Positions 1 through 64,000 of a DNA stretch of 64,000 nt are shown in pieces. The stretch's first letter is position 1. The number at the start of each line of letters is the position of its first letter. The position numbers and the translations under genes are program-made. This DNA is from Comamonadaceae bacterium (GTDB taxonomy: Bacteria; Pseudomonadota; Gammaproteobacteria; Burkholderiales; Burkholderiaceae_C): the NCBI GenBank assembly GCA_013297875.1, contig JAAFIW010000002.1, positions 1 to 64,000 of the forward strand, given 5' to 3'. The notes beneath the pieces were generated by a model. It did no database searches. It saw only the letters and a program-made list of their open reading frames with translations, and was not told the DNA's origin.

Positions 1-82
1 TGTGGAGATAGACGGCCACCGAACAGGTGGCTCCAAGAGTTGGGGCCGCGTTAGCGTCCCCGTTTAGCCGCTTTGAGCGGCT
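1..82 (+). other. Structured right end, possibly of an IS200/IS605-type element
   Basis: Three consecutive hairpins are visible: GCCACC/GGTGGC (15-20 with 26-31), GGGGCCGC/GCGTCCCC (42-49 with 54-61, one mismatch) and AGCCGCT/AGCGGCT (66-72 with 76-82). No coding frame is evident apart from a possible stop codon at 9-11. Chains of hairpins ending in a short perfect stem occur at the right ends of IS200/IS605 elements, where they overlap the TnpB guide RNA. The element body would lie left of the window, so this identification is a guess. Confidence 0.35.
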
Positions 83-96
83 CACAATATTGAAAA

Positions 97-125
97 CCCC
101 CGGCTTTGCCGGGGGATGGTTATTT
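97..125 (+). terminator. Rho-independent terminator
   Basis: An 8-bp perfect stem (97-104 with 108-115, three-base TTT loop) is followed by a T-rich tract around 119-127. It would end transcription entering from the left, upstream of the first gene of the window. Confidence 0.7.
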
Positions 126-180
126 TTAGGGCTACAACATCTGGCCTGTGCTTGATTATTAAAGCGCCATTGGAAAAATC

Positions 181-855
181 ATGGATCTGAAGGCTTTAAA
201 GCAGGTAGCGCAGAACCATCGCACCACAAAAGAGCGCCTGCTTGAGTTAGCCAAGCTCGATCCGAGTTTATCCAGAGAAATTGCCAAGCGCCTCACATTG
301 CCTTTGGATGTCTCGCTCGAACTTTGCAAAAGCGATGATATGTCGACGCGCGCGGCATTGGCAAAGAACAGCCAGACACCCGTCCAGATTCTGGAGATTC
401 TCGCCGGGGATTCGCAATGGACCGTCGCCAAAGCGGTGCTCGGTGCGCAAGTCAATCGAACCGTCACCTTGTCCCGGCTGATTTTTGAGACCATTGCGAG
501 GCATAAACGCCATACCGTCCGTCAAACGGCAGCAGAATACTTGCATTGTCCGCCAGACTTGCTGGAGGTCTTGTCCGAAGATGCCGAGCCAGCAGTCCGC
601 GCCAGTGTGGCAGATAATCTGAAAGTTTCCGCGGAGGTGTTGCATCGACTGGCTTCTGACTCTGACGCAAGTGTTGTCAGGAATGTAGCCGTTCATTTCA
701 ATACCAGCAACGAAACCTTGAATTTACTCGCCAAACATTCAAATCCAGATATTCGCGAGAAAAGTATTTTTCCGTTTCTGTCATTTTCGAGAAACCGGGA
801 AATCCCCGTGGCGCGTCTTGAGATGTTGAAGGATGACCCTGACCCCGACGGCTGA
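181..855 (+). CDS. Leucine-rich-repeat-variant (LRV/HEAT-like) protein
   Basis: This 224-residue protein is made almost entirely of degenerate repeats of about 24 residues of the type VRASVADNLKVSAEVLHRLA, characteristic of the LRV family, which forms alpha-helical solenoids. No catalytic motif, signal peptide or membrane segment is visible, so a cytoplasmic protein-binding scaffold is the most that can be inferred. The next gene starts six bases after the stop, in another frame, and carries similar helical repeats. The two may be one gene broken by a frameshift near 850, or two co-transcribed genes. Confidence 0.65.
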   Translation: MDLKALKQVAQNHRTTKERLLELAKLDPSLSREIAKRLTLPLDVSLELCKSDDMSTRAALAKNSQTPVQILEILAGDSQWTVAKAVLGAQVNRTVTLSRLIFETIARHKRHTVRQTAAEYLHCPPDLLEVLSEDAEPAVRASVADNLKVSAEVLHRLASDSDASVVRNVAVHFNTSNETLNLLAKHSNPDIREKSIFPFLSFSRNREIPVARLEMLKDDPDPDG

Positions 856-860
856 GTTAT

Positions 861-1646
861 GTGCTTTGGAACAAGTTCACCCCAACACGACTTGTTGAAT
901 ATATTTTCGCGCAGCACCCAGTGGTTTTTGAGGTGGGTAACGGATTTAACCCAAACCGGCCTGAGTATGCTTCGTTGGATGCCAGCGGCTTGCAGCATGC
1001 GCTTCGTGGGCACCCAGATCTCGATGTCAAATGGGTGCACCGTATTGCCCAGATTCCCAACACCAGTCTGGTCTGGAGTTTGTTGAATCATCCGAATATC
1101 ACACCGGAAATCCTTGATCTGATGGCGCAAGTTTATATAGGCTATCTTGCGCAACACCCTCATCCCGATCCTGGGTTGCCGGAGCCTGTACACGGATTGC
1201 AAGCTCAACTCATCAAGAGTGCCAAATTTACGCTTGCAGATTTAAGTGGGCACCCTAAAACAAGCCCAAAAACGATGCTGGATCTAATTGAGGGCATCAA
1301 GCAAACGACGCTGATACCGTATTCCATCAAGAAGCTCTGTGAATCACCCCATGAACAGATGCGAAGCGCATTGCCCGAAGTGCTGGAGGCTACCCGTGCC
1401 AACCACATGGCAAGCCTCAGCGACACCCACCCTGTATCCGATGTGCTTCATGCGTTGGCAGAACTGACAGAATTTGCAGCCCTGAGCGTTGTCAGCCAGC
1501 AGCGCATTCTCCAGACGGTCGGCGCAGCACCTCAAGAAGCACTGCACGGCAACACGGCCCACCGCTTCAAGCAATCGCCGCATAGCTTGATTCGAGATTA
1601 TTTTGCGGAAGGTGACATGACTGCAAAGGCGCTTGAGCAAACCTGA
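861..1646 (+). CDS. Second LRV/HEAT-like repeat protein, possibly a frameshifted continuation
   Basis: This 261-residue frame opens with GTG at 861, just after the stop of the preceding LRV gene. Its N-terminal half has repeat-like segments (for example around HPDLDVKWVHRIAQIPNTSL). The C-terminal half is less regular and helical. It has no signal peptide and no recognisable enzyme motif. The non-ATG start, the close spacing and the shared fold suggest a continuation of the upstream protein after a frameshift, but translational coupling of two genes is also possible. Confidence 0.5.
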   Translation: MLWNKFTPTRLVEYIFAQHPVVFEVGNGFNPNRPEYASLDASGLQHALRGHPDLDVKWVHRIAQIPNTSLVWSLLNHPNITPEILDLMAQVYIGYLAQHPHPDPGLPEPVHGLQAQLIKSAKFTLADLSGHPKTSPKTMLDLIEGIKQTTLIPYSIKKLCESPHEQMRSALPEVLEATRANHMASLSDTHPVSDVLHALAELTEFAALSVVSQQRILQTVGAAPQEALHGNTAHRFKQSPHSLIRDYFAEGDMTAKALEQT

Positions 1647-1780
1647 TAACGGGTAGAGTCATGGCTTGCTTCGGGGGATGCAACAGCACGAGACGCATCA
1701 ATGCTGGCGTGTTTTTGCATCAATCGCGCTTCGGTGCAAACCTAGCATCAGCGGTTCCCTCAACCAGAAAGAACCTTTCC

Positions 1781-2464
1781 ATGCTCAAGCTTTACATCGG
1801 CAACAAAAACTATTCCTCCTGGTCCATGCGCCCCTGGGTGCTGCTCAAGCAATCGGGCATTGAGTTTCAGGAAGTCATGCTGCGTTTTGACAGCTTTGAC
1901 GCCGACTCTGCTTTCAAAAAGGCCGTCGCCCCTGTCAGCCCCACCGGGCGCGTGCCTGCTCTCCAGGATGGTGATTTGGCGGTGTGGGACACGCTGGCCA
2001 TTGCCGAATATGTGGCCGAGAAATTTCCTGCCAAAAACCTCTGGCCTGCGGACACCGCTGCGCGCGCCACGGCCCGCAGCGTGTGCGCGGAAATGCACAG
2101 TGGCTTTACTGGCCTGCGTGGCAACTGCCCGATGAACATTGAAGCGCACTTACCCGATATCGGTGCCCTGGTGTGGCGCGACAAACCCGCTGTGCGCAGT
2201 GATGTGGAGCGCATCGTGCAGATGTGGGAAGGCTTGCTGCGTGCACACGGCGGCCCCATGCTGTTTGGCGCTTTCAGCGTGGCCGATGCCTTCTATGCAC
2301 CGGTGTGCATGCGTTTGAAAACCTATGCACTGCCCGTGCCCCAGACCATCACCGACTATGTGAACCGGGTCTGCGAACTGCCGGCTGTGCAGGCCTGGAT
2401 CGTTGACGCGCTGGCGGAAAAGGACTTTGTGGTGTTTGACGAGCCCTACCGCACTGCGCGCTGA
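1781..2464 (+). CDS. Glutathione S-transferase family protein
   Basis: The 227-residue protein begins MLKLYIGNKNYSSWSMRPW, a thioredoxin-fold GST N-terminal domain with the Ser-Ser-Trp-Ser stretch where the glutathione-activating residue normally lies. An all-helical C-terminal domain follows. The frame is open further upstream, but the start at 1781 is chosen because homology begins exactly there. The expected role is conjugation of glutathione to electrophiles or isomerisation in the cytoplasm; the substrate is unknown. The maf gene follows eight bases after the stop. Confidence 0.8.
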   Translation: MLKLYIGNKNYSSWSMRPWVLLKQSGIEFQEVMLRFDSFDADSAFKKAVAPVSPTGRVPALQDGDLAVWDTLAIAEYVAEKFPAKNLWPADTAARATARSVCAEMHSGFTGLRGNCPMNIEAHLPDIGALVWRDKPAVRSDVERIVQMWEGLLRAHGGPMLFGAFSVADAFYAPVCMRLKTYALPVPQTITDYVNRVCELPAVQAWIVDALAEKDFVVFDEPYRTAR

Positions 2465-2471
2465 TCAACGC

Positions 2472-3044
2472 ATGCTGATTCTGGCCTCCACCTCCCGCTA
2501 CCGGCACGAGCTGCTCACCCGGCTACGCCTGCCGTTCGAGGTGGTGGCGCCGCAGGTCGATGAAACCCCGTTTCCTGAAGAAAGCCCGCGCGACCTGGCC
2601 CTGCGCCTGGCCCTGGCCAAGGCCCAGGCCGTTGCAGTGCAGCACCCTCAGGCTGTGGTGATTGGGTCGGACCAAGTGGCGGATCTGGCTGGCCAGCCCC
2701 TGGGCAAGCCGGGCGACCATGCGCGTGCCAGGGCGCAATTGCGCCAGATGCGCGGGCAGGTGGTGGTGTTTCAAACCGCTGTGTCAGTGGTGTGCCACAG
2801 CACGGGTTTTGCGCAAACCGAGTTGGCCGCCGTGCGGGTGCAGTTTCGTGATCTGACAGACGACGCCATTGAGCGCTACCTGCTGGCCGAGCAACCCTAT
2901 GACTGCGCCGGCAGCGCCAAAAGCGAGGGCCTTGGCATCAGCCTGCTGGAGGCCATTGACAGCGACGACCCCACGGCCCTGATCGGCCTGCCGCTGATCC
3001 GCACCTGCTGTTTGCTGCGGGCTGCGGGGCTGGTGGTGCCATGA
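2472..3044 (+). CDS. maf: Maf-family nucleotide pyrophosphatase
   Basis: The 190-residue protein starts MLILASTSRYRHELLTRL, the signature of the Maf/YceF family, and carries the conserved SDQVADL segment near residue 71. Maf proteins hydrolyse non-canonical or methylated nucleoside triphosphates to monophosphates; the YceF branch prefers m7GTP. The start at 2472 is chosen over an upstream frame extension because family similarity begins there. Its stop overlaps the ATG of the next gene by four bases (ATGA), so translation is probably coupled. It is a cytoplasmic house-cleaning enzyme. Confidence 0.85.
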   Translation: MLILASTSRYRHELLTRLRLPFEVVAPQVDETPFPEESPRDLALRLALAKAQAVAVQHPQAVVIGSDQVADLAGQPLGKPGDHARARAQLRQMRGQVVVFQTAVSVVCHSTGFAQTELAAVRVQFRDLTDDAIERYLLAEQPYDCAGSAKSEGLGISLLEAIDSDDPTALIGLPLIRTCCLLRAAGLVVP

Positions 3045-3817
3045 ATCCAACGCGCAAAGGTAGCCTTTATCTGGTGCCTGCCCCGCTGGACTTTGGCTGC
3101 ACCACCCAGGCCCCGCTCACCGACGTGCTGCCCCAGGCCACCTTGCAAACAGCAGCCCGCCTGACGCACTGGATCAGCGAGAACGCCAAAAGCACGCGGG
3201 CCTACTTGAAGCGTGTGGGCGATCTCTACCCGTTGGCGCTACCGCTTCAAGCCCAGCAGATTCAAGAACTCCCCCGCGAGGTTCACAAGAAAGGCGACCA
3301 TGGCGGCACGGGATCCGCCAGCTTTGACGCCTCAACCCTGCTGGCCCCCGCACTACTGGGTCACGACCTCGGCCTGGTCAGCGAAGCAGGCATGCCTGCT
3401 ATTGCCGACCCTGGCTCGTCGGTGGTGCGCGCCGCCCATGTGCTGGGCTTGCAGGTGCTGCCGCTGGTCGGGCCCGTGTCGCTGCTGCTGGCCCTGGCCG
3501 CCAGCGGCCTGAACGGCCAGAACTTCGCCTTTGTGGGCTACCTGCCGCAAGACCCCACCGAGCGCGCACAAAGAATCAGGGAACTGGAATCGCTGGCACT
3601 CAAAACCGGCCAGGCCCAACTGTTCATCGAAACGCCTTACCGTAATGCAGCCCTGCTGGCGGCCCTGGTGCAAACACTGCAAAGCAATACGCGACTTTCC
3701 GTGAGCAGCGGTTTGACCCTGGCAACCGCCACCACGCGCAGTGAAACCGTCAAGGGTTGGAAGGCGAAGCCTGGCGGGGTGGGGGATGCACCGGCGGTTT
3801 TTGCATTGGGGCGGTGA
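3041..3817 (+). CDS. RsmI-like SAM-dependent methyltransferase (tetrapyrrole methylase fold)
   Basis: The 258-residue protein begins GSLYLVPAPLDFG and contains VSEAGMPAIADPGSSVVRAA and [20 protein letters not shown]. These are the SAM-binding and substrate-loop motifs of the tetrapyrrole methylase superfamily that includes the 16S rRNA 2'-O-methyltransferase RsmI. It differs from canonical RsmI at the N-terminus and lacks the usual C-terminal domain, so it is better called an RsmI paralogue found beside maf in many Burkholderiales. The ATG overlaps the maf stop. The target is not known. Confidence 0.75.
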   Translation: MNPTRKGSLYLVPAPLDFGCTTQAPLTDVLPQATLQTAARLTHWISENAKSTRAYLKRVGDLYPLALPLQAQQIQELPREVHKKGDHGGTGSASFDASTLLAPALLGHDLGLVSEAGMPAIADPGSSVVRAAHVLGLQVLPLVGPVSLLLALAASGLNGQNFAFVGYLPQDPTERAQRIRELESLALKTGQAQLFIETPYRNAALLAALVQTLQSNTRLSVSSGLTLATATTRSETVKGWKAKPGGVGDAPAVFALGR

Positions 3818-3829
3818 GCGGTGCGGACT

Positions 3830-3966
3830 TTTTTGAACGCAGAGGACGCAAAGATTACGCGGAGGACGCAAAAGAACAGCCACAGAAATTTTTAAGATAC
3901 CCGGTTGTGCCTTTTGAATTTTTCTGCGAACTCTGCGTGAACCTCTGCGCCCTCTGCGTTCAAAAA
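3830..3966. repeat. 137-bp palindromic (MITE-like) element with 16-bp perfect terminal inverted repeats
   Basis: The left end TTTTTGAACGCAGAGG (3830-3845) is exactly the reverse complement of 3951-3966. The similarity continues imperfectly about 30 bases further inward on both sides, built from CGCAGAGG-type units. The element fills the gap between the convergent RsmI-like gene and sppA and has no coding capacity. It may act as a transcription terminator for both genes. Confidence 0.75.
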
Positions 3967-3989
3967 TGAACCGGGGGTGAATTGCGCGC

Positions 3990-5042
3990 TTATCGAATCG
4001 CAGGCACCGCCCGCGCCGCCCGTACTGCCCCTTCGCCAACTGCCGCACCAAAGCGCTTGGCCAGTCGCTCGGCCACATTTTCGCGGCGGGTGTAGTCCAC
4101 CAACTCTTCGGCCTTGATGACTTCGCGGGCCACAAAGTCCAGGCTGCCCAGCTGGTCTGCCAAGCCCAGCTCCACGGCTTGCTGGCCGGTCCAGAACAGG
4201 CCGCTGAACAGTTCCGGGCTGTCTTTCAGGCGGTCGCCACGACCGGTTTTGACCACGTCGATGAATTGTTTGTGAATCTGATCCAGCATGGTTTGCGCAA
4301 AGGCACGCTGCGCTTCGGTCTGGGGGCTGAACGGGTCTAAAAAGCCTTTGTTGGCACCGGCCGTCATCAGGCGGCGCTCCACGCCCAGTTTGTCCATCAA
4401 GCCGGTGAAGCCAAAGCCGTCCATCAGCACGCCAATGCTGCCCACGATGCTGGCTTTGTTGACGTAAATCTTGTCGGTGGCCGCTGCGATGTAGTAGGCA
4501 GCTGAGGCGCACGACTCTTCCACCACCGCGTAAATGGGCTTGTTGTGTTTGGCCTTCAAGCGCTTGATTTCGTCGTTGATGATGCCGGCCTGCACCGGGC
4601 TGCCGCCCGGCGAATTGATCAGCAACACGATGCCCTGGGCGCTGGTGTCTTCAAATGCAGCCCGCATGGCCGCCACGATGCCTTCTGCGCTGGCGTCGGC
4701 ACCCGAGGCAATTTCGCCCTTGATTTCCACCACCGCCGTGTGCACGCCGGTTTTGTCGGTGCTGCTGGTGCTGCCCCGATGCGTGAGCGACCACACCACG
4801 AACACCGCAAACACCAGCCAGGCCAGCCGGGTGAACAGGCGCCAGCGGCGGGCGGTTTTCTGCTCGGCCAGGGTGGCAAACAGCAGCTTTTCCAGGGTGG
4901 CACTGGCCCATTGGCCGCTGGATGGATCGGTTTCTGAAGATTTATTCACTATGTTTTTTGTAGCTGCTTGAGCAGTATTTGTATGGGCTGGAGAGCTGTT
5001 TGGCTCTAAATCGGGGTTTTCGGGCAATTGGGGGTCAGACAT
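3990..5042 (-). CDS. sppA: Signal peptide peptidase SppA (S49 family)
   Basis: The 350-residue membrane-bound serine protease degrades cleaved signal peptides in the inner membrane. One transmembrane helix lies at about 71-86 (LAWLVFAVFVVWSL). The S49 domain follows, with LLINSPGGSPV, the nucleophile Ser180 in SCASAAYYIA and the likely general base Lys232 in AGANKGFL, giving the Ser/Lys dyad of the short bacterial SppA type. The cytoplasmic N-terminus is long and of odd composition because residues about 12-32 are encoded by a TAGCTGCTTGAGCA repeat read in antisense. A 233-bp MITE lies 38 bases upstream of the start. Confidence 0.9.
   Translation of the reverse strand: MSDPQLPENPDLEPNSSPAHTNTAQAATKNIVNKSSETDPSSGQWASATLEKLLFATLAEQKTARRWRLFTRLAWLVFAVFVVWSLTHRGSTSSTDKTGVHTAVVEIKGEIASGADASAEGIVAAMRAAFEDTSAQGIVLLINSPGGSPVQAGIINDEIKRLKAKHNKPIYAVVEESCASAAYYIAAATDKIYVNKASIVGSIGVLMDGFGFTGLMDKLGVERRLMTAGANKGFLDPFSPQTEAQRAFAQTMLDQIHKQFIDVVKTGRGDRLKDSPELFSGLFWTGQQAVELGLADQLGSLDFVAREVIKAEELVDYTRRENVAERLAKRFGAAVGEGAVRAARAVPAIR
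4949..5010 (+). repeat. TAGCTGCTTGAGCA-type short repeat inside sppA
   Basis: The stretch matches the family head (CTATG..TGTAGCTGCTTGAGCAG) and the tail TATGGGCTGG..GGCTCTAAA. It lies antisense within sppA and encodes about 20 residues of the cytoplasmic N-terminus (PAHTNTAQAATKNIV). In this antisense frame the element has no stop codon. Confidence 0.75.
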
Positions 5043-5080
5043 TGGGGGTTGGGCTAAAAAGCCACCGGTTGAAGGTTGAA

Positions 5081-5313
5081 CCTAAAAGCAGCAGTTGGAC
5101 GCGCCCAAGTGGGTCGTCATGGCGTGGGCTGGCAAGGCGTGACGACGACGCAGGCTCTTGCCTGCTAGGAGAAGCAACGCAGCCAGCGCACGCCAGGGCG
5201 GCTCAATTGGGCGCGTAGCGTTCTCACCTAGTGGGTAAGGTCGCGCAACGCTACAAGCGTTTGATTTCATTGGAAAAAGTTATCGGGGCTAGCGGTCAAC
5301 TGCTGCTTTTAGG
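5081..5313 (+). mobile_element. 233-bp MITE, copy 1
   Basis: The ends are perfect inverted repeats, CCTAAAAGCAGCAGTTG at 5081-5097 against its complement at the right end (5297-5313). TTGAA flanks both sides (5076-5080 and 5314-5318), an intact 5-bp target duplication. Two further copies of identical length lie at 14514-14746 and 47999-48231, all in the same orientation. A minus-strand frame of about 62 codons stays open in all three copies but has no recognisable domain. The right end overlaps the last codons of the Rieske gene. Confidence 0.85.
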
Positions 5314-5660
5314 TTGAAAGCAGTATGCCAGTGCACCACGCCAACTGCTTCGCTCAGGGTGATTTTGACGAGGCCGCCCCGGCACGGGCCGCCGCCACAT
5401 TCGCCGGTGGCCGGTTTGTAGGCTGCGCCGTGGGTGGCGCACAGCAGCCACTGGCCCGTGTCGTCAAAAAAACGGTTGGGCTGGTAGTCCATTTCCATGG
5501 CAATGTGGTTGCAGCGGTTCAGGTAGGCGTGCACCTCGCCTTTAAAGCGTATGGCAAAGGCGCGGCAGGTCTGGCCGCCGTAGACCACGTCAAATGGCAC
5601 GGCGATGCCGCCGTCTTGTAGGTCGGCGCTGCTGCACAGGGGGTGAACGTCATCAGTCAT
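5289..5660 (-). CDS. Rieske [2Fe-2S] ferredoxin-type protein
   Basis: The 123-residue protein has the Rieske ligands CNH (residues about 50-52) and CATHGA (about 74-79), spaced as in small stand-alone Rieske ferredoxins. There is no signal peptide, so it is probably a soluble electron carrier or regulatory subunit. It lies nine bases downstream of the phosphatase gene on the same strand and upstream of sppA. The last seven codons and the stop fall inside MITE copy 1, so the native C-terminus has been replaced. Confidence 0.85.
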   Translation of the reverse strand: MTDDVHPLCSSADLQDGGIAVPFDVVYGGQTCRAFAIRFKGEVHAYLNRCNHIAMEMDYQPNRFFDDTGQWLLCATHGAAYKPATGECGGGPCRGGLVKITLSEAVGVVHWHTAFNLKAAVDR

Positions 5661-5669
5661 GGCAAAGGC

Positions 5670-6320
5670 TCAAGCGTTGTCAATCAACCAGGTGTGCAGC
5701 TGCGCCACCGAATGCGCCACAAAGCGCGGCTTCAAGGCGGCAAATGCATCGGGCTCATGCGCGCCGTAGCTCACAGCCACACTGGGGCAACCGGCGTTCA
5801 AGGCCAGTTGCAGGTCGTGCGTGGTGTCGCCAATCATCAGCGTGCGCTCGGGCGTGGTGCGCAGTTCAGTCATCAGCTCCAGCAGCATGCGTGGGTGCGG
5901 CTTGCCGGCGGTCTGATCGGCCGTTCGCGAGGCGTCAAACATGCCTTGCAGCTCTACCGCGTGCAACACATGGTCCAGCCCCGCGCGAGACTTGCCGGTG
6001 GCCACCGCCAGCTTGTGGCCGCGGACTTTGAGTTCGGTCAGCAGCGGCAGCACACCGTCAAACAGGCTCAAATCGTCCTGGTGCGCCTGGTAGTGGTGGC
6101 GGTAACGCGCACCCAGCTCGGGGTATTTGTCTGGCGGCACATCGGGCGCGGCATGGGCCAGCGCCTGCATCAGCCCCAAGCCAATCACGTAGCTGGCCGC
6201 TTGGTCTGTGGGCACCGTGCCCCCCACATCCGCCACCGCCGCCTGAATGCAGCGCACGATGATGGCGGTGGAGTCAAACAGGGTGCCGTCCCAGTCGAAG
6301 GCGATGAGGTCGAAGTGCAT
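5670..6320 (-). CDS. gph: HAD-family phosphatase, phosphoglycolate phosphatase-like
   Basis: The 216-residue protein has the HAD motif I DWDGTLFDS with the nucleophilic aspartate near residue 9, a helical cap domain, the motif-III lysine in AVATGKSRAGL, and motif IV MIGDTTHDLQLA. This fits the Gph/PGP subfamily, which removes phosphate from 2-phosphoglycolate or related small phosphoesters. The start at 6320 (MHFDLIAFDWDG) is chosen instead of an upstream ATG because the fold begins there. In Comamonadaceae this gene is often upstream of a Rieske gene and sppA, as here. Confidence 0.8.
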   Translation of the reverse strand: MHFDLIAFDWDGTLFDSTAIIVRCIQAAVADVGGTVPTDQAASYVIGLGLMQALAHAAPDVPPDKYPELGARYRHHYQAHQDDLSLFDGVLPLLTELKVRGHKLAVATGKSRAGLDHVLHAVELQGMFDASRTADQTAGKPHPRMLLELMTELRTTPERTLMIGDTTHDLQLALNAGCPSVAVSYGAHEPDAFAALKPRFVAHSVAQLHTWLIDNA

Positions 6321-6387
6321 GGTGTCCTTGGAATCAGAGCTGCATTTTGGCTTTGATGTGTTGCAGGCTTGGGTCACAATCGTGATC

Positions 6388-6434
6388 GCTATATTTTATA
6401 TAGCAGCTTGAGCAAGTAATTCATGGGCGAAAAC
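6388..6434 (+). repeat. TAGCTGCTTGAGCA-type short repeat (intergenic)
   Basis: GCTATATTTTATATAGCAGC is followed by TTGAGCAAGTAATTCATGGGC. The head is a near-perfect palindrome. The copy lies between the divergent gph and dctP genes, where it could affect either promoter. Confidence 0.75.
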
Positions 6435-6553
6435 CATATTCCTGCCAGGAATTGACCGCATGAACATTGACCATTGGCGCAAGCAAGCGGGCGTTTCTAC
6501 AGTGCGTTCCGGGTGCCTATCGCGCCACATCAATTCAACCGGAGACACATCAC

Positions 6554-7546
6554 ATGACATCTGCCAAGCGGCTATCGGTTCTTGGAAACATCGTTTGCGG
6601 CCTGGGCTTGAGCCTGGGTTTGCTGGCCGCGGCCAGCGCGCAAACCACGATGAAAATCAGCATTTCCACCGCGCAAACCTCGCACCAGGGTGTGGCGATT
6701 GACACCTTTGCCCGCGAGGTGGAAAAGCGCACGGCGGGGCGCTACAAGGTGCAGACCTTTTACAACGGCGCTTTAGGCGGCGAGCGCGAATCGATTGAGG
6801 CGGTGCAACTGGGCACGCAGGAGCTGGCGTTCAGTTCGTCCGGCCCGGTGCCCAACTTCGTGCCTGAAGCCAAAATTCTCGATGTGCCGTTTTTGTTTCG
6901 CGACAAAGCCCATGCCCGCGCCGTGCTCGATGGCCCGATTGGCCAGGAGCTACTCAACAAGTTTGACGCCAAGGGCTTCAAGGCACTGGCCTGGGCCGAA
7001 AACGGCTTTCGCCACATGACCAATAGCAAGCGCGAGGTCAAGGGGCCAGAGGATTTGAAGGGCCTGAAGATGCGCACGATGGAAAACCCGGTGCACATTG
7101 CCGCCTACAAAGGCTTTGGCATCATCACCACGCCCATGGCCTTTCCCGAGGTGTTCACGGCCTTGCAGCAGGGCACGGTTGATGGTCAGGAAAACCCGCT
7201 GTCGGTCATTATTTCCGCCAAGTTTGACCAGGTGCAAAAGCACATTTCGCTCACCGGCCATGTGTATTCACCCTGCATCTTCGTGATGAACAAAGCCACG
7301 TTTGACAAGCTGAGCGCAGCCGACAAGCAGGCTTTTGTGGATGCTGCCAAAGAAGGCACCAAGGCCAACCGCGCCAAGGTTGACGAAGACGACACCAAGG
7401 GCGTGGCCGACCTGCGCACCAAGGGCATGACGGTGGTGGAAAACGTTGACAAGTCCAAGTTTGTGGCGGCCCTTGCCACGGTGAATGCGCAGTTCGAAAA
7501 AGACTTTGGCAAAGCCAACCTGGACGCGATCCGCAACGTGCGCTAA
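6554..7546 (+). CDS. dctP: TRAP transporter substrate-binding protein
   Basis: The 330-residue DctP-family protein has a signal peptide (LGNIVCGLGLSLGLLAAASA) with likely cleavage before QTT. Typical DctP segments follow: GALGGERESIEAVQLGTQEL, the carboxylate-binding region around KMRTMENP, and TVDGQENPL. It captures an organic acid in the periplasm for the DctQM permease. The start at 6554 is preceded by GGAG at 6541-6544; the longer frame upstream lacks a leader. Neighbouring glycerate kinase and pyruvate kinase genes point to glycerate, hydroxypyruvate or a tartrate-like substrate, which is inference. Confidence 0.85.
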   Translation: MTSAKRLSVLGNIVCGLGLSLGLLAAASAQTTMKISISTAQTSHQGVAIDTFAREVEKRTAGRYKVQTFYNGALGGERESIEAVQLGTQELAFSSSGPVPNFVPEAKILDVPFLFRDKAHARAVLDGPIGQELLNKFDAKGFKALAWAENGFRHMTNSKREVKGPEDLKGLKMRTMENPVHIAAYKGFGIITTPMAFPEVFTALQQGTVDGQENPLSVIISAKFDQVQKHISLTGHVYSPCIFVMNKATFDKLSAADKQAFVDAAKEGTKANRAKVDEDDTKGVADLRTKGMTVVENVDKSKFVAALATVNAQFEKDFGKANLDAIRNVR

Positions 7547-7550
7547 CCCG

Positions 7551-7652
7551 GATGACAGATGACGGGCCGCCGGGGCGGCCTGGATGACAGATGACAGCAA
7601 CTTGCTTCAGTCATCTGTCATCGCTGCCCGCAGGGCGCGTCATCTGTCATCA
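7551..7652. repeat. Cluster of four GATGACAGATGAC repeats forming nested inverted repeats
   Basis: GATGACAGATGAC occurs at 7551-7563 and 7583-7595. Its exact complement GTCATCTGTCATC occurs at 7610-7622 and 7640-7652. A GGCCGCC..GGCGGCC hairpin sits between the first two. The whole lies between dctP and dctQ and could fold into a large stem that protects or attenuates mRNA, which fits the high demand for DctP over the permease; that role is inference. Confidence 0.7.
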
Positions 7653-7671
7653 GCACCGCCCAAACAAAATC

Positions 7672-8166
7672 ATGAAAACAACTTTTCTCTTGTGGGAGAG
7701 CCGCTTGACCGGGCTCTCCATGCGGCTGGCCTGCGCCATGCTCGCCCTGGCCTCGGCCCTGGGCGTTTTTCAAATCCTCACCCGCTTTGTGCTGGAGCAA
7801 CCGGCTGAATGGACCGAGGTCATGATCCGTTTCAGCCTGATCTGGATGGTGTTTCTGGGCATTCCCACGGCCTTTCGCCAGGGCTCGATGGTCAGTGTGG
7901 ACGTGGTCTACCGCTGGAGCCCGCCGCGCATCAAGCGCGTGCTCGATGGCGTGGTGTGCATCGCTGCGCTGGGCCTGATTGCGGTGATTTTCTGGTGGGG
8001 CATTGACTACGCCCAGCGGGGTCGGGTGCAAACCATGATTGGCCTGGAAGGCGTGTCGATGTTCTGGGCTTATCTGGCAATGCCGGTGGGTGCGGTGTTC
8101 AGCGCTTTGGGCATTGTGGCCAATTTGCTGGATCCCCAGCGCATGGAACTGGAGACCGCGCAATGA
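7672..8166 (+). CDS. dctQ: TRAP transporter small permease subunit
   Basis: The 164-residue protein has four predicted membrane helices and the DctQ-family motif EWTEVMIRFSLIWMVFLGIP. It forms the small membrane subunit that pairs with DctM for sodium-driven uptake of the DctP-bound acid. The start at 7672 (MKTTFLLWESRLTG) is chosen because the longer frame runs through the upstream repeat cluster. It overlaps dctM by four bases (ATGA), indicating coupled translation. Confidence 0.85.
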   Translation: MKTTFLLWESRLTGLSMRLACAMLALASALGVFQILTRFVLEQPAEWTEVMIRFSLIWMVFLGIPTAFRQGSMVSVDVVYRWSPPRIKRVLDGVVCIAALGLIAVIFWWGIDYAQRGRVQTMIGLEGVSMFWAYLAMPVGAVFSALGIVANLLDPQRMELETAQ

Positions 8167-9449
8167 CCGCCATCATGATTGGAACCATGGTCTTGTGCTT
8201 TGCACTGACCGTTTCGGTGGCCGTGTCCATCGGCCTGGCATCGATATTTGGCATTCAGGCGTCCAACGCCCACATGCTGATTTCGGTCAAGGAAATGTTC
8301 AACGCCATCAACAAGTTTCCGCTGGCTGCGATCCCGTTTTTCATTCTCGCGGGCAACCTGATGGAAACCGGCGGCATCTCGCGCCGCCTGGTGGAGTTTG
8401 CCAAAAGCATTGTGGGCGGCGTGCAAGGCGGCTTGCCCATGACCTGCGTGTTGACGTGCATGATTTTTGCAGCCGTCTCGGGCTCGTCGGTGGCCACCAC
8501 CTTTGCCATTGGCGCGATCCTGGTTCCGGCGCTCATCAAGCACGGCTACCCCACGGGTTATGCCGCTGCGCTGCAGGCCACCAGTGCCGAGCTGGGGGTG
8601 ATCATTCCGCCGTCGATTCCGATGATTTTGTATGGCGTGAGCGCCGAGGTGTCGATTGGCGAGTTGTTCATTGCCGGCTTCGGGCCGGGGCTGTTGATTG
8701 GCCTGGCGTTGATGGCCTTTGTGTATGTGTATTGCAAGATAAAGGGCTGGGGCAAGACCGACGGTGAGGGCCGCCTGAACTTTGGCAAAGCGACTCTGCA
8801 GGCCAGCTGGGCACTGCTGATGCCGGTGATCATTCTGGGTGGCATTTACGGCGGTGTGTTCACACCCACCGAGGCCTCGGCGGTGGCGGTGTTTTATGCG
8901 CTGGTGGTGGGCATGGTGATTTACCGCGAAATCAAGCTGGCTGACCTGTTTGTGATTTTGCGCAAGTCCGTGGTGTCGTCAGCGGTGATCATGTTCATCA
9001 TTGCGAATGCGGGCTTGTTTGCCTTCCTGATCACACGGGCCGGTGTGCCCGACGCGATTGGTCGCTACCTGCAAGAAGTGCTGCAAAGCCCGGCGATGTT
9101 TTTGCTGGGCGTGAACGCAGCGCTGTTCTTCATTGGCATGTTCATTGAAACCAGCGCCGCCATCATCGTGCTGGCCCCCATCCTGGCACCGGTGGCGATT
9201 CACTTTGGCATTGACCCGGTGCACTTTGGTTTGATCATGGTGGTCAACCTGGCGCTGGGCATGATCACGCCGCCATTTGGTGTGAACCTGTTTGCCGCCT
9301 GCACCGTGGCGCGCATTTCGCTGGACCGGATCATTCCGTACCTCATACCGTTTGTGTTGGTGATCCTGGCCTGCCTGATGGTCATCACCTATGTGCCTGC
9401 GGTGTCACTCACGCTGCGTGACCTGGTCTATGGTGGGGTAGTCAAGTGA
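8163..9449 (+). CDS. dctM: TRAP transporter large permease subunit
   Basis: The 428-residue, roughly twelve-helix DctM-family protein contains PFFILAGNLMETGGISRRLVE, PPSIPMILYGV and ITPPFGVNLF, all typical of the transport subunit. It sits in the inner membrane with DctQ. It overlaps dctQ upstream and the glycerate kinase gene downstream by four bases each, so the transporter and the first catabolic enzyme are probably one translational unit. Confidence 0.9.
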   Translation: MTAIMIGTMVLCFALTVSVAVSIGLASIFGIQASNAHMLISVKEMFNAINKFPLAAIPFFILAGNLMETGGISRRLVEFAKSIVGGVQGGLPMTCVLTCMIFAAVSGSSVATTFAIGAILVPALIKHGYPTGYAAALQATSAELGVIIPPSIPMILYGVSAEVSIGELFIAGFGPGLLIGLALMAFVYVYCKIKGWGKTDGEGRLNFGKATLQASWALLMPVIILGGIYGGVFTPTEASAVAVFYALVVGMVIYREIKLADLFVILRKSVVSSAVIMFIIANAGLFAFLITRAGVPDAIGRYLQEVLQSPAMFLLGVNAALFFIGMFIETSAAIIVLAPILAPVAIHFGIDPVHFGLIMVVNLALGMITPPFGVNLFAACTVARISLDRIIPYLIPFVLVILACLMVITYVPAVSLTLRDLVYGGVVK

Positions 9450-10726
9450 GCGCCGTGCTGCGGGGTCAAACCCAGGCTGCACCCGAGCGCCAGATGCTGC
9501 GCAGCTTGTTTGATGCGGCATTGCAGGCAGTTGATCCGCTGCAGGTGCTGCCCCACTACCTGCCACTCAAGCCACGCGGTCGCACGGTGGTGGTGGGTGC
9601 TGGCAAGGCATCGGCCCGCATGGCGCTGGCGCTGGAGCGTGCATGGGACGGGCCGCTGACGGGCCTGGTGGTCACGCGCTATGGCCATGGCGAGCCCTGC
9701 GAGCGCATTGAGGTGGTGGAGGCCGGCCACCCCGTGCCTGACGCGGCGGGCCAAGCCGCTGCACTGCGCATTTTGCAAATGGTCGATGGCTTGAATGCTG
9801 ACGATCTGGTGATCGCCTTGATCTCGGGTGGCGGCTCCTCGCTGCTGTCGGCACCGGCCGATGGCATCACCCTGCAAGACAAGCGCGACGTGACGGATGC
9901 ACTGCTGAAATGCGGTGCCACCATCTCGCAGATCAACTGCGTGCGCCGCCACCTGTCGGCCATCAAGGGCGGCAAGCTATCGCAGCGCTGCGGTGCGGCC
10001 ACCGTTGTGACCTTGGTGGTGTCGGACGTGCCCGGCGACGACCCCCGCGTGGTGGCCTCGGGCCCTACGCTGGCTGACGACAGCACGCCGCAAGACGCGC
10101 TGCAGGTGCTCAGCCGCTTTGGCATTCAACCCCCGCTGCGGGTGTATGCCGCGCTGCGCCTGGGTTTGGTCAAGCCGCCCGCCATGCCCTTGGGCTTGCG
10201 CCATTGCAGCGTGGTTGCCACCGCGCAACTGGCGCTGGACAGCGCAGCGGTGCAAGCCCGCGCCATGGGCTTGACGCCGGTGATTCTGGGCAACGCCCTG
10301 GAAGGCGAGGCCCGCCACGTGGGCACGGTGCTGGCCGGCATGGCCCGCCAGGTAGCGGGCTTTGACCAGCCCGCCGCGCGCCCGGTGGTGCTGCTGTCGG
10401 GCGGCGAAACCACAGTAACGGTGCAGGGCAATGGGCGCGGCGGTCGCAATGTGGAACTGCTGCTCGCTCAAGCGATGGGTACCTCTGACTTACCCAATGT
10501 ATGGGGCCTGGCAGCCGACACCGATGGCATTGACGGTTCGCAGACCTGCGCTGGCGCGGTGTTTGGCCCGGACACCCTGGTACGTGGTCGCGCACTGGGC
10601 ATGCATGCGGGTGACTTTCTGGCCCGCAACGACGCCTGTAGTTACTTTGAAGCGCTGGACGACCTGGTGGTGACCGGCCCCACCCGCACCAACGTGAACG
10701 ACTTTCGCGCCACCCTCATCCTCTAA
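9446..10726 (+). CDS. ttuD: Glycerate 2-kinase, MOFRL family (TtuD type)
   Basis: The 426-residue protein has the N-terminal DUF4147 domain with GAGKASARMALALE and the ISGGGSSLLSAP loop. The C-terminal MOFRL domain follows (VLLSGGETTVTVQGNGRGGRN). Members phosphorylate D-glycerate to 2-phosphoglycerate; older annotations call them hydroxypyruvate reductase. With the downstream pyruvate kinase this gives a short route from imported glycerate to pyruvate through enolase. The start ATG overlaps the dctM stop. Confidence 0.85.
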   Translation: MSAVLRGQTQAAPERQMLRSLFDAALQAVDPLQVLPHYLPLKPRGRTVVVGAGKASARMALALERAWDGPLTGLVVTRYGHGEPCERIEVVEAGHPVPDAAGQAAALRILQMVDGLNADDLVIALISGGGSSLLSAPADGITLQDKRDVTDALLKCGATISQINCVRRHLSAIKGGKLSQRCGAATVVTLVVSDVPGDDPRVVASGPTLADDSTPQDALQVLSRFGIQPPLRVYAALRLGLVKPPAMPLGLRHCSVVATAQLALDSAAVQARAMGLTPVILGNALEGEARHVGTVLAGMARQVAGFDQPAARPVVLLSGGETTVTVQGNGRGGRNVELLLAQAMGTSDLPNVWGLAADTDGIDGSQTCAGAVFGPDTLVRGRALGMHAGDFLARNDACSYFEALDDLVVTGPTRTNVNDFRATLIL

Positions 10727-10739
10727 CCGGGCTAAAAAA

Positions 10740-12152
10740 ATGCACCGTCGAACCAAAATTGTGGCCACCCTGGGCCCGGCCAGCTCTACGGCCCAGGCCA
10801 TTGCCCAGCTGGCGCAAGCTGGTGTGAATGTGTTCCGGCTGAACCTGTCGCATGGCAGCCATGCCGAGCACCAGGCCCGGTTTCAAGCCATACGCCAGGC
10901 CGAGGCGCAGGTGGGCTGGCCGCTGGGTGTGCTGCTCGATTTACAGGGCCCCAAAATCCGCGTGGGCCGCATACCCGGTGGGCCACGGCAACTGGCTGTG
11001 GGCAGCACCGTGGTGTTTGAGGCCGACCCGCTTCCCACCGACCCCGTGGCCATTCCCTTCCCGCATGCCGACATCCTGGCCGAGCTGGAGGTGGGGCACC
11101 TGCTGATGGTGGACGACGGCAAGCTGCAACTGCAAGTGCAGTCGCTGGCACCGGGGCGCGCCACGCTGGTGGTGCAGGTGGGTGGCGTGTTGTCCGACCG
11201 CAAGGGCGTGAACCTGCCGTCGACCCGTTTGTCCATGTCGGCCCTCACGCCCAAAGACCGTGAAGACCTGGCTTTTGGGCTCGCACTGGGGGTGGACTGG
11301 GTGGCGCTGTCGTTTGTGCAGCATGCGCAAGACATCGAACAATTGCGTGAGCTGGTGGGCACGCGCGTGGGCATCATCGCCAAGCTGGAAAAACCTGGTG
11401 CCATGCAGCACCTGGAGGCCATTGCACAAGCCGCCGATGCCTTGATGGTGGCCCGTGGTGACCTGGGCGTGGAGGTGCCGCCTGAAGACGTGCCCGGCTT
11501 GCAGCGGCGCATCATTGCTGTGGCGCGCCGTTTGGGCCGGCCGGTGGTGGTGGCCACGCAAATGCTGGAGTCCATGATTGGTGCGCCCACGCCCACACGG
11601 GCCGAAGCGTCTGACGTGGCCACGGCGGTTTATCTGGGTGCAGATGCGGTGATGCTGTCGGCTGAAACTGCGGCAGGCAGCTACCCGGTGCAGGCGGTTG
11701 AAATGATGGCCCGCATCGTGGCCCGTGCGGAGCGCGACCAGCAGGAGCAGCCCACCGCCATGCCTGCCAGCACCCCCCTGACCACCCGCGCCGACGCCAT
11801 GGGCGTAGCCCTGCGTGCCGTGTGCGCGGTACAACCGTTGGCTGCCGCCGTGACCTACACCACCTCGGGTGCCAGCGCTTTGTGCGTGGCCCGGGAGCGA
11901 CCCGCCACCACGCTGATTGGTCTCACACCACACGCCAGCACGGCGCGCAAGCTGTGCCTGGTCTGGGGCGTGCGGCCCGTGCTGGCACCGCAGGCCGATT
12001 CAGTGGAAGGCATGGTGGACAACGCGGTGGCCGCTGCTGCCAGCATGAACCTGCCGCTCACCGATGCGCCTTTGGCGGTGGTGGCGGGCTTGCCGTTTGC
12101 CACGCCAGGGTCGACCAACCTGTTGCGTCTGGTGTGGCCGCAAGCTCACTGA
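10740..12152 (+). CDS. pyk: Pyruvate kinase
   Basis: The 470-residue enzyme begins RRTKIVATLGPAS, has the substrate and metal site MVARGDLGVEVPPEDVP around residue 240 and the C-terminal allosteric domain with TTSGASAL. It converts phosphoenolpyruvate and ADP to pyruvate and ATP. Its place directly behind a TRAP operon and glycerate kinase matches ttuE-type pyruvate kinases of tartrate and glycerate clusters, so it may be a pathway-specific isozyme rather than the main glycolytic enzyme. Confidence 0.9.
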   Translation: MHRRTKIVATLGPASSTAQAIAQLAQAGVNVFRLNLSHGSHAEHQARFQAIRQAEAQVGWPLGVLLDLQGPKIRVGRIPGGPRQLAVGSTVVFEADPLPTDPVAIPFPHADILAELEVGHLLMVDDGKLQLQVQSLAPGRATLVVQVGGVLSDRKGVNLPSTRLSMSALTPKDREDLAFGLALGVDWVALSFVQHAQDIEQLRELVGTRVGIIAKLEKPGAMQHLEAIAQAADALMVARGDLGVEVPPEDVPGLQRRIIAVARRLGRPVVVATQMLESMIGAPTPTRAEASDVATAVYLGADAVMLSAETAAGSYPVQAVEMMARIVARAERDQQEQPTAMPASTPLTTRADAMGVALRAVCAVQPLAAAVTYTTSGASALCVARERPATTLIGLTPHASTARKLCLVWGVRPVLAPQADSVEGMVDNAVAAAASMNLPLTDAPLAVVAGLPFATPGSTNLLRLVWPQAH

Positions 12153-12174
12153 TTCAGCCGACTAGCATTGCCCC

Positions 12175-13062
12175 ATGGAAAGTTACCAGCTTCGCACCTT
12201 TTTGGCGGTGGCCCGCCTGGGCAACCTCACGCGCGCCGCCGACCAGTTGCACCTGACGCAGCCGGCGGTGTCCAAGCAGTTGAAAGCGCTGGAAGAAGAG
12301 CTGGGCGTATTGCTGTTCACGCGCTTGCCATCGGGCATGGCGCTCACGCCGTCGGGCCAGTTGCTGCTGCCGCAAGCCGAGCGCGCGCTGCATGCAACCA
12401 CCGAGCTGCTGAATCAGGCCAAAGCCATGCGCGGCGAGGTGGCCGGCACGGTGCGGCTGGGCACCATCATCGATCCCGACTCCATCAAGCTGGGTTCGTT
12501 TTTGGGCTTGCTGTTGCAGTACTACCCGCTGATCCAGGTCAAGCTGCAGCATGGCATTTCGGGTGGGGTGATGCAGCAACTGCAAGCAGGCGAGCTGGAC
12601 TGTGGCTTTTACCTGGGCCGCGTGGCGCAGACCGGCATCGGCCATGTGCTGCTGCAAACCGTGACCTACCGCGTGGTGGCCCCGCCCCAGTGGGCCGAGC
12701 AGACCGCCGGGGCCACCTGGGCCACCTTGGGCGCTCTGCCCTGGGTGGGCACCCCGGCCCACAGCTCGCAAAACCGCCTGGTGCGCGAGATGCTGGCCGA
12801 GCTGGGCTTGCAGCCGCGCATTGCGGTGGAGGCCGACCAGGAGGCCTCGATGATCAGCCTGGTCAAGAGCGGCGTGGGCCTGTGTTTGATGAGGGATGAG
12901 TTGGCACAAACCGCCGCCCAGCAGGGTCAGGTGTTGATCTTGCCCGGCGTGCAACAGCCGTGCCCGCTGTCGTTTATTTACCCCCAGGCGCAAGCCCATA
13001 ACCCGGCCTTGCAAGCCATGCTGACGCTGATGCGCGAGATCTGGAACGTGCAGGACAGTTGA
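12175..13062 (+). CDS. LysR-family transcriptional regulator
   Basis: The 295-residue protein starts with a LysR winged helix (YQLRTFLAVARLGNLTRAAD, then QPAVSKQLKALEEELG) followed by a periplasmic-binding-like effector domain. It lies 22 bases downstream of pyruvate kinase on the same strand, unlike the usual divergent arrangement. It is the obvious candidate regulator of the TRAP/glycerate cluster; this rests on position only. Confidence 0.85.
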   Translation: MESYQLRTFLAVARLGNLTRAADQLHLTQPAVSKQLKALEEELGVLLFTRLPSGMALTPSGQLLLPQAERALHATTELLNQAKAMRGEVAGTVRLGTIIDPDSIKLGSFLGLLLQYYPLIQVKLQHGISGGVMQQLQAGELDCGFYLGRVAQTGIGHVLLQTVTYRVVAPPQWAEQTAGATWATLGALPWVGTPAHSSQNRLVREMLAELGLQPRIAVEADQEASMISLVKSGVGLCLMRDELAQTAAQQGQVLILPGVQQPCPLSFIYPQAQAHNPALQAMLTLMREIWNVQDS

Positions 13063-13066
13063 TTGA

Positions 13067-13231
13067 CTATAAGGACTTACGTTGATAACTCAATTCCGTC
13101 ATTCCCGCGCAGGCGGGAATCCACCTTTGAGAACCACAAAACCTGTTGGCCTCGCAGCCTTCGCGCCTGGATCCCCGCCTGCGCGGGGATGACAGCAAAG
13201 GGCGTTTTGTGCGTCTGCGTAAGTCCTATAG
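13067..13231. repeat. 165-bp nested palindromic (MITE-like) element
   Basis: The outer ends CTATAAGGACTTACG (13067-13081) and CGTAAGTCCTATAG (13218-13231) are inverted repeats differing by one base insertion. Inside lies a 26-bp inverted repeat (13098-13123 against 13168-13193, beginning GTCATTCCCGCGCAGG). Its arms are themselves palindromic, and its two differences are G-T compatible in RNA. GTCATTCCCGC-type repeats are widespread in proteobacteria. No gene is present. Confidence 0.7.
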
Positions 13232-13301
13232 CTAAAGGAACAGGGAGTATTTCAACGTGCAAGCGGCGCCGCAGAGCGCCTTGCTTAGTAGGAGACAAAA
13301 A

Positions 13302-14498
13302 ATGAGAGACACAACAAGCCGGATGACACGGCGACAGGTGGCGCTGGCCGCCGCACTGGGCATGGGTATGGGTATTTGGGGCCTGCCCGCGCAGGCTCAA
13401 TCTCCTGCAAAGGCGTCAAGCAGTCCAGGCGAACTGGTCATCGGCCAGGTCGCCTCCATGACCGGCAACAACGGGGCCGACCTGGGCCAGGGTTTGCAAC
13501 TGGGCTTGCGCCTGGCCTTGGCCCAAACCAACGCAGCCGGTGGCGTCAATGGCCGCAAGCTGCGCCTGGCGGTGCGCGACGACCAATACCTGCCCGCCGA
13601 AACCGTGCGCTTGACAGCCGAACTTCTGGAACAGGAAAAACCGATTGCGCTGGCTGGCTACCGCGGCACGGCCAACACGCTGGCCTTGATCAAATCGGGC
13701 TTGCTCACGCAAGCTGGCATTCCCCTGGTGGGCACGCTCACCGGCGCGCAGGAAGTGCAGGGCGCAGACAACATTTTTCATGTGCGCACCAGCTACCGCG
13801 AGGAAATCACGCAAATCGTTAACCAGCTGGGGCGTATGTCCATTGAACGCATTGGCCTCTTTTATGTGGACGACGCCTTTGGTCAGGCGGGTCGTGATGC
13901 CTTGGAGAAAGCTCTGATCGCACAAAACCGCAAGCCGGTTGCCATAGCAGCCTACGACAAGGCAGCAGACAAGGTGATTCCCACCATCGATGCTGCTGTG
14001 GCGACCCTGCAGGCGGCGCAACCCCAGGCCATCGTGATGGTGGCCGTGGGCGAGCCGGTGTATGAATTCATCAAGCGGTTTCGCATCAAGTCACAGTCCA
14101 CCCGCCTGGTGTCGCTGTCGGTGGTAGACCCGGCGGCGGTGACCCGCAAAGTGGGCAAAGAAATGGCGCACGGCATCGGCTTTTCGCAGGTGTTCCCCTT
14201 CCCTTACACCGACTCGGTGCGCGTGGTGCGCGCCTACCGCCAGCAACTGGCCACCCAGGCCCCCGAAGCGACGCCCAACTATTTCAGCCTGGAGGGCTAC
14301 ATCAGCGGCCTGGTGCTGCTGGAGGCCATCAAACGCGCCGGTGCCAACCCCACACGCGAGAAGGTGCTGGACGTTCTGTTGCGACTGCCCGAGGTGGATT
14401 TGGGGGGCTTCTTCATCAAGCTGCACCCCACATCGCACAATGGCTCGCGCTTTTCAGAGCTCACGGTGATTGGCCGTGACGGGCGTTTGACGCGGTAG
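13302..14498 (+). CDS. ABC transporter substrate-binding protein, branched-chain amino acid type
   Basis: The 398-residue periplasmic protein belongs to the LivJ/amide-binding (Peripla_BP_6) family: VIGQVASMTGNNGADLGQG, NGRKLRLAVRDD and SLEGYISGLVLLEAIKRAG. The leader MTRRQVALAAALGM carries a twin arginine and ends near PAQAQ. The start at 13302 follows GGAG at 13291. No permease or ATPase gene is nearby, so it is an orphan that may share another ABC system or act as a sensor. A near-identical piece of its 3' end recurs at 16385-16483. Confidence 0.8.
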   Translation: MRDTTSRMTRRQVALAAALGMGMGIWGLPAQAQSPAKASSSPGELVIGQVASMTGNNGADLGQGLQLGLRLALAQTNAAGGVNGRKLRLAVRDDQYLPAETVRLTAELLEQEKPIALAGYRGTANTLALIKSGLLTQAGIPLVGTLTGAQEVQGADNIFHVRTSYREEITQIVNQLGRMSIERIGLFYVDDAFGQAGRDALEKALIAQNRKPVAIAAYDKAADKVIPTIDAAVATLQAAQPQAIVMVAVGEPVYEFIKRFRIKSQSTRLVSLSVVDPAAVTRKVGKEMAHGIGFSQVFPFPYTDSVRVVRAYRQQLATQAPEATPNYFSLEGYISGLVLLEAIKRAGANPTREKVLDVLLRLPEVDLGGFFIKLHPTSHNGSRFSELTVIGRDGRLTR

Positions 14499-14499
14499 C

Positions 14500-14513
14500 G
14501 CTATTTTATTGAA
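14500..14513 (+). repeat. Left part of a short repeat split by MITE copy 2
   Basis: GCGCTATTTTATT is the head of the TAGCTGCTTGAGCA family. It resumes at 14747 on the other side of the MITE. The uninterrupted version is visible at 16471. Confidence 0.7.
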
Positions 14514-14746
14514 CCTAGAAACAGCAGTTGGACGCGCCCGAGTGGGCCGACATGGGGTGGGCTGGCAAGGCGCGACAACGACGCAGGCCCTTGCCTGCTA
14601 GGCGGAGCAACGCCGCTAGCGCACGCCAGGGCGGCTCAATTGGGTGCGTAGCGTTGTCACCCAGCTGGTGAAGTCGCTCAACGCTACAAGCGCTTGATTT
14701 CATTGGAAAAAGTTACCGGGACGAGCGGTCAACTGCTGCTTCTAGG
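14514..14746 (+). mobile_element. 233-bp MITE, copy 2
   Basis: CCTAGAAACAGCAGTTG at the left and its complement at the right (one mismatch) bound an element of exactly the same length as copies 1 and 3. The flanks are TTGAA (14509-14513) and TTGAT (14747-14751), a 5-bp target duplication with one change. It has inserted into a TAGCTGCTTGAGCA repeat. Confidence 0.85.
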
Positions 14747-14800
14747 TTGATAGCTGCTTGAGCGCTCTGGATTTGCACGTGAGTCTGTTTGGGTAAAAAA
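14747..14800 (+). repeat. Right part of a short repeat split by MITE copy 2
   Basis: TTGATAGCTGCTTGAGCGCTC continues into the tail GGATTTGCACGTGAG of the second subfamily of this repeat (tail with TGCACGT), which also occurs at 24361 and 45345. Confidence 0.7.
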
Positions 14801-14821
14801 CAGCATCTGTTGTGCGCTTTC

Positions 14822-15334
14822 CTAGCGTGCCAGTTGCGCCAAGCCGCCAAACCAGTCTTCGACGTGAAAGGAGCGGGTTAACTTGCCGTCCTGAACCGTG
14901 TGGATGTCAATGGACATCAGCTTCATGCTTTTGCCGCTGTGTGGCACACCCCGAAATGCACCTGCGGGCGTGCCCGTGGCCTCGCCGCGCACCACCACAC
15001 GGTCGCCTGACACCAACACCTCTTTGATGTCCCACTTCAAATCCGGAACGGCCTTGGTCAGGCCTGCAATGCCCTGGGCTACCTTGTCGCGGGGCGCGCA
15101 GGCTTCATTGCCGCCGCACGAGACCCAGTCGGCGCTGGTGGCTTGCAGCACCAGCGCTGCAGCATCGCGCCCGGGCGCGGCACTCAAGGCTTCGTAAAAC
15201 GGTGCAATGGCGGCGCGAGCTTGCGCCTGGGTCAGTGACTGCGCCGTCGCATTGGACACTGTGAAGCTCAGCGCAACGCCGAACAACGTAGCGTTCAGCG
15301 CACTGTGAAAGCTCAAAAGGTCTTGGGATTTCAT
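14822..15334 (-). CDS. Secreted SnoaL-like (NTF2-fold) protein
   Basis: The 170-residue protein has a signal peptide ending near SNATAQ and a SnoaL/ester-cyclase-like NTF2 fold (AIAPFYEALSAAPGRDAAAL, WDIKEVLVSGDRVVVRGEATGT, DIHTVQDGKLTRSFHVEDW). SnoaL-like proteins bind or isomerise small hydrophobic molecules; a precise function cannot be assigned. The divergent LysR gene 84 bases away probably regulates it. Confidence 0.7.
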   Translation of the reverse strand: MKSQDLLSFHSALNATLFGVALSFTVSNATAQSLTQAQARAAIAPFYEALSAAPGRDAAALVLQATSADWVSCGGNEACAPRDKVAQGIAGLTKAVPDLKWDIKEVLVSGDRVVVRGEATGTPAGAFRGVPHSGKSMKLMSIDIHTVQDGKLTRSFHVEDWFGGLAQLAR

Positions 15335-15418
15335 GAGAACTCATCTTTCGTTAAGGTTGGAAAGCGGTGATTAGCGCGGTAAAGTGGCCATGAATCAAAC
15401 AGATAATTTTCATATCTC

Positions 15419-16360
15419 ATGCATCAAATTGATCTACGCCGTGTAGACCTGAACCTGCTGGTGGTGTTTGACGTGTTGATGGCCCAGCGCAGCGTGACCC
15501 GGGCGGCACACGAGCTGGGCCGCACCCAGTCAGCGGTCAGCCACGCGCTGGGGCGCTTGCGCGAGCAGTTGGGTGACCCGTTGATGGTGAAGGTGGGCGG
15601 GCGCATGGTGCCCAGCCCGTTTGCCGAGGCGTTGGTCGATGATGTGCGCCTGATTTTGTCCAGCATTCGGCGTGTGCTGGTGCCACCTGCAGCGTTTGAT
15701 CCGGCCACAACCACGCGCAGATTTTTGGTGGCGCTGCCCGATTTGAACGACACGGTTTTTCCGCTGCTGACCCAACGCATGCGCCACGAAGCACCGGGTG
15801 CCATGGTGGAGTGGGTGACGCGGGATGAGCGCGCTGTGCTGCAGATTGCAGAAGGGCAGATCGACATGGCCCTGGTGCCCGCCGCGCAGCCGCTGCCCGA
15901 GGGCGTTGCCTATGCGGCCACCACAGCGCTGGCCTGGGCCACCTTTGCACGAAAAAACCACCCCGCCATCAAAGGCTGGGGCAAAGCGGCCTGGGCCCGT
16001 TGGCCGCATGTTGCGGTGCGGGTGGGTTTGCCAGTTGTCAGCAGCCCGGTTGATGCCGCTTCTGGCCTGGTCAAAACCCAACGCCAGGTGGCGGTGTGGG
16101 TTCCCAGTTTTTCTGCCGTGGCACCGCTGTTGGCACACACGGATTTGCTCGCCACCTTACCCATGCTGGCCATGTTTGACCGGCTGGATCGATTCGGCTT
16201 GCGTGCACTCAAAACGCCGATTCATATTGACCCGATGCCCCATCGCTTGATCTGGAGCGCCCGCTTGGCAAACGAACCGGCCTTGCGCTGGTTGCGCGGG
16301 CATGTGGCAGCCGTGATGGCCCAGGTGCTGGCTGCGGCCGATGCGGCCATGCCCAGGTAA
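15419..16360 (+). CDS. LysR-family transcriptional regulator (NodD-like)
   Basis: The 313-residue protein begins IDLRRVDLNLLVVFDVLMAQRSVTRAAHELGRTQSAVSHALGRLR when read across its first 55 residues in pieces; the NodD/NahR-type head is RVDLNLLVVFDVLM and the recognition helix is TQSAVSHALGRLR. The C-terminal effector domain is of type 2 periplasmic-binding fold. It is divergent from the SnoaL-like gene, the classic arrangement for a LysR regulator and its target. Confidence 0.85.
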   Translation: MHQIDLRRVDLNLLVVFDVLMAQRSVTRAAHELGRTQSAVSHALGRLREQLGDPLMVKVGGRMVPSPFAEALVDDVRLILSSIRRVLVPPAAFDPATTTRRFLVALPDLNDTVFPLLTQRMRHEAPGAMVEWVTRDERAVLQIAEGQIDMALVPAAQPLPEGVAYAATTALAWATFARKNHPAIKGWGKAAWARWPHVAVRVGLPVVSSPVDAASGLVKTQRQVAVWVPSFSAVAPLLAHTDLLATLPMLAMFDRLDRFGLRALKTPIHIDPMPHRLIWSARLANEPALRWLRGHVAAVMAQVLAAADAAMPR

Positions 16361-16384
16361 CGGAACCGGCTTTGCCGCAGAGGC

Positions 16385-16483
16385 CTCAAGCTGCACCCAA
16401 CATCACACAACGGCTCGCGCTTTTCACAGCTCACGGTGAGTGGCCAGGATGGACGCTTGACACGGCAAACGCTATTTTATTGA
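16385..16483 (+). pseudogene. 3' remnant of a second binding-protein gene
   Basis: In frame from 16385 the DNA reads LKLHPTSHNGSRFSQLTVSG and continues QDGRLTRQ to a stop at 16481. This closely matches the C-terminus of the ABC binding protein that ends at 14498 (LKLHPTSHNGSRFSELTVIG, then RDGRLTR). Only the last 32 codons survive. The same short repeat follows both copies, so the duplicated unit included it. Confidence 0.8.
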
Positions 16484-16531
16484 TATCTGCTTGAGCAGTA
16501 TTTACATGGGCTGACTGGCATTTTTATACTT
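16471..16531 (+). repeat. TAGCTGCTTGAGCA-type short repeat
   Basis: GCTATTTTATTGATATCTGC is followed by TTGAGCAGTATTTACATGGGC and a tail with GGCATTTTT. It overlaps the end of the binding-protein remnant and represents the empty site of MITE copy 2. Confidence 0.8.
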
Positions 16532-16553
16532 GAACGCCGCTCCAAGGCTCCAA

Positions 16554-16949
16554 TCAGACCAACCGGTGTGTCTGCGCGCGGCTTGCTGCTTTGTCCAGTG
16601 TCAGAACCGCCTCGCATCCCAGCGCCTGCATCTGGGCTCCAATCAAATGGTCGGCCCAGTCACCGCCGTGTTGCTGCCAAGCCTCATAGGCGATCAACAG
16701 CGTGGGTAAAGCCTCGAACCTCAGACCGGCAAAGTCCAGCAAGCTGGCGATGGTTTGCTGGCATTGAGCCAGGCTGTAGCCATAGAGCCGCGAGAGCACC
16801 CAAACCAGCTCACACAACACCACATGTCCAACCATGCTCGGGCGCTCCTGGGCCAGCTCAAGGTCCAGCACGCGTTGCACGCGCTCGGCTGCAAGCGGGT
16901 CATCATTGGTGACGAGGCGCACCAGGATGTTGGTATCAAGCGCGAGCAT
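16554..16949 (-). CDS. vapC: VapC-type PIN-domain toxin
   Basis: The 131-residue PIN ribonuclease has the acidic set expected for metal binding: Asp5 in LALDTNILVRL, Glu47 in LCELVWVL, Asp97/Asp100 in DWADHLI and Asp119 in LTLDKAA. VapC toxins cleave tRNA or rRNA and arrest growth when released. It overlaps the antitoxin gene by 14 bases, so the two are co-translated. The cellular target is unknown. Confidence 0.85.
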   Translation of the reverse strand: MLALDTNILVRLVTNDDPLAAERVQRVLDLELAQERPSMVGHVVLCELVWVLSRLYGYSLAQCQQTIASLLDFAGLRFEALPTLLIAYEAWQQHGGDWADHLIGAQMQALGCEAVLTLDKAASRAQTHRLV

Positions 16950-17250
16950 GTTTCTGGCCAGACTTAGGGAGCCTCGGCAAAGACTTTGCAGAGGACTCCG
17001 TATGCCGCTGTGCCACCATTTCCATGACTGCCTGGTTCATTTCTTCAACGCTGCAGGCGCGTTGCGGTCGCGGCAACAGCCCACGCAGGCTGGCAAACGA
17101 AGCCTGGCTGGCTTTACTGACCTTGGACACCGTGATCCGGCCATCAGGCTGCGGCACAAAGTCAAGCTTGTCGCCAGGCTCCACTTGCAAAAGCATGCGT
17201 ATGCCCTTTGGCAGCGTGATCTGGGCTTTGCTGGTTAACGTAGTTTGCAT
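16936..17250 (-). CDS. vapB: AbrB/MazE-type antitoxin
   Basis: The 104-residue protein has an N-terminal swapped-hairpin AbrB DNA-binding domain (TTLTSKAQITLPKGIRMLL, KLDFVPQPDGRITV) and a longer helical C-terminus that should wrap the VapC toxin. It probably represses its own operon at the palindrome at 17253-17280. The C-terminal part is rather long for the family. Confidence 0.85.
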   Translation of the reverse strand: MQTTLTSKAQITLPKGIRMLLQVEPGDKLDFVPQPDGRITVSKVSKASQASFASLRGLLPRPQRACSVEEMNQAVMEMVAQRHTESSAKSLPRLPKSGQKHARA

Positions 17251-17252
17251 TG

Positions 17253-17280
17253 AATTTCCTTACGAAACGGTAAGGAAATT
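17253..17280 (-). promoter_or_regulatory. Operator palindrome overlapping the vapB ribosome binding site
   Basis: AATTTCCTTAC (17253-17263) and GTAAGGAAATT (17270-17280) are perfect 11-bp inverted repeats with a 6-bp spacer, three bases upstream of the vapB start. In the mRNA the arm next to the start contains AAGGA, which is the Shine-Dalgarno sequence. The site can therefore work as a repressor operator and could also hide the ribosome site in an RNA hairpin. Confidence 0.75.
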
Positions 17281-17300
17281 ATAGCTCCCAAGCGTGTCCA

Positions 17301-18416
17301 TCACCCCCGAAACCGCAGCGCCGCCTGCCGACTCACCTCCGCCAGCAGCCTTTCACGCCCTTGCAGCTCGCGCAGCCAGCGCGCGTCGTTGCTGCCGCGT
17401 TCGGCGCTGGCGCGCAGCATGTTGACCGCTGCGCCTGCGCCCACGCTGTGGGCATGGGGCTCGATCTGGCGTAGCGTGTTGCTGATGTGTTCGCGCAGCG
17501 GCATGTGGTGGCCGGTGACGGGGTCGACATACACCGCCTCCAGCCCGAAGCGGCAGGCCTGAAAGCGGTTGTAGGTATAGACCAGGTAGTCGTCTTCCTG
17601 CGGCACAAAGGGCTGGTCGGTCACAAACCACTTGGCCAGCGCCTGCACCATGCCAGCCAATGCGGCGGCGCGGTCAATCGACAGCGGTGTGTCAAACACC
17701 CGTATTTCAACCGTGCCAAATTCCGGCTTGGGGCGAATGTCCCAGTAAAAGTCTTTCATGCTCTGGACCACGCCGGTGCGGGTGGTCTTGTCAAAAAACT
17801 CGGTGAACTGGCCCCAGTCCAGCGTGTAGGGCGCGCGGCCCGACATGGGAAAGGCAAACACCGAGTTCAACCGGGCCGAGTCAAACTGCGTGTCTTGCCC
17901 CTGCACATACGGGCTGGAGGCCGACAGTGCAATGAAGTGCGGGATGTAGCGTGACAGGCGGTGCAACATCATCAAGGCGCTGTTGGCATCGGGGCAGCCC
18001 ACATGCACGTGCTGACCAAAAATCGTGAACTGTTTGGACAGGTAGCCATACAGCTCCGAGAGCTGGCGAAAGCGGGGTTTGTCGTAGATGCGCTGCTCGT
18101 GCCAGCGCTGAAAAGGGTGGGTACCGCCGCCCACCACGGCAATGTTCAGCTTGTCAGCGCAGCGCACCAGCGCATCGCGAATGAGCGTCAGCTCGCCCAG
18201 CACCTCGGCCGACGAATGGCAGATGCCGGTGGAGATTTCGATCATGCTGCTGGTCATCTCGGGTACCACCGAGCCGGGCAGCGGCAGCTTGGCCATCAGG
18301 CGCAGCATTTCTTCGGCATAGGGTGCCAAGTCATAGTCGTGGGTGTTGACCAGCTGCAGCTCCAGCTCCACGCCCAGGGTGAGCGGGGCAGATGCGCGAA
18401 AGGCTTCAAGCGCCAT
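17301..18416 (-). CDS. ybdK: Carboxylate-amine ligase, YbdK/GCS2 family
   Basis: The 371-residue protein begins [20 protein letters not shown], the ATP-grasp-like start of the GCS2 family, and has [15 protein letters not shown] and [10 protein letters not shown]. Family members ligate an amino group to a carboxylate in an ATP-dependent reaction; YbdK shows weak glutamate-cysteine ligase activity. The start at 18416 is chosen over 18452 because family similarity begins there; it overlaps the antiporter stop by 11 bases. Confidence 0.85.
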
Positions 18417-19731
18417 GGCGGCCAGCAAAAACGTTGAATGGCGCGGGAGCACTCACATCGGCATGCGGCTCGACGAGGTTGGGTGCTGCCAAAGGCGCCT
18501 GGCCTATGCGCTCCAGGCTCTCGCCTGCTCGGCGCAGCGCATAAGTGGCAATCACGGCACCCAGCACTTCCATTAACAAAATCGCAGGCAAGGCCACCTG
18601 CGCCACCTGGGCACCCAGCATCGGCGCCGACACCACAAATTGCGACACCAGCAGCAGCGGCACCGACGACATGGGTAGCATGGCGCAGCCGGTCCACAGC
18701 GCTTGTTTCCAGTTGGTGCCACTGCCAAAGTTGGCCAGTGCCACGCCAGTCACCTTGGCCGCCGCGCGTGACAGCACCACCGCCAGCGAGAGCACCAGCA
18801 CCGCCACGCTCCAGTCAGCATTGGCAGCGACCACTGAAACCAGCACAAACGTCAGCATCACCAACATCGACGCTGCGCTGCCCAGCTGGCGTGGCCAGGC
18901 CCAGGGCCGGGGGTTGAGTTGCTTGAGCAGCATGCCGCCTAGCAGCGCCGCCAACGGGGCAGAGCCACCAAAATGCGCCGCCAGCGCGGCACTGGCGGCG
19001 ATCAGGCATAGCAGCAGCACCGATGTGTTTTCGCTGACCGGGTTCATCACCCGCAGTGCCACCCGTAGGGCCAGCGCCAGCACACCGCCCACCACCACCG
19101 ACAGGCCCAGCACCACCAGCACGGGGTAGATGGTGTCGGCCAGCGTCACTTGCGTGCGGTTCATCAACCCGGCTTTGGCACTGCCCAAAGTCAGCACATA
19201 CAACGTGCTCAAGGTACCCAGTGCCAGCGCCCGCTCGGTTACCGGCCCAGCGGCACGCGAATCCATCACCACCCGGCTGAGCACGGCGGGCGACGCCGCC
19301 ATGGCAATGATGGCCAGCGGCTCGGCCACGGCGGGGCTGACGTTCAGCCAGCGCAGCGTGAAATACACCGCACAAAACGTGAGCACCGCCTCTACCAGGC
19401 TTTGCACCAGCACCATGGGGTTGTGGCGAAACCAGCGCAGCGGTAACCGCCCACCGGCTTCAAACAGCACCACGGCCACCCCCAGCTCCAGCAAAAACAG
19501 GCCGGTGCCGTGCAGTGGCCACGCCGAGCCACCGAAGCCGGCGCCATCAAAACCCAGCACACCGGCCAGGGCACCCACCAGCGAATAGCCGATGACCTTG
19601 GGTAAGCCGGCATGGCGCTGCACCAGGTGACCCGCCGCCGCCGCCAGCGCCAACAGCAAGGACCACTGCACCGTGGGCAGGCCGGCGGATGGTTTGATCC
19701 ACTCAGCCCAGAACGCAGACAACTCATTCAT
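18406..19731 (-). CDS. Cation/proton antiporter (CPA2/KefB-like membrane domain)
   Basis: The 441-residue protein has about twelve membrane helices of the Na+/H+ exchanger fold ([59 protein letters not shown]). It lacks the C-terminal TrkA-N nucleotide-binding domain of full KefB, so it is a membrane-only antiporter. The start MNELSAFW at 19731 is preferred to a codon 18 bases upstream. It forms a two-gene operon with ybdK. Confidence 0.8.
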
Positions 19732-19877
19732 CGTGACAACACTCCGCAAATAGATTGCGGCAAACCATAGGGCCTGCAGCGCTTACAGATGTGTGTTTTG
19801 GCGATTCAGGTGCAAGCGGATGTGTGTGACGGTGAAATGTGCAGACCGCCGCTGATGGGGGGAAAAAATACTCAATT

Positions 19878-19912
19878 GCTATTATTTATATAGCTAAATG
19901 TACCCGCCAGAC
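19878..19912 (+). repeat. Decayed copy of the short repeat
   Basis: GCTATTATTTATATAGCT matches the palindromic head of the family, but the TGCTTGAGC core is missing. The following GTACCCGCCAGACGTGCACGT resembles the TGCACGT tail of the second subfamily. The rest of the 19732-19993 gap shows no gene. Confidence 0.45.
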
Positions 19913-19993
19913 GTGCACGTTTTGCCGATAGGGCTTGAAAACGGGCTTTTTGAGTGCTTTTGATCAGCTTTTGGCCACGGTCAACCCGCCAGC

Positions 19994-20410
19994 TCAGCCA
20001 GCCTTTTTGCGGTGGTACGTTAAGGCTGCTGCAATACAAAAACTGACGGTTTGAGTGGGAATGGGCTGGCCCGCGTCGAACACGATGGCCCGTTGGCCTT
20101 CAAAACGAAGCTCGCCCGGAAACAGCGTGCGAAAGGTTTCCACCAGCGTGGTCTGGCAGTTGAACATCAATGCGTAATCGGTGGGTTGGGCGCTTTTGTG
20201 GCGCAGCCGCAGGGTGCTCCCGCTCTTGCTGCGCGTGGTCAGGTAGGCGGGTTCGCCCCATTTCAGCGTTTCGTCCAGGGGCCCTACGCCGGGCGTCGCG
20301 GCGGCGGTTTGAAAAATCAGCTCGCGCAGCGTCCACAGAGCGGGTGCCACCGCAGGCGGGTAGCCTGCAAAAACCTGGGCCACGCCGGGGTGCGCTATCG
20401 CTGTGGCCAC
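19994..20410 (-). CDS. DUF1801 (YdhG-like) protein
   Basis: The 138-residue protein matches the DUF1801 fold: PAVAPALWTLRELIFQTAA, then ETLKWGEPAYLT, and a C-terminal YHRKK. These small cytoplasmic proteins have an SCP2/YdhG-like structure and no established activity. The gene lies 13 bases downstream of the thioesterase gene on the same strand, suggesting an operon. Confidence 0.75.
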   Translation of the reverse strand: MATAIAHPGVAQVFAGYPPAVAPALWTLRELIFQTAAATPGVGPLDETLKWGEPAYLTTRSKSGSTLRLRHKSAQPTDYALMFNCQTTLVETFRTLFPGELRFEGQRAIVFDAGQPIPTQTVSFCIAAALTYHRKKAG

Positions 20411-20422
20411 TGCGCTTGCTTG

Positions 20423-20827
20423 TTACGAACGCGGAATGGCGTAAGTGCCCACCGCATGGGCCACCAGTTCGTCGCTGCCCTCCGAGTAGATCGACACCTC
20501 GCCCACCGCCAGCGACTTGCCCAGCTTGATGAGCTTGCAAACCCCAATCACTGCGGCACCAGCTGTGGGTTTGCGCAGAAAGTTGATATTCAAACTGGTG
20601 GTCACCGTCAGCGGCACGATACCAATTTCACCCAGTATGGCGACATACAGCGCCACATCGGCCAAGGTCATCATCACCGGACCCGAGACCGTGCCGCCAG
20701 GGCGCAACTCGTTGATGCCCACCGGGTGTTTGACCGTAGCCGACATATTGCCCACCGCGAGCACGACGCATTGGCTCTGGGGGAATTCAGCGCGGAGGAA
20801 TTGGGTGATTTCGGTTTGGGTGGGCAT
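20423..20827 (-). CDS. PaaI-type hotdog thioesterase
   Basis: The 134-residue protein is a hotdog-fold enzyme of the 4HBT/PaaI type: PGGTVSGPVMMTLADVALYVAI is the helix region carrying the catalytic aspartate (in LADVA), and TTSLNINFLRKP is the acyl-CoA-binding strand. It should hydrolyse acyl- or aryl-CoA thioesters in the cytoplasm; the substrate is unknown. Confidence 0.8.
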   Translation of the reverse strand: MPTQTEITQFLRAEFPQSQCVVLAVGNMSATVKHPVGINELRPGGTVSGPVMMTLADVALYVAILGEIGIVPLTVTTSLNINFLRKPTAGAAVIGVCKLIKLGKSLAVGEVSIYSEGSDELVAHAVGTYAIPRS

Positions 20828-21009
20828 CGGGCGGTCATGAAAAGATGGTGATTGTGCTTGCTACGCTATTCATAGCGAAGAGTTGAGATTTTATATGGGC
20901 GGCAAGCCACAAGCACAAATTGTGCGATGTATGCAAGCTATCAACCTGGATAGGTACGGGCGACACATATCGTTGATAGACTGTAAAGACTTACCAATCG
21001 AGGCGTTTT

Positions 21010-21301
21010 TTGAATCCGTACATAACTGCTGCCAAAGCTGAAAAGCTGTTGTCCTTTGTTGCCCTCGCCGCGCTGGCGGCCTGTGGCGGTGGTGGGGGCG
21101 ATTCGCCCAGCACGGCAGCTGTGCCTGTGCCTGCACCAGGCCTGGTCACTGTCAATTCAACCGCTGGTTTTCCGACGACCGGTAGCTACCAGCGGCTATT
21201 CACCGCAGAGGGGCCCAATACTGCTTTGCGCAGCGGCTTATCGCTGATTCATCCCAGTGACCGTACCGTTGAGTATGAAATCGAGACAACTAATCCTATT
21301 T
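21010..21301 (+). pseudogene. 5' part of a lipoprotein gene interrupted by an insertion sequence
   Basis: The frame encodes a lipoprotein leader (LLSFVALAALAAC, lipidated Cys25, then a glycine run) and about 70 further residues before the IS begins at 21302. The frame then reads a few codons of IS sequence and stops at 21312. The remainder of the gene continues at 22922 beyond the element. Confidence 0.8.
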
Positions 21302-22917
21302 CCGGCAGTTGACAGGCCATAAACCTGCTGGAAGCTAGACTCAGAGCCAGTTTCAACGGATTTGTGAGGGTCACCAAATGGGTGAAGCTAGAAGGCGTCG
21401 ACTGGCCGGTCAAAGTGCGCATTTACAGGCCATGGCAGTAGACACCCCAGGCGGGCGGATACATGTGCAATGGGATCACGACGCTAGCGCCACACCGAAT
21501 GCACAGTTGACGTTCTTTGCCGAATTCTTGGCTGCCACAGGCATCTACGAATCGTGGGTGAGCAGTTGTCCCCTGACCTACATCAGCCCCAACGCACCGA
21601 GCAAACGTGATGTGCTGGGCACATGGCTGTTGGCCATCCTGGCCGGTCACAACCGCTATGCCCACATCACCGGGCTGCGCAATGATGCGGTCAGCCCCCA
21701 GATCCTGGGGATGAACAAAATCATCAGCGAAGACGCGCTGCGCCGGGCGCTGGCCCGTATGAGCGCTGATCAAGGCAGCGCCTGGCTTTGCCCCCAACTG
21801 CTTGGCAGCGTGCAAAGCGCATTGAGCACCCCGTGGATACTGGACATCGACACCACCATCAAACCCCTGTATGGCAAACAAGACGGTGCCCAGGTCAGCT
21901 ACAACCCCCACAAACCAGGCCGGCCCAGCCATGCGCTACACACCTACTGGGTGGGCAATCTGCGCTTGGTACTGGACGTTGTGGTCTCGCCTGGCAAAGA
22001 GCACAGCGCGGGCAAAGCGCGTCCTGGTTTGATGGGTGTGCTGGACAAGCTTGAGCCCCAACAGCGCCCAGTGCTGGTGCGGGGCGACTGCGGCTTTGGC
22101 AATGAGCCGTTCATTGCCGAGCTGGAGGAACGCGGCCAACCCTATTTGTTCAAGCTGCGCCAGACGGCGGGTGTCAAAAAATTACTCGCCCGCCAGTTCG
22201 CCCGCGCTGACTGGAGCACGCCGGGCCCCAGCGATCAGGGCTGGAGCGCCGTTGAGGACACCCTGAAGCTGTCGGGCTGGGACAAGTCGCGCCGGGTGGT
22301 GATATTGCGCCGGGCGGTCAAGACTGACTTGGCCTTGAGCCGTAAAACCCAAGACCAGCAGATTGAACTGCTGATGCCTGACCAGGATGTGCAGGCCTGG
22401 GAGTACGCCGTGCTGGTGACCAGCAGCACTTACCCCTTGGAGGTATTTGGCCAACTCTACAGAGACCGGGCCGATTGTGAGAACGGCTTTGATGAGCTGA
22501 AAAACCAGTGGGGCTGGGGCGGCTTCACGACGCAGGACATTGAGCGCTGCCAGGCCAGCGCGCGTGCCGTGGCGCTGGTCTACAACTGGTGGTCTTGGTA
22601 CTGTAGGGCGGCTCAGCCAGGTGCGCGGATGGAGGCAATCACCAGTCGGGCGCTGTTGCTGGCGGGCGTGGGCAGAGCCGTCAAACATGCGGGGCAGACG
22701 ACGCTATACCTGACGCCGATGCATGCAGCAAAAGACAAACTGATGGCGCTGCTTGCCAATGTCCGTGCGGCCTTGGGTCATGTCAGGGCAGTTGCGGAGC
22801 AGTTACCCAGCACCAACAGCTGGACGACGTTCCTGAACTATGTGGTGGCCAAAATCATCCGCCCTTTGCCGCCCTGGATACCGCCTGCGCAGCTTATGGG
22901 CGCTGGGTAACTGCCGG
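21302..22917 (+). mobile_element. IS1380-like insertion sequence, complete
   Basis: The 1616-bp element has terminal inverted repeats CCGGCAGTTGAC at the left and the complement of CCGGCAGTTAC at the right, and a 4-bp target duplication ATTT (21298-21301 and 22918-22921). Length, one long transposase gene and 4-bp duplication agree with the IS1380 family. The target is a lipoprotein gene read in the same direction. Confidence 0.85.
21378..22910 (+). CDS. IS1380-like DDE transposase
   Basis: The 510-residue protein carries a DDE catalytic triad: Asp in WILDIDTTIKPLYG (about 156-158), Asp237 in VLVRGDCGFG, and Glu in the YRDRADCENGFDELKNQWGW signature near residue 365. It fills the element and appears intact, so the IS may still be active. 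The last codon lies seven bases before the right end. Confidence 0.88.
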   Translation: MGEARRRRLAGQSAHLQAMAVDTPGGRIHVQWDHDASATPNAQLTFFAEFLAATGIYESWVSSCPLTYISPNAPSKRDVLGTWLLAILAGHNRYAHITGLRNDAVSPQILGMNKIISEDALRRALARMSADQGSAWLCPQLLGSVQSALSTPWILDIDTTIKPLYGKQDGAQVSYNPHKPGRPSHALHTYWVGNLRLVLDVVVSPGKEHSAGKARPGLMGVLDKLEPQQRPVLVRGDCGFGNEPFIAELEERGQPYLFKLRQTAGVKKLLARQFARADWSTPGPSDQGWSAVEDTLKLSGWDKSRRVVILRRAVKTDLALSRKTQDQQIELLMPDQDVQAWEYAVLVTSSTYPLEVFGQLYRDRADCENGFDELKNQWGWGGFTTQDIERCQASARAVALVYNWWSWYCRAAQPGARMEAITSRALLLAGVGRAVKHAGQTTLYLTPMHAAKDKLMALLANVRAALGHVRAVAEQLPSTNSWTTFLNYVVAKIIRPLPPWIPPAQLMGAG

Positions 22918-22921
22918 ATTT

Positions 22922-24330
22922 AGGCTAATTCGAACGTATCCGATTCTATTGTTGTGAATTCCGGCGTGGTTGATGCGGCCACCACAAAAGTATCAAACAT
23001 GGTCGGCAACGCAGTTGTTTACATTGTGGGTGGTGATATCAAGCGCCTACCTTTGGCTGCGACTGGTTCGGATCCCAAGGCGGGCATACAGTCCGCAGGC
23101 GTAACGACGCTTTGCAAATTTTCTGCAGAAAACACCTATATCGCGCCCCAGGGTACCGATTATGCAAACCCGCTTGAATCCAAGTACCTTGTCAGCACAA
23201 AAGGCTCGGATGGTGCTTGCAATACCGCTGATGACGGTCAAGCCGTGGTGACCTTCAGTACCGCTGGAAAACCACTTGTCGCAGCAGTGGACGCCAGCAC
23301 CGCTGGATTGGGGCGGGTACTTGCAAGCCTGCGGAACCCGATTACGCTTAAACCATCCGCGGTGGTTTACGGTCGCACATTGGTTGTTTCTCAGCCCAGC
23401 CCAGCATCCTTTCCGTTTGCCGCTGCTGCAAGCCCTGCGTTGACCAAGGTGATTGAAACGTCGGTTGATCTGCTGGTGGGTGAACAAAACAACCGCTTGA
23501 CGGTTTTGGCTATTGACGGGAGAAACACTCCATTGGATGCCACCATCGCCGGCGGAGTCGGTTGGGAAAGCGCTGGGTTTGATAACAATAATTTCTATGT
23601 TTTCCGAAACTCGGCACCATTGGCAAGTTTTTCAACATCAACCTGGAAGCTTGTCCGGATTTCCAGATCGTCGCCCACCGCGACGATCCTGGCATCGGGC
23701 TCAGGGAATCTTGCGTTGGCCGCAATGGGTACCAATTCCATTTTGGCAACCATACTGTCCACCAGTGGCTACAGCCTGAACAGAATTTCAAAAACCACAC
23801 CCGGTTCGCCAGTGGTTTTGCAGGGCCCGTCAACCAGCGTGTTATCAACGGTATTGGCATCCAGCCAGGGAACTCATATGGTGCTGCGTTCCAATCTGGT
23901 GAATGGCGGTGTGTCGAGTATCTCTGTTGATATGGTTGATGAAACCAGCAATGCAACTGTTTATTCAAGGGCAAACGCCTTTGTTTTTGATTCCATCCGG
24001 CCAGATTTTCTGTTCTTGAATAACAGCGTGGATACTACCGGGTTTGCCATTTTGGGTGATTTTTCCAATACGACAGGATCGTTGGGCGCAAGTTTGATCG
24101 CCTACAACGCTGCGGGTAAGGTGGCCACGGTTGCGGGGCAATTTCCAAACACCACAGAGTTCGGTTCGTCGCGTGCGCTCAGCGCCACCGGTGGCAGTAC
24201 CGGGGCGAGTTTCGCCACAGGGAGCCTCATTGCGGTGTCTGGCACAACCTACTTGACGGCCCCGCGACGGAATTATTCGTTTGATCCGCGGGTGACAAAC
24301 AGCATTCAGTACACCACGACGGTCAGGTAG
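22922..24330 (+). pseudogene. 3' part of the IS-interrupted lipoprotein gene
   Basis: About 460 codons continue the lipoprotein in the same frame as the 5' fragment if the IS and one ATTT copy are removed. The protein part is rich in Ser, Thr, Asn and short beta-like segments, suggesting a secreted beta-propeller or repeat protein; no family is recognised. The restored junction would read TAG at the first codon, so either a point change arose after insertion or the gene was already inactive. GTG at 22954 could start a leaderless fragment but this is unlikely. Confidence 0.7.
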
Positions 24331-24360
24331 TGCTTGGGCACTTGCGCCCAATCTGGGTTG

Positions 24361-24425
24361 CTACGGATTTTATAGCTGCTCAAGCGCACTGACTGTGCAC
24401 GTGAGCCCAATTCAGCCCAAAAATA
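24361..24425 (+). repeat. Short repeat, TGCACGT-tail subfamily
   Basis: TTTTATAGCTGCTCAAGCGC is followed by GTGCACGTGAGCCCAATTC and an AAAAA end. It fills most of the gap between the convergent lipoprotein pseudogene and parC. Confidence 0.65.
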
Positions 24426-26831
24426 CTACTCCACCCGCTCCACCCGCGCCGGCTTGAACCCCAAATCTGCCGCCTTGCCCTTGCGCCCCCGCGCCGCGCG
24501 GGCGTTGTTCAGGCTGCGGATTTCCAGCGTTTCTTCGCGGTCTTTGCCGCCGCGACCCGTGCCTGAAATCTTGATGCTGCGGCTGTAGGCTGCGGCACCG
24601 GCCAGGCTGTCTTTGTCTTCCAGATCAATCAGCATCAGGCCGCGGCCGCCGTTGGCCATGGTTTTGAGTTCGGTAATCTCAAACGTCAGGATGCGGCCAC
24701 CGGTGGAGGCGCAGGCGACGTGGGTGGCGGCGACGGTTCGGGTGGTCGCGGGTGCATCGCCCACTACGGCGGCGGTGATCTGGATGACCAACGGTGAGGG
24801 TTTGCACACCGTCTCGCCTTCGTTGCAGGTCACAAAGGCTTTGCCCGCTTTCAGGCGCGACACCATGTTGTCCACGCTGGCGATGAAGCCGTAGCCGCTG
24901 CTGGCGCTCAGCAGCAGCTGGGCGCTGGCGGCACCGGCAAAGTAGTGCAACGGCTGGGTGCCGGATTCGAGCTCGATCAAGGTGGTGATGGGCTGGCCGT
25001 CGCCGCGCGCACCGGGCAGCTGCGCCACGAGCACGGAATACACGCGGCCATTGCTGCCGAAGACCAGCAGCGTGTCCACGGTGCGGCATTCAAAGGTGCC
25101 GTGCAGGCCGTCGCCGGCCTTGAAGGCAAAACTCTGCGGGTCGTGGCCGTGCGCGGTGCGGGCGCGCACCCAGCCTTTGTCTGACACGACCACCGTCACC
25201 GGTTCGTCAATCACCTTCACCTCGACCACGGCCTTTTTCTCGGCCTGAATCAGGGTGCGGCGGGCATCGGCAAACTGTTTGGCGTCGGCTTCGATTTTCT
25301 TGATCATCAAGCGCCGCAACGCGGCGGGGCTGCCCAGAATTTCTTCCAGCTTTTGCCGCTCGTCGCGCAGCTCGGCCAGCTCTTTCTCGATGCGGATGGC
25401 TTCCAGCCGGGCCAGCTGGCGCAGGCGAATATCCAGAATGTCGTCGGCCTGGCGCTCGCTCAAGCCAAATCGGGCGATCAGCGCGGCCTTGGGCTCGTCG
25501 CTGGTGCGGATGATGGCAATCACCTCGTCGATGTTGAGCAACACCAACTGGCGGCCTTCCAGAATGTGGATGCGCTCCAGCACCTTGTCCAAACGGTGCT
25601 GGGTACGCCGCTGCACCGTGGTCTGGCGGAATTCAATCCACTCCGTCAGCATCTGGCGCAGTGACTTTTGTGTGGGCCGACCATCCAGGCCCACCATGGT
25701 CAGGTTGATCGGTGCCGAGGTTTCCAGGCTGGTGTGGGCCAAGAGCGCCGTGGTCAGCTCGGCCTGCTCGATGCGGCTGGTTTTGGGCTCAAACACCAGG
25801 CGCACAGCCGCTTCTTTGTTCGACTCGTCGCGCACCACGTCCAACACGGCCAGCACGCTGGCTTTCAGCTGGGTCTGCTCCTGGCTCAGGGCTTTTTTGC
25901 CGGCCTTGACCTTGGGGTTGGTGATTTCTTCAATTTCTTCCAGCACCTTTTGCGTGCTCACGCCGGGCGGGAGTTCGGTTACCACCAGCTGCCACTGGCC
26001 GCGCGCCAGCTCTTCAATCTTCCAGCGGGCCCGCACTTTCAGCGAGCCGCGGCCGGTGCGGTAGGCATCGGCAATGTCGGTGGCGCTGCTGATGATCTGG
26101 CCGCCGCCGGGGTAGTCGGGGCCGGGCACCAAGGCCAGCAAGTCAGCTTCGGGCAGCTCAGGTTGCTTGATCAGGGCCACGCAGGCGTCGGCAATCTCGC
26201 GCAGGTTGTGGCTGGGGATTTCGGTGGCCAGGCCCACGGCAATGCCGCTGGCACCGTTGAGCAACACAAACGGCAGGCGGGCGGGCAGCAAGCGGGGTTC
26301 TTGCTCGCTGCCGTCGTAGTTGGGCACAAAGTCAGCCGTGCCTTCGTCCAGTTCGTCGAGTAACAGGGTGGCGATTTTGGCCAGCCGCGCCTCGGTGTAG
26401 CGCATGGCGGCGGCGCTGTCGCCGTCGCGGCTGCCAAAGTTGCCCTGGCCGTCAATCAGCGGGTAGCGCTGGCTGAAGTCTTGCGCCATGCGCACCATGG
26501 CGTCATAGGCGGCGGCGTCGCTGTGGGGGTGAAATTTGCCCAGCACATCGCCCACCACCCGAGCGCTTTTAACCGGCTTGGCACCGCTGTTGCCATTGCT
26601 GCCGCCAAAGCCCAGGCCCATGCGCGACATGCTGTACAAAATGCGCCGCTGCACCGGTTTCTGGCCATCGCACACGTCGGGCAGGGCACGGCCTTTGACC
26701 ACGCTGAGCGCGTATTCCAGATAGGCCTGTTGGGCGTAGGCGGCCAGGCTTTGGTCATTGCCGTCTTGTTGCGGTGGCACAGGCGGCGTGGTGGGTGGCG
26801 GTGGTGGGGGGGTGATCAGGTCGTGTTGCAT
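24426..26831 (-). CDS. parC: DNA topoisomerase IV subunit A
   Basis: The 801-residue protein is the DNA-cleaving subunit of topoisomerase IV, which unlinks daughter chromosomes. The catalytic tyrosine is Tyr145 in [10 protein letters not shown], and the cleavage-site helix is [19 protein letters not shown]-terminal beta-pinwheel follows. The N-terminus has a proline run ([14 protein letters not shown], residues 7-20) that would need EF-P for efficient translation. At the quinolone-determining position equivalent to E. coli Ser80 there is Ala106. It lies 57 bases downstream of the transglycosylase gene. Confidence 0.93.
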
Positions 26832-26888
26832 GCGAAAGGCAAAAGGGCAGAGCGTGCGCGGCGGGGTGCCACGCAGAGAGCAAAAAGA

Positions 26889-27803
26889 TCAGTCGCGCTC
26901 GATTTTTAAATCGGCCGGCATGGGGATGGTGGGTGCAATGAGCTTTTGCCCCCCGGGGCCGGGCACAGTGGCCACCAGCGGTGCCACCATGTTGCGCCGT
27001 CCGGGCAGGGCAGCAGAAGAAATTTCCATGCGCACCCGGCCCGGCGTGTTGGCTTGCAGCGTGCGCCGCTCAATGAGTTGCGACGGCGGTTTGAGCGCGC
27101 CATACAAACCCATCACGGTTTTCACATACTTCTGCGTCTCGGGGTAGTTGGGAATTTTGTTGCCCGCGCGCTGCACTGCACCTTCACCGGCGTTGTAGGC
27201 GGCCAGGGCCAGCTCAATGCTGCCGGGAAACATTTTGATCAGGTCGCGCAGGTAGGCACTGCCCGCGCGGATATTGGTTTTAGGGTCGGTGAGCTTGAGT
27301 TCCAGCGGGGTTTTGACGTCGCCCTTGACACCATAGCGTTGGGCCGTGGCCGGCATCAACTGCATCAACCCCACGGCACCCTTGGGCGACACGGCGGCGG
27401 TGTCAAAACCCGACTCGGCCACGATCAAGGCTTGCAGTAACTCATAGTCGATGTTGTGGGTAGTAGAGGCTTCCTTGATGTGGTGCTTGACCTGCTTATA
27501 GCTGGGCGACACATCAAAAAACGCCAGCAACTTGGGGTTGACAGCGGGTGACACGAGCGGTGAATTTGCCGACCTGGGCGGCTGCAATATGGACGACTCA
27601 ATCAACGCCGGTTTGACGCCATTGGCCGTGTCAAAACTCTCGCCGCTTCGAAAGTACAGTTCATAGCGGTCGTCGACCCGCTCGGACGCAAAGTGCGCCG
27701 TGCCCTTGTCGTCCACAAAGCCCCACACATTGGCCAGCGCCGAGGCCGTTGCCAAGGCTGGCGCCAGGGCCAACAACAGTTTCAAAACAATCCATCGCAT
27801 CAC
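26889..27803 (-). CDS. Lytic transglycosylase with DUF4124 domain
   Basis: The 304-residue protein has a signal peptide ending near ASALA and an N-terminal DUF4124-like stretch (VWGFVDDKGTAHFASERVDD). A Slt-type goose-lysozyme fold follows, with the catalytic glutamate in VAESGFDTAAVSPKGAVGLM and the QLMPATAQRYGV motif. It cleaves peptidoglycan glycan strands in the periplasm, forming 1,6-anhydro ends. It overlaps the GNAT gene by four bases and belongs to the parE-to-parC transcription unit. Confidence 0.88.
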   Translation of the reverse strand: MMRWIVLKLLLALAPALATASALANVWGFVDDKGTAHFASERVDDRYELYFRSGESFDTANGVKPALIESSILQPPRSANSPLVSPAVNPKLLAFFDVSPSYKQVKHHIKEASTTHNIDYELLQALIVAESGFDTAAVSPKGAVGLMQLMPATAQRYGVKGDVKTPLELKLTDPKTNIRAGSAYLRDLIKMFPGSIELALAAYNAGEGAVQRAGNKIPNYPETQKYVKTVMGLYGALKPPSQLIERRTLQANTPGRVRMEISSAALPGRRNMVAPLVATVPGPGGQKLIAPTIPMPADLKIERD

Positions 27804-28318
27804 GCCATGATCTCCAGGCCCTGCGCGCGGCGCTGGGCAAATTCAGGTTGCAACATGGCCATCACGATCAGGGTCTCGTAGCCGCCACTCATGCGCACTG
27901 CATCTCGCAGCCGCCCTTCCACAATGAAGCCTTCGCTGTCATACAAAATTTTGGCTCGTGTGTTCAAGGCTTTTACATCCAGCCACAGCCGGTGCGCGCC
28001 CAACTCGTCAAACGCCACCTTTTTGGCCAAGTGCAATGCAGCCCGACCATACCCCTGCCCGGTGGGTTTGACCACCATGCGCTTGAGCTCCAGCGCCTTG
28101 TTTGGATTGCGGCACCCAATCAAAATCATGAAGCCCACGGCATTCCAAGCATCGCCGCCTTCTATGACAAAGTGCCGGAAGTCGGGGAACCGTATCGCAC
28201 CTTCATGCTGAATGCGCTCCCAGGGCGTGATGAACGGCAGGTTCGCACGGTCATTTTCCAGCGTCAGAACGAAGTCCAGGTCGCTTTGCATGGTGGGGCG
28301 AAGGCGGATACGGGTCAT
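27800..28318 (-). CDS. GNAT-family N-acetyltransferase (RimJ/RimL type)
   Basis: The 172-residue protein has the GNAT acetyl-CoA-binding motif KPTGQGYGRAALHLAKKVAF and the RimJ/RimL-like stretch HRLWLDVKALNTRAKILYDSEGF. It probably acetylates a protein N-terminus or a small amine. It overlaps the neighbouring genes on both sides by four bases, so all three are co-translated. Confidence 0.83.
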   Translation of the reverse strand: MTRIRLRPTMQSDLDFVLTLENDRANLPFITPWERIQHEGAIRFPDFRHFVIEGGDAWNAVGFMILIGCRNPNKALELKRMVVKPTGQGYGRAALHLAKKVAFDELGAHRLWLDVKALNTRAKILYDSEGFIVEGRLRDAVRMSGGYETLIVMAMLQPEFAQRRAQGLEIMA

Positions 28319-28995
28319 GTTGATTTTTGTCGACTTGGTTTGCGCACATCTGAGCGAGCATGAGCAAAAACACCAGTTGGTCTGTCCAAGCCGTGCTTGA
28401 CGCCAAGTTTTTTTATGGAAACGGCCAACCGGTCTTCATCGCAGTCAAACCATACACCTTTGAAAGCGATGAATGACTGCTTATCGTCGTATTCGACTAC
28501 ACCCTGTAAAAACAGCCTATCCAGCGCAGTTAATTTATACTTGATGGCCTTATAAGAGTTGGGCTCGAGAGCTATCGAAATATATTTATTGATGCTGTCT
28601 GGAAACTTGAAATTGGTATATTTCGCACGACCACCAACAACGATTTGTCTTTGCGACTGAATACCTAAAATATCAGTCCACGCAATTTTCGCGCACGCAA
28701 AATGAGAGATACCCTGCTTGTTTATTCTCAGGGCGGTTGGCGCTACAACAAGATAGATAATAATTGTTGTAGAGCAACTCAAAAAATAAAAGCCTGCAAT
28801 TACAGCGAAAGCGCTAGTTAGTCCGCCGTTATAGTTGCGTTCAGTCGAAGGTGGAAACCATAAAAATTCTAGTACCCCGAAACTGCCAAACGCAATCATA
28901 GCCAACGAAAAGACAACATAAAAAACAGGTAACGCCCAGACAGCCGCAATATCGAGGCCTTCTAAATCAGTAAACTCGAATTCTTTGGAGGTCAT
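28315..28995 (-). CDS. Hypothetical two-helix membrane protein, AT-rich
   Basis: The 226-residue protein has two membrane segments (about 15-40, VWALPVFYVVFSLAMIAFGSF, and about 62-87, AFAVIAGFYFLSCSTTIIIY). A soluble C-terminal part follows, with a PH-like strand pattern. No family is recognised. The start at 28995 overlaps the parE stop (ATGA) and is preferred to upstream frame extensions. Base composition is clearly richer in A and T than in parE or parC, which suggests acquisition into the operon. Confidence 0.6.
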   Translation of the reverse strand: MTSKEFEFTDLEGLDIAAVWALPVFYVVFSLAMIAFGSFGVLEFLWFPPSTERNYNGGLTSAFAVIAGFYFLSCSTTIIIYLVVAPTALRINKQGISHFACAKIAWTDILGIQSQRQIVVGGRAKYTNFKFPDSINKYISIALEPNSYKAIKYKLTALDRLFLQGVVEYDDKQSFIAFKGVWFDCDEDRLAVSIKKLGVKHGLDRPTGVFAHARSDVRKPSRQKST

Positions 28996-30959
28996 ACATC
29001 CACCTCCACCGAGTCCCCATGCAACTCCATCAATTCGCGCCGGGCCCCCGCCTCTCCCTTGCCCATCAGCTTGGTAATCAAATTCTCGGTTTGCAAAAAG
29101 TCCAGATTCCCCAGTTGCACTGGCATCAGCCGCCGGGTGTCGGGGTTTAGCGTGGTTTCCCACAGTTGCTCGGCGTTCATTTCGCCCAGGCCCTTGAATC
29201 GGCTGATGGTCCAGGCACCTTCTTTCACGCCTTCTTTGCGCAGCTTGTCCAGAATGGCGATGCGCTCGCCTTCGTCCAGTGCGTAGGTTTTAGACGCTGG
29301 TTTTTTGCCGCGCGCCGGGGCGTCGATGCGAAACAGCGGCGGGCGGGCTACATATACGTTGCCGGACTCGATCAGCTTGGGAAAGTGGCGGAAAAACAGG
29401 GTGAGCAGCAGCACCTGGATGTGCGAGCCGTCTACGTCGGCGTCGCTCAAGATGCAGACCTTGCCATAGCGCAAGCCGCTTAAATCGGGTGTGTCGTTGG
29501 GGCCATGTGGGTCGACGCCGATGGCCACCGCAATATCGTGAATCTCGGTGTTGGCAAACAAGCGGTCGCGCTCCACTTCCCAGGTGTTTAGCACCTTGCC
29601 GCGCAGCGGCAGAATGGCCTGGCTTTCTTTGTCGCGGCCCATTTTGGCGCTGCCACCCGCGCTGTCGCCTTCCACCAGAAACACCTCGTTGTGGCTGATG
29701 TCGCGGCTTTCGCAGTCGGTGAGTTTGCCGGGCAACACGGCCACGCCCGAGCCTTTGCGCTTTTCAACTTTTTGCCCAGCTTTTTGCCGCACCTGTGCGG
29801 CCTTGATCGCGAGCTCAGCCAGTTTTTTGCCGTAGTCCACATGCTGGTTCAGCCACAGCTCCAAAGCCGGGCGTACAAAACTGCTGACCAGGCGCACCGC
29901 GTCGCGCGAGTTCAGGCGCTCCTTGATCTGGCCTTGAAACTGCGGGTCCAGCACCTTGGCCGATAGCACATAGCTGGCGCGGGCAAACACGTCTTCAGGC
30001 AGGAGCTTGACGCCCTTGGGCAGCAGGCTGTGCAGCTCGATGAAGCTTTTCACGGCGGTGAACAAGCCATCGCGCAGGCCGCTTTCATGCGTGCCGCCGG
30101 CCGTGGTGGGAATCAGGTTCACATAGCTTTCGCGCACCGGCTGGCCGTCTTCGGTAAAGGCCACGCACCACTGCGCGCCTTCGCCTTCGGCAAAGCTGTC
30201 GTCGTTTTTGGCAAAGCCCTCGCCTTCAAACAGCGGAATCACCGGTTCGCCATTCAGGCACTGGGTCAGGTAGTCGTGCAGGCCGCCTTTGTAGACCCAG
30301 GTTTGCACCTCTTTGGTCTTTTCCACCGTGAGCGTGACCGACACGCCGGGCATGAGCACGGCTTTGCTGCGCAGCAAATGCACCAGCTCGGCCATGGGCA
30401 GGTGGGGCGACTCGAAGTATTTGGGGTCGGGCCACACGCGCACCGTGGTGCCCTGCTTGCGGTCGCCCTCGCCTGCGGCGCGCTTGACCAGCGGCTCCAC
30501 CACATCGCCCCCAGCAAAGGCCAAAGTGGCCACCTGGCCCTCGCGGTAGCTGGTGGCTTCCAGCCGCTTGCCCAAGGCATTGGTCACCGACACGCCCACG
30601 CCGTGCAGGCCGCCCGAAAAGCTGTAAGCCCCGCCCTTGCCTTTATCAAACTTGCCACCGGCGTGCAGCCGGGTGAACACCAGCTCGATGACGGGTGCCT
30701 TTTCTTCCGGGTGCAGGCCAAACGGAATGCCGCGGCCATCGTCTTCAATGGTTACTGAGCCATCGGCATGCAAGGTGGTTTTGATCTTTTTGCCAAAGCC
30801 CGCCAGCGCCTCGTCGGCCGCGTTGTCCAGCACCTCTTGAATCACGTGCAAGGGGTTGTCGGTGCGCGTGTACATGCCCGGGCGCTGCTTGACCGGCTCC
30901 AGGCCTTTGAGCACGCGGATGGACGATTCGGAATAGTCGCTGGGCGGTTTGACAGCCAT
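28992..30959 (-). CDS. parE: DNA topoisomerase IV subunit B
   Basis: The 655-residue ATPase subunit has the GHKL ATP site (VLDNAADEAL, DDGRGIPFG, GLHGVGVSVTNALG) and the TOPRIM domain (LVEGDSAGGSAKMGRDKESQ, LSDADVDGSH). It drives strand passage by ParC. The start MAVKPPSDYSESS at 30959 is chosen over 31004 by family comparison. Unlike in many bacteria, three genes separate it from parC, all on the same strand. Confidence 0.93.
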   Translation of the reverse strand: MAVKPPSDYSESSIRVLKGLEPVKQRPGMYTRTDNPLHVIQEVLDNAADEALAGFGKKIKTTLHADGSVTIEDDGRGIPFGLHPEEKAPVIELVFTRLHAGGKFDKGKGGAYSFSGGLHGVGVSVTNALGKRLEATSYREGQVATLAFAGGDVVEPLVKRAAGEGDRKQGTTVRVWPDPKYFESPHLPMAELVHLLRSKAVLMPGVSVTLTVEKTKEVQTWVYKGGLHDYLTQCLNGEPVIPLFEGEGFAKNDDSFAEGEGAQWCVAFTEDGQPVRESYVNLIPTTAGGTHESGLRDGLFTAVKSFIELHSLLPKGVKLLPEDVFARASYVLSAKVLDPQFQGQIKERLNSRDAVRLVSSFVRPALELWLNQHVDYGKKLAELAIKAAQVRQKAGQKVEKRKGSGVAVLPGKLTDCESRDISHNEVFLVEGDSAGGSAKMGRDKESQAILPLRGKVLNTWEVERDRLFANTEIHDIAVAIGVDPHGPNDTPDLSGLRYGKVCILSDADVDGSHIQVLLLTLFFRHFPKLIESGNVYVARPPLFRIDAPARGKKPASKTYALDEGERIAILDKLRKEGVKEGAWTISRFKGLGEMNAEQLWETTLNPDTRRLMPVQLGNLDFLQTENLITKLMGKGEAGARRELMELHGDSVEVDV

Positions 30960-30981
30960 GTTTTTGTGGGTATATGTGCTC

Positions 30982-31035
30982 TGTAGCTTATAGATGCTGC
31001 TCAAGTAGCTATCAAAAAAATAGCATCGATGAGGA
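30982..31035 (+). repeat. Decayed short repeat upstream of parE
   Basis: GTAGCTTATAGATGCTGCTC, AAGTAGCTATC and an A-run followed by TAGCATCGATGA resemble the palindromic head of the TAGCTGCTTGAGCA family. The copy is rearranged and lies in the parE promoter region. Confidence 0.45.
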
Positions 31036-31094
31036 CGTTTGAACTTGCGTTGAACCGGTGCAGGGCCTGCATTGTAGCCATCGATTGATTAAAA

Positions 31095-31114
31095 TACTGT
31101 ATAAATAAACAGAC
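31095..31114. promoter_or_regulatory. Candidate LexA (SOS) box
   Basis: TACTGTATAAATAAACAG (31095-31112) fits the LexA consensus CTGT-N8-ACAG except for one arm base and keeps the CTG-N10-CAG spacing. It lies 72 bases before the MFS gene and 137 bases before parE. A leaderless frame of 22 codons from TTG at 31116 ends with TAA overlapping the MFS start; whether it is translated is unknown. Confidence 0.45.
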
Positions 31115-31183
31115 TTTGAAGACCGAGCTATTCGACGCACGCCCGAGACTGCAAGTTCATCACGAAATCGTTAAAGTCCTTTA

Positions 31184-32413
31184 ATGACTTTTGCCCCAAC
31201 CGCCCCCGCCAAACTGTCGATGACCCAAGTGCTGCTGTGCGGCGCCATCATCGTCACCCTATCCATGGGCATTCGCCACGGCTTTGGCCTGTGGCTGCAA
31301 CCCATCACGCAAGAGCAGGGCTGGACGCGCCAGACCTTTGCGTTTGCCATTGCCATCCAAAACATTGCCTGGGGCGTGTTCGGCATTTTTGCCGGCATGC
31401 TGGCCGACAAATTTGGTGCGTTTCGGGTGCTGATTGTGGGTGCGGTGCTGTATGCGTTGGGCCTGGTGGGCATGGCCCTGTCGCCCAATTCGCTGGTGTT
31501 TGCGCTCACCGCCGGTGTGCTGATTGGCGCGGCCCAGGCAGGCACCACCTATGCCGTGATTTACGGCGTGATTGGCCGCCAGATCGACCCGGCCAAACGC
31601 TCCTGGGCCATGGGTGTGGCCGCGGCGGCGGGCTCGTTTGGCCAGTTTTTGATGGTGCCGGTCGAAGGCTTTTTGATCAGCAGCCTGGGCTGGCAGCAGG
31701 CGCTGCTGGTGCTGGGCGGCGCGGTGCTGCTGATTGCGCCGCTGGCCTTTGGCCTGCGCGAGGCGGGCTTTGCGGCGGGCAGCACCCCGGCCAAGCGTGA
31801 CCAAACCATCATGCAAGCCCTGCGCGAGGCCCTGAAATACCCGAGCTTTCAGTTGCTGATGGCGGGCTACTTCGTGTGCGGTTTTCAGGTGGTTTTCATT
31901 GGCGTGCACATGCCCAGCTACCTGAAAGACAAGGGCCTGTCGCCGCAGGTGGCCACGTATGCGCTGGCACTCATCGGCCTGTTCAATGTGTTTGGCACCT
32001 ACATCGCCGGCAGCCTGGGCCAGCGCATGTCCAAAACGCGCATCCTGTCGTTCATCTACTTCACACGGGCCGTGGTCATCTCCATCTTTTTGCTCGTGCC
32101 GCTGTCTCCCCTGTCGGTTTACGTGTTTGCCAGCGTAATGGGCCTGCTGTGGCTGTCTACCGTGCCGCCCACCAACGCGGTGGTGGCGCAGATTTTTGGC
32201 ATTCAGCACCTGTCGATGCTCGGCGGCTTTGTGTTTTTCAGCCACCAGGTGGGCAGCTTCATGGGCGTGTGGCTGGGCGGCCTGCTGTATGACACCACCG
32301 GCAGCTACGACATCGTCTGGTACATCGCCATTGCGCTGGGGGTGTTTGCGGGGCTGGTGAACCTGCCGGTGAAAGAAACCGCCATCGTGCGGGGCCAGTT
32401 GAAGGCGGTATGA
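31184..32413 (+). CDS. MFS transporter
   Basis: The 409-residue protein has twelve predicted helices with the major facilitator motif between helices 2 and 3 (FAGMLADKFGAFRVL) and the family-typical start SMGIRHGFGLWLQPITQ. This resembles the oxalate/formate-antiporter-like or monocarboxylate MFS group. The substrate cannot be told from sequence. A small membrane-protein frame follows directly. Confidence 0.85.
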   Translation: MTFAPTAPAKLSMTQVLLCGAIIVTLSMGIRHGFGLWLQPITQEQGWTRQTFAFAIAIQNIAWGVFGIFAGMLADKFGAFRVLIVGAVLYALGLVGMALSPNSLVFALTAGVLIGAAQAGTTYAVIYGVIGRQIDPAKRSWAMGVAAAAGSFGQFLMVPVEGFLISSLGWQQALLVLGGAVLLIAPLAFGLREAGFAAGSTPAKRDQTIMQALREALKYPSFQLLMAGYFVCGFQVVFIGVHMPSYLKDKGLSPQVATYALALIGLFNVFGTYIAGSLGQRMSKTRILSFIYFTRAVVISIFLLVPLSPLSVYVFASVMGLLWLSTVPPTNAVVAQIFGIQHLSMLGGFVFFSHQVGSFMGVWLGGLLYDTTGSYDIVWYIAIALGVFAGLVNLPVKETAIVRGQLKAV

Positions 32414-32414
32414 C

Positions 32415-32549
32415 GTGAAGCTGAAACCCGCCACCGCCAAATGGCTGGCCTACGCCGGGGCCACCGTGGCGCTGCTGGGCGTGTTTTTGCTCTACACGCA
32501 GCCTGACTTCATGGTGACGGTGGCGGAGCAGGTGTGGTCGTGTTTTTAG
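32415..32549 (+). CDS. Small membrane protein, 44 residues
   Basis: A GTG-started frame two bases after the MFS stop encodes 44 residues with one clear hydrophobic helix (WLAYAGATVALLGVFLLY) and charged ends. The tight spacing and intact helix suggest it is translated with the transporter, possibly as an accessory peptide. It is not matched to a family. Confidence 0.5.
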   Translation: MKLKPATAKWLAYAGATVALLGVFLLYTQPDFMVTVAEQVWSCF

Positions 32550-32550
32550 G

Positions 32551-32606
32551 TGTTTTGGGCCGCTAGCCCAGAGATTTATTGCTCAAGCAGCTATTTATTT
32601 CGTAGC
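32551..32606 (-). repeat. TAGCTGCTTGAGCA-type short repeat, reverse orientation
   Basis: Read on the minus strand, AAATAGCTGCTTGAGCAATA is followed by AATCTCTGGGCTAGCGGCCC. It starts just after the small membrane-protein gene. Confidence 0.75.
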
Positions 32607-32619
32607 AAGCTAAACGCAC

Positions 32620-32788
32620 CTGACGACCGACCTGGACAGATCGGGAGCCTGTGCAGCAGACTGCTGCACAAGTGCCGTGGTTTCACAACTGCCTGCTGTT
32701 GGATCGAGTGTCGAAACCGGCTACCCGCCTGCCGACCATTGACCAGATTGAGGCGCAGTTGAGTGGGGAATTGGGCGAGGATGATTGA
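32620..32788 (+). pseudogene. Remnant of a DUF1016 (YhcG-like) nuclease gene
   Basis: In one frame the DNA reads PVQQTAAQVPWFHNCLLLDR and continues VSKPATRLPTIDQIEAQLSG to a stop at 32786. PWFHN-LLLD is typical of an internal segment of YhcG-family proteins, and LPTI-QIEAQL resembles their extreme C-terminus. The gene therefore appears collapsed by an internal deletion and lacks its start. The 32550-32957 gap otherwise holds only two short repeats. Confidence 0.4.
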
Positions 32789-32813
32789 GTGGCAACTGTG
32801 TGTGAATTGTTGG

Positions 32814-32869
32814 TGTTTCAGGCCCCCCGCCCAGGAAATGATTGCTCAAGCAGCTATTTAATTGGTAGC
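32814..32869 (-). repeat. TAGCTGCTTGAGCA-type short repeat, reverse orientation
   Basis: The minus strand reads AAATAGCTGCTTGAGCAATC then TTTCCTGGGCGGGGGGCC. Together with the copy at 32551 it brackets the YhcG-like remnant in the same orientation. Confidence 0.75.
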
Positions 32870-32957
32870 AACCAGGTTCTGTAGCCCAATCAAAGGGGCG
32901 TTCCCACTGGTACAAATCACACATTTTGGTTATGCTGGCGCAACCAAATTAATTGAC

Positions 32958-33389
32958 ATGACGGCTTTGCGCGTAATTCTTGATACATCCGTGCTCGTCG
33001 CCGCGACCCGCTCACGCGCTGGCGCAAGCTTTCACTTGCTGTCCATCCTGCCCAGCCGCGACTTTGAAATTGCCCTCACCGTGGCGCTTTACACAGAGTG
33101 GCAGGCGGTTTTGACCCGGTCGGAGCATTTGCCGCCGGGTGCAACCGTTGAATCTGCGTTGGCTTTTTTGCGCTATCTGGCATCGCTGGCGCACTTGCAA
33201 GATGTTCATTTTCTCTGGCGACCGTTCTTGCGTGACCCAGACGACGACATGGTGCTGGAATGCGCCGTGGCCTCGGGCAGTCAATTCATCGTGACGCACA
33301 ACGTTAAAGACTTTCGTCGTTCGCAAGAATTGAAAGTGCAGGCCATCACACCTGCTGAGTTTTTGACATTTTTAAGGAGTCATCCATGA
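32958..33389 (+). CDS. PIN-domain toxin (putative toxin component, PIN_3 type)
   Basis: The 143-residue protein starts LRVILDTSVLVAATRSRAGA and has further acidic positions in RDPDDDMVLECAVA and THNVKDF, the PIN nuclease set. It belongs to the group annotated as putative toxin-antitoxin system toxin component. The start at 32958 is chosen because homology begins there. It precedes its antitoxin and overlaps it by four bases, the reverse of the usual order. Confidence 0.8.
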   Translation: MTALRVILDTSVLVAATRSRAGASFHLLSILPSRDFEIALTVALYTEWQAVLTRSEHLPPGATVESALAFLRYLASLAHLQDVHFLWRPFLRDPDDDMVLECAVASGSQFIVTHNVKDFRRSQELKVQAITPAEFLTFLRSHP

Positions 33390-33631
33390 CCGCCCTGACC
33401 GTACGACTGCCCAACTCGGTTCATCAAAAAGTGAAAGAACTGGCCGAGCGCGATGACATCTCGGTCAATCAGTTCATCGCCAGCGCCGTGTCAGAAAAAA
33501 TGGCATCGGTGATGACACTGGATTATTTGAAATCCGAAGCAGCAAAAGGCCAGCGCAGCGACTTTGACTTTTTTCTGGGCCTGGTGCCAGGTGCACCAGC
33601 GGCGCCTGGCGATGAAATGCCTAGCCCCTAG
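33386..33631 (+). CDS. Ribbon-helix-helix antitoxin (HicB/CopG-like)
   Basis: The 81-residue protein has an RHH DNA-binding domain (LTVRLPNSVHQKVKELAERD, then ISVNQFIASAVSEKM) and a disordered acidic tail expected to neutralise the PIN toxin upstream. Overlap with the toxin (ATGA) shows coupled translation. Confidence 0.8.
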   Translation: MTALTVRLPNSVHQKVKELAERDDISVNQFIASAVSEKMASVMTLDYLKSEAAKGQRSDFDFFLGLVPGAPAAPGDEMPSP

Positions 33632-33660
33632 TAGTCCTTATCCAGAGCGCTCAACCAGCT

Positions 33661-34473
33661 ATGAAAACAATAGTTATCACCGGCGCATCCGACGGTATCG
33701 GTGCAGAGATGGCGCGGCAACTGTCTGCCGCGCATGGCAAAAACCTGGGCCTGGTGCTCGCTGCGCGCAAGCAGCCCGCGCTCGAGGCCGTTGCGACGCA
33801 ATGCCAGGCGCACGGCGTGCAGACCTTGGTGGTGCCAACCGATGTGTCGGACGCTGCCCAATGCCGCGCGCTGATTGACGCTACCGTGCAGCGCTTTGAC
33901 CGCATTGACGTGCTGATCAACAACGCCGGCGTGTCAGCCCAAGCGCTGCTAAGCGAGGTGAAAACCGAAGACCTGGGGTGGTATGAAGACCTGATGCGGG
34001 TGAACCTGTGGGGCAGTGTGTGGTGCACGCATGCGGCGCTGCCTTTTTTGAAGGAATCCAAGGGCAGCATCGTGGCCGTGTCGTCGCTGGCCGGGCTGGT
34101 GGGTGTGCCGGGGCGCACGGCTTACAGCGCCACCAAGTTTGCAATGGGTGGGTTTTTTGAGGCGCTGCGCACCGAGCTGAAACCGGCTGGCGTGAGCGTG
34201 ACCCTGGCCTACCCCGGCGTGGTGGCCACGCAGATTCGCCACCACGGCTACAACGCTGCGGGCGTGGCCGCCGGTTCCAGCGGCCTGAAGGAAGACGACG
34301 CCATGCCAGTTGACACCTGCGCCCGCCTGATCATTGATGGCATGCAGGCAAGGCAGCGTGAGGTGGTGATGACCGGCAAGGGCAAGCTGGCCCGCTGGCT
34401 GAAGCTGATCGCACCGGGTGTGGTGGAAAACCTGGCACTGGCGGCGCTGAAAGACGATGTGAAACCGCGTTAA
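33661..34473 (+). CDS. Short-chain dehydrogenase/reductase
   Basis: The 270-residue SDR has the cofactor motif TGASDGIGAE, NNAG at about 88-91, and the catalytic YSATK. The substrate is unknown. Its last 48 bases have a diverged counterpart at 35943-35990, on the far side of the HigBA/SecB module. Confidence 0.85.
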   Translation: MKTIVITGASDGIGAEMARQLSAAHGKNLGLVLAARKQPALEAVATQCQAHGVQTLVVPTDVSDAAQCRALIDATVQRFDRIDVLINNAGVSAQALLSEVKTEDLGWYEDLMRVNLWGSVWCTHAALPFLKESKGSIVAVSSLAGLVGVPGRTAYSATKFAMGGFFEALRTELKPAGVSVTLAYPGVVATQIRHHGYNAAGVAAGSSGLKEDDAMPVDTCARLIIDGMQARQREVVMTGKGKLARWLKLIAPGVVENLALAALKDDVKPR

Positions 34474-34625
34474 TTTGTTGCCAGCATTCGGAAGAAGTGC
34501 TGAGCATAAAACCAGTGCCGAAATAGCCACGCACCTACAATGTCTTCTCCGAAAGTTACCGTAAAAACCTTAACCTATGAGTTAATATTCTGAAAATCCT
34601 TTCTATTCAGCGAGCAAAATTTCAT

Positions 34626-35012
34626 GTGGGAGCGGTTGTCCAAGAAAGAGCCAATGGCGCACTGGCATGTTCTCTTCTTGATGATTTCGATGAGGTCGAG
34701 GCAACTTATGAAGCATCCCGTAATCGGTTGTTGGAGTTTTTTAAGCACGTCGCCAACGGTGGCCCGCAAGCGCTGAATTCTGCGCAGTGTCATCAGGTTG
34801 ATGCGAACAACAAAATATACGAGTTCATTTCAGGCAAGCTAAGAGTGCTGTTTTTTCAAGCGGCGACAGGTCGTATGGTCATCTGCACGCACATGTTCTT
34901 GAAGAAAACACAGAAGACGCCACCCAAAGAAGTGAGCAAAGCGATCAGGGCGAAAAAAGACTACGAGCAAGCCGACAAGGCTGGACTCATTGAATGGAGA
35001 GAAGAAATATGA
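34626..35012 (+). CDS. higB: HigB-type toxin (RelE superfamily, DUF891)
   Basis: The 128-residue protein ends with the HigB signature HMFLKKTQKTPPKEVSKAI, preceded by IYEFISGKLRVLFFQ, as in ribosome-dependent mRNA interferases of the RelE fold. The frame starts with GTG at 34626, but similar residues (LKILSIQRAKFH) continue upstream to a CTG at 34590, so the true start may be non-standard. Its stop overlaps the antitoxin ATG. It is the toxin of a three-gene module. Confidence 0.8.
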   Translation: MGAVVQERANGALACSLLDDFDEVEATYEASRNRLLEFFKHVANGGPQALNSAQCHQVDANNKIYEFISGKLRVLFFQAATGRMVICTHMFLKKTQKTPPKEVSKAIRAKKDYEQADKAGLIEWREEI

Positions 35013-35446
35013 CCACGAAAAGTTTTGTTGCGTTGTACGCAAAGCTTGAGTCCACGCCTGCATACCAGGCCGAAAAGCTGGCAGTTGCTTTTTTGGTTGA
35101 GCTCAACGCCTTTATGCAGGCCCATGGTGTGTCTAATGCTGAACTGGCTCGACGCGCAGGCGTCTCGTCGGCCTACATCACCAAGGTGTTCCGCGGACCG
35201 TCCAACCTGTCACTCGAAACGCTGACCAAACTGGCAGACGCCGTTGGCTCAAAAGTGCATCTGCACTTGGCCAATAACGGTGCTGACGTGCGGTGGTTTG
35301 ATGTTTTCCAGCAGCAGCGCGCATTCAAGCGAGAGATTGAACCTGGTGCAGCCCACTTCATGCAGACCATGAGCCAACTCAAACCGATTGATCAAGAGAA
35401 ATTTGTGGAGACCTGCAATGATGAGAAATTCGCCTTTGCGGCTTAA
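35009..35446 (+). CDS. higA: HigA-type antitoxin with C-terminal extension
   Basis: The 145-residue protein has an XRE helix-turn-helix (VSNAELARRAGVSSAYITKV, SLETLTKLADAVG). About 60 further residues follow (VHLHLANNGADVRWFDVF, then a helical tail ending FAFAA). In known toxin-antitoxin-chaperone systems such an extension is the chaperone-addiction region that makes the antitoxin depend on a SecB-like protein. It overlaps higB by four bases and the SecB-like gene by 29. Confidence 0.8.
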   Translation: MTTKSFVALYAKLESTPAYQAEKLAVAFLVELNAFMQAHGVSNAELARRAGVSSAYITKVFRGPSNLSLETLTKLADAVGSKVHLHLANNGADVRWFDVFQQQRAFKREIEPGAAHFMQTMSQLKPIDQEKFVETCNDEKFAFAA

Positions 35447-35936
35447 GGAGCTCTTTTTCCCTCAGGTTTCTGTGAAAGCATTGACACCTGCAACGCCCGA
35501 GAAGGCCCCGCGCGAACTTGATTTGGACAATCTCGATATCAGCTTTGGATTCGACTTTGACGCCAGTGGCAAAGCAGTTAACGCTGGGGTAGGGATCATT
35601 ACGCAAAGTAGTTCTACGCAAGCGCCTGAACAAATCAGCCTGTACGAGGTACACGTTGAGGTGTTTGCTACTTTCGATGTCGTCAGCCCGGAGCACAAAG
35701 ACCCACTGGCGGCTTATCTGCGCAAAGTTGCCGCAGCTTCAGCGTTGATAGGCGCAGCCAGAGAACAAATCGCGTTGATGACCTCCAGGGGTCCTTGGGG
35801 TGTCGTGATGCTGCCTATGATTAGCATGGACAGGGTTGTAGGCCCGCCACCAAAGAAGGCAGAACCACAACAGCCCGAGACCAAAAAAATTAGTAAGCGT
35901 AAAAAAGCTACTGAAGTCATTTCTGCACCAAGGTGA
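35418..35936 (+). CDS. SecB-like chaperone of a toxin-antitoxin-chaperone module
   Basis: The 172-residue protein aligns with SecB along its length: LFFPQVSVKAL at the start, then LYEVHVEVFATFDVV for the core strand, and AAREQIALMTSRGPWGVVML, PMISMD, which corresponds to YARECITSMVSRG of SecB. The C-terminal 30 residues are lysine- and proline-rich and not SecB-like. It starts inside the higA 3' end. Its predicted role is to fold or protect HigA so that HigB stays silent; this is inferred from TAC systems such as M. tuberculosis Rv1955-1957. Confidence 0.72.
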   Translation: MMRNSPLRLKELFFPQVSVKALTPATPEKAPRELDLDNLDISFGFDFDASGKAVNAGVGIITQSSSTQAPEQISLYEVHVEVFATFDVVSPEHKDPLAAYLRKVAAASALIGAAREQIALMTSRGPWGVVMLPMISMDRVVGPPPKKAEPQQPETKKISKRKKATEVISAPR

Positions 35937-35942
35937 TTTAGG

Positions 35943-35990
35943 GAAAGGCTGGCCCTGGCAGCGCTGAAAAACCATATGAAGCCGCAATGA
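35943..35990 (+). pseudogene. Diverged remnant of an SDR gene 3' end
   Basis: GAAAGGCTGGCCCTGGCAGC and the following bases to the TGA at 35988 encode RLALAALKNHMKPQ, matching the C-terminus NLALAALKDDVKPR of the SDR that ends at 34473. Most differences are at third codon positions, as expected for a former coding copy. It marks the right edge of the HigBA/SecB insert. Confidence 0.65.
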
Positions 35991-36058
35991 TTGTGGTTTG
36001 GTTACGTCGGCTTCCCGTTCCAGATGTGGCGGTGCCTGTCATGCCAAACCACCCGCTC

Positions 36059-36652
36059 ATGAATACACCTCACCCCCCATTGCACGGCACCGCACCACCA
36101 TCGGCTTGGGTGCAGCGCTGGTCGCACCTGGTCCCCGCGGGAGGCACGGTGCTGGATGTGGCGGGTGGCTATGGGCGGCATGCGCGCTGGTTTTCTGAGC
36201 GAAATCACCCGGTAGCCCTTGTAGATATTGCTCAAGCAGCTATTGATTTTGTAGTGAATTTGAACCTGCCGCAGTGCGAAACACACGTGGCTGACATCGA
36301 ATCAGGCCCCTGGCCATTTGCGCAGCGGCAGTTTGCGGGTGTGGTGGTGACGAACTACCTGTGGCGGCCGCGGCTGGCCGACGTCGTGGCCTGCGTGGCA
36401 CCGGGCGGGGCGCTGATTTACGAAACCTTTGCAGCGGGCCAGGAGGCCGTGGGCAAGCCGTCGCGGCCTGATTTCTTGCTGCAGCCGGGCGAGTTGCTGG
36501 CGGTTTGCACAGGTTTGCGGGTGGTGGCGTATGAGCATGGTTTTCTTGACCATCCGCCACGCTTTGTACAGCGTGTGGCGGCGGTGCGTGAGCTTGCAGA
36601 GCGGGGTGAAAACACCCAGCCGCCGCGCCACCTGCTCAAGGCAATGCTCTAG
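36059..36652 (+). CDS. Class I SAM-dependent methyltransferase
   Basis: The 197-residue protein has the SAM motif I VLDVAGGYGRHARWF and the motif II acidic residue in VALVDIAQ, then VVTNYLWRP. It resembles the small tellurite-resistance/UbiE-like methyltransferases. The start at 36059 (MNTPHPPLHG) is chosen; two upstream ATGs are in frame but lack similarity. A TAGCTGCTTGAGCA repeat in antisense encodes the region DIAQAAIDFVV after motif II. Confidence 0.75.
   Translation: MNTPHPPLHGTAPPSAWVQRWSHLVPAGGTVLDVAGGYGRHARWFSERNHPVALVDIAQAAIDFVVNLNLPQCETHVADIESGPWPFAQRQFAGVVVTNYLWRPRLADVVACVAPGGALIYETFAAGQEAVGKPSRPDFLLQPGELLAVCTGLRVVAYEHGFLDHPPRFVQRVAAVRELAERGENTQPPRHLLKAML
36219..36254 (-). repeat. 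Short repeat inside the methyltransferase gene
   Basis: On the minus strand the bases read CAAAATCAATAGCTGCTTGA then GCAATATC. The gene reads it antisense as GATATTGCTCAAGCAGCTAT, encoding DIAQAAI, with no stop in that frame. Confidence 0.65.
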
Positions 36653-36692
36653 TTAGAATCGACCCCTTCCCCTCACAACAGGCCAAACCCCC

Positions 36693-37592
36693 ATGGGACA
36701 CCCCTCAGCCACCCAGCTCACCGGCAGCATCGTTGCACTTGCCACGCCATTGCACGACGATGGCAGCGTGGACTACCCGGCGCTGCGCAAGCTGATTGAC
36801 TGGCACGTTGCCGAAGGCACAGACTGCATCGGCGTGGTCGGCACCACCGGCGAGTCGCCCACCGTGAGCGTGCAGGAGCACTGCGAAATCATCCGCGTCT
36901 CGGTCGAGCAGGCCAACAAGCGCGTGCCCATCATGGCTGGTTGCGGCGCAAATTCCACGGCTGAGGCCATCGAGCTGGCCAAGTTTGCCAAAAGTGTGGG
37001 TGCCGACAGCCAGTTACAGGTGGTGCCTTATTACAACAAGCCCACGCAAGAAGGCCAATACCAGCATTTCAAGGCCATTGCAGAAGCCACCGGTGACCTG
37101 CCGCTGGTGCTTTACAGCGTGCCTGGGCGCACCGTGGTCGATCTGCAGGTGGACACCGTGCTGCGCCTGGCGCAGATCCCGGGCATCGTGGGCATCAAGG
37201 AAGCGTCGGCCAATCTGGAGCGGGCGCAGTGGTTGCTGCGCGAGCGGCCTCAAGGCTTTGCGGTGTATTCGGGCGACGACGGCTCTGCCGTGGCGCTGAT
37301 GCTGTGCGGCGGCCAAGGCAACATCAGCGTGACGGCCAATGTGGCACCGCGCCTGATGCACCAGCTGTGTGTGGCGGCCATTGCCGGTGATTGCAAAACG
37401 GCGATGGCCCTTCAATTCAAACTCATGCCGTTTCACAAGGTGCAAGGCATTGAGTCCAACCCCATTCCTGTGAAATGGGCCATGGCCCGCATGGGTTTGT
37501 GTGGCGGGGCCTTGCGCCTGCCGATGACGCCGCTGTCGAAAAACCTGGAGTCCCTGGTGGAAGATGCGCTTCGCCAATGTGGCCTGATTTGA
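36693..37592 (+). CDS. dapA: 4-hydroxy-tetrahydrodipicolinate synthase
   Basis: The 299-residue TIM-barrel lyase joins pyruvate and aspartate semialdehyde in lysine and diaminopimelate synthesis. The Schiff-base lysine is Lys169 in GIVGIKEAS, Tyr141 lies in [10 protein letters not shown], and [11 protein letters not shown] is the N-terminal signature. It is followed 28 bases later by bamC, the usual dapA-bamC order. Confidence 0.93.
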
Positions 37593-37620
37593 CTTAACCC
37601 CCAAGCGAAAAGAACTGAAC

Positions 37621-38715
37621 GTGAACATTTCCGTGCCCTCATTTGCCAAATTCGCCATCTTGAGCGCAAGCCTTGCGCTGTCGGCCTGCTCCGTTTTGGA
37701 GAGCGACAAGATTGACTACAAAAGCGCCAGCCGGGGTAACTCCCTGGAAGTGCCACCTGATTTGACCCAGCTGTCGCGCGACTCGCGCTACGCGGTGCCG
37801 GGCGGTGCGGTGTCTGCCAATGCCTTGCAGCTCAACCAGGCCAATGCGCCGGTCGCCGCCATTGCGGCTACGTCATTGGGCGACGTGCGCATCGAGCGCT
37901 CAGGCACCCAGCGCTGGCTGGTGGTGAACCGCAATGCCGACGCGCTGTGGAGCCCGCTGCGCGACTTCTGGCAGGAAAACGGTTTTCTGCTGACGCTGGA
38001 TCAGTCCAATCTGGGCATCATGGAAACCGACTGGGCTGAAAACCGCGCCAAGCTGCCGCAAGACTTCATCCGCAACACCATCGGCAAGTTGTTTGACTCG
38101 CTGTATTCCACCTCCGAGCGCGACCGCTTCCGCACCCGTCTGGAGCGTAACGCCAGCGGTGGCACCGAAATTTATGTGAGCCACCGCGGCCTCACCGAGG
38201 TTTACAGCAGCACCCAGAAAGATCAGACCGTGTGGCAACCGCGCCCCAGCGACCCTGAGCTGGAAGCCGAGTTTCTGCGCCGCCTGATGGTCAAACTGGG
38301 CGTGCCCGCCGAGCAGTCCAAAACGCTGGTGGCAGCCAGCACCGTGAAACTGAGCTCACGGGTCTCCAAAGTCAACGAGCAGCCGGTGGTACTGATCGAC
38401 GAAGGCTTTGACCGCGCCTGGCGCCGCGTCGGCCTGACGCTGGATCGCACCGGCTTCACCGTGGAAGACCGTGACCGCAATGCGGGTACCTACTTTGTGC
38501 GTTACGTGGAGCCAAATACCGACAAGAAAGAGCCTGGCTTTTTTGGTCGCCTGCTGGGTGGCGGTGGCACAGCTACTGCGCCTTTGAAATTCCGCATCAC
38601 CGTCAAGAGCCAGGGCGAAGCCACCACCGTGGCCGTGCTCAATGCGGCCGGCGCACCCGAAGCCTCGGCCAATGCGCAGCGCATTGTTCAGGTGATTGCC
38701 GACGACCTGAAGTGA
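37621..38715 (+). CDS. bamC: Outer membrane assembly lipoprotein BamC
   Basis: The 364-residue lipoprotein has a GTG start, a short leader with lipobox LALSAC (Cys23), then the unstructured segment DYKSASRGNSLEVPPDLTQL that binds BamD. Two helix-grip domains follow (WLVVNRNADALWSPLRDFWQ; VLIDEGFDRAWRRVGLTLDR). It is a subunit of the outer-membrane beta-barrel assembly machine. Confidence 0.9.
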   Translation: MNISVPSFAKFAILSASLALSACSVLESDKIDYKSASRGNSLEVPPDLTQLSRDSRYAVPGGAVSANALQLNQANAPVAAIAATSLGDVRIERSGTQRWLVVNRNADALWSPLRDFWQENGFLLTLDQSNLGIMETDWAENRAKLPQDFIRNTIGKLFDSLYSTSERDRFRTRLERNASGGTEIYVSHRGLTEVYSSTQKDQTVWQPRPSDPELEAEFLRRLMVKLGVPAEQSKTLVAASTVKLSSRVSKVNEQPVVLIDEGFDRAWRRVGLTLDRTGFTVEDRDRNAGTYFVRYVEPNTDKKEPGFFGRLLGGGGTATAPLKFRITVKSQGEATTVAVLNAAGAPEASANAQRIVQVIADDLK

Positions 38716-38732
38716 GTCGTGGCTGCAGCCTT

Positions 38733-38759
38733 AAAAAGGCAGCCTCGGCTGCCTTTTTT
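38733..38759 (+). terminator. Rho-independent terminator after bamC
   Basis: GGCAGCC and GGCTGCC form the stem of a hairpin flanked by A5 on the left and T6 on the right (38733-38759), a textbook intrinsic terminator 18 bases after the bamC stop. Confidence 0.88.
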
Positions 38760-38795
38760 GATGGATCACAACGTCCACCCTCATGACTCGATTCA

Positions 38796-38860
38796 CTATC
38801 AAATCAATAGCTGCTTGAGCAATCTTTACAAGGGCTGATGGCACTTTTTGCCATAAAAAC
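38796..38860 (+). repeat. TAGCTGCTTGAGCA-type short repeat, well-preserved copy
   Basis: CTATCAAATCAATAGCTGCT is followed by TGAGCAATCTTTACAAGGGC and TGATGGCACTTTTTGCC. It is the best match to the copy inside cca and serves as the reference for the family. It lies between the convergent bamC and PLP-enzyme genes. Confidence 0.85.
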
Positions 38861-40171
38861 TCAAGACAAGGCCCCCCGCGCATCGACCCGGATGATGCGA
38901 TCCACCTTGCCGGCGTTCAGCCCGCCGCCCACACCCACCATGTAGTCGTGCAGGTTCACGGTGGGGTCGCAGTGGCCGGGGATTAGCCATAGCTTCTGGC
39001 CGATCAAGGGCAGGCGGTTGCCGCGGCCCACGGCGTTGGGCGCAATGCGCAAAATGCCGTGCTCGTCGCCGCCGTTGCTGTATTCCAGCGGGCTATCGTT
39101 CAGCTGGCTGTGCACCACGGGCATGCCGGAGTCGATGGCGTGGCTTTTGTGGCCGGCGTCGCACACCACATGGTCAGCACTGACGCTGATGACCTGGGTT
39201 TTCAGGAACAGTGCGTGCTCGAATTTGGGCTGCGCCGGGTCACGCTCGTTTTGCGCGTAATCGGCGTCCATGAACAAAAAAGAACCCGGTTGCACCTCGC
39301 CATACACGCCGCTGGCCGCCTCCAGCACCAGACTACCCGTGCCCGCACCGGTGACCAGATCCACCGCAAAACCGGCTGATTCGATCAAGCGGCGGGTAAA
39401 GGCCACGTCTTCTACCGCAATGGCAATGGCCTCGCGGCGCTCTTGAGCGCTGCGCAGGTGCTGGGCTTTGCCGTGGTAGGCGTGCAGGCCGGCAAAGCGC
39501 AAGGCCGGGTGCTTGCGAATTTCATAGACCAGACCCACGGCGGCGGGGCTGGGCGGCACGCCGCAGCGGTGCTGGCCCACGTCAATTTCGATAAACACAT
39601 CGACCACCGCCGCATGGCCAGGCCGGCTGTTGGCGCTGCCATTGGCCACGCGCGCCTGGTTCATGGCTTCGGCCAGGCGGGTGATGCCATCGACGCTGTC
39701 CACGGCAATGGCCAGTTTGCCGCTGCGGGTGGCCAGCAACTGGGCCAATGCGGCCACGCGGGCCAGTTTGTGCGGGGCAATCACCTGGTTGCTGATGAAC
39801 ACGTCGTTGACCCCACCGGCCACCATGGCCTGGGCCTCGGCTGTTTTCTGCACGCACACGCCCACAGCGCCCGCCTGCACCTGCATGCGGGCCAGGGCCG
39901 AGCTTTTGTGCATTTTGGCGTGCGGTCGCCAGCGCACATTGCGCTTTTTGGAGAACTCGGCCATGCGGGTGAGGTTGCGGTTCATCGCGTCCAGGTCAAT
40001 CACCAGCATGGGGGTGTCAATGGCTTCCACGCTCTGGCCGATCAGGGCTTTCAGCTCGTCGGGCAAGGGCCGGGTGGGGGTTTTGTCTGCCAGGTCCTGC
40101 AATAAGGGGGTGATGTTGCGGTCGATTGCCGAAGCAAAACCGCGTGTGGTCGAGCGATCGGTAAGGGGCAT
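38861..40171 (-). CDS. PLP-dependent D-threonine aldolase / DSD1-like enzyme
   Basis: The 436-residue protein has an alanine-racemase-like N-terminal barrel with TPMLVIDLDAMNRNL and the PLP lysine in RWRPHAKMHKS. A C-terminal D-serine-dehydratase-like metal-binding domain follows (ISVSADHVVCDAGHKSH, LIPGHCDPTVNLHD). Such fold-type III enzymes act on D-threonine, D-serine or 3-hydroxyaspartate; which one cannot be decided here. Confidence 0.8.
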   Translation of the reverse strand: MPLTDRSTTRGFASAIDRNITPLLQDLADKTPTRPLPDELKALIGQSVEAIDTPMLVIDLDAMNRNLTRMAEFSKKRNVRWRPHAKMHKSSALARMQVQAGAVGVCVQKTAEAQAMVAGGVNDVFISNQVIAPHKLARVAALAQLLATRSGKLAIAVDSVDGITRLAEAMNQARVANGSANSRPGHAAVVDVFIEIDVGQHRCGVPPSPAAVGLVYEIRKHPALRFAGLHAYHGKAQHLRSAQERREAIAIAVEDVAFTRRLIESAGFAVDLVTGAGTGSLVLEAASGVYGEVQPGSFLFMDADYAQNERDPAQPKFEHALFLKTQVISVSADHVVCDAGHKSHAIDSGMPVVHSQLNDSPLEYSNGGDEHGILRIAPNAVGRGNRLPLIGQKLWLIPGHCDPTVNLHDYMVGVGGGLNAGKVDRIIRVDARGALS

Positions 40172-40184
40172 AGGGTTAGACGGG

Positions 40185-40250
40185 CAAAGGTGTCAGGCAA
40201 AAGTATCAGGCCGACAGTATCAGGCAAAAAATCGGACAAAAATCAGGCAG
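40185..40250. repeat. Short imperfect tandem repeat
   Basis: Units of the type (G)TATCAGGCAAAA recur about five times with gaps in the spacer between the two minus-strand genes. They lie just downstream of the phosphatase-mutase gene start region and hold no hairpin or gene. Confidence 0.5.
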
Positions 40251-40884
40251 AAAGCTCGTCGATCGATTCAGCGTCCAGGTGCCGGGTATCGGCCCAGCCG
40301 ACCAGGGTGAAGCCCGCTGGGCTGTGCAGCAAGCGGTTGATGGCAGCGTTGCCCAGCTCCCAGGTTCGCGGCGCCTGCAGCGACTGGCCGGTGGCGGCGC
40401 GGTACAGCGCGTCTAGCGCGCCACCGTGCGTGACCACGACGATTTGCTGACCCGTGTGCACGGCGGCCAGCGCGCTGACCGTTGCCACGATACGCATTTG
40501 CACCACCACCAGTGATTCCCCACCCCCCAGCGGCGCAAAGTCGCTCTCGCGGGTGCGCCAGCGCTGCGCCGCATCGGGCCACAGGGCCGCCACTTCGTCA
40601 AAGGTTTTTCCCTCAAAGTCACCAAAGTGGCGCTCGCGCAGGCCTTCGTCGGTGGTTACCGAAAGCCCAAGCGAGTCGGCAATTGACAAGGCTGTGTCCC
40701 AGGCGCGCAGCAGGTCGCTGCTGTACACCGCTGCAATATCTTCACCAGCCAGGGTCTGCGCCGTCTGGCGGGCCTGCCAGCGGCCTTTGTCATTCAGCGC
40801 AATGTCAAGGTGACCTTGCACGCGGCTGTCGACGTTCCAGGCGGTTTCGCCGTGGCGCACGGCAATGATTCGGGTGGGTTCCAT
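40243..40884 (-). CDS. Histidine phosphatase family protein (GpmB/CobC-like)
   Basis: The 213-residue protein has the catalytic phosphohistidine motif IIAVRHGETAWN (His11), the second arginine region SDLLRAWDTA, the acid in RERHFGDFEG and the second histidine VVTHGGALDAL. The branch includes phosphoglycerate-mutase-like and alpha-ribazole phosphatases; the substrate is uncertain. Confidence 0.83.
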   Translation of the reverse strand: MEPTRIIAVRHGETAWNVDSRVQGHLDIALNDKGRWQARQTAQTLAGEDIAAVYSSDLLRAWDTALSIADSLGLSVTTDEGLRERHFGDFEGKTFDEVAALWPDAAQRWRTRESDFAPLGGGESLVVVQMRIVATVSALAAVHTGQQIVVVTHGGALDALYRAATGQSLQAPRTWELGNAAINRLLHSPAGFTLVGWADTRHLDAESIDELSA

Positions 40885-40893
40885 GCTTGTTGT

Positions 40894-41562
40894 TTATTGA
40901 ACAGGTTTCGGGGCAGAAGCAGCCGTTGCAGGGCTGACAACCGTCGTGGTCGCAGGGGCACCCACTTGCACGCTGACGCGGCGCACGCCAGTGGGCGGGT
41001 TGGGAAAGCCCTGCATGGCCGCTTCAAACATCGCGGCCAATACGGCCCGGCTGTCAGACCAGGGCCCATCACCCGTGGCCCGGCTTTCAAACACCACGCG
41101 GTTGCCGGCCAGCTCGCGCACCACCACGCTGGCCTCGCGCTTGTACCAGGGCTGCTCGCTGCGCAGCAGGCCACCGCCCCAACCAAACCCAAAACTCACC
41201 CCGCCGCGGCCATAGCCGCCAAACACCGGCCCCACAGCGCCCATGCCAAAGTCGTCCCACGGGTCAGCCCAGGGCGACAGCACCCGCTGCACCCGGGCCG
41301 TCACCTGCACGCTGTAGCGCGGGGCTGCATCGTCACGGCGCAAACCCGCTTTAAACAAGGCTGCATCAGCCAGCGACTCCACCAGGTCTTGCTGGCCACC
41401 GTCCAGTTGCTGTGACGGCAGGCGCTCAAAGCGGTAGCTGGGCTGAGCGGGCAGGGCGGGCATGCCCGAGAACGATTGCACCTGCGTGTCCACCACCCAG
41501 GTGCTGGCGCAGCCCTGTAAGGCTAAGGCGACGACCCCGATCAGCAGGTGTGTGCGCCACAT
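40894..41562 (-). CDS. DUF4136-type lipoprotein
   Basis: The 222-residue protein has a lipoprotein leader (LLIGVVALALQGC, Cys18) and a DUF4136-like domain starting YRFERLPSQQ. A glycine-rich loop follows (FGGYGRGGVSFGFGWGGG), typical for the family, and an Ala/Pro-rich tail. It is probably anchored in the outer membrane; function unknown. The start ATG overlaps the ttcA region by the usual few bases. Confidence 0.7.
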   Translation of the reverse strand: MWRTHLLIGVVALALQGCASTWVVDTQVQSFSGMPALPAQPSYRFERLPSQQLDGGQQDLVESLADAALFKAGLRRDDAAPRYSVQVTARVQRVLSPWADPWDDFGMGAVGPVFGGYGRGGVSFGFGWGGGLLRSEQPWYKREASVVVRELAGNRVVFESRATGDGPWSDSRAVLAAMFEAAMQGFPNPPTGVRRVSVQVGAPATTTVVSPATAASAPKPVQ

Positions 41563-41564
41563 GG

Positions 41565-42524
41565 TCAAACCACGACTTGTAATGTTTGCAGGCCCTGCAG
41601 GCTGCGTGCAGGCAGGGTCGGCGGCAGGGGTTGCGGGTCAAAGGCCATGTCGCCATTGTCGTCGGCCACACCGGTGGTTTTCAAGCCTTTGAAATCGTGC
41701 AAATTGCTGTCCATCAGGTGTGAAGGAGCCACGTTTTGCATCGCGGTGAACATGGTTTCGGTGCGGCCGGGGTATTTTTTCTCCCACTCACGCAGCATGG
41801 CTGCCACCTGTTTGCGCTGCAGGTTTTCCTGGCTGCCGCACAGCGTGCAGGGAATGATGGGGAACTGCTGGTGCGCGGCCCAGGCAATCAGGTCTTTTTC
41901 GGCCACATAGGCCAGCGGGCGAATCACCATGTGGTGGCCGTCGTCGCTGGTCAGCTTGGGTGGCATGCCTTTTAATTTGCCGGCAAAAAACATATTCAAA
42001 AAGAAGGTTTGAATCATGTCGTCGCGGTGGTGGCCCAGGGCCACTTTGGTGGCACCCAACTCATCAGCCACGCGGTACAAAATGCCCCGGCGCAGCCGCG
42101 AGCACAGGCTGCACATGGTTTTGCCAGGCGCAATTTTTTCCTTGACGATGGAATAGGTGTCCTGGTTTTCAATGTGAAACGGCACACCCAATTTGGACAG
42201 GTACTCAGGCAGCACATGCTCGGGAAAACCGGGTTGCTTCTGGTCCAGGTTCACCGCAATCAGCTCAAAATCAATCGGCGCACGCTGCTGCATCTTGAGC
42301 AAGATGTCCAGCATGCCGTAGCTGTCTTTGCCGCCCGAGACGCACACCATCACCTTGTCGCCCGCTTCAATCATGTTGAAGTCCATGATGGCCTGGCCGA
42401 CCTGGCGGCACAGGCGTTTTTCCAGCTTGGCTACCTCGTGCGCGGCGCGCAGGGCGGTATCGCGCTCGGCGGCGAAATTGCGTGCTGCCACAACGGGCTC
42501 GTCTTCAATCCAAACAGCGCTCAT
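41565..42524 (-). CDS. ttcA: tRNA 2-thiocytidine(32) synthetase TtcA
   Basis: The 319-residue enzyme has the PP-loop [13 protein letters not shown] (about 61-72) and the iron-sulfur cysteines Cys138 and Cys141 (MCSLC) with CTLC near 226-229. It thiolates cytidine 32 of certain tRNAs using ATP and a [4Fe-4S] cluster. The lipoprotein gene follows directly on the same strand. Confidence 0.92.
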
Positions 42525-42533
42525 AAAAATCCT

Positions 42534-42986
42534 TCAATTCAAATGCAGCCAGTTCAGGCCTGGAAATCGAGAAAAATCCCGGTCAAAACTGACCAGCCGC
42601 AGGCTGGCTGCCATGGCAAAGGCGGCTAGGTATGCATCAGGCCACATGCGCGGTGGCCAGGGCGCATGCACGGCTAACTTCATCCAGGTGGTCTCCAGCT
42701 CCAATGGGTCTTGCATCAGACCCACCCGGCTTTGCTGGCGTACCAGTTGATATGCCTCAAGCGCCTGAATAGGCGTCATTGTTCGTTCCTTCAGCATGGC
42801 AGGCTGACAGAGCAAGCGCTTGAAACCCAAAGCTGTATGTCTGCAAAACCATATTTTGCTGTTTGCCGGCCCGCTCCAATAAGCCTGCGCCGCCGCATAG
42901 TGCACGTGGTCGGCGTCACCCAGAGCAACCCAAACATTCACGTCCAATAAATCGCCCAGGGCTGGCGCGGCAGTATTCGCGCTCAC
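42534..42986 (-). CDS. vapC: VapC-type PIN-domain toxin
   Basis: The 150-residue protein has the PIN start LLDVNVWVALGDADHVHY, a central acid in the LELETTW region, and DAYLAAFA with SFDRDF at the end. It is of the longer VapC type with a family-specific insert. It overlaps its antitoxin by four bases and precedes ttcA-like genes only by chance of position. Confidence 0.82.
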   Translation of the reverse strand: MSANTAAPALGDLLDVNVWVALGDADHVHYAAAQAYWSGPANSKIWFCRHTALGFKRLLCQPAMLKERTMTPIQALEAYQLVRQQSRVGLMQDPLELETTWMKLAVHAPWPPRMWPDAYLAAFAMAASLRLVSFDRDFSRFPGLNWLHLN

Positions 42987-43297
42987 AGCGCACGATCGTT
43001 TTGACCATCCTGTGACGCGGGCCGCATGAGTTGTGCGATCTTTGCGTCTTCCTCCCCGTAGAGCAGCTCGTAAATGCCTGCATTGGTCAGAAGACGTGGG
43101 TCGTGTGGGCTGGGTTGGCCGCTTGACGCTACCAACACGGGAAAGGGGCTACGTGGCAGGGATGTCGCAGACTCTTTCGATGTAAGCCCTTGCTGCACAA
43201 ACTCAACAAAAAGTTCTTTGAGTGATTTGCCGTCCATCGCCGCGCGCGCTTTCAGCGAGCGAAATAGAGAATCTGGGAGGTCAAGTGTGGTTCGCAT
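42983..43297 (-). CDS. vapB: Ribbon-helix-helix antitoxin of the VapC pair
   Basis: The 104-residue protein starts with an RHH domain (MRTTLDLPDSLFRSLKARAA, then SLKELFVEFVQQGL), followed by a flexible segment that should occupy the toxin. It likely autoregulates at the palindrome 43301-43322. Confidence 0.8.
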   Translation of the reverse strand: MRTTLDLPDSLFRSLKARAAMDGKSLKELFVEFVQQGLTSKESATSLPRSPFPVLVASSGQPSPHDPRLLTNAGIYELLYGEEDAKIAQLMRPASQDGQNDRAL

Positions 43298-43300
43298 AAA

Positions 43301-43322
43301 AGCATATTAGCATCAATATGCT
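43301..43322 (-). promoter_or_regulatory. Operator palindrome upstream of the RHH antitoxin gene
   Basis: AGCATAT (43301-43307) and ATATGCT (43316-43322) form a 7-bp inverted repeat with an 8-bp spacer, immediately upstream of the antitoxin start. The right arm overlaps the stop codon of the upstream peptidase gene. It is a likely binding site of the RHH repressor. Confidence 0.6.
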
Positions 43323-44211
43323 ATTTCAACAAACCCAGCAGTTCCCGAATCGCCGCGCGATGCACCGCCACGCGACTGGCCATGGGCAGCCTGTCTGGCG
43401 TTTCGACAATAAAACTGTTGGGCACCCCTTGCATGCGGGCCCATAGCGATGCCGTGGTCAGGCGGATGCTGGAAAACTCGGCTTGGGGCACGCGGTACAT
43501 GCCCTGCGGTGCGTGTGGCGCGTGCTGGACGCCGCTTGCCTGTTCAATGCGGGTGATCAGGCTGTCCAGCCTGTCGGTTTGCGCCGGTGCGTAGGCCAAC
43601 AGATAAAACCCATCGTGAAAACGATCCTCATGCAAATCCACCAGCAGCGCACAGCGCTCTGTCTGCAGCAATGCTTTGACGAGGCCGGCCTCCTGAGCGC
43701 TGCCGCTCACAAACTGCCGGGCCACATCGCGGTTGTCGCCGTTGTGGCGCAGGTCGCGCGCCCAGCCCCAGGGGTTGACCAGCGGCACCAACACAAAGCT
43801 GTACTTGGCCAGCACGGGCGGCGCTTTGCTCAGGTCTTGCGCCAATGACAACAGCGCTTGGGTGCCTGCCGGCTCGTTGCCATGCACACCGCCCAGCAGG
43901 CACACCGTGGGCGCGTGCGGGTTGACCGCCTCTTGCCGCAACACCCAAATGGGCAGTGCCGCCTGCCCGTATGCAACCCGGCCCAGCTCGTGCATGGGCA
44001 GACCCGTTGACCGCAGGGCGTCGTCGAGTGCCCGCACATCGCGCACCACGGCGTTTTTACGCCAGAAAAAGTACCAGGTGTCCCGCTGGTACGACAGGCC
44101 ATACCAGGCCGCTACCAGCACCGCGCACAGAACGGTGATGCGCAGCAGGCGCAGCCACAGCTTGCGCCTTACCACTGCCCGGTCTCGCTCGGCCGCGAAA
44201 TCGCGACCCAA
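43321..44211 (-). CDS. Membrane-anchored M14-family metallopeptidase-like protein
   Basis: The 296-residue protein has one N-terminal membrane helix (about 22-40, LLRITVLCAVLVAAWYGL). An M14 fold with zinc ligands in GGVHGNEPAGTQALL (His-x2-Glu), the NPWGWARDLRHNGDNRD loop and VDLHEDR follows. This is like succinylglutamate desuccinylase/aspartoacylase or small carboxypeptidases. Substrate unknown. The stop lies inside the operator of the next TA pair. Confidence 0.75.
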   Translation of the reverse strand: MGRDFAAERDRAVVRRKLWLRLLRITVLCAVLVAAWYGLSYQRDTWYFFWRKNAVVRDVRALDDALRSTGLPMHELGRVAYGQAALPIWVLRQEAVNPHAPTVCLLGGVHGNEPAGTQALLSLAQDLSKAPPVLAKYSFVLVPLVNPWGWARDLRHNGDNRDVARQFVSGSAQEAGLVKALLQTERCALLVDLHEDRFHDGFYLLAYAPAQTDRLDSLITRIEQASGVQHAPHAPQGMYRVPQAEFSSIRLTTASLWARMQGVPNSFIVETPDRLPMASRVAVHRAAIRELLGLLK

Positions 44212-44227
44212 GCACTTGACGCGTAAG

Positions 44228-44641
44228 TCACCAAACCTCCAGCCTCAGTCGTTGATTCGCGCCAGTGGGCAGTTGCGCAAACGCCTTGTCGCGGCTGACC
44301 AGCGTCATATCCAGTGCGGCGGCATGAGCGGCAATCATCATGTCAAAGTCGCTGAGGTTGGTGCCTTGTGCTTCCAGCGAAGCGCAAAACTCGCCGTAGC
44401 AGGTCGCTACGTCCTCATCCCACGGCAGCACGTCCATGCGCAGCAGCACTTGGGCCAACGCATTTCGCAAACGAACGGGTTGCCCTTTGCGATGCAAGCC
44501 GTATTCCAGCTCCGCAAGGGTCACGCTAGACATCACAGCCTGCCCCACGGGAACCGTCGTCAGGTGCGTCAGCAATTGTGCATCTCGGCCCTGCATGATG
44601 TGGCTAATGACGTTGGTGTCCAGCATGTAGCGCTGGCTCAT
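44228..44641 (-). CDS. vapC: VapC-type PIN-domain toxin
   Basis: The 137-residue protein starts [15 protein letters not shown] (Asp8), has the acid in TLAELEYGL, then [16 protein letters not shown] and LVSRDKAF, the standard VapC/FitB set. VapC proteins cleave specific tRNAs. It overlaps the antitoxin stop by four bases. Confidence 0.87.
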
Positions 44642-44889
44642 TCCTGGAAGCCCTCAAACGGGTCTCGCCGAGTGCGGGTTTGGCGGCGTTCAATCAACAA
44701 GTCGTCGTCCTTGTTATGAGCCACCACGTCGAGCAAGCCCTGCCAATCGGTAGGTTTGCGCGACAGCACCACATCGCCCGTGGCGGGGTCATGGCGGATG
44801 AAGACTTCGGCAACATCAAAGCGGAATTCCAGCGGCAGGCGAACCGCTTGGCTGCGGCCAGTGGCAAATATTTTGGCGGTTTGGTGCAT
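44638..44889 (-). CDS. vapB: VapB-type AbrB/MazE antitoxin
   Basis: The 83-residue protein begins [20 protein letters not shown], the VapB swapped-hairpin domain, and ends in a charged toxin-binding tail. The start at 44889 is chosen over one 12 bases upstream. Two direct ATGGTAT repeats (44906-44912, 44918-44924) and a CCATC/GATGG palindrome (44925-44939) lie just upstream and are the probable operator. Confidence 0.85.
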
Positions 44890-44958
44890 TGATTTCCCCA
44901 CTCAGATGGTATATCTCATGGTATCCATCCATGTGATGGACGTCAAGACGACCTCAAC

Positions 44959-45327
44959 TCACCACCGCCCGGTCTCCACCCGAATCGCCACCTCGCAGTC
45001 GTCAAAAATTTCCAGTTTGGCGATCTTCACCCGCACACCCTGCACGCCGGGCAGTTGCATCAGCCGATGGGCAAGTTTGCCGATCAGGCTTTCCAGCAGG
45101 TTGATGTGGCGCTCGGTGCATTCGTCAATGATGATTTTGCGCACCTTGCGGTAGTCCAGCACATGCAGGATGTCGTCGTCGCGGGGTTCCAAGGCCTGCG
45201 GGCCGAGGTTGAGTTCGGCATCGACCTGTATGGGCTGCGGGGCCGATTTTTCGTGCTCCAGAATGCCCAGGTTGGCGTCAAAACGCAGGCCGGTGAGGGT
45301 GAGAATTTGTTGGCCTTGGGTGGTCAT
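44959..45327 (-). CDS. folB: Dihydroneopterin aldolase
   Basis: The 122-residue protein has the FolB pattern LTLTGLRFDANLGILEHEK, the catalytic glutamate and YRKVRKIIIDE, then LLESLIGKLAHRLM. It cleaves dihydroneopterin to hydroxymethyl-dihydropterin in folate synthesis. The neighbouring pteridine-reductase-like SDR supports the folate/pterin role. Confidence 0.87.
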   Translation of the reverse strand: MTTQGQQILTLTGLRFDANLGILEHEKSAPQPIQVDAELNLGPQALEPRDDDILHVLDYRKVRKIIIDECTERHINLLESLIGKLAHRLMQLPGVQGVRVKIAKLEIFDDCEVAIRVETGRW

Positions 45328-45344
45328 GTCGGATTTTTGTTTAC

Positions 45345-45398
45345 TACTGTTTTAATAGCTGCACACGCGCTCTGGGCTTGCACGTTTGCCCAATTCGG
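45345..45398 (+). repeat. Short repeat, TGCACGT-tail subfamily
   Basis: TGTTTTAATAGCTGCACACG is followed by CGCTCTGGGCTTGCACGTTT and GCCCAATTC. It fills the gap between folB and the SDR gene. Confidence 0.65.
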
Positions 45399-45400
45399 TC

Positions 45401-46177
45401 TCACATCAACGAAAAATCCCGCTCAAACCGCATCAAATGCTGCCCGCCGTCCACCAGCAGGGTGGTGCCTGTGATGGAGGCATTGTCGAGCGCAAACTTT
45501 ACCGTGGCCACCACATCAGCGGCGGTGGACGAGCGGCCCAGCGGCGAGAGTTTGTGCAATTGCTGGAATTTGTCGTCGCTGAGCATGTGGCTGGTCAGCG
45601 TGAGGCCTGGGGCCACGCCCACCACGCGCAGCTGGGGGGCCAGGGCCTGGGCCAGCAGCGTGTTGGCGGCTTCCAGCGCGGCTTTGCTTAAGGTGTAGCT
45701 GAAAAAGTCGGGGTTGGGGTTCCACAGCTTCTGGTCCAGCAGGTTGACGACGACGCCCTGCGACTGTCTTTCGCTCACATGACGGTGCAGCGCCTGCGCC
45801 AGCAGCACGGGCGCGCCGGTGTTGCTGCGCAGGTGCGTGTCCAGCGCGGCAAAGCTGAAGGTGTGGGGCGTGTCGTGTTCAAAGGTGCTGGCGTTGTTGA
45901 CCACGGCGTCAAGTTGGCCGAAGTGCTCAATCACACGCGGCACCAGTGCGCGCACTTGATCCTCGTCAGCCAAATCAGCATCAAAAGCGGCAGCAGCCCA
46001 TGAATTACTTGCTAGAGCAGCTACGGTTTCCATAGCATCAGATTCTGAATGGCGGTAATGCACGGCAACCTGCCAGCCGGCCTGGCCGAGTGCCAGCGCA
46101 ATCTCGCGGCCCAGGCGTTTGGCGGCACCGGTGACGAGCACGGTTCGGGGGCGGGTGTGTGGTTTGGTTTCTGACAT
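45401..46177 (-). CDS. folM: FolM-like pteridine reductase (SDR)
   Basis: The 258-residue SDR begins TVLVTGAAKRLGREIALALG with the arginine-containing cofactor loop HYRHSESD, has NNAST, and YTLSKAALEAAN with the catalytic Tyr/Lys. This is the pteridine reductase/dihydromonapterin reductase type. The start at 46177 is used because the 50 codons before it have no similarity. A TAGCTGCTTGAGCA repeat encodes residues 47-66 (VAALASNSWAAAAF). Being next to folB, it probably acts in pterin reduction. Confidence 0.8.
   Translation of the reverse strand: MSETKPHTRPRTVLVTGAAKRLGREIALALGQAGWQVAVHYRHSESDAMETVAALASNSWAAAAFDADLADEDQVRALVPRVIEHFGQLDAVVNNASTFEHDTPHTFSFAALDTHLRSNTGAPVLLAQALHRHVSERQSQGVVVNLLDQKLWNPNPDFFSYTLSKAALEAANTLLAQALAPQLRVVGVAPGLTLTSHMLSDDKFQQLHKLSPLGRSSTAADVVATVKFALDNASITGTTLLVDGGQHLMRFERDFSLM
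45982..46038 (-). repeat. TAGCTGCTTGAGCA-type repeat inside folM
   Basis: On the minus strand GCTATGGAAACCGTAGCTGC is followed by TCTAGCAAGTAATTCATGGG. The family TGA has become CTA, so the folM frame (GTA GCT GCT CTA GCA) stays open. The copy resembles the intergenic one at 6388. Confidence 0.75.
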
Positions 46178-46217
46178 GGCAATCGGTGGCGGGCCGGGCA
46201 TCGCAGACAATCGCTGC

Positions 46218-47351
46218 GTGACCCAAACGCCAACCAGTTTACCGACCCCCGCCATCACCCATGACCCGCTGCTGGCATTGATCCAGCGCGCCATCACGCA
46301 AGCCGGTGGCTGGCTGCCGTTTGACCGCTTCATGGCATTGGCGTTGTACGCGCCCGGCCTGGGCTACTACAGCCGCAGCGCAGGCCAGATTGGTGCCTTT
46401 CCCGCGGGCGGCAGCGACTTCACCACCGCGCCCGAAATCTCCCCGCTGTTTGGCCAGACCCTGGCGGTGCAAGTGGCCCAGGCGCTGCAAGCCACCGGCA
46501 CCGACGAGCTGTGGGAATTTGGGGCGGGCACCGGCGCGCTGGCGCTGCAGGTGTTGACCGCTTTGCAGGCCACGGGCCAGCCCGTGCGCCGTTACACCAT
46601 AGTTGACCTGTCTGGCAGCCTGCGCGGGCGCCAGCAAGAAACCTTGGCCGCTTTTGGCGACACCGTGCGCTGGGCGGGCGAACTGCCGGACGCCCTGCAA
46701 GGCGTGGTGCTGGGCAACGAGGTGCTGGACGCCATGCCCGTCAAGCTGGTGGCCCGGCTGCAGGGTGTGTGGCACGAGCGTGGTGTCGCGCTGCACGATG
46801 ACCAACTGAACTGGGCCGACGTGCCCACCGACTTGCGCCCGCCACTTGAAATTGACGGCCCACACAATTACGAAACCGAAATCCACCCCCAGGCCGAAGC
46901 CTTCATCGCCACCGTGGCGCAGCGCCTGCTAGCCAGCGAAAAGGGCGGTGCCGCCTTCTTCATCGACTACGGCTTCCCCGAAACCGAGTACTACCACCCT
47001 CAGCGCCACATGGGCACCTTGATCTGCCACCAGGCCCACCAGGCCGGCGGCAACCCCTTGGCCGAGGTGGGCCGCAAAGACATCACCGCGCATGTGAACT
47101 TCACCGGCCTGGCCGTGGCGGCGCAAGACGCAGGCTTGAGTTTGCTGGGCTACACCAGCCAGGCGCGGTTTTTATTGAACTGCGGTTTGCTATCAAAACC
47201 AGAGCTGCTTGAGCAATCAATCTCTGGGCGAACCCTGCTTTTGGTCAATGAACACGAGATGGGCGAGCTGTTCAAGGTGATGGGCTTTTGCACCGGCCAG
47301 CCGTTCGACGCGCTGGGTTTTGCGGCCGGCGACCGGTCGCACCGGCTCTGA
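46218..47351 (+). CDS. MidA/NDUFAF7-family SAM-dependent methyltransferase
   Basis: The 377-residue protein has GWLPFDRFMALALYAPGLGY, the SAM motif ELWEFGAGTGALALQVL, GNEVLDAMPVKL and FFIDYGFPETEYYHP, all signatures of the MidA/NDUFAF7 arginine methyltransferase family. The start is taken as GTG 46218; ATG 46176 would overlap the divergent folM start. A short repeat encodes about residues 324-341 near the C-terminal GELFKVM motif. Confidence 0.82.
   Translation: MTQTPTSLPTPAITHDPLLALIQRAITQAGGWLPFDRFMALALYAPGLGYYSRSAGQIGAFPAGGSDFTTAPEISPLFGQTLAVQVAQALQATGTDELWEFGAGTGALALQVLTALQATGQPVRRYTIVDLSGSLRGRQQETLAAFGDTVRWAGELPDALQGVVLGNEVLDAMPVKLVARLQGVWHERGVALHDDQLNWADVPTDLRPPLEIDGPHNYETEIHPQAEAFIATVAQRLLASEKGGAAFFIDYGFPETEYYHPQRHMGTLICHQAHQAGGNPLAEVGRKDITAHVNFTGLAVAAQDAGLSLLGYTSQARFLLNCGLLSKPELLEQSISGRTLLLVNEHEMGELFKVMGFCTGQPFDALGFAAGDRSHRL
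47188..47240 (+). repeat. TAGCTGCTTGAGCA-type repeat inside the MidA-like gene
   Basis: GCTATCAAAACCAGAGCTGC is followed by TTGAGCAATCAATCTCTGGG. The gene uses a different frame here (CTG CTT GAG CAA), encoding LSKPELLEQSISG, and in that frame the unchanged element has no stop. Confidence 0.75.
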
Positions 47352-47353
47352 AC

Positions 47354-47548
47354 ATGTTCCGCTGGTTTATCGTCATCCTGCTGGCCCTGATTCTGATTAA
47401 CGGCCTGTCGCCCTGGCTGGCCAAGCTGGGTTTTGGCAAGCTGCCGGGCGATTTCCGCTTCCGGCTGTTCGGGCGGGAGTGGTTTTTGCCGGTGACCACT
47501 ACGATTGTGTTGAGTCTGGTGGTGGGCGTGGTGGCGAAGGTTGTCTGA
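47354..47548 (+). CDS. DUF2905 small membrane protein
   Basis: The 64-residue protein has two membrane segments (MFRWFIVILLALILINGLSP and TTIVLSLVVGVVAKVV) around the family motif LGKLPGDFRFRLFG, here GFGKLPGDFRF. It begins two bases after the MidA-like stop. Function unknown. Confidence 0.75.
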   Translation: MFRWFIVILLALILINGLSPWLAKLGFGKLPGDFRFRLFGREWFLPVTTTIVLSLVVGVVAKVV

Positions 47549-47566
47549 CGCGTTTCCCGGCGGAAA

Positions 47567-47986
47567 TCAAGACTCAATAGCCCAGCGATGCGCACACTTG
47601 CGGCAACACACGCCAGTCAAGCGCTGGGGCCGGTCTTCGCTGACCACCTCCAGCCGCCCATACTCGCCGCAGGCTTTGCAGGTGGCCTGGCTGGCCATGG
47701 CCTCGGCGTATCCCAACAGAAACAGATAGCGGCGCAGTGCCCACAGGCTGATGGCGGCGCAGACCAGTACAAACAGCACGTCCAGTAACTTGCCCAGGGG
47801 CGCCGCGCCGTCAAACGCTTCAAAACTGGCCAATAGGGCCAGCAGCGACAGCAAGGCCAGCACCAGGTGGACATGGCCTGCCATCAGCTCGCGCTCATGC
47901 CATTTGCGAAAACCCACACGCCGAATGCCTTCGGCCAGCGGGTGGGTTAGCACAATGCTGTAGGCGTCGAGTTTGGAAAAATTCAT
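47567..47986 (-). CDS. Membrane protein with C-terminal zinc-ribbon motif
   Basis: The 139-residue protein has two membrane helices (about 38-56 and 68-86) and ends with CKACGEYG and CRKCAHRW, a pair of CxxC motifs that should bind zinc. No family is recognised. An alternative ATG at 47998 directly abuts MITE copy 3, which therefore displaced the native upstream sequence. Confidence 0.6.
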   Translation of the reverse strand: MNFSKLDAYSIVLTHPLAEGIRRVGFRKWHERELMAGHVHLVLALLSLLALLASFEAFDGAAPLGKLLDVLFVLVCAAISLWALRRYLFLLGYAEAMASQATCKACGEYGRLEVVSEDRPQRLTGVCCRKCAHRWAIES

Positions 47987-47998
47987 GGTCGGCATCAT

Positions 47999-48231
47999 CC
48001 TAGAAACTGCAGTTGGACGCGCCCGAGTGGGCCGCCATGGGGTGGGCTGGCAAGGCGCGACAACGACGCAGGCTCTTGCCTGCTAGGCGGAGCAACGCGG
48101 CCAGCGCGCGCCAGGGTGGCTCAATCGGGTGCGTAGCGTTCTCAGCCAACTGGTGAACCCAATCAACGCTACAAGTGTTTGATTTCATTGGAAAAAGTTG
48201 CCGGGATAAGCGGTCAATTGCTGTTTCTAGG
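47999..48231 (+). mobile_element. 233-bp MITE, copy 3
   Basis: CCTAGAAACTGCAGTTG at the left and GCAATTGCTGTTTCTAGG-type complement at the right bound an element of exactly the same length and orientation as copies 1 and 2. The flanks ATCAT (47994-47998) and ATCAC (48232-48236) match in four of five bases. It sits between the zinc-ribbon gene start and the cca stop. Confidence 0.83.
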
Positions 48232-48232
48232 A

Positions 48233-49570
48233 TCACTGCAAAACTGCAGCCACTGCTGCAAGTCGTGCCTGGTAAATCACTTGACCAATCTCGGGGCCCT
48301 TGGCGCCGGCCTGGCTGGCTTGGGCTGCTGCTGATGAGGTCTCAACCGCCTGCGCCGCAGCTAGCGCACCCAGGAGCCGCTCGCGTTGCGGATACGCCGC
48401 GTCGTGCAAGCCCAGGCGTCCCCTTGCATCGCATTCGCAGGCCAGCAGGGCGTCGGCAAAACGCTGGGGTTTGCGGATGGCGTCGCAGCGGGTGAGCAGG
48501 CGCATCACGGCTTTGGCGTCCAGGCTGGCGCTGCGGTGGATGTTGCTGTGCTCGCGTGCCACTAGGTCGGCCAGGTCGCGGCAGTCGGTGGGCACGCGCA
48601 GGCGCTCGGCCACGTGGGCTGCCAGCTCGGCGCTGCGGGTTTCGTGGTCGATGTGGCGGCCCAGTTGGGGGTTGGCCTGCATTTTTTCGTGCCAGTGCCC
48701 GGGGGTGTAGGCCTCGCCCAGGTCTTGCGCAAAGGTCGAATCGTTGCCCAGATCGGTCGTGCCCTTGCCCAGGTCGTGCATCAGGCAGGCCCAGCGCACG
48801 GGCAGGGGTGCGTGCAACTGCGCGGCCATGTCCAGCACCATCAAGAGGTGTACGCCGGTGTCGATCTCGGGGTGGTGCTCGGCCCGCTGGGGCACGCCCC
48901 ACAGGCGGTTGACTTCGGGTAACAACCGCGCCAATGCACCGCCATCGCGCAGCACCGTGAACATGCGTGAGGGTTGGCGCTCCATCAGGCCGCGCGCAAG
49001 CTCTTGCCAAACCCGCTCGGGCACCAGCGCGTCGACCTCGCCGTCTTGCACCATCTGGCGCATCAGCAATTGAGTTTCAGGGGCTACAGAAAAGTCTTTG
49101 AAGCGCGCGGCAAACCGGGCCAGGCGCAGGATACGCACCGGGTCTTCGCGGAAGGCGTCGGTCACGTGGCGCAGCACCTTTTTTTGCAAATCGGCCTGGC
49201 CGTGCCAGGGGTCGATCAAATCGGCAGATTTCAAGGAAAAAGTGCCATCAGCCCATATGAAATCTGCTGAAACAGCTATTGAATTGATAGTAAGATCACG
49301 CCGGGCCAGGTCTTGTTCCAAGGTGACATCGGGTGCGCTATGCACCTCAAAACCGCGGTAGCCCCGCGCCGTTTTGCGCTCGGTACGGGCCAGGGCGTAT
49401 TCCTCTTGGGTCTGCGGGTGCAAAAACACCGGAAAGTCTTGCCCCACTTGCAGAAAGCCGCGCGCCACCATGTCGTCGGGCGTGGCGCCCACCACCACCC
49501 AGTCGCGGTCTTGTACCGGTAGACCGAGCAGGGCGTCGCGCACGGCACCGCCGACGAGAAAGATGTTCAT
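48233..49570 (-). CDS. cca: CCA tRNA nucleotidyltransferase with HD domain
   Basis: The 445-residue enzyme starts [20 protein letters not shown], with the metal-binding DRDW at 21-24, and adds or repairs the 3' CCA of tRNA. An HD domain ([23 protein letters not shown]) in the second half suits the gammaproteobacterial-type bifunctional form. The start at 49570 is chosen by this signature. Residues 94-114 ([17 protein letters not shown]) are an insertion encoded by a TAGCTGCTTGAGCA repeat between RRDLTIN and [11 protein letters not shown]. Confidence 0.9.
49230..49292 (-). repeat. TAGCTGCTTGAGCA-type repeat inside cca
   Basis: The minus strand reads CTATCAATTCAATAGCTGTT, TCAGCAGATTTCATATGGGC and TGATGGCACTTTTTCC. 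It matches the intergenic copy at 38796 over about 60 bases, but the TGA has become TCA so that the cca frame (GCT GTT TCA GCA) stays open. Confidence 0.88.
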
Positions 49571-49638
49571 GGGTGAGCGTGGGGGCGAGTGCATACAGGG
49601 GCTGCGATTGTCCATGACCGGTGGCTTAAACTGCCCCC

Positions 49639-50205
49639 ATGAAAGCGCAACCCGCACACCGCCGCGTCGACATGGCATCTTTTTGTGCTGCCCAGGGCCA
49701 TCTGCAGCAGGCAGAGGCCCTGGCTCACTATGCGCGCCTGACCACGCATCTGAGCGACGAGGCCTCGCCCGCCGACCCCCGCACGGTTGACTGGCAGGCC
49801 CAAGGCCAGTTGCGCACTTCGGTTGGGCAGGCCGATGTGCCATGGCTGCACCTGCAAGCCGAAACCACGGTGCCACTGACCTGCCAGCGCTGCCTGACCC
49901 CTGTGCAGGTATTGCTACAGGTGGATCGCTGGTTTCGTTTCGTGGCCGATGAGGCGACAGCCGAACGGGAGGACGAAGAGTCCGAAGAAGATCTGCTGGC
50001 CATTAGCCGCGAATTTGACCTGCAGGCGCTGGTGGAAGACGAGTTGCTGATGGAGTTGCCCGCCGTGCCGCGGCATGACGAGTGCCCAGTGCCGGTGCAG
50101 TTGTCGGCGGGTGACGCCGAATTTGAAGCGGCGTTTGAGGAAAAAACCAATCCATTTGCCGCTTTAGCCCTGCTCAAGGGCTTAGGGAACGGTCAAAAGA
50201 CTTGA
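49639..50205 (+). CDS. yceD: DUF177/YceD protein, rRNA accumulation factor
   Basis: The 188-residue protein has the conserved cysteine motif [10 protein letters not shown] and an acidic region ([12 protein letters not shown]), as in YceD/DUF177. Bacterial YceD and plant DUF177 proteins are linked to 23S rRNA accumulation. It precedes rpmF as usual and may be cotranscribed. Confidence 0.83.
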
Positions 50206-50229
50206 GACCATCGCCGCTCGGGCTATAAT
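50202..50229 (+). promoter_or_regulatory. Promoter for rpmF and the fatty-acid cluster
   Basis: TTGAGA (50202-50207) and a perfect TATAAT (50224-50229) are separated by 16 bases, a sigma-70 promoter just after the yceD stop. The transcript would have a long leader of about 140 bases before rpmF. Confidence 0.75.
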
Positions 50230-50373
50230 CTGAGGCTTTTCGCAGTAGCCCAGCATACGGTTGTCCTGCTGCAGTTGTCCAACCCCCAGACTGTTTTTTT
50301 GTGCTGTAGCTTTGGCTACACGCCAGCTGCCACAAGCAGCCGTTGAAAAGTCTTTGAATTTTAGGAGCCCACC

Positions 50374-50556
50374 ATGGCCGTTCAGCAAAACAAGAAATCG
50401 CCGTCCAAGCGCGGCATGCACCGCTCGCACAATGCACTGGTGGTGCCAGGCATTGCAGTGGAGCCCACCACCGGTGAAACCCATTTGCGCCACCACATCA
50501 GCCCCAACGGTTTTTACCGTGGCCGCCAGGTGCTCAAAAACAAATCCGAGGCTTGA
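50374..50556 (+). CDS. rpmF: 50S ribosomal protein L32
   Basis: The 60-residue protein begins [20 protein letters not shown], the L32 signature, and contains no cysteine, so it is the zinc-free form. It sits between yceD and plsX as in most proteobacteria. AGGAG at 50362 gives the start. Confidence 0.95.
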
Positions 50557-50623
50557 GGATCGGGTGGGCCGTTTTGGTCCACCGGTTCGCTGATTCAAGC
50601 CCGCTTCGGCTGCAGGTACAACC

Positions 50624-50668
50624 AAAGGCCCGACGCTGCCCTCGCGTAGCATCGGGCCTTTGTTTTGG
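50624..50668 (+). terminator. Terminator or attenuator between rpmF and plsX
   Basis: AAAGGCCCGACGCT (50624-50637) pairs with AGCATCGGGCCTTT (50648-50661) with one G-T pair, and TTTGTTTT follows. It could end most rpmF transcripts so that ribosomal protein output exceeds lipid enzyme output, with read-through into plsX. Confidence 0.7.
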
Positions 50669-50698
50669 CCCTGTTTTTGTGCACTCACACGCTTTTTC

Positions 50699-51790
50699 AT
50701 GACCGCAGCTGTAACCACCTTGGCCGTTGACTGCATGGGCGGTGACCACGGCCCGCGCGTCACGCTGGTGGCTTGCCAAAGATTTCTCGAATCGCACCCT
50801 GACGCCGTCTTGCTCCTGGTGGGGCAACCGGAGCAGATGATGCAGGCGCTTCCCAAGTTTCAACATCCCCGCGCGCGGGTGGTGGCCGCCGGCGAGGTGG
50901 TGACCATGCAAGATTCGCTGGAAGTGGCACTGCGCCGTAAAAAAGACTCGTCGATGCGAGTGGCCATTGCGCAGGTCAAAGCCGGTGTGGCCGATGTGGC
51001 AGTGTCGGCGGGAAACACCGGGGCGCTGATGGCGATTGCCCGCTATCTGCTCAAAACCGTGGACGGTATTGACCGCCCCGCCATCGCCACCCAACTGCCC
51101 AACGCCGCGGGTGGAGCCACCACGGTGCTGGATTTGGGTGCCAATGTGGACTGCACGGCTGAACATTTGTTGCAGTTTGCGGTCATGGGCTCGGCTCTGG
51201 TGTCGGTACTTAAAAATGACAACAACCCGACGGTGGGCTTGCTGAACATTGGCGAAGAAGTCATCAAAGGCAACGAAATCATCAAAAAAGCAGGCGAATT
51301 GCTGCGATCAGCGGCTAAATCGGGCGATTTGAATTTTTATGGCAATGTTGAGGGCAACGATATTTTTAAAGGCACCACGGACATCGTGGTCTGTGACGGT
51401 TTTGTCGGCAATGTGGCACTCAAAACCAGCGAAGGCCTGGCCTCGATGATTGGTGGTTTTCTGAAAGCCGAGTTTTCTCGCAACTGGTTTACAAGACTTG
51501 CTGCCATCTTCGTTTATCCGGTGCTATCTGGCTTTAAAAAACGCATGGATCACCGACGTTACAACGGTGCGGCCTTGCTCGGGCTGCGTGGCCTGGTGTT
51601 TAAAAGCCATGGCTCGGCCGATGCTTTTGCGTTTGAACAGGCTTTGAACCGGGCGTATGATGCCGCCCGAAACCAATTGCTGGCCAAAGTTCAGGCGCGC
51701 ATTGCGCATGCGGCCCCGCTGTTGGCAGGCAGCCAGGCAGCCCAGCACACACCCAAAGCGTTAGAACAACCCTTGGCCGAACCAACCTGA
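50699..51790 (+). CDS. plsX: Phosphate acyltransferase PlsX
   Basis: The 363-residue protein begins [12 protein letters not shown] and contains [15 protein letters not shown] and [16 protein letters not shown], the PlsX signatures. It makes acyl-phosphate from acyl-ACP, the first step toward phosphatidic acid. The start at 50699 is chosen by similarity. Its stop and the fabH start share one base. Confidence 0.93.
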
Positions 51791-52791
51791 TGAGACGCTT
51801 TTCTCGTATCACCGGCACTGGCAGCTACCTGCCGCCGCGCCGCCTGTCCAATGCCGACTTGGCTGCTGAGTTGGCCACCAAAGGCGTGGAAACCTCGGAC
51901 GACTGGATCGTGGAGCGCACCGGCATTCGCGCCCGCCATTTCGCCGCGCCCGATGTCTGTGCCAGCGATTTGGGCTTCGAAGCCGCCAAAGCTGCCCTGC
52001 AAGCCGCAGGCCGCGCGCCGCAAGACATTGACCTGATCATTGTGGCCACGTCCACACCCGACATGGTGTTCCCGTCGACCGCCTGCATCCTGCAGCACAA
52101 GCTGGCGCAACTCAATGATGCGGCCAAGGGCATCGCCGGTTGCCCCGCGTTTGACGTGCAGGCCGTGTGCAGCGGTTTTGTGTATGCGCTCACCGTGGCC
52201 GACGCGATGATTCAAACCGGCGCAGCCAACCGGGCGCTGGTGATTGGCAGCGAGGTGTTCTCGCGCATTCTTGATTTCACCGACCGCACGACTTGCGTGC
52301 TGTTTGGCGACGGCGCAGGTGCCGTGGTGCTGGAAGCGTCGGACACGCCCGGCATTTTGGCCAGCGACCTGCATGCCGACGGCAAGCACGTGGGCATTTT
52401 GTGCGTGCCCGGCAATGTGTCGGGTGGGCGGGTGATCGGCTCTCCCCTGTTGACAATGGACGGCCAGGCCGTGTTCAAACTGGCCGTAGGCGTGCTGGAA
52501 GACGCCGCCCGAGCCACCTTGGCCAAAGCAGGCTTGAAAGACACCGACATTGACTGGCTGATTCCTCACCAGGCCAACATCCGCATCATGCAAAGCACAG
52601 CCAAAAAGCTGAAAGTGCCGCTTGAAAAGCTCATCGTCACCGTTGACCAACACGGCAACACCTCAGCCGCCTCGATTCCGCTGGCGTTGGATGTGTCGGT
52701 GAAAAGCGGCAAGATCAAACCCGGTGACACCCTGATGCTGGAAGGCGTCGGTGGTGGTTTCACCTGGGGTGCGGTGCTATTGAAGTTGTAG
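51790..52791 (+). CDS. fabH: 3-oxoacyl-ACP synthase III
   Basis: The 333-residue condensing enzyme starts fatty-acid synthesis by joining acetyl-CoA with malonyl-ACP. The catalytic triad is Cys127 (VQAVCSGF), His260 (IPHQANIRI) and Asn290 (DQHGNTSAA). The last codons and the TAG stop lie inside a short repeat, so the C-terminus reads VLLKL. Confidence 0.94.
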
Positions 52792-52831
52792 CTGCTCGAG
52801 CAGTGAATCTCTGGGCTGGTGCCCGATTTGA
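52776..52831 (+). repeat. TAGCTGCTTGAGCA-type repeat spanning the fabH stop
   Basis: GCTATTGAAGTTGTAGCTGC is followed by TCGAGCAGTGAATCTCTGGG. The TAG of the TAGCTGC core is the fabH stop codon. The rest lies in the fabH-fabD spacer. Confidence 0.75.
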
Positions 52832-52849
52832 CTTAAATTTCTCAGAAAA

Positions 52850-53788
52850 ATGACCGATTTTGCTTTTGTCTTCCCCGGCCAGGGCTCCCAGGCCGTTGGC
52901 ATGCTGGACGCCTGGGGCGACCACCCGGCTGTCGCCCAGACCCTGCGTGAAGCTTCTGACGCCCTGGGCGAAGACATCGCCAAACTGATCAACGAAGGCC
53001 CGAAAGAAGCCCTGGCGCTGACCACCAACACCCAGCCGGTGATGCTGGTGGCGGGTGTGGCGGCGTACCGGGCCTGGCTGGCCGAAGGTGGCGGCGTGCC
53101 GTCAGTGGTGGCCGGGCATTCGCTGGGCGAGTATTCGGCTTTGGTCGCTTCGGGGGTGTTGACTCTGGCGCAAGCCGCCCCGCTGGTGCGCCTGCGGGCC
53201 CAGGCCATGCAGGACGCGGTGCCCGTGGGCGTGGGCGCGATGGCCGCTGTACTAGGCCTGGATGCTGCGAAAGTTGTAGCGGTTTGTGCAGATTCCACAA
53301 GGGCTAGCGGTGAAATTGCTGAAGCTGTGAACTTCAATGACCCGCTGCAAACCGTGATTGCTGGCAGCAAGGCTGGCGTGGAAGCGGCCAGCGTGGCGCT
53401 GAAGGCAGCCGGTGCCAAGCGCTGCCTGCCGCTGCCGGTGTCGGCACCGTTTCACTCCAGTTTGATGAAGCCTGCTGCCGAAAAGCTGCGTGAAGCCCTG
53501 GCCAACACCAACCTGGCGGTGCCGCAGATTCCAGTCGTCAACAACATTGACGTGTCCGTGGAAACCGACGCCAACCGTATCCGCGACGCGCTATACCGCC
53601 AGGCCTTTGGTCCGGTGCGCTGGGTCGAATGCGTGCAGGCCATCAAGGCGCGCGGCCTGGTGCAGATTGTGGAATGCGGCCCCGGACGGGTGTTGGCGGG
53701 CATGTGCAAGCGCATTGACGCCGAGTTGACCGGCAGCGCGCTGTTTGACCCTGCCACACTGGCCGAGGTGAAAGGCTTGCTGGCATGA
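52850..53788 (+). CDS. fabD: Malonyl-CoA:ACP transacylase
   Basis: The 312-residue enzyme transfers malonyl groups to ACP. Ser91 lies in GHSLGEYSAL and His202 in APFHSSLMKP. Residues about 139-155 (AKVVAVCADSTRASG) appear derived from a diverged short repeat. It overlaps fabG by four bases. Confidence 0.93.
   Translation: MTDFAFVFPGQGSQAVGMLDAWGDHPAVAQTLREASDALGEDIAKLINEGPKEALALTTNTQPVMLVAGVAAYRAWLAEGGGVPSVVAGHSLGEYSALVASGVLTLAQAAPLVRLRAQAMQDAVPVGVGAMAAVLGLDAAKVVAVCADSTRASGEIAEAVNFNDPLQTVIAGSKAGVEAASVALKAAGAKRCLPLPVSAPFHSSLMKPAAEKLREALANTNLAVPQIPVVNNIDVSVETDANRIRDALYRQAFGPVRWVECVQAIKARGLVQIVECGPGRVLAGMCKRIDAELTGSALFDPATLAEVKGLLA
53263..53312 (+). repeat. Diverged short repeat inside fabD
   Basis: GTTGTAGCGGTTTGTGCAGA then TTCCACAAGGGCTAG resembles TAGCTGCTTGAGCAA..TACAAGGGCTG of the family. 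The TGA position reads TGT, keeping the frame open. The match is weaker than elsewhere. Confidence 0.45.
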
Positions 53789-54537
53789 GCGACGTCAAAA
53801 GCCTCCAGATTGCCCTGGTCACCGGTGCCACGCGCGGCATTGGCGCAGCCATTGCGCAGCAGCTGGCGCAGGCCGGGTTCCTGGTGATCGGCACCGCCAC
53901 CACGGCTGAGGGCGCTATCAAAATAGAAGCTGCTTCAGCAATGAATACATGGGCTGGTGGCCTAAAAGGCTTAAAACTGGATGTGACAGACGCTGCAGCG
54001 GTCGAAGCCGCCATTGACGGCATCGTCAAAGCCCACGGCGGGCTGCACGTGCTGGTCAACAACGCCGGCATCACCCGCGACACCCTGGCCATGCGCATGA
54101 AAGACGACGACTGGGATGCGGTGATGGACACCAACCTGAAGGCCGTCTTCAGAGCCAGCCGCGCGGTGATGCGCACCATGATGAAGCAGCGCTATGGCCG
54201 CATCATCAACATCACCAGCGTGGTGGGCGCAATGGGCAATCCTGGGCAGGCCAACTACGCGGCTGCCAAGGCAGGCGTGGCCGGCATGACCCGTGCGCTG
54301 GCCCGCGAGCTGGGCAGCCGGGGCATCACCGTCAACTGCGTGGCACCCGGTTTCATCGAAACCGACATGACAGCCAGCCTGCCCGAAGAACAGCAAAAAG
54401 CCCTGCTCACGCAGATTCCGCTGGGGCATCTGGGCAAACCGGCGGATGTGGCCCATGCCGTGGCCTGGTTGGCGTCGCCGCAAGCGGGCTATGTCACCGG
54501 GCAGGAAATTCATGTCAATGGTGGCATGTATACGTAA
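53785..54537 (+). CDS. fabG: 3-oxoacyl-ACP reductase
   Basis: The 250-residue SDR reduces 3-oxoacyl-ACP with NADPH. It has the cofactor motif TGATRGIG, NNAG at 92-95 and the triad Ser145, Tyr158, Lys162. Residues 44-62 (AIKIEAASAMNTWAGGLKG) are encoded by a TAGCTGCTTGAGCA repeat in the surface-exposed region after the third strand. Confidence 0.94.
   Translation: MSDVKSLQIALVTGATRGIGAAIAQQLAQAGFLVIGTATTAEGAIKIEAASAMNTWAGGLKGLKLDVTDAAAVEAAIDGIVKAHGGLHVLVNNAGITRDTLAMRMKDDDWDAVMDTNLKAVFRASRAVMRTMMKQRYGRIINITSVVGAMGNPGQANYAAAKAGVAGMTRALARELGSRGITVNCVAPGFIETDMTASLPEEQQKALLTQIPLGHLGKPADVAHAVAWLASPQAGYVTGQEIHVNGGMYT
53914..53970 (+). repeat. TAGCTGCTTGAGCA-type repeat inside fabG
   Basis: GCTATCAAAATAGAAGCTGC is followed by TTCAGCAATGAATACATGGG and CTGGTGGCCTAAAAGGC. 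The family TGA is TCA here, in the fabG frame GCT GCT TCA GCA. Confidence 0.85.
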
Positions 54538-54575
54538 GCTGCGAGCCCAGGCTGAAAGTTACACATTCCGTGTGA

Positions 54576-54866
<291 letters not shown>

Positions 54867-54896
54867 GCTTCAATTCAAGAGAAGGGTGATTCGGGG

Positions 54897-56141
54897 ATGA
54901 GCCGACGTCGCGTAGTGGTCACAGGCCTGGGCTGTATCAGCCCAGTGGGCAACACAGTGGCCGATTCATGGGCCGGCCTGTTGGCAGGCAATTCCGGTAT
55001 CACCCGAATCACCAAGTTTGATGCGTCAGCCTTCGCTTGCCAGATCGCAGGTGAAGTCAAAGGCTTCAGCCTGGATCCCTGGCTGAACTCCAAAGAGGCG
55101 CGCAGCATGGACACCTTCATCCACTACGGTGTGGTGGCGGCCCTGCAAGCCGTGCAAGACGCCGGTTTGCCCACCGGCGACGCCCTCACGGACGACCTGG
55201 CGGTGCGCATTGGCTGCGTGATTGGCTCCGGGATTGGCGGCTTGCCGCTGATCGAGGAAACCCACACCGAGCTGGTCAACCGCGGCCCGCGCCGTATCAC
55301 CCCGTTTTTTGTGCCTGCCTCCATTACCAACATGGTGGCCGGTCAGGTGTCGATCAAGTGCGGCTTCAAAGGCCCCAACATCGCCATCGTCACCGCCTGT
55401 ACCACGGGCCTGCACTGCATTGGCGACGCCGGCCGCATGATCGAGTACGGCGATGCCGACGTGATGATTGCCGGTGGCGCCGAGGCCACGGTGTCGCCGC
55501 TGGGCATTGGCGGTTTTGCCGCCATGCGTGCGCTGTCGACCCGCAACGACGACCCCGCTACCGCCTCGCGTCCCTGGGACAAAGACCGCGACGGTTTTGT
55601 GCTGGGCGAGGGTGCCGGCATTCTGGTGCTCGAAGAGTACGAGCACGCCAAAGCCCGTGGTGCCAGGATTTACTGCGAGCTGGCCGGCTTCGGCATGAGC
55701 GCCGACGCCAGCCACATGACCGCCCCCAACATGGACGGCCCGCGCCGCGCCATGCTGCTGGCCTTGCGCAATGCAGGCCTGAACACCGACGCGGTGAACT
55801 ACGTGAATGCCCACGGCACCTCCACCCCGCTGGGCGACATCAACGAAAGCAATGCCATCAAAGCGGCGCTGGGTGACCATGCGAAAAAGACCGTGATCAG
55901 CTCCACCAAGTCCATGACCGGTCACTTGTTAGGCGGCGCAGGTGGCATTGAAAGCGTGTTCACCGTGCTGGCGGTGCACCACCAGAAAGTGCCCCCCACC
56001 ATCAACATCTTCAACCAGGATCCCGAGTGCGACCTGGATTACTGCGCCAACACCGCGCGGGACGTGAAGATTGATGTGGCCGTGAAGAACAATTTCGGGT
56101 TTGGCGGCACCAACGGCACATTGGTTTTCAAACGCGTATAG
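54897..56141 (+). CDS. fabF: 3-oxoacyl-ACP synthase II
   Basis: The 414-residue elongating condensing enzyme has the triad Cys168 (VTACTTGLH), His306 (NAHGTSTPLGD) and His343 (TKSMTGHLLG). It completes the fab cluster, starting 30 bases after acpP. Confidence 0.94.
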   Translation: MSRRRVVVTGLGCISPVGNTVADSWAGLLAGNSGITRITKFDASAFACQIAGEVKGFSLDPWLNSKEARSMDTFIHYGVVAALQAVQDAGLPTGDALTDDLAVRIGCVIGSGIGGLPLIEETHTELVNRGPRRITPFFVPASITNMVAGQVSIKCGFKGPNIAIVTACTTGLHCIGDAGRMIEYGDADVMIAGGAEATVSPLGIGGFAAMRALSTRNDDPATASRPWDKDRDGFVLGEGAGILVLEEYEHAKARGARIYCELAGFGMSADASHMTAPNMDGPRRAMLLALRNAGLNTDAVNYVNAHGTSTPLGDINESNAIKAALGDHAKKTVISSTKSMTGHLLGGAGGIESVFTVLAVHHQKVPPTINIFNQDPECDLDYCANTARDVKIDVAVKNNFGFGGTNGTLVFKRV

Positions 56142-56201
56142 GCCGGTTTACCGCGCAAGCGGCCGGTCTGCGCACTTTTCTTTTCCCTTCGTCACCTTCG
56201 C

Positions 56202-56711
56202 ATGCACCACGCACCTGCGGTTGCCTACCCGGTGCAGCGCCCGCTTGGCCTGGGCGCTGCCATGCTGCTGATCTGGCTGGCTGGCGGGTGCGCGCTGTTT
56301 GCCTGGGCGCTTCAGTCGGGGCGGCCACAAGGTGCAAGCGATGCGTTTGAACAGGGGCGGCACGCCGGCGTGTTGCTGATGTGGCTGCTCTGTGGCGGGG
56401 CGGCGCTGTGGCAGTGGCGTGCCATGCCGCAGGGCCAGATCAGCTGGGATGGCCTGGTCTGGCAGTGGATTTCCAGCCAGCCCCCTAGCACGCCGCGCGA
56501 GGGCTCGCTGGAGGTGGTGCTGGATTTGCAGCGTCAGGTGCTGGCTCGCTGGCGTCCGCAAGCGCATGCTTTGCCGGGCGACGGCACCCGTGGTGCCTGG
56601 TTATGGCTGCGTGCCGGTGCTGCGCCAGCGCAATGGCACGGCTTGCGCTGTGCGGTATATTCGCCCGCCGCCGTGCAGAACCCGCCATCCGCTGTGGGTC
56701 TAAATGCCTGA
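56202..56711 (+). CDS. Hypothetical membrane protein before rpoE
   Basis: The 169-residue protein has two membrane helices (about 16-38 and 52-70) and a soluble C-terminal part (SLEVVLDLQRQVLARWRPQ). The layout resembles the small inner-membrane proteins found upstream of rpoE in Burkholderiales; no domain is recognised. Its end overlaps the rpoE start by eight bases. Confidence 0.6.
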   Translation: MHHAPAVAYPVQRPLGLGAAMLLIWLAGGCALFAWALQSGRPQGASDAFEQGRHAGVLLMWLLCGGAALWQWRAMPQGQISWDGLVWQWISSQPPSTPREGSLEVVLDLQRQVLARWRPQAHALPGDGTRGAWLWLRAGAAPAQWHGLRCAVYSPAAVQNPPSAVGLNA

Positions 56712-57366
56712 ACTGCCCCGCGCCGATATGAGTTCCACCCCCAACACACCCGAGCTCAGCTCCAACGACAGCGACATGTTGCTGGTGCAGCGCACGGTGG
56801 CGGGCGACCAGAAGGCCTACGGTTTGCTGGTCATCAAGTACCAGCGGCGCATTCAGCGCCTGATTGGCCGCATGGTGCGCGATGTCGATCTGGTGGAGGA
56901 TATTTCCCAGGAAACCTTCATTCGCGCCTACCGGGCGCTGGCGCAGTTTCGCGGCGACGCGCAGTTCTACACCTGGCTGTACCGCATTGCCGTGAACACA
57001 GCCAAGAAGATGCTGCTGGACATGAAACGCGATCCGACCATCTCCGAGGCGGCGCTGCGCGGGTCATTGGACGACGACGATGAAACTTCCCGGTTGGATA
57101 ACGAACTAATTGCAGAAGAGACACCCGAATCAAGCTACGCCGCCAAAGAGATTGCCGAGACCGTGAACGCCGCCATGCAAGCCCTGCCCGAAGAATTGCG
57201 CCAGGCCGTGACGCTGCGCGAAATCGAAGGCCTGAGCTATGAAGAGATTGCCGTGGCCATGAATTGCCCCATTGGCACGGTGCGATCGCGTATTTTTCGG
57301 GCCCGAGAAGCCATATCTGCCAGGGTCAAGCCGATGTTAGAAAACCAGTCAGGAAAAAGGTGGTGA
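56704..57366 (+). CDS. rpoE: RNA polymerase sigma factor RpoE (sigma-24)
   Basis: The 220-residue ECF sigma factor has region 2 (AYGLLVIKYQRRIQRLIGRM, DISQETFIRAYRAL) and region 4 (LPEELRQAVTLREIEGLSYE, GTVRSRIFRAREAI). It directs the envelope-stress response and is held by RseA. The exact start is uncertain; ATG 56728 inside the frame is an alternative. The rseA gene follows four bases later. Confidence 0.92.
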   Translation: MPELPRADMSSTPNTPELSSNDSDMLLVQRTVAGDQKAYGLLVIKYQRRIQRLIGRMVRDVDLVEDISQETFIRAYRALAQFRGDAQFYTWLYRIAVNTAKKMLLDMKRDPTISEAALRGSLDDDDETSRLDNELIAEETPESSYAAKEIAETVNAAMQALPEELRQAVTLREIEGLSYEEIAVAMNCPIGTVRSRIFRAREAISARVKPMLENQSGKRW

Positions 57367-57370
57367 ATCC

Positions 57371-58006
57371 ATGGAACCGTTGAACAACACTTCAGAGCAG
57401 CTGTCGGCACTGGCCGACGGACAGTTGAAAGGCGACGCATTTGTGCAAGCGGTCATGGCGGCCTGCGCTGACGAGGCCGCGTTGAAAACCTGGAACACCT
57501 ACCACCTGATTGGCGACGTGCTGCGTGCGCAGGATCTGGCTGGGCGCGGCAGCGAGCTGGCATTTGCGCAGGCCGTGCAAGCGCGGTTGAAAGACGAGCC
57601 CGTGCCGCTGGTTGCCGAGGCCGCAAACGCTACGCATTTGATAGCTGCCCGAGCGCTTCCAGTAAGCACTGGCAGCATGAATATCGTCAATTTCAACAAA
57701 CCGGCGGCCAATGATGCCCAGATGCGCTGGAAGCTGGTGGCTGGTGTTGCCAGCTTTGCAGCGGTGGCGGCCATTGGCTGGAATCTGGTTGTTGCCGGTT
57801 CCGGCGGCGGCGAGGCACCTACCCTGGCTCAGACCCCTGCCACTGCACCGGTGTTGCAGGCGGTTGGTGAATCGGGCCAATACATGATGCGTGACCCGAG
57901 GCTGGACGAGCTGCTGGCTGCGCATCGCCAGGCTGGCGGCACCTCTGCCTTGCAAATGCCTTCTGGTTTTTTGCGTAGCGCAACATTTGAACCGGCGGGT
58001 CGTTAA
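57371..58006 (+). CDS. rseA: Sigma-E anti-sigma factor RseA
   Basis: The 211-residue protein has the cytoplasmic RseA N-terminal domain (LSALADGQLKGDAFVQAVMA, TWNTYHLIGDVLR), one membrane helix at about 117-137 and a periplasmic tail. It binds RpoE until cleaved by the DegS/RseP-type cascade. Residues about 86-103 include a short-repeat-derived LIAARALPVS. Confidence 0.87.
   Translation: MEPLNNTSEQLSALADGQLKGDAFVQAVMAACADEAALKTWNTYHLIGDVLRAQDLAGRGSELAFAQAVQARLKDEPVPLVAEAANATHLIAARALPVSTGSMNIVNFNKPAANDAQMRWKLVAGVASFAAVAAIGWNLVVAGSGGGEAPTLAQTPATAPVLQAVGESGQYMMRDPRLDELLAAHRQAGGTSALQMPSGFLRSATFEPAGR
57628..57680 (+). repeat. Short repeat, TGCACGT subfamily, inside rseA
   Basis: GCTACGCATTTGATAGCTGC is followed by CCGAGCGCTTCCAGTAAGCA. 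The head TTGATAGCTGC and the GAGCGCT core are the same as at 14747. The TGA position is CGA, keeping the rseA frame open. Confidence 0.65.
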
Positions 58007-58009
58007 GTG

Positions 58010-59128
58010 ATGGCTGGTCAAACGCTTGTGGGTGCACGCAGCGGGGTGTTCCCGTCCCATTGGATTGCTTGCATCGCTGCAGCGCTGCTGCCAGTGTTTG
58101 CGCAACCGGTGAGTGCCCAGGGTGCGTTTGTCACTGGCCCCGCAGCGCCCGCGTCAGCGGCCGCGGGTGTCAAACAATCTGCGCCGGTTGAGCGCAGCAT
58201 CAGCGAATGGCTGCTGCGCATGCACGAAGCCTCGCGCAACCGCACCTACCTGGGCACCTTCGTGGTGTCTTCATCGGCTGGTGGTATGTCTAGTGCCCGC
58301 ATCTGGCACGCCTGTGATGGTGACCGCCAGGTCGAACGGGTGGAGTCACTCACCGGTGCGCCGCGCTCCACGTTCCGGCGCAACGACGAGGTGGTGACGT
58401 TTTTACCTGAAACACGCGTGGTATTGCGGGAAAAGCGCGAGTTCATGGCCTTGTTTCCCAATGTGCTGACGACCAAGGAAACGTCGATTCCCGAGTTCTA
58501 CTCGGCCAAGCAAGTTGGCAATGACCGGGTTGCAGGCTTTGAAGCCGACGTGGTGCATCTGGCACCCCGCGACAACTTGCGCTTTGGCTACCGGATCTGG
58601 AGCGAAAAAAAGACGGGCTTGGTGGTCAAACTGCAAACCCTGGGCAACGATGGCCAGGTGTTGGAGCAAGCGGCGTTTTCCGAGCTGCAACTGGACGCGC
58701 CGGTGCGCCTGGAAAAGCTCAGCCAGATGATGGCCAACACCGAAGGTTGGCGCGTCGAGAAGGCCGAGTTGGTGAAAACCACCGCAGCCGCGGAAGGCTG
58801 GGCGCTGAAGGCACCCGTGCCAGGCTTTAAGGCTATGAGCTGCCTGAAGCGCCCTGTTACGGCTGTCATTGGCCCGACGGTCAATCCCGGTGAAGGGGCG
58901 ATGCAGTGGATTTTTTCAGACGGACTGGCATCTGTTTCGCTGTTTGTCGAGACCTATGACCGGCAACGACATGGCCAGGAGGCCATTCGCGCCATGGGTG
59001 CCACACAAACGCTGACCCGCAAGCTGGTGTCGGACAAGCCGCCGGGCGAATGGTGGTTGACGGCGGTGGGTGAGGTGCCAGCCGCCACCTTGAAAGCCTT
59101 TGCGCAAGGCCTTGAGCGGCGCAAGTAA
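58010..59128 (+). CDS. rseB: Sigma-E regulatory protein RseB (MucB)
   Basis: The 372-residue periplasmic protein has a leader ending near QPVSAQG. A MucB/RseB N-terminal lipoprotein-binding domain (SRNRTYLGTFVVSS, NDEVVTFLPETRVV, FGYRIWSEKKTGLVVKLQTL) and a C-terminal domain follow. It shields RseA from proteolysis and senses mislocalised lipoproteins or LPS. The start is taken as ATG 58010, next to the GTG at 58007. Confidence 0.87.
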   Translation: MAGQTLVGARSGVFPSHWIACIAAALLPVFAQPVSAQGAFVTGPAAPASAAAGVKQSAPVERSISEWLLRMHEASRNRTYLGTFVVSSSAGGMSSARIWHACDGDRQVERVESLTGAPRSTFRRNDEVVTFLPETRVVLREKREFMALFPNVLTTKETSIPEFYSAKQVGNDRVAGFEADVVHLAPRDNLRFGYRIWSEKKTGLVVKLQTLGNDGQVLEQAAFSELQLDAPVRLEKLSQMMANTEGWRVEKAELVKTTAAAEGWALKAPVPGFKAMSCLKRPVTAVIGPTVNPGEGAMQWIFSDGLASVSLFVETYDRQRHGQEAIRAMGATQTLTRKLVSDKPPGEWWLTAVGEVPAATLKAFAQGLERRK

Positions 59129-59180
59129 ATCCCCATCTGAACCGGCGATGGTTTCTATTTGAATGTTTCAAAGGTCTGGT

Positions 59181-60674
59181 ATGAAGAAAACTGCAAAAAC
59201 CGATTACTGGCAACAAGCTCGCTTGGCTACGCGCACGCTGGCGTTGGCTGGTGTGATGGCGATGGGCTCGGCAGCGGCGCTGTTGCCCGTGCACAGCGCG
59301 ACGGCGCAGGTGCGCAGCCTGCCAGACTTCACTGACTTGGTCGAGCAGGTCGGCCCGTCGGTGGTCAACATCCGCACGCTTGAAAAAACCCGGGCTACGG
59401 GCGCTGCCAATGGGCAAATGGACGAGGAAATGCAGGAACTGTTTCGCCGTTTCTTTGGTGACCGCTTTCCCAACGTGCCGCGCCAGCCCGGCCCTCAGCG
59501 ACCGAACCGCCCGCAGGAGGAAGATCGTCCGCGCGGTGTGGGTTCCGGTTTTGTGCTGACAGCAGACGGCTTCATCATGACCAATGCCCACGTGGTGGAA
59601 GGGGCTGACGAAGTCATCGTGACCTTGCCTGACAAACGCGAATTCAAAGCCAAAATCGTTGGCGCGGACAAACGCACAGATGTGGCCGTGGTCAAAATTG
59701 AAGCCACGGGTTTGCCAGCCGTGAAGGTGGGTGATGTGAACCGTTTGAAGGTCGGTGAATGGGTGATGGCCATTGGCTCGCCGTTCGGGCTGGACAACTC
59801 GGTGACGGCAGGCATTGTGAGCGCCAAGCAGCGCGATACTGGAGAGTTGCTGCCTTTCATTCAGACTGATGTGGCCATCAACCCCGGTAACTCCGGCGGG
59901 CCCTTGATCAATATGCGCGGCGAAGTGGTGGGCATCAACAGCCAGATTTATTCGCGCACCGGCGGCTTTATGGGCATCTCGTTCGCTATTCCGATGGATG
60001 AAGCGATTCGGGTCAGTGACCAGCTGCGTGCATCGGGCCGTGTGTCACGTGGCCGCATTGGTGTGCAGATTGACCAAGTATCCAAAGAAGTGGCGGAAGC
60101 GGCGGGCCTTGCCAAGCCGGAAGGTGCTTTTGTGCGGGCTGTAGAAGCGGGTGCACCGGCCGACAAGGCTGGCGTGGAAGCGGGAGACATCATCACGCGC
60201 TTTGATGGCAAGGTGATTGAAAAGGCGTCTGATTTGCCGCGCCTGGTGGGCAACACCAAACCAGGCAGCAAAGCCGCGCTGACCGTGTTTCGCCGTGGCA
60301 GCATCAAGGAATTGAGCGTTGCGGTTGCCGAGTTCGAGCCTGAAAAGCCGGTGCGCAAAGCTGCCGACAAAGAAGAGAAACCCAAGGCCTCGGGAGCCGG
60401 CCAATCGTTGGGACTGGCCGTCAGTGAATTGACCGATGCGCAGAAGAAGGAACTGAAGATCAAGGGCGGCGTCAAGGTTGACGCGGCAACCGAGGGCGCG
60501 GCCCGTGCTGGTTTGCGGGAAGGTGATGTCATCATGTCGATTGCTAACATCGAAGTGGCCAGCGTCAAGGAGTTTGAGGCGGCACTGTCCAAGCTGGACA
60601 AATCCAAGCCTGTGAACCTGCTGTTTCGCCGGGGGGAATGGGCGCAATACGCCTCGATTCGCCCGCAACGCTAA
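59181..60674 (+). CDS. degP: Periplasmic serine protease DegP/MucD
   Basis: The 497-residue HtrA-family protease has a signal peptide ending near HSATAQ, the triad His137 (NAHVVEG), Asp167 (RTDVAVV) and Ser238 (GNSGGPL), and two PDZ domains in the second half. It degrades misfolded envelope proteins and is the classic last gene of rpoE-rseAB-mucD clusters. The start at 59181 is chosen over 59163. Confidence 0.92.
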   Translation: MKKTAKTDYWQQARLATRTLALAGVMAMGSAAALLPVHSATAQVRSLPDFTDLVEQVGPSVVNIRTLEKTRATGAANGQMDEEMQELFRRFFGDRFPNVPRQPGPQRPNRPQEEDRPRGVGSGFVLTADGFIMTNAHVVEGADEVIVTLPDKREFKAKIVGADKRTDVAVVKIEATGLPAVKVGDVNRLKVGEWVMAIGSPFGLDNSVTAGIVSAKQRDTGELLPFIQTDVAINPGNSGGPLINMRGEVVGINSQIYSRTGGFMGISFAIPMDEAIRVSDQLRASGRVSRGRIGVQIDQVSKEVAEAAGLAKPEGAFVRAVEAGAPADKAGVEAGDIITRFDGKVIEKASDLPRLVGNTKPGSKAALTVFRRGSIKELSVAVAEFEPEKPVRKAADKEEKPKASGAGQSLGLAVSELTDAQKKELKIKGGVKVDAATEGAARAGLREGDVIMSIANIEVASVKEFEAALSKLDKSKPVNLLFRRGEWAQYASIRPQR

Positions 60675-60801
60675 GAGCTTCCTCCGCGCCAAACCCGCAA
60701 GGCGGCGCAAAAGCAACCGCTTTGCCGACCCGGAAATAGGGTGATTCCAACGGTTTCGTCGCTCGCTAGACACGGCCCTCGAATTATTTTTCGTGAACAA
60801 A

Positions 60802-60833
60802 AACGCAAGTAAGTTTGCGTTCGCTAACTTTTT
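60802..60833 (+). terminator. Possible terminator after degP
   Basis: AACGCAA (60802-60808) and TTGCGTT (60815-60821) form a 7-bp stem with CTAACTTTTTT downstream. It lies 128 bases after degP and is weaker than the hairpin at 61129. Confidence 0.45.
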
Positions 60834-61082
60834 TGGCGAATCATGCGGTGCGCTGAGCGACAATTTGGGGCTGTTTCGGTCAAATTCTTGACTGGAGGGT
60901 GCCTTGGCCGCCGAATCCGGCACGCAATTTGACTCCACACAGCTGTTCCACAGATCACCCACATGTTGTTCATAGGCTTACCCACCGTTAATGTGAATAA
61001 CTTGTTGATAAAATTCTCGTTGCTGCGCTGCAACGACATCAAAGGACTGCGTCTGGCGCTTCGTCTAACGGGCTTTTTGCCT

Positions 61083-61159
61083 ACAATGAAGTTCCAACTA
61101 TCGCAGTTGCCATTTGATTGTTGGTTTAGGGCGCGTCCGCATTCGACGCGCCCTTTTTT
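61083..61159 (+). ncRNA. Candidate small RNA between degP and lepA
   Basis: A TACAAT box (61082-61087) is followed about 40 bases later by a strong intrinsic terminator, and there is no open frame between. The gap 60675-61202 is otherwise empty of genes. No convincing -35 sits at the right distance, so the transcript is only a possibility; the region could also be the lepA leader. Confidence 0.35.
61129..61159 (+). terminator. Strong Rho-independent terminator upstream of lepA
   Basis: GGGCGCGTC (61129-61137) and GACGCGCCC (61145-61153) make a perfect 9-bp stem with a 7-base loop, followed by T6. It lies only 44 bases before lepA, so lepA must be transcribed by read-through or from a promoter within this short gap. 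Confidence 0.85.
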
Positions 61160-61202
61160 CTGTGCGCTGCCATTTAATTCAACCACTTGAAGCTACCCGT
61201 TG

Positions 61203-63014
61203 ATGAATCACATCAGAAATTTTTCCATCATCGCGCACATTGACCACGGCAAATCCACGCTGGCGGACCGCTTGATTCAGCGCTGCGGTGGCCTGGCCGA
61301 TCGCGACATGGAAAGCCAGGTACTGGACTCCATGGATCTTGAAAAAGAGCGTGGGATAACCATCAAGGCACAGACCGCTGCGCTCAAATACAAGGCCCAG
61401 GATGGCGTGTTGTACAGCCTGAATTTGATCGACACGCCTGGCCATGTGGACTTCTCTTATGAGGTCTCGCGCTCGCTGTCGGCTTGTGAGGGTGCGCTGC
61501 TGGTCGTCGATGCGAGCCAGGGCGTGGAAGCACAGACGGTGGCCAACTGCTACACCGCACTGGACCTGGGTGTGGAGGTGTTGCCGGTGTTGAACAAAAT
61601 GGACTTGCCTAATGCCGACCCCGACAACGCACGAACCGAAATTGAAGACGTGATTGGCATCGATGCCACCGATGCGATTCCGTGTTCGGCCAAAACCGGC
61701 ATGGGCATTGACGAGATTCTCGAAGCGATCGTCGCGCGGATTCCTGCACCCAAAGGTAACCCCAACGGCCCGCTGCGCGCCATGATCATCGACAGCTGGT
61801 TTGACAGCTATGTGGGCGTGGTGATGCTGGTGCGTGTGGTCGATGGTCGCCTGGCTAAAGGCGAGCGCATCAAGATGATGGCCACCGGCGCGATGTACAA
61901 CGCCGACAACCTGGGCGTGTTCACCCCTGCCAACGAGTCGCGCAATGCGCTGGAGGCCGGCGATGTGGGCTACATCATTGCCGGCATCAAGGAGCTGCAG
62001 GCGGCCAAGGTGGGCGACACGGTGACCCTGATCAAACCAGGCACCGGCGGCGCATCCGCCACGGCCACGCAAGCTTTGCCGGGCTTCAAGGAGATTCAGC
62101 CCCAGGTGTTTGCCGGCCTGTACCCCACCGAGGCCAGCGAGTACGACTCGCTGCGTGACGCGCTGGAAAAACTCAAACTCAACGACGCCTCGTTGCACTA
62201 CGAGCCCGAGGTGTCGCAGGCGCTGGGCTTTGGCTTTCGCTGCGGCTTTCTGGGCCTGCTGCACATGGAAATCGTGCAGGAGCGGCTGGAGCGCGAGTTT
62301 GATCAAGACCTGATCACCACCGCCCCCAGCGTGGTCTACCAGGTGGTCAGGGCCGACGGTGAAGTGGTGATGGTGGAAAACCCCTCCAAGATGCCCGACC
62401 AGGGTCGGCTGGAAGAGATTCGCGAGCCCATCGTGACCGTGCACTTGTACATGCCGCAGGAGTATGTGGGTGTGGTGATGACCTTGGCCAACCAGAAGCG
62501 CGGTGTGCAACAGAACATGGCTTACCACGGCAAGCAGGTCATGCTGACCTACGAGATTCCGCTGGGCGAGATCGTGCTGGATTTTTTCGACAAGCTCAAA
62601 TCGGTCAGCCGCGGTTACGCGTCCATGGACTACGAGTTCAAGGAATACCGCGCCTCAGACGTGGTGAAGGTCGATATTTTGTTGAATGGTGAAAAGGTGG
62701 ACGCGTTGTCCATCATCGTGCACCGCAGCCAGAGCCAGTACCGGGGCCGCGCGGTGGTGGGCAAGATGCGCGAAATCATCAGCCGCCAGATGTATGACGT
62801 GGCGATTCAGGCGGCCATCGGTGCCAACATCATTGCGCGCGAAACCATCAAGGCCTTGCGTAAAAACGTGCTGGCAAAATGCTATGGCGGCGACATCAGC
62901 CGCAAGCGCAAGCTCCTTGAAAAACAAAAAGCAGGTAAAAAACGCATGAAACAAATCGGTTCGGTTGAAGTGCCCCAAGAGGCGTTCTTGGCAATTTTGC
63001 AGGTGGAGGATTGA
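61203..63014 (+). CDS. lepA: Elongation factor 4 (LepA)
   Basis: The 603-residue translational GTPase has the P-loop [16 protein letters not shown], switch [19 protein letters not shown] and the LepA-specific C-terminal domain. It back-translocates or remodels stalled ribosomes. The start is taken as ATG 61203 rather than TTG 61200. It overlaps lepB by one base. Confidence 0.95.
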
Positions 63015-64000
63015 TGGCGTTTTTAACTTCTGCCCTGCTGGCAGCCTTTGTCGCCTATCTGGGTGCCTGGTACTTTGGGGCGCTCGAAGGAAACTTTCCG
63101 CTGGTTCTGGTTCTGGCCACCGTCGTGACGGGCGTGTACTGGCTGGCCGAGCGCCTTTACTTCCTGCCGCAGCGCCGCACGTCGCTGGCTGCTTACGACG
63201 CACAAACCGCGAAGCGCAATGCTGAACTGAGCAAGCTGGGCATTGCACCGCCGCCGGAGGGCGATTCGGGTGACGCGCGCAGTCGCCTGATCATGCAGCC
63301 CTGGTGGCTGGACTGGACGGCCGGCCTGTTCCCGGTGATCGTGGCGGTGTTTGTGCTGCGCTCGTTTTTGTTTGAACCCTTCAAGATTCCGACCGGCTCC
63401 ATGATTCCCACCTTGCTGGTGGGCGATCTGATCCTGGTGAACAAGTTTGCCTACGGCCTGCGGATGCCGGTGCTGCACAGCAAGATCACCGAAGGCACGC
63501 CACCAGCGCGCGGTGATGTGATGGTGTTTCGCTACCCGCCCAATCCACGCCAGGACTACATCAAGCGGGTGGTGGGCCTGCCAGGCGATGAGGTCGCGTA
63601 TCTGAACAAGCAGTTGACGATCAATGGCCAGGCCGTCAGCAAGGCTGTAGCACCCGAGTTTTTTGAGCCGGATGCGATGCGCTACATCAAGCAGTATTCA
63701 GAGGTGCTGGGTTCGCGCAAACACATGCTGCTCAACGATGAGAACCGCCCAGCCTTCATACCGGGGGTAGAGGACTTTCCCAACAAGGCCAACTGCCGTT
63801 ACAGCGTGGAAGGCGTGGTGTGCAAAGTACCGGCCGGGCACTACTTCATGATGGGCGACAACCGCGATAATTCGCTGGACTCACGGTATTGGGGCTTTGT
63901 GCCCGAGGCTAATATTGTGGGCAAGGCATTTTTTGTCTGGATGAATACCGACGTGCTGTGGCCAAAGTTTGACTTCTCCCGGCTTTCGCGTGTCGGCTCC
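63014..64000 (+). CDS. lepB: Signal peptidase I, 3' end beyond the window
   Basis: The first 329 residues are present. Two N-terminal membrane segments (about 5-20 and 29-45), a third at about 103-119, the catalytic Ser129 in PTGSMIPTLLVGD, Lys184 in DYIKRVVGLPGDEV and GDNRDNSLDSRYWGF identify LepB, which cleaves signal peptides of exported proteins. The length already matches the family, so only a few codons should be missing. Its overlap with lepA (TGATGG) indicates coupling. Confidence 0.93.
   Translation, partial: MAFLTSALLAAFVAYLGAWYFGALEGNFPLVLVLATVVTGVYWLAERLYFLPQRRTSLAAYDAQTAKRNAELSKLGIAPPPEGDSGDARSRLIMQPWWLDWTAGLFPVIVAVFVLRSFLFEPFKIPTGSMIPTLLVGDLILVNKFAYGLRMPVLHSKITEGTPPARGDVMVFRYPPNPRQDYIKRVVGLPGDEVAYLNKQLTINGQAVSKAVAPEFFEPDAMRYIKQYSEVLGSRKHMLLNDENRPAFIPGVEDFPNKANCRYSVEGVVCKVPAGHYFMMGDNRDNSLDSRYWGFVPEANIVGKAFFVWMNTDVLWPKFDFSRLSRVGS

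Follow-up and report, generated by a model that had tools for sequence, protein, structure and literature searches.

The uptake sequences of the Neisseriaceae (DUS) and the Pasteurellaceae (USS) are 10–12 and about 30 bases long, respectively, and are spread evenly along the chromosome. Rickettsia palindromic elements (RPE) are insertions that lengthen the protein in which they lie. In a study of DUS, a TGA in one reading frame is described as limiting the placement of the sequence (PMC3630211, Frye 2013). The presence of RPE in frame inside housekeeping proteins is mentioned in a report dealing with GTAG/CGTC REP sequences, where the latter are presented as palindromic and intergenic, often at convergent gene ends and in some cases within genes (PMC3733652); the genus names Acidovorax, Polaromonas, Rhodoferax, Comamonas and Delftia do not appear in its text. 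A beta-proteobacterial repeat element (BRE) has been described in Rhodoferax, Polaromonas, Acidovorax and Delftia, with some copies within coding sequences, and is given as 75–91 bp long, with about 69% GC in Bordetella and at most 29 copies, partly in tandem (PMC3110155).

We analysed a window of 64,000 nucleotides, positions 1 to 64,000 of contig JAAFIW010000002.1 from a Comamonadaceae bacterium (assembly GCA_013297875.1), and found in it 19 profile matches to a DNA motif that spans about 65 bp and is made up of several blocks. In this genome, the motif consists of TGCTAY-N7-RTAGCTGCTTGAGCA, a variable stretch, TGGGCT, and T and A tracts. The cca gene and the motif copies relevant to this work are the following:

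48233–49570, minus strand: cca, multifunctional CCA addition/repair protein of 445 aa (NF008137, 584 bits, cut-off 451; Pfam PolyA_pol, PolyA_pol_RNAbd and HD).
49225–49291, minus strand: motif copy within cca, encoding 22 residues (47.8 bits; 45.6 bits with cca excluded).
49275–49291, minus strand: left core ACTAT-CAATTCA-ATAGC, codons T-I-N-S-I-A of cca (read from the sequence; codon pattern common to 46 of 89 family cca genes).
38795–38858, plus strand: intergenic copy between convergent genes by our own gene calls, the reference copy of the sequence-only reading (54.5 bits).
53913–53977, plus strand: copy within fabG, 53785–54537 (40.2 bits; FabG NF004197; two residues longer than 3ftp at the motif).
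4947–5014, plus strand: copy antisense to, and close to the N-terminal end of, an SppA-like gene, 3990–5042 on the minus strand (47.8 bits; TIGR00706 just under cut-off; classed as terminal, not internal).
47188–47254, plus strand: copy within an ORF of unnamed family, 46119–47351 (36.2 bits; no NCBIfam match).
57629–57683, plus strand: copy within an ORF of unnamed family, 57371–58006 (27.1 bits; no NCBIfam match).
53270–53319, plus strand: weak copy within fabD, 52850–53788 (17.5 bits, E 0.0011; TIGR00128).
36192–36255, minus strand: strong copy in a low-scoring ORF, 35987–36652 (52.5 bits; ORF without family match).
32540–32607, minus strand: copy, mostly intergenic (50.6 bits).
32808–32870, minus strand: copy, mostly intergenic (45.7 bits).
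16470–16537, plus strand: intergenic copy (41.2 bits).
52775–52839, plus strand: copy over the 3′ end of ORF 51790–52791 (47.3 bits).

Two other repeats were recorded in the same DNA. A 246-nt repeat is present in three copies 82–89% alike (5076–5321, 14509–14754 and 47994–48239), the last of which ends just past the 3′ end of cca, and an inverted repeat at 13098–13193, with arms GTCATTCCCGCGCAGGCGGGAATCCA / TGGATCCCCGCCTGCGCGGGGATGAC, is a GC-rich element of another kind.

The profile of the copies in a 464-kb sample, about 10% of the genome, yielded the consensus TGCTATTAAATTAATAGCTGCTTGAGCAGTATTTACATGGGCTGGAGGCCGATTTGGCTTAAAA, with information peaks at GCTA, TAGCTGC, GAGCA and GGGC, lower values in the later T and A tracts, and variable stretches in between. 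Information is distributed over about 65 positions in several blocks, and not in a short core of 10–12 bases of the type expected for DUS/USS. The sample contained 127 profile matches (about 274 per Mb), and its most over-represented 12-mer was TAGCTGCTTGAG (56 observed vs 0.04 expected); the motif was not the top k-mer in 100-kb samples of genomes G318, G237 and G010. In the G237 sample (L275–L279), the 12-mer CTGAGCTGCCTA was present 36 times in 100 kb and looks like a CRISPR array repeat. Exact CTAYN7ATAGCTGC cores numbered 496 over the whole genome under study, and the backward pattern used as control gave none. Such cores were present in 65 of 80 family genomes, with values ranging from 0 to 496 per genome. 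When 150 genomes of the order were compared, including four of the family, this genome had 496 cores and those outside the family never more than 6, beside up to 17 matches to the control pattern. The consensus differs among genomes, being GCTGCTTGAGCA in this one, GCTGCTCGCGC in Rhodoferax bucti (G407) and G023, GCTGCCAGCGC in G237 and GCTGCTCACGC in G318. Many members of a single Burkholderiales family (Comamonadaceae-type) carry the motif in their genomes, in dialects that differ between genera and in numbers of up to about a thousand. In the open-access literature, to which most subscription journals do not belong, we found no description of this motif and no report of the use of uptake sequences by this family.

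The copy in cca had been taken, from the sequence alone, for an intergenic element that became a loop of the protein. The resemblance on which this proposal was based is real: plus-strand positions 49237–49291 are complementary to 38795–38849 (84% over 55 nt), and a profile of the same genome built without cca detected the copy at 49291–49228 with 45.6 bits and an E value of 1.7e-12 in the 464-kb sample. The bounds proposed at that stage (49230–49292) are close to those of the profile (49225–49291). It is also correct that repeat-type DNA encodes part of Cca. By contrast, the idea of an inserted element turned into a loop was not supported: at the left half of the motif, the conserved TIN-A-I/M-A codons are still in place, in recoded form. 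Since the match starts at the conserved TIN codons, native residues are covered as well as the extra loop, and the motif recodes TIN-[A/S]-I-A plus much of the loop that follows. In an AlphaFold2 model of Cca (mean pLDDT 90.5), whose nearest folds were tRNA nucleotidyltransferases, the blocks across residues 101–120 had values of 80 and 76. In the Cca protein of R. bucti, a second motif copy was observed near the C-terminus (L257:11889–11946), where it encodes VATDSIAARAIAAGATGPK.

The sequence-only reading had also assigned only a few residues at this place to typical enzymes. This agrees with the segment from LARRD to DP, which has 36 residues in our Cca vs 24 or 30 in the 74 loci that could be parsed among the 75 tried (L045–L119), but within the family long loops occur without the motif as well. 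Loop length was 28–41 residues in motif-bearing cca genes and 24–46 in the others, and is not motif-specific. Conservation of the loop outside the repeat-bearing lineage, which had been named as the observation that would speak against the element, was found in part: 36-residue loops are present in 10 of 42 family genomes lacking the ATA codon, among them G068, G180 and G382 with 0 cores. As loops above 30 residues were absent from the 74 parsed loci, the link between the long loop and the family remains.

Across the family, the TIN-A/S-I-A codons of cca fall into two classes, either ACT ATY AAY KCN ATA GCN or GC-rich. In the 89 cca genes readable among 94 family genomes, ACT and ATA were found together in 46, ATA alone in 1 and ACT alone in none; in the rest of the same genes, ATA represents 4 of 162 Ile codons and ACT 20 of 585 Thr codons. 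The 74 parsed loci, chiefly from other families, contained ATA in no case and ACT in one. The Ser/Ala codon in the spacer is variable (TCA, TCC, GCG, GCA, TCG, GCC), whereas the stem codons hardly vary, and Ser occupies the fourth residue in 33 of 47 motif cca genes vs 3 of 42 others (p 4e-10, relatedness ignored). The median number of exact cores per Mb was 13.3 in ATA-class genomes (n = 45) and 0.24 in the others (n = 33; p 1.6e-8), and at least one core per Mb was present in 42/45 and 10/33 of them, respectively; in these comparisons, the cca site itself contributes one core to some counts and relatedness is still included, with well-supported branches giving only three independent pairs, which are undecisive. 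Genomes G078, G197 and G368 contain 74–155 cores and a cca gene without the motif, so that repeat load alone is not decisive. Core numbers in G402 and G281, of genus g107, are lower than in their sister genomes and their codons are GC-type or mixed, but the 36-residue loop is the same, as if the DNA motif had decayed while the peptide was retained.

Nor is cca the clearest case of repeat DNA within a protein, as had been claimed; the 464-kb sample contains 36 copies internal to genes, of which that in cca is one, and methylmalonyl-CoA mutase and gpsA are clearer. According to our own gene finder, copies well inside genes amounted to 36 of 127 in this genome and 26 of 70 in R. bucti, and in smaller samples to 6/29 (G237), 8/53 (G023, some places counted on both strands), 2/32 (G318) and 0/14 (G010). 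Because coding DNA makes up 83% of the sample from this genome, the copies are still enriched between genes. Besides cca, 27 ORFs overlapping a copy were scanned and 24 matched an NCBIfam family, not all of them over the curated cut-off. The hosts include leuS, truB, purD, gpsA, maf, fabG, dnaG, pepN, rlmD, methylmalonyl-CoA mutase, nadD, proA and others, with some copies weak (dnaG, 28.7 bits; fabD, 17.5 bits) or near the gene end (SppA). As is characteristic of DUS/USS, copies sit within core genes without disrupting the protein, and in mutase and GpsA they are overlaid on native residues. In its sense frame the motif contains a TGA, which none of the 13 sense coding copies that could be read has; it was present in 12 of 18 antisense coding copies and in 62 of 85 other copies.

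Comparison with the best solved homologue, with extra residues at the motif counted by hand in printed alignments of nine hosts, gave 8 for Cca, 4 for TruB, 4 for PurD, 2 for LeuS, 7 for PepN, 11 for RlmD, 1 for mutase, 2 for FabG and 5 for GpsA. In all nine hosts the local gain was therefore 1–11 residues vs the 16–22 encoded by the motif. A clean whole-element insertion was rejected as a general account, the gains being too small and native residues lying under the motif. At the motif, the mutase of this genome reads KRDSAQVSIAQAAITSIANGTTKGNLL vs KRDSAQVQQALDALTSAAESGQGNLL in G031, and 17 of 21 relatives are shorter by one residue; in G023 and G009, from two other genera, GCAGCTAT-N7-ATAGC occupies the same codons. 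The mutases of G027 (L331) and G005 (L340) are 7 and 12 residues longer through insertions just after the motif position, indicating that the spot tolerates real length changes too. GpsA reads LLAHEIAAQAAPELIVGVLSG in this genome vs LLAHEIRAQVAPQLRAGVLSG in G290, with a net length change of −4 to +9 over 27 relatives, 7 of which show none. Both comparisons indicate that motif DNA overlies native residues already resembling its encoded peptide. The pepN motif is present in this genome and, judged by eye from the peptide, in a version in G027, and that of rlmD in this genome and in R. bucti. Altogether, the motif sits between genes and in housekeeping genes, on either strand, with small length changes.

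The spacing of copies was evaluated against a gene-structure null. In C32:1–204000 it was more even than expected by chance (CV 0.744 vs 1.056, 3 of 2000 as low), as it was in one R. bucti stretch (CV 0.598 vs 0.992, 0 of 2000 as low); in the other R. bucti stretch the difference was not significant (CV 0.805 vs 0.962, 14% as low). No phage or transposase family was found among 10 proteins scanned in the two largest motif-free gaps, where the scan gave an operon for RND efflux and a locus for type IV pilus chemotaxis, and the interpretation of these gaps as foreign islands was discarded.

Protein-compatible sites with little length change, copy number, shared genus dialects and fairly even spacing together point to a sequence that is read by the cell in its DNA. 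We propose, with middling confidence, that the motif is a signature that arose in place through substitutions and small indels under a DNA-level pressure, the likeliest being a DUS/USS-like uptake bias. Such a pressure would favour the DNA sequence itself, and coding copies would arise in place by the same small changes. Sequence-biased DNA uptake followed by recombination would probably favour the motif at any place where the protein tolerates it, and might spread copies evenly and shift them jointly as a dialect. In its favour are also the pairing of ACT and ATA codons in cca, the best fit of 5 of 5 cca copies to the model of their own genome, the over-represented 12-mer and the missing TGA in sense coding copies. 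Some data do not fit easily: the motif is much longer than the 10–12-base DUS and less uniform, and partial insertion may have contributed to the gains of 7–11 residues in PepN and RlmD and to the long Cca loop. The failure of G010 in the dialect comparison and the early narrow miss of G237, the R. bucti stretch with no significant evenness, the three 100-kb samples with another top k-mer and the relatedness still contained in the comparison of repeat load with cca class also weigh against it. A ComEA-like regular expression had no match in the sampled stretches, which cover parts of genomes only, and was uninformative.

The main competing explanation, which we regard as possible but clearly less probable, is that the motif is recognised by a chromosomal DNA-binding protein (for nucleoid organisation, as a repair or recombination signal, or as the target of a global regulator) and is selected directly, copy by copy, in place and also inside genes, with no role of uptake. 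The motif has GCTAY and RTAGC as inverted half-sites separated by 7 bp. Covariation of the variable closing pair was unconvincing, since 33, 385 and 320 of 500 shuffles were equally high in three genomes, inner spacer pairs showed pairing no higher than shuffled sequences, and no Rfam family reached the gathering score within the 64 kb; a selected RNA hairpin was rejected on these grounds. A closing pair without convincing covariation and an unpaired spacer make a protein that reads duplex DNA likelier than such a hairpin, and the two half-sites GCTAY-N7-RTAGC are what would be expected of its target. A binding site would also explain in-place evolution and even spacing, but it requires strong selection on each of about a thousand copies and offers no ready reason for genus dialects common to coding and non-coding copies.

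A small mobile repeat of the REP, MITE or Rickettsia-palindromic-element type, inserted in genes and later trimmed, appears unlikely. In its favour, the density of copies between genes is highest where these converge (17 in 10.7 kb, vs 36 in 49.5 kb of tandem and 8 in 12.6 kb of divergent regions, in a set of 114 matches), and the length gains of 11 residues in RlmD and 7 in PepN are real. Furthermore, the only match in this genome to a Y1 (RAYT-like) transposase, at L221:7222–7926 (C42), has one motif copy adjoining its 3′ end and another about 0.65 kb upstream (7168–7211 and 8576–8616), although a copy next to a given gene is no rarity when there is one every few kb. Against mobility, a gain of at least 16 residues at the motif was seen in none of the nine hosts, and native residues are overlaid in mutase and GpsA. 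The transposase family is present in 67 of 78 genomes, many of them coreless, and had no match in 7 genomes with at least 15 cores; mobilisation by RAYT was discarded, as no association of cores with this family was observed.

Gene conversion among dispersed copies, which would keep the coding copies like the others, is very unlikely, even if cca copies do follow the dialect of their own genome. With models of five genomes, G010 being left out and cca being excluded from the two models that contained it, the own-dialect model scored best for 5 of 5 cca copies, G237 by 41.2 vs 39.5. In an earlier test this was so for 4 of 6, with a narrow loss for G237, when cca was still part of the R. bucti model, and, for G010, 19.8 with its own model, which is short and based on 14 matches, vs 39.6 with that of G237. 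Conversion leaves new sites with little length change unexplained, and native codons probably differ from the motif too much to permit ordinary homologous recombination.

Still less probable is that cca was the source and a piece of it spread across the genome. Motif codons occur in 47 of 89 family cca genes, some in genomes with few cores, but each cca copy is most like the repeats of its own genome, and other genes have similar peptides, also encoded by the motif, on top of native sequences that are unrelated. A single gain of the motif in cca was rejected, given that the single-gene tree requires 24 changes, vs 29.9 after shuffling, where 5 of 500 trials gave a value as low; the tree is poorly resolved, and its starred branches force only 3. 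Chance similarity, for which no favourable point was found, has a negligible probability in view of the E value of 1.7e-12 with cca left out and of the occurrence of these codons across the family (46 of 89 genomes).

We more tentatively suggest that the family may own a DNA-uptake signature, as a third bacterial group beside the Neisseriaceae and Pasteurellaceae. This signature would be long, multi-block and dialect-forming, and would rewrite short segments of housekeeping proteins, including the catalytic half of Cca, in many genera. If this is correct, a large environmental family may use a sequence tag to distinguish its own DNA from that of others. The tag would act as a measurable force on protein evolution, being associated with codons that are rare elsewhere and with the replacement of Ala by Ser in a motif universal to the enzyme, and the rewriting of proteomes by uptake bias could be tested across genera differing in dialect and load. 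If the uptake interpretation fails, a thousand-copy site favoured even within essential genes still needs an explanation.

With regard to described systems, the motif differs from BRE, which by its description is GC-rich, partly in tandem and of few copies, in being rich in AT, scattered and present in much higher numbers. It shares with REP its palindromic character, its intergenic and often convergent location and its occasional presence within genes, but REP are 20–40 bp long, with GTAG or CGTC at one end, and here no association with the transposase family was observed. As in RPE, copies lie in frame inside housekeeping proteins, but the gain is 1–11 residues vs 16–22 encoded, in 9 of 9 hosts. 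Compared with the published account of DUS and USS (PMC3630211), the motif is alike in its very high copy number, genus dialects and permissive sites in core genes, and also, relative to DUS, in the limit set by TGA; it is unlike them in its length of about 65 bp and its several blocks, and its role in uptake is putative. Among the known kinds of repeats, uptake sequences thus appear to be the best fit, with a chromosomal binding site as the main rival.
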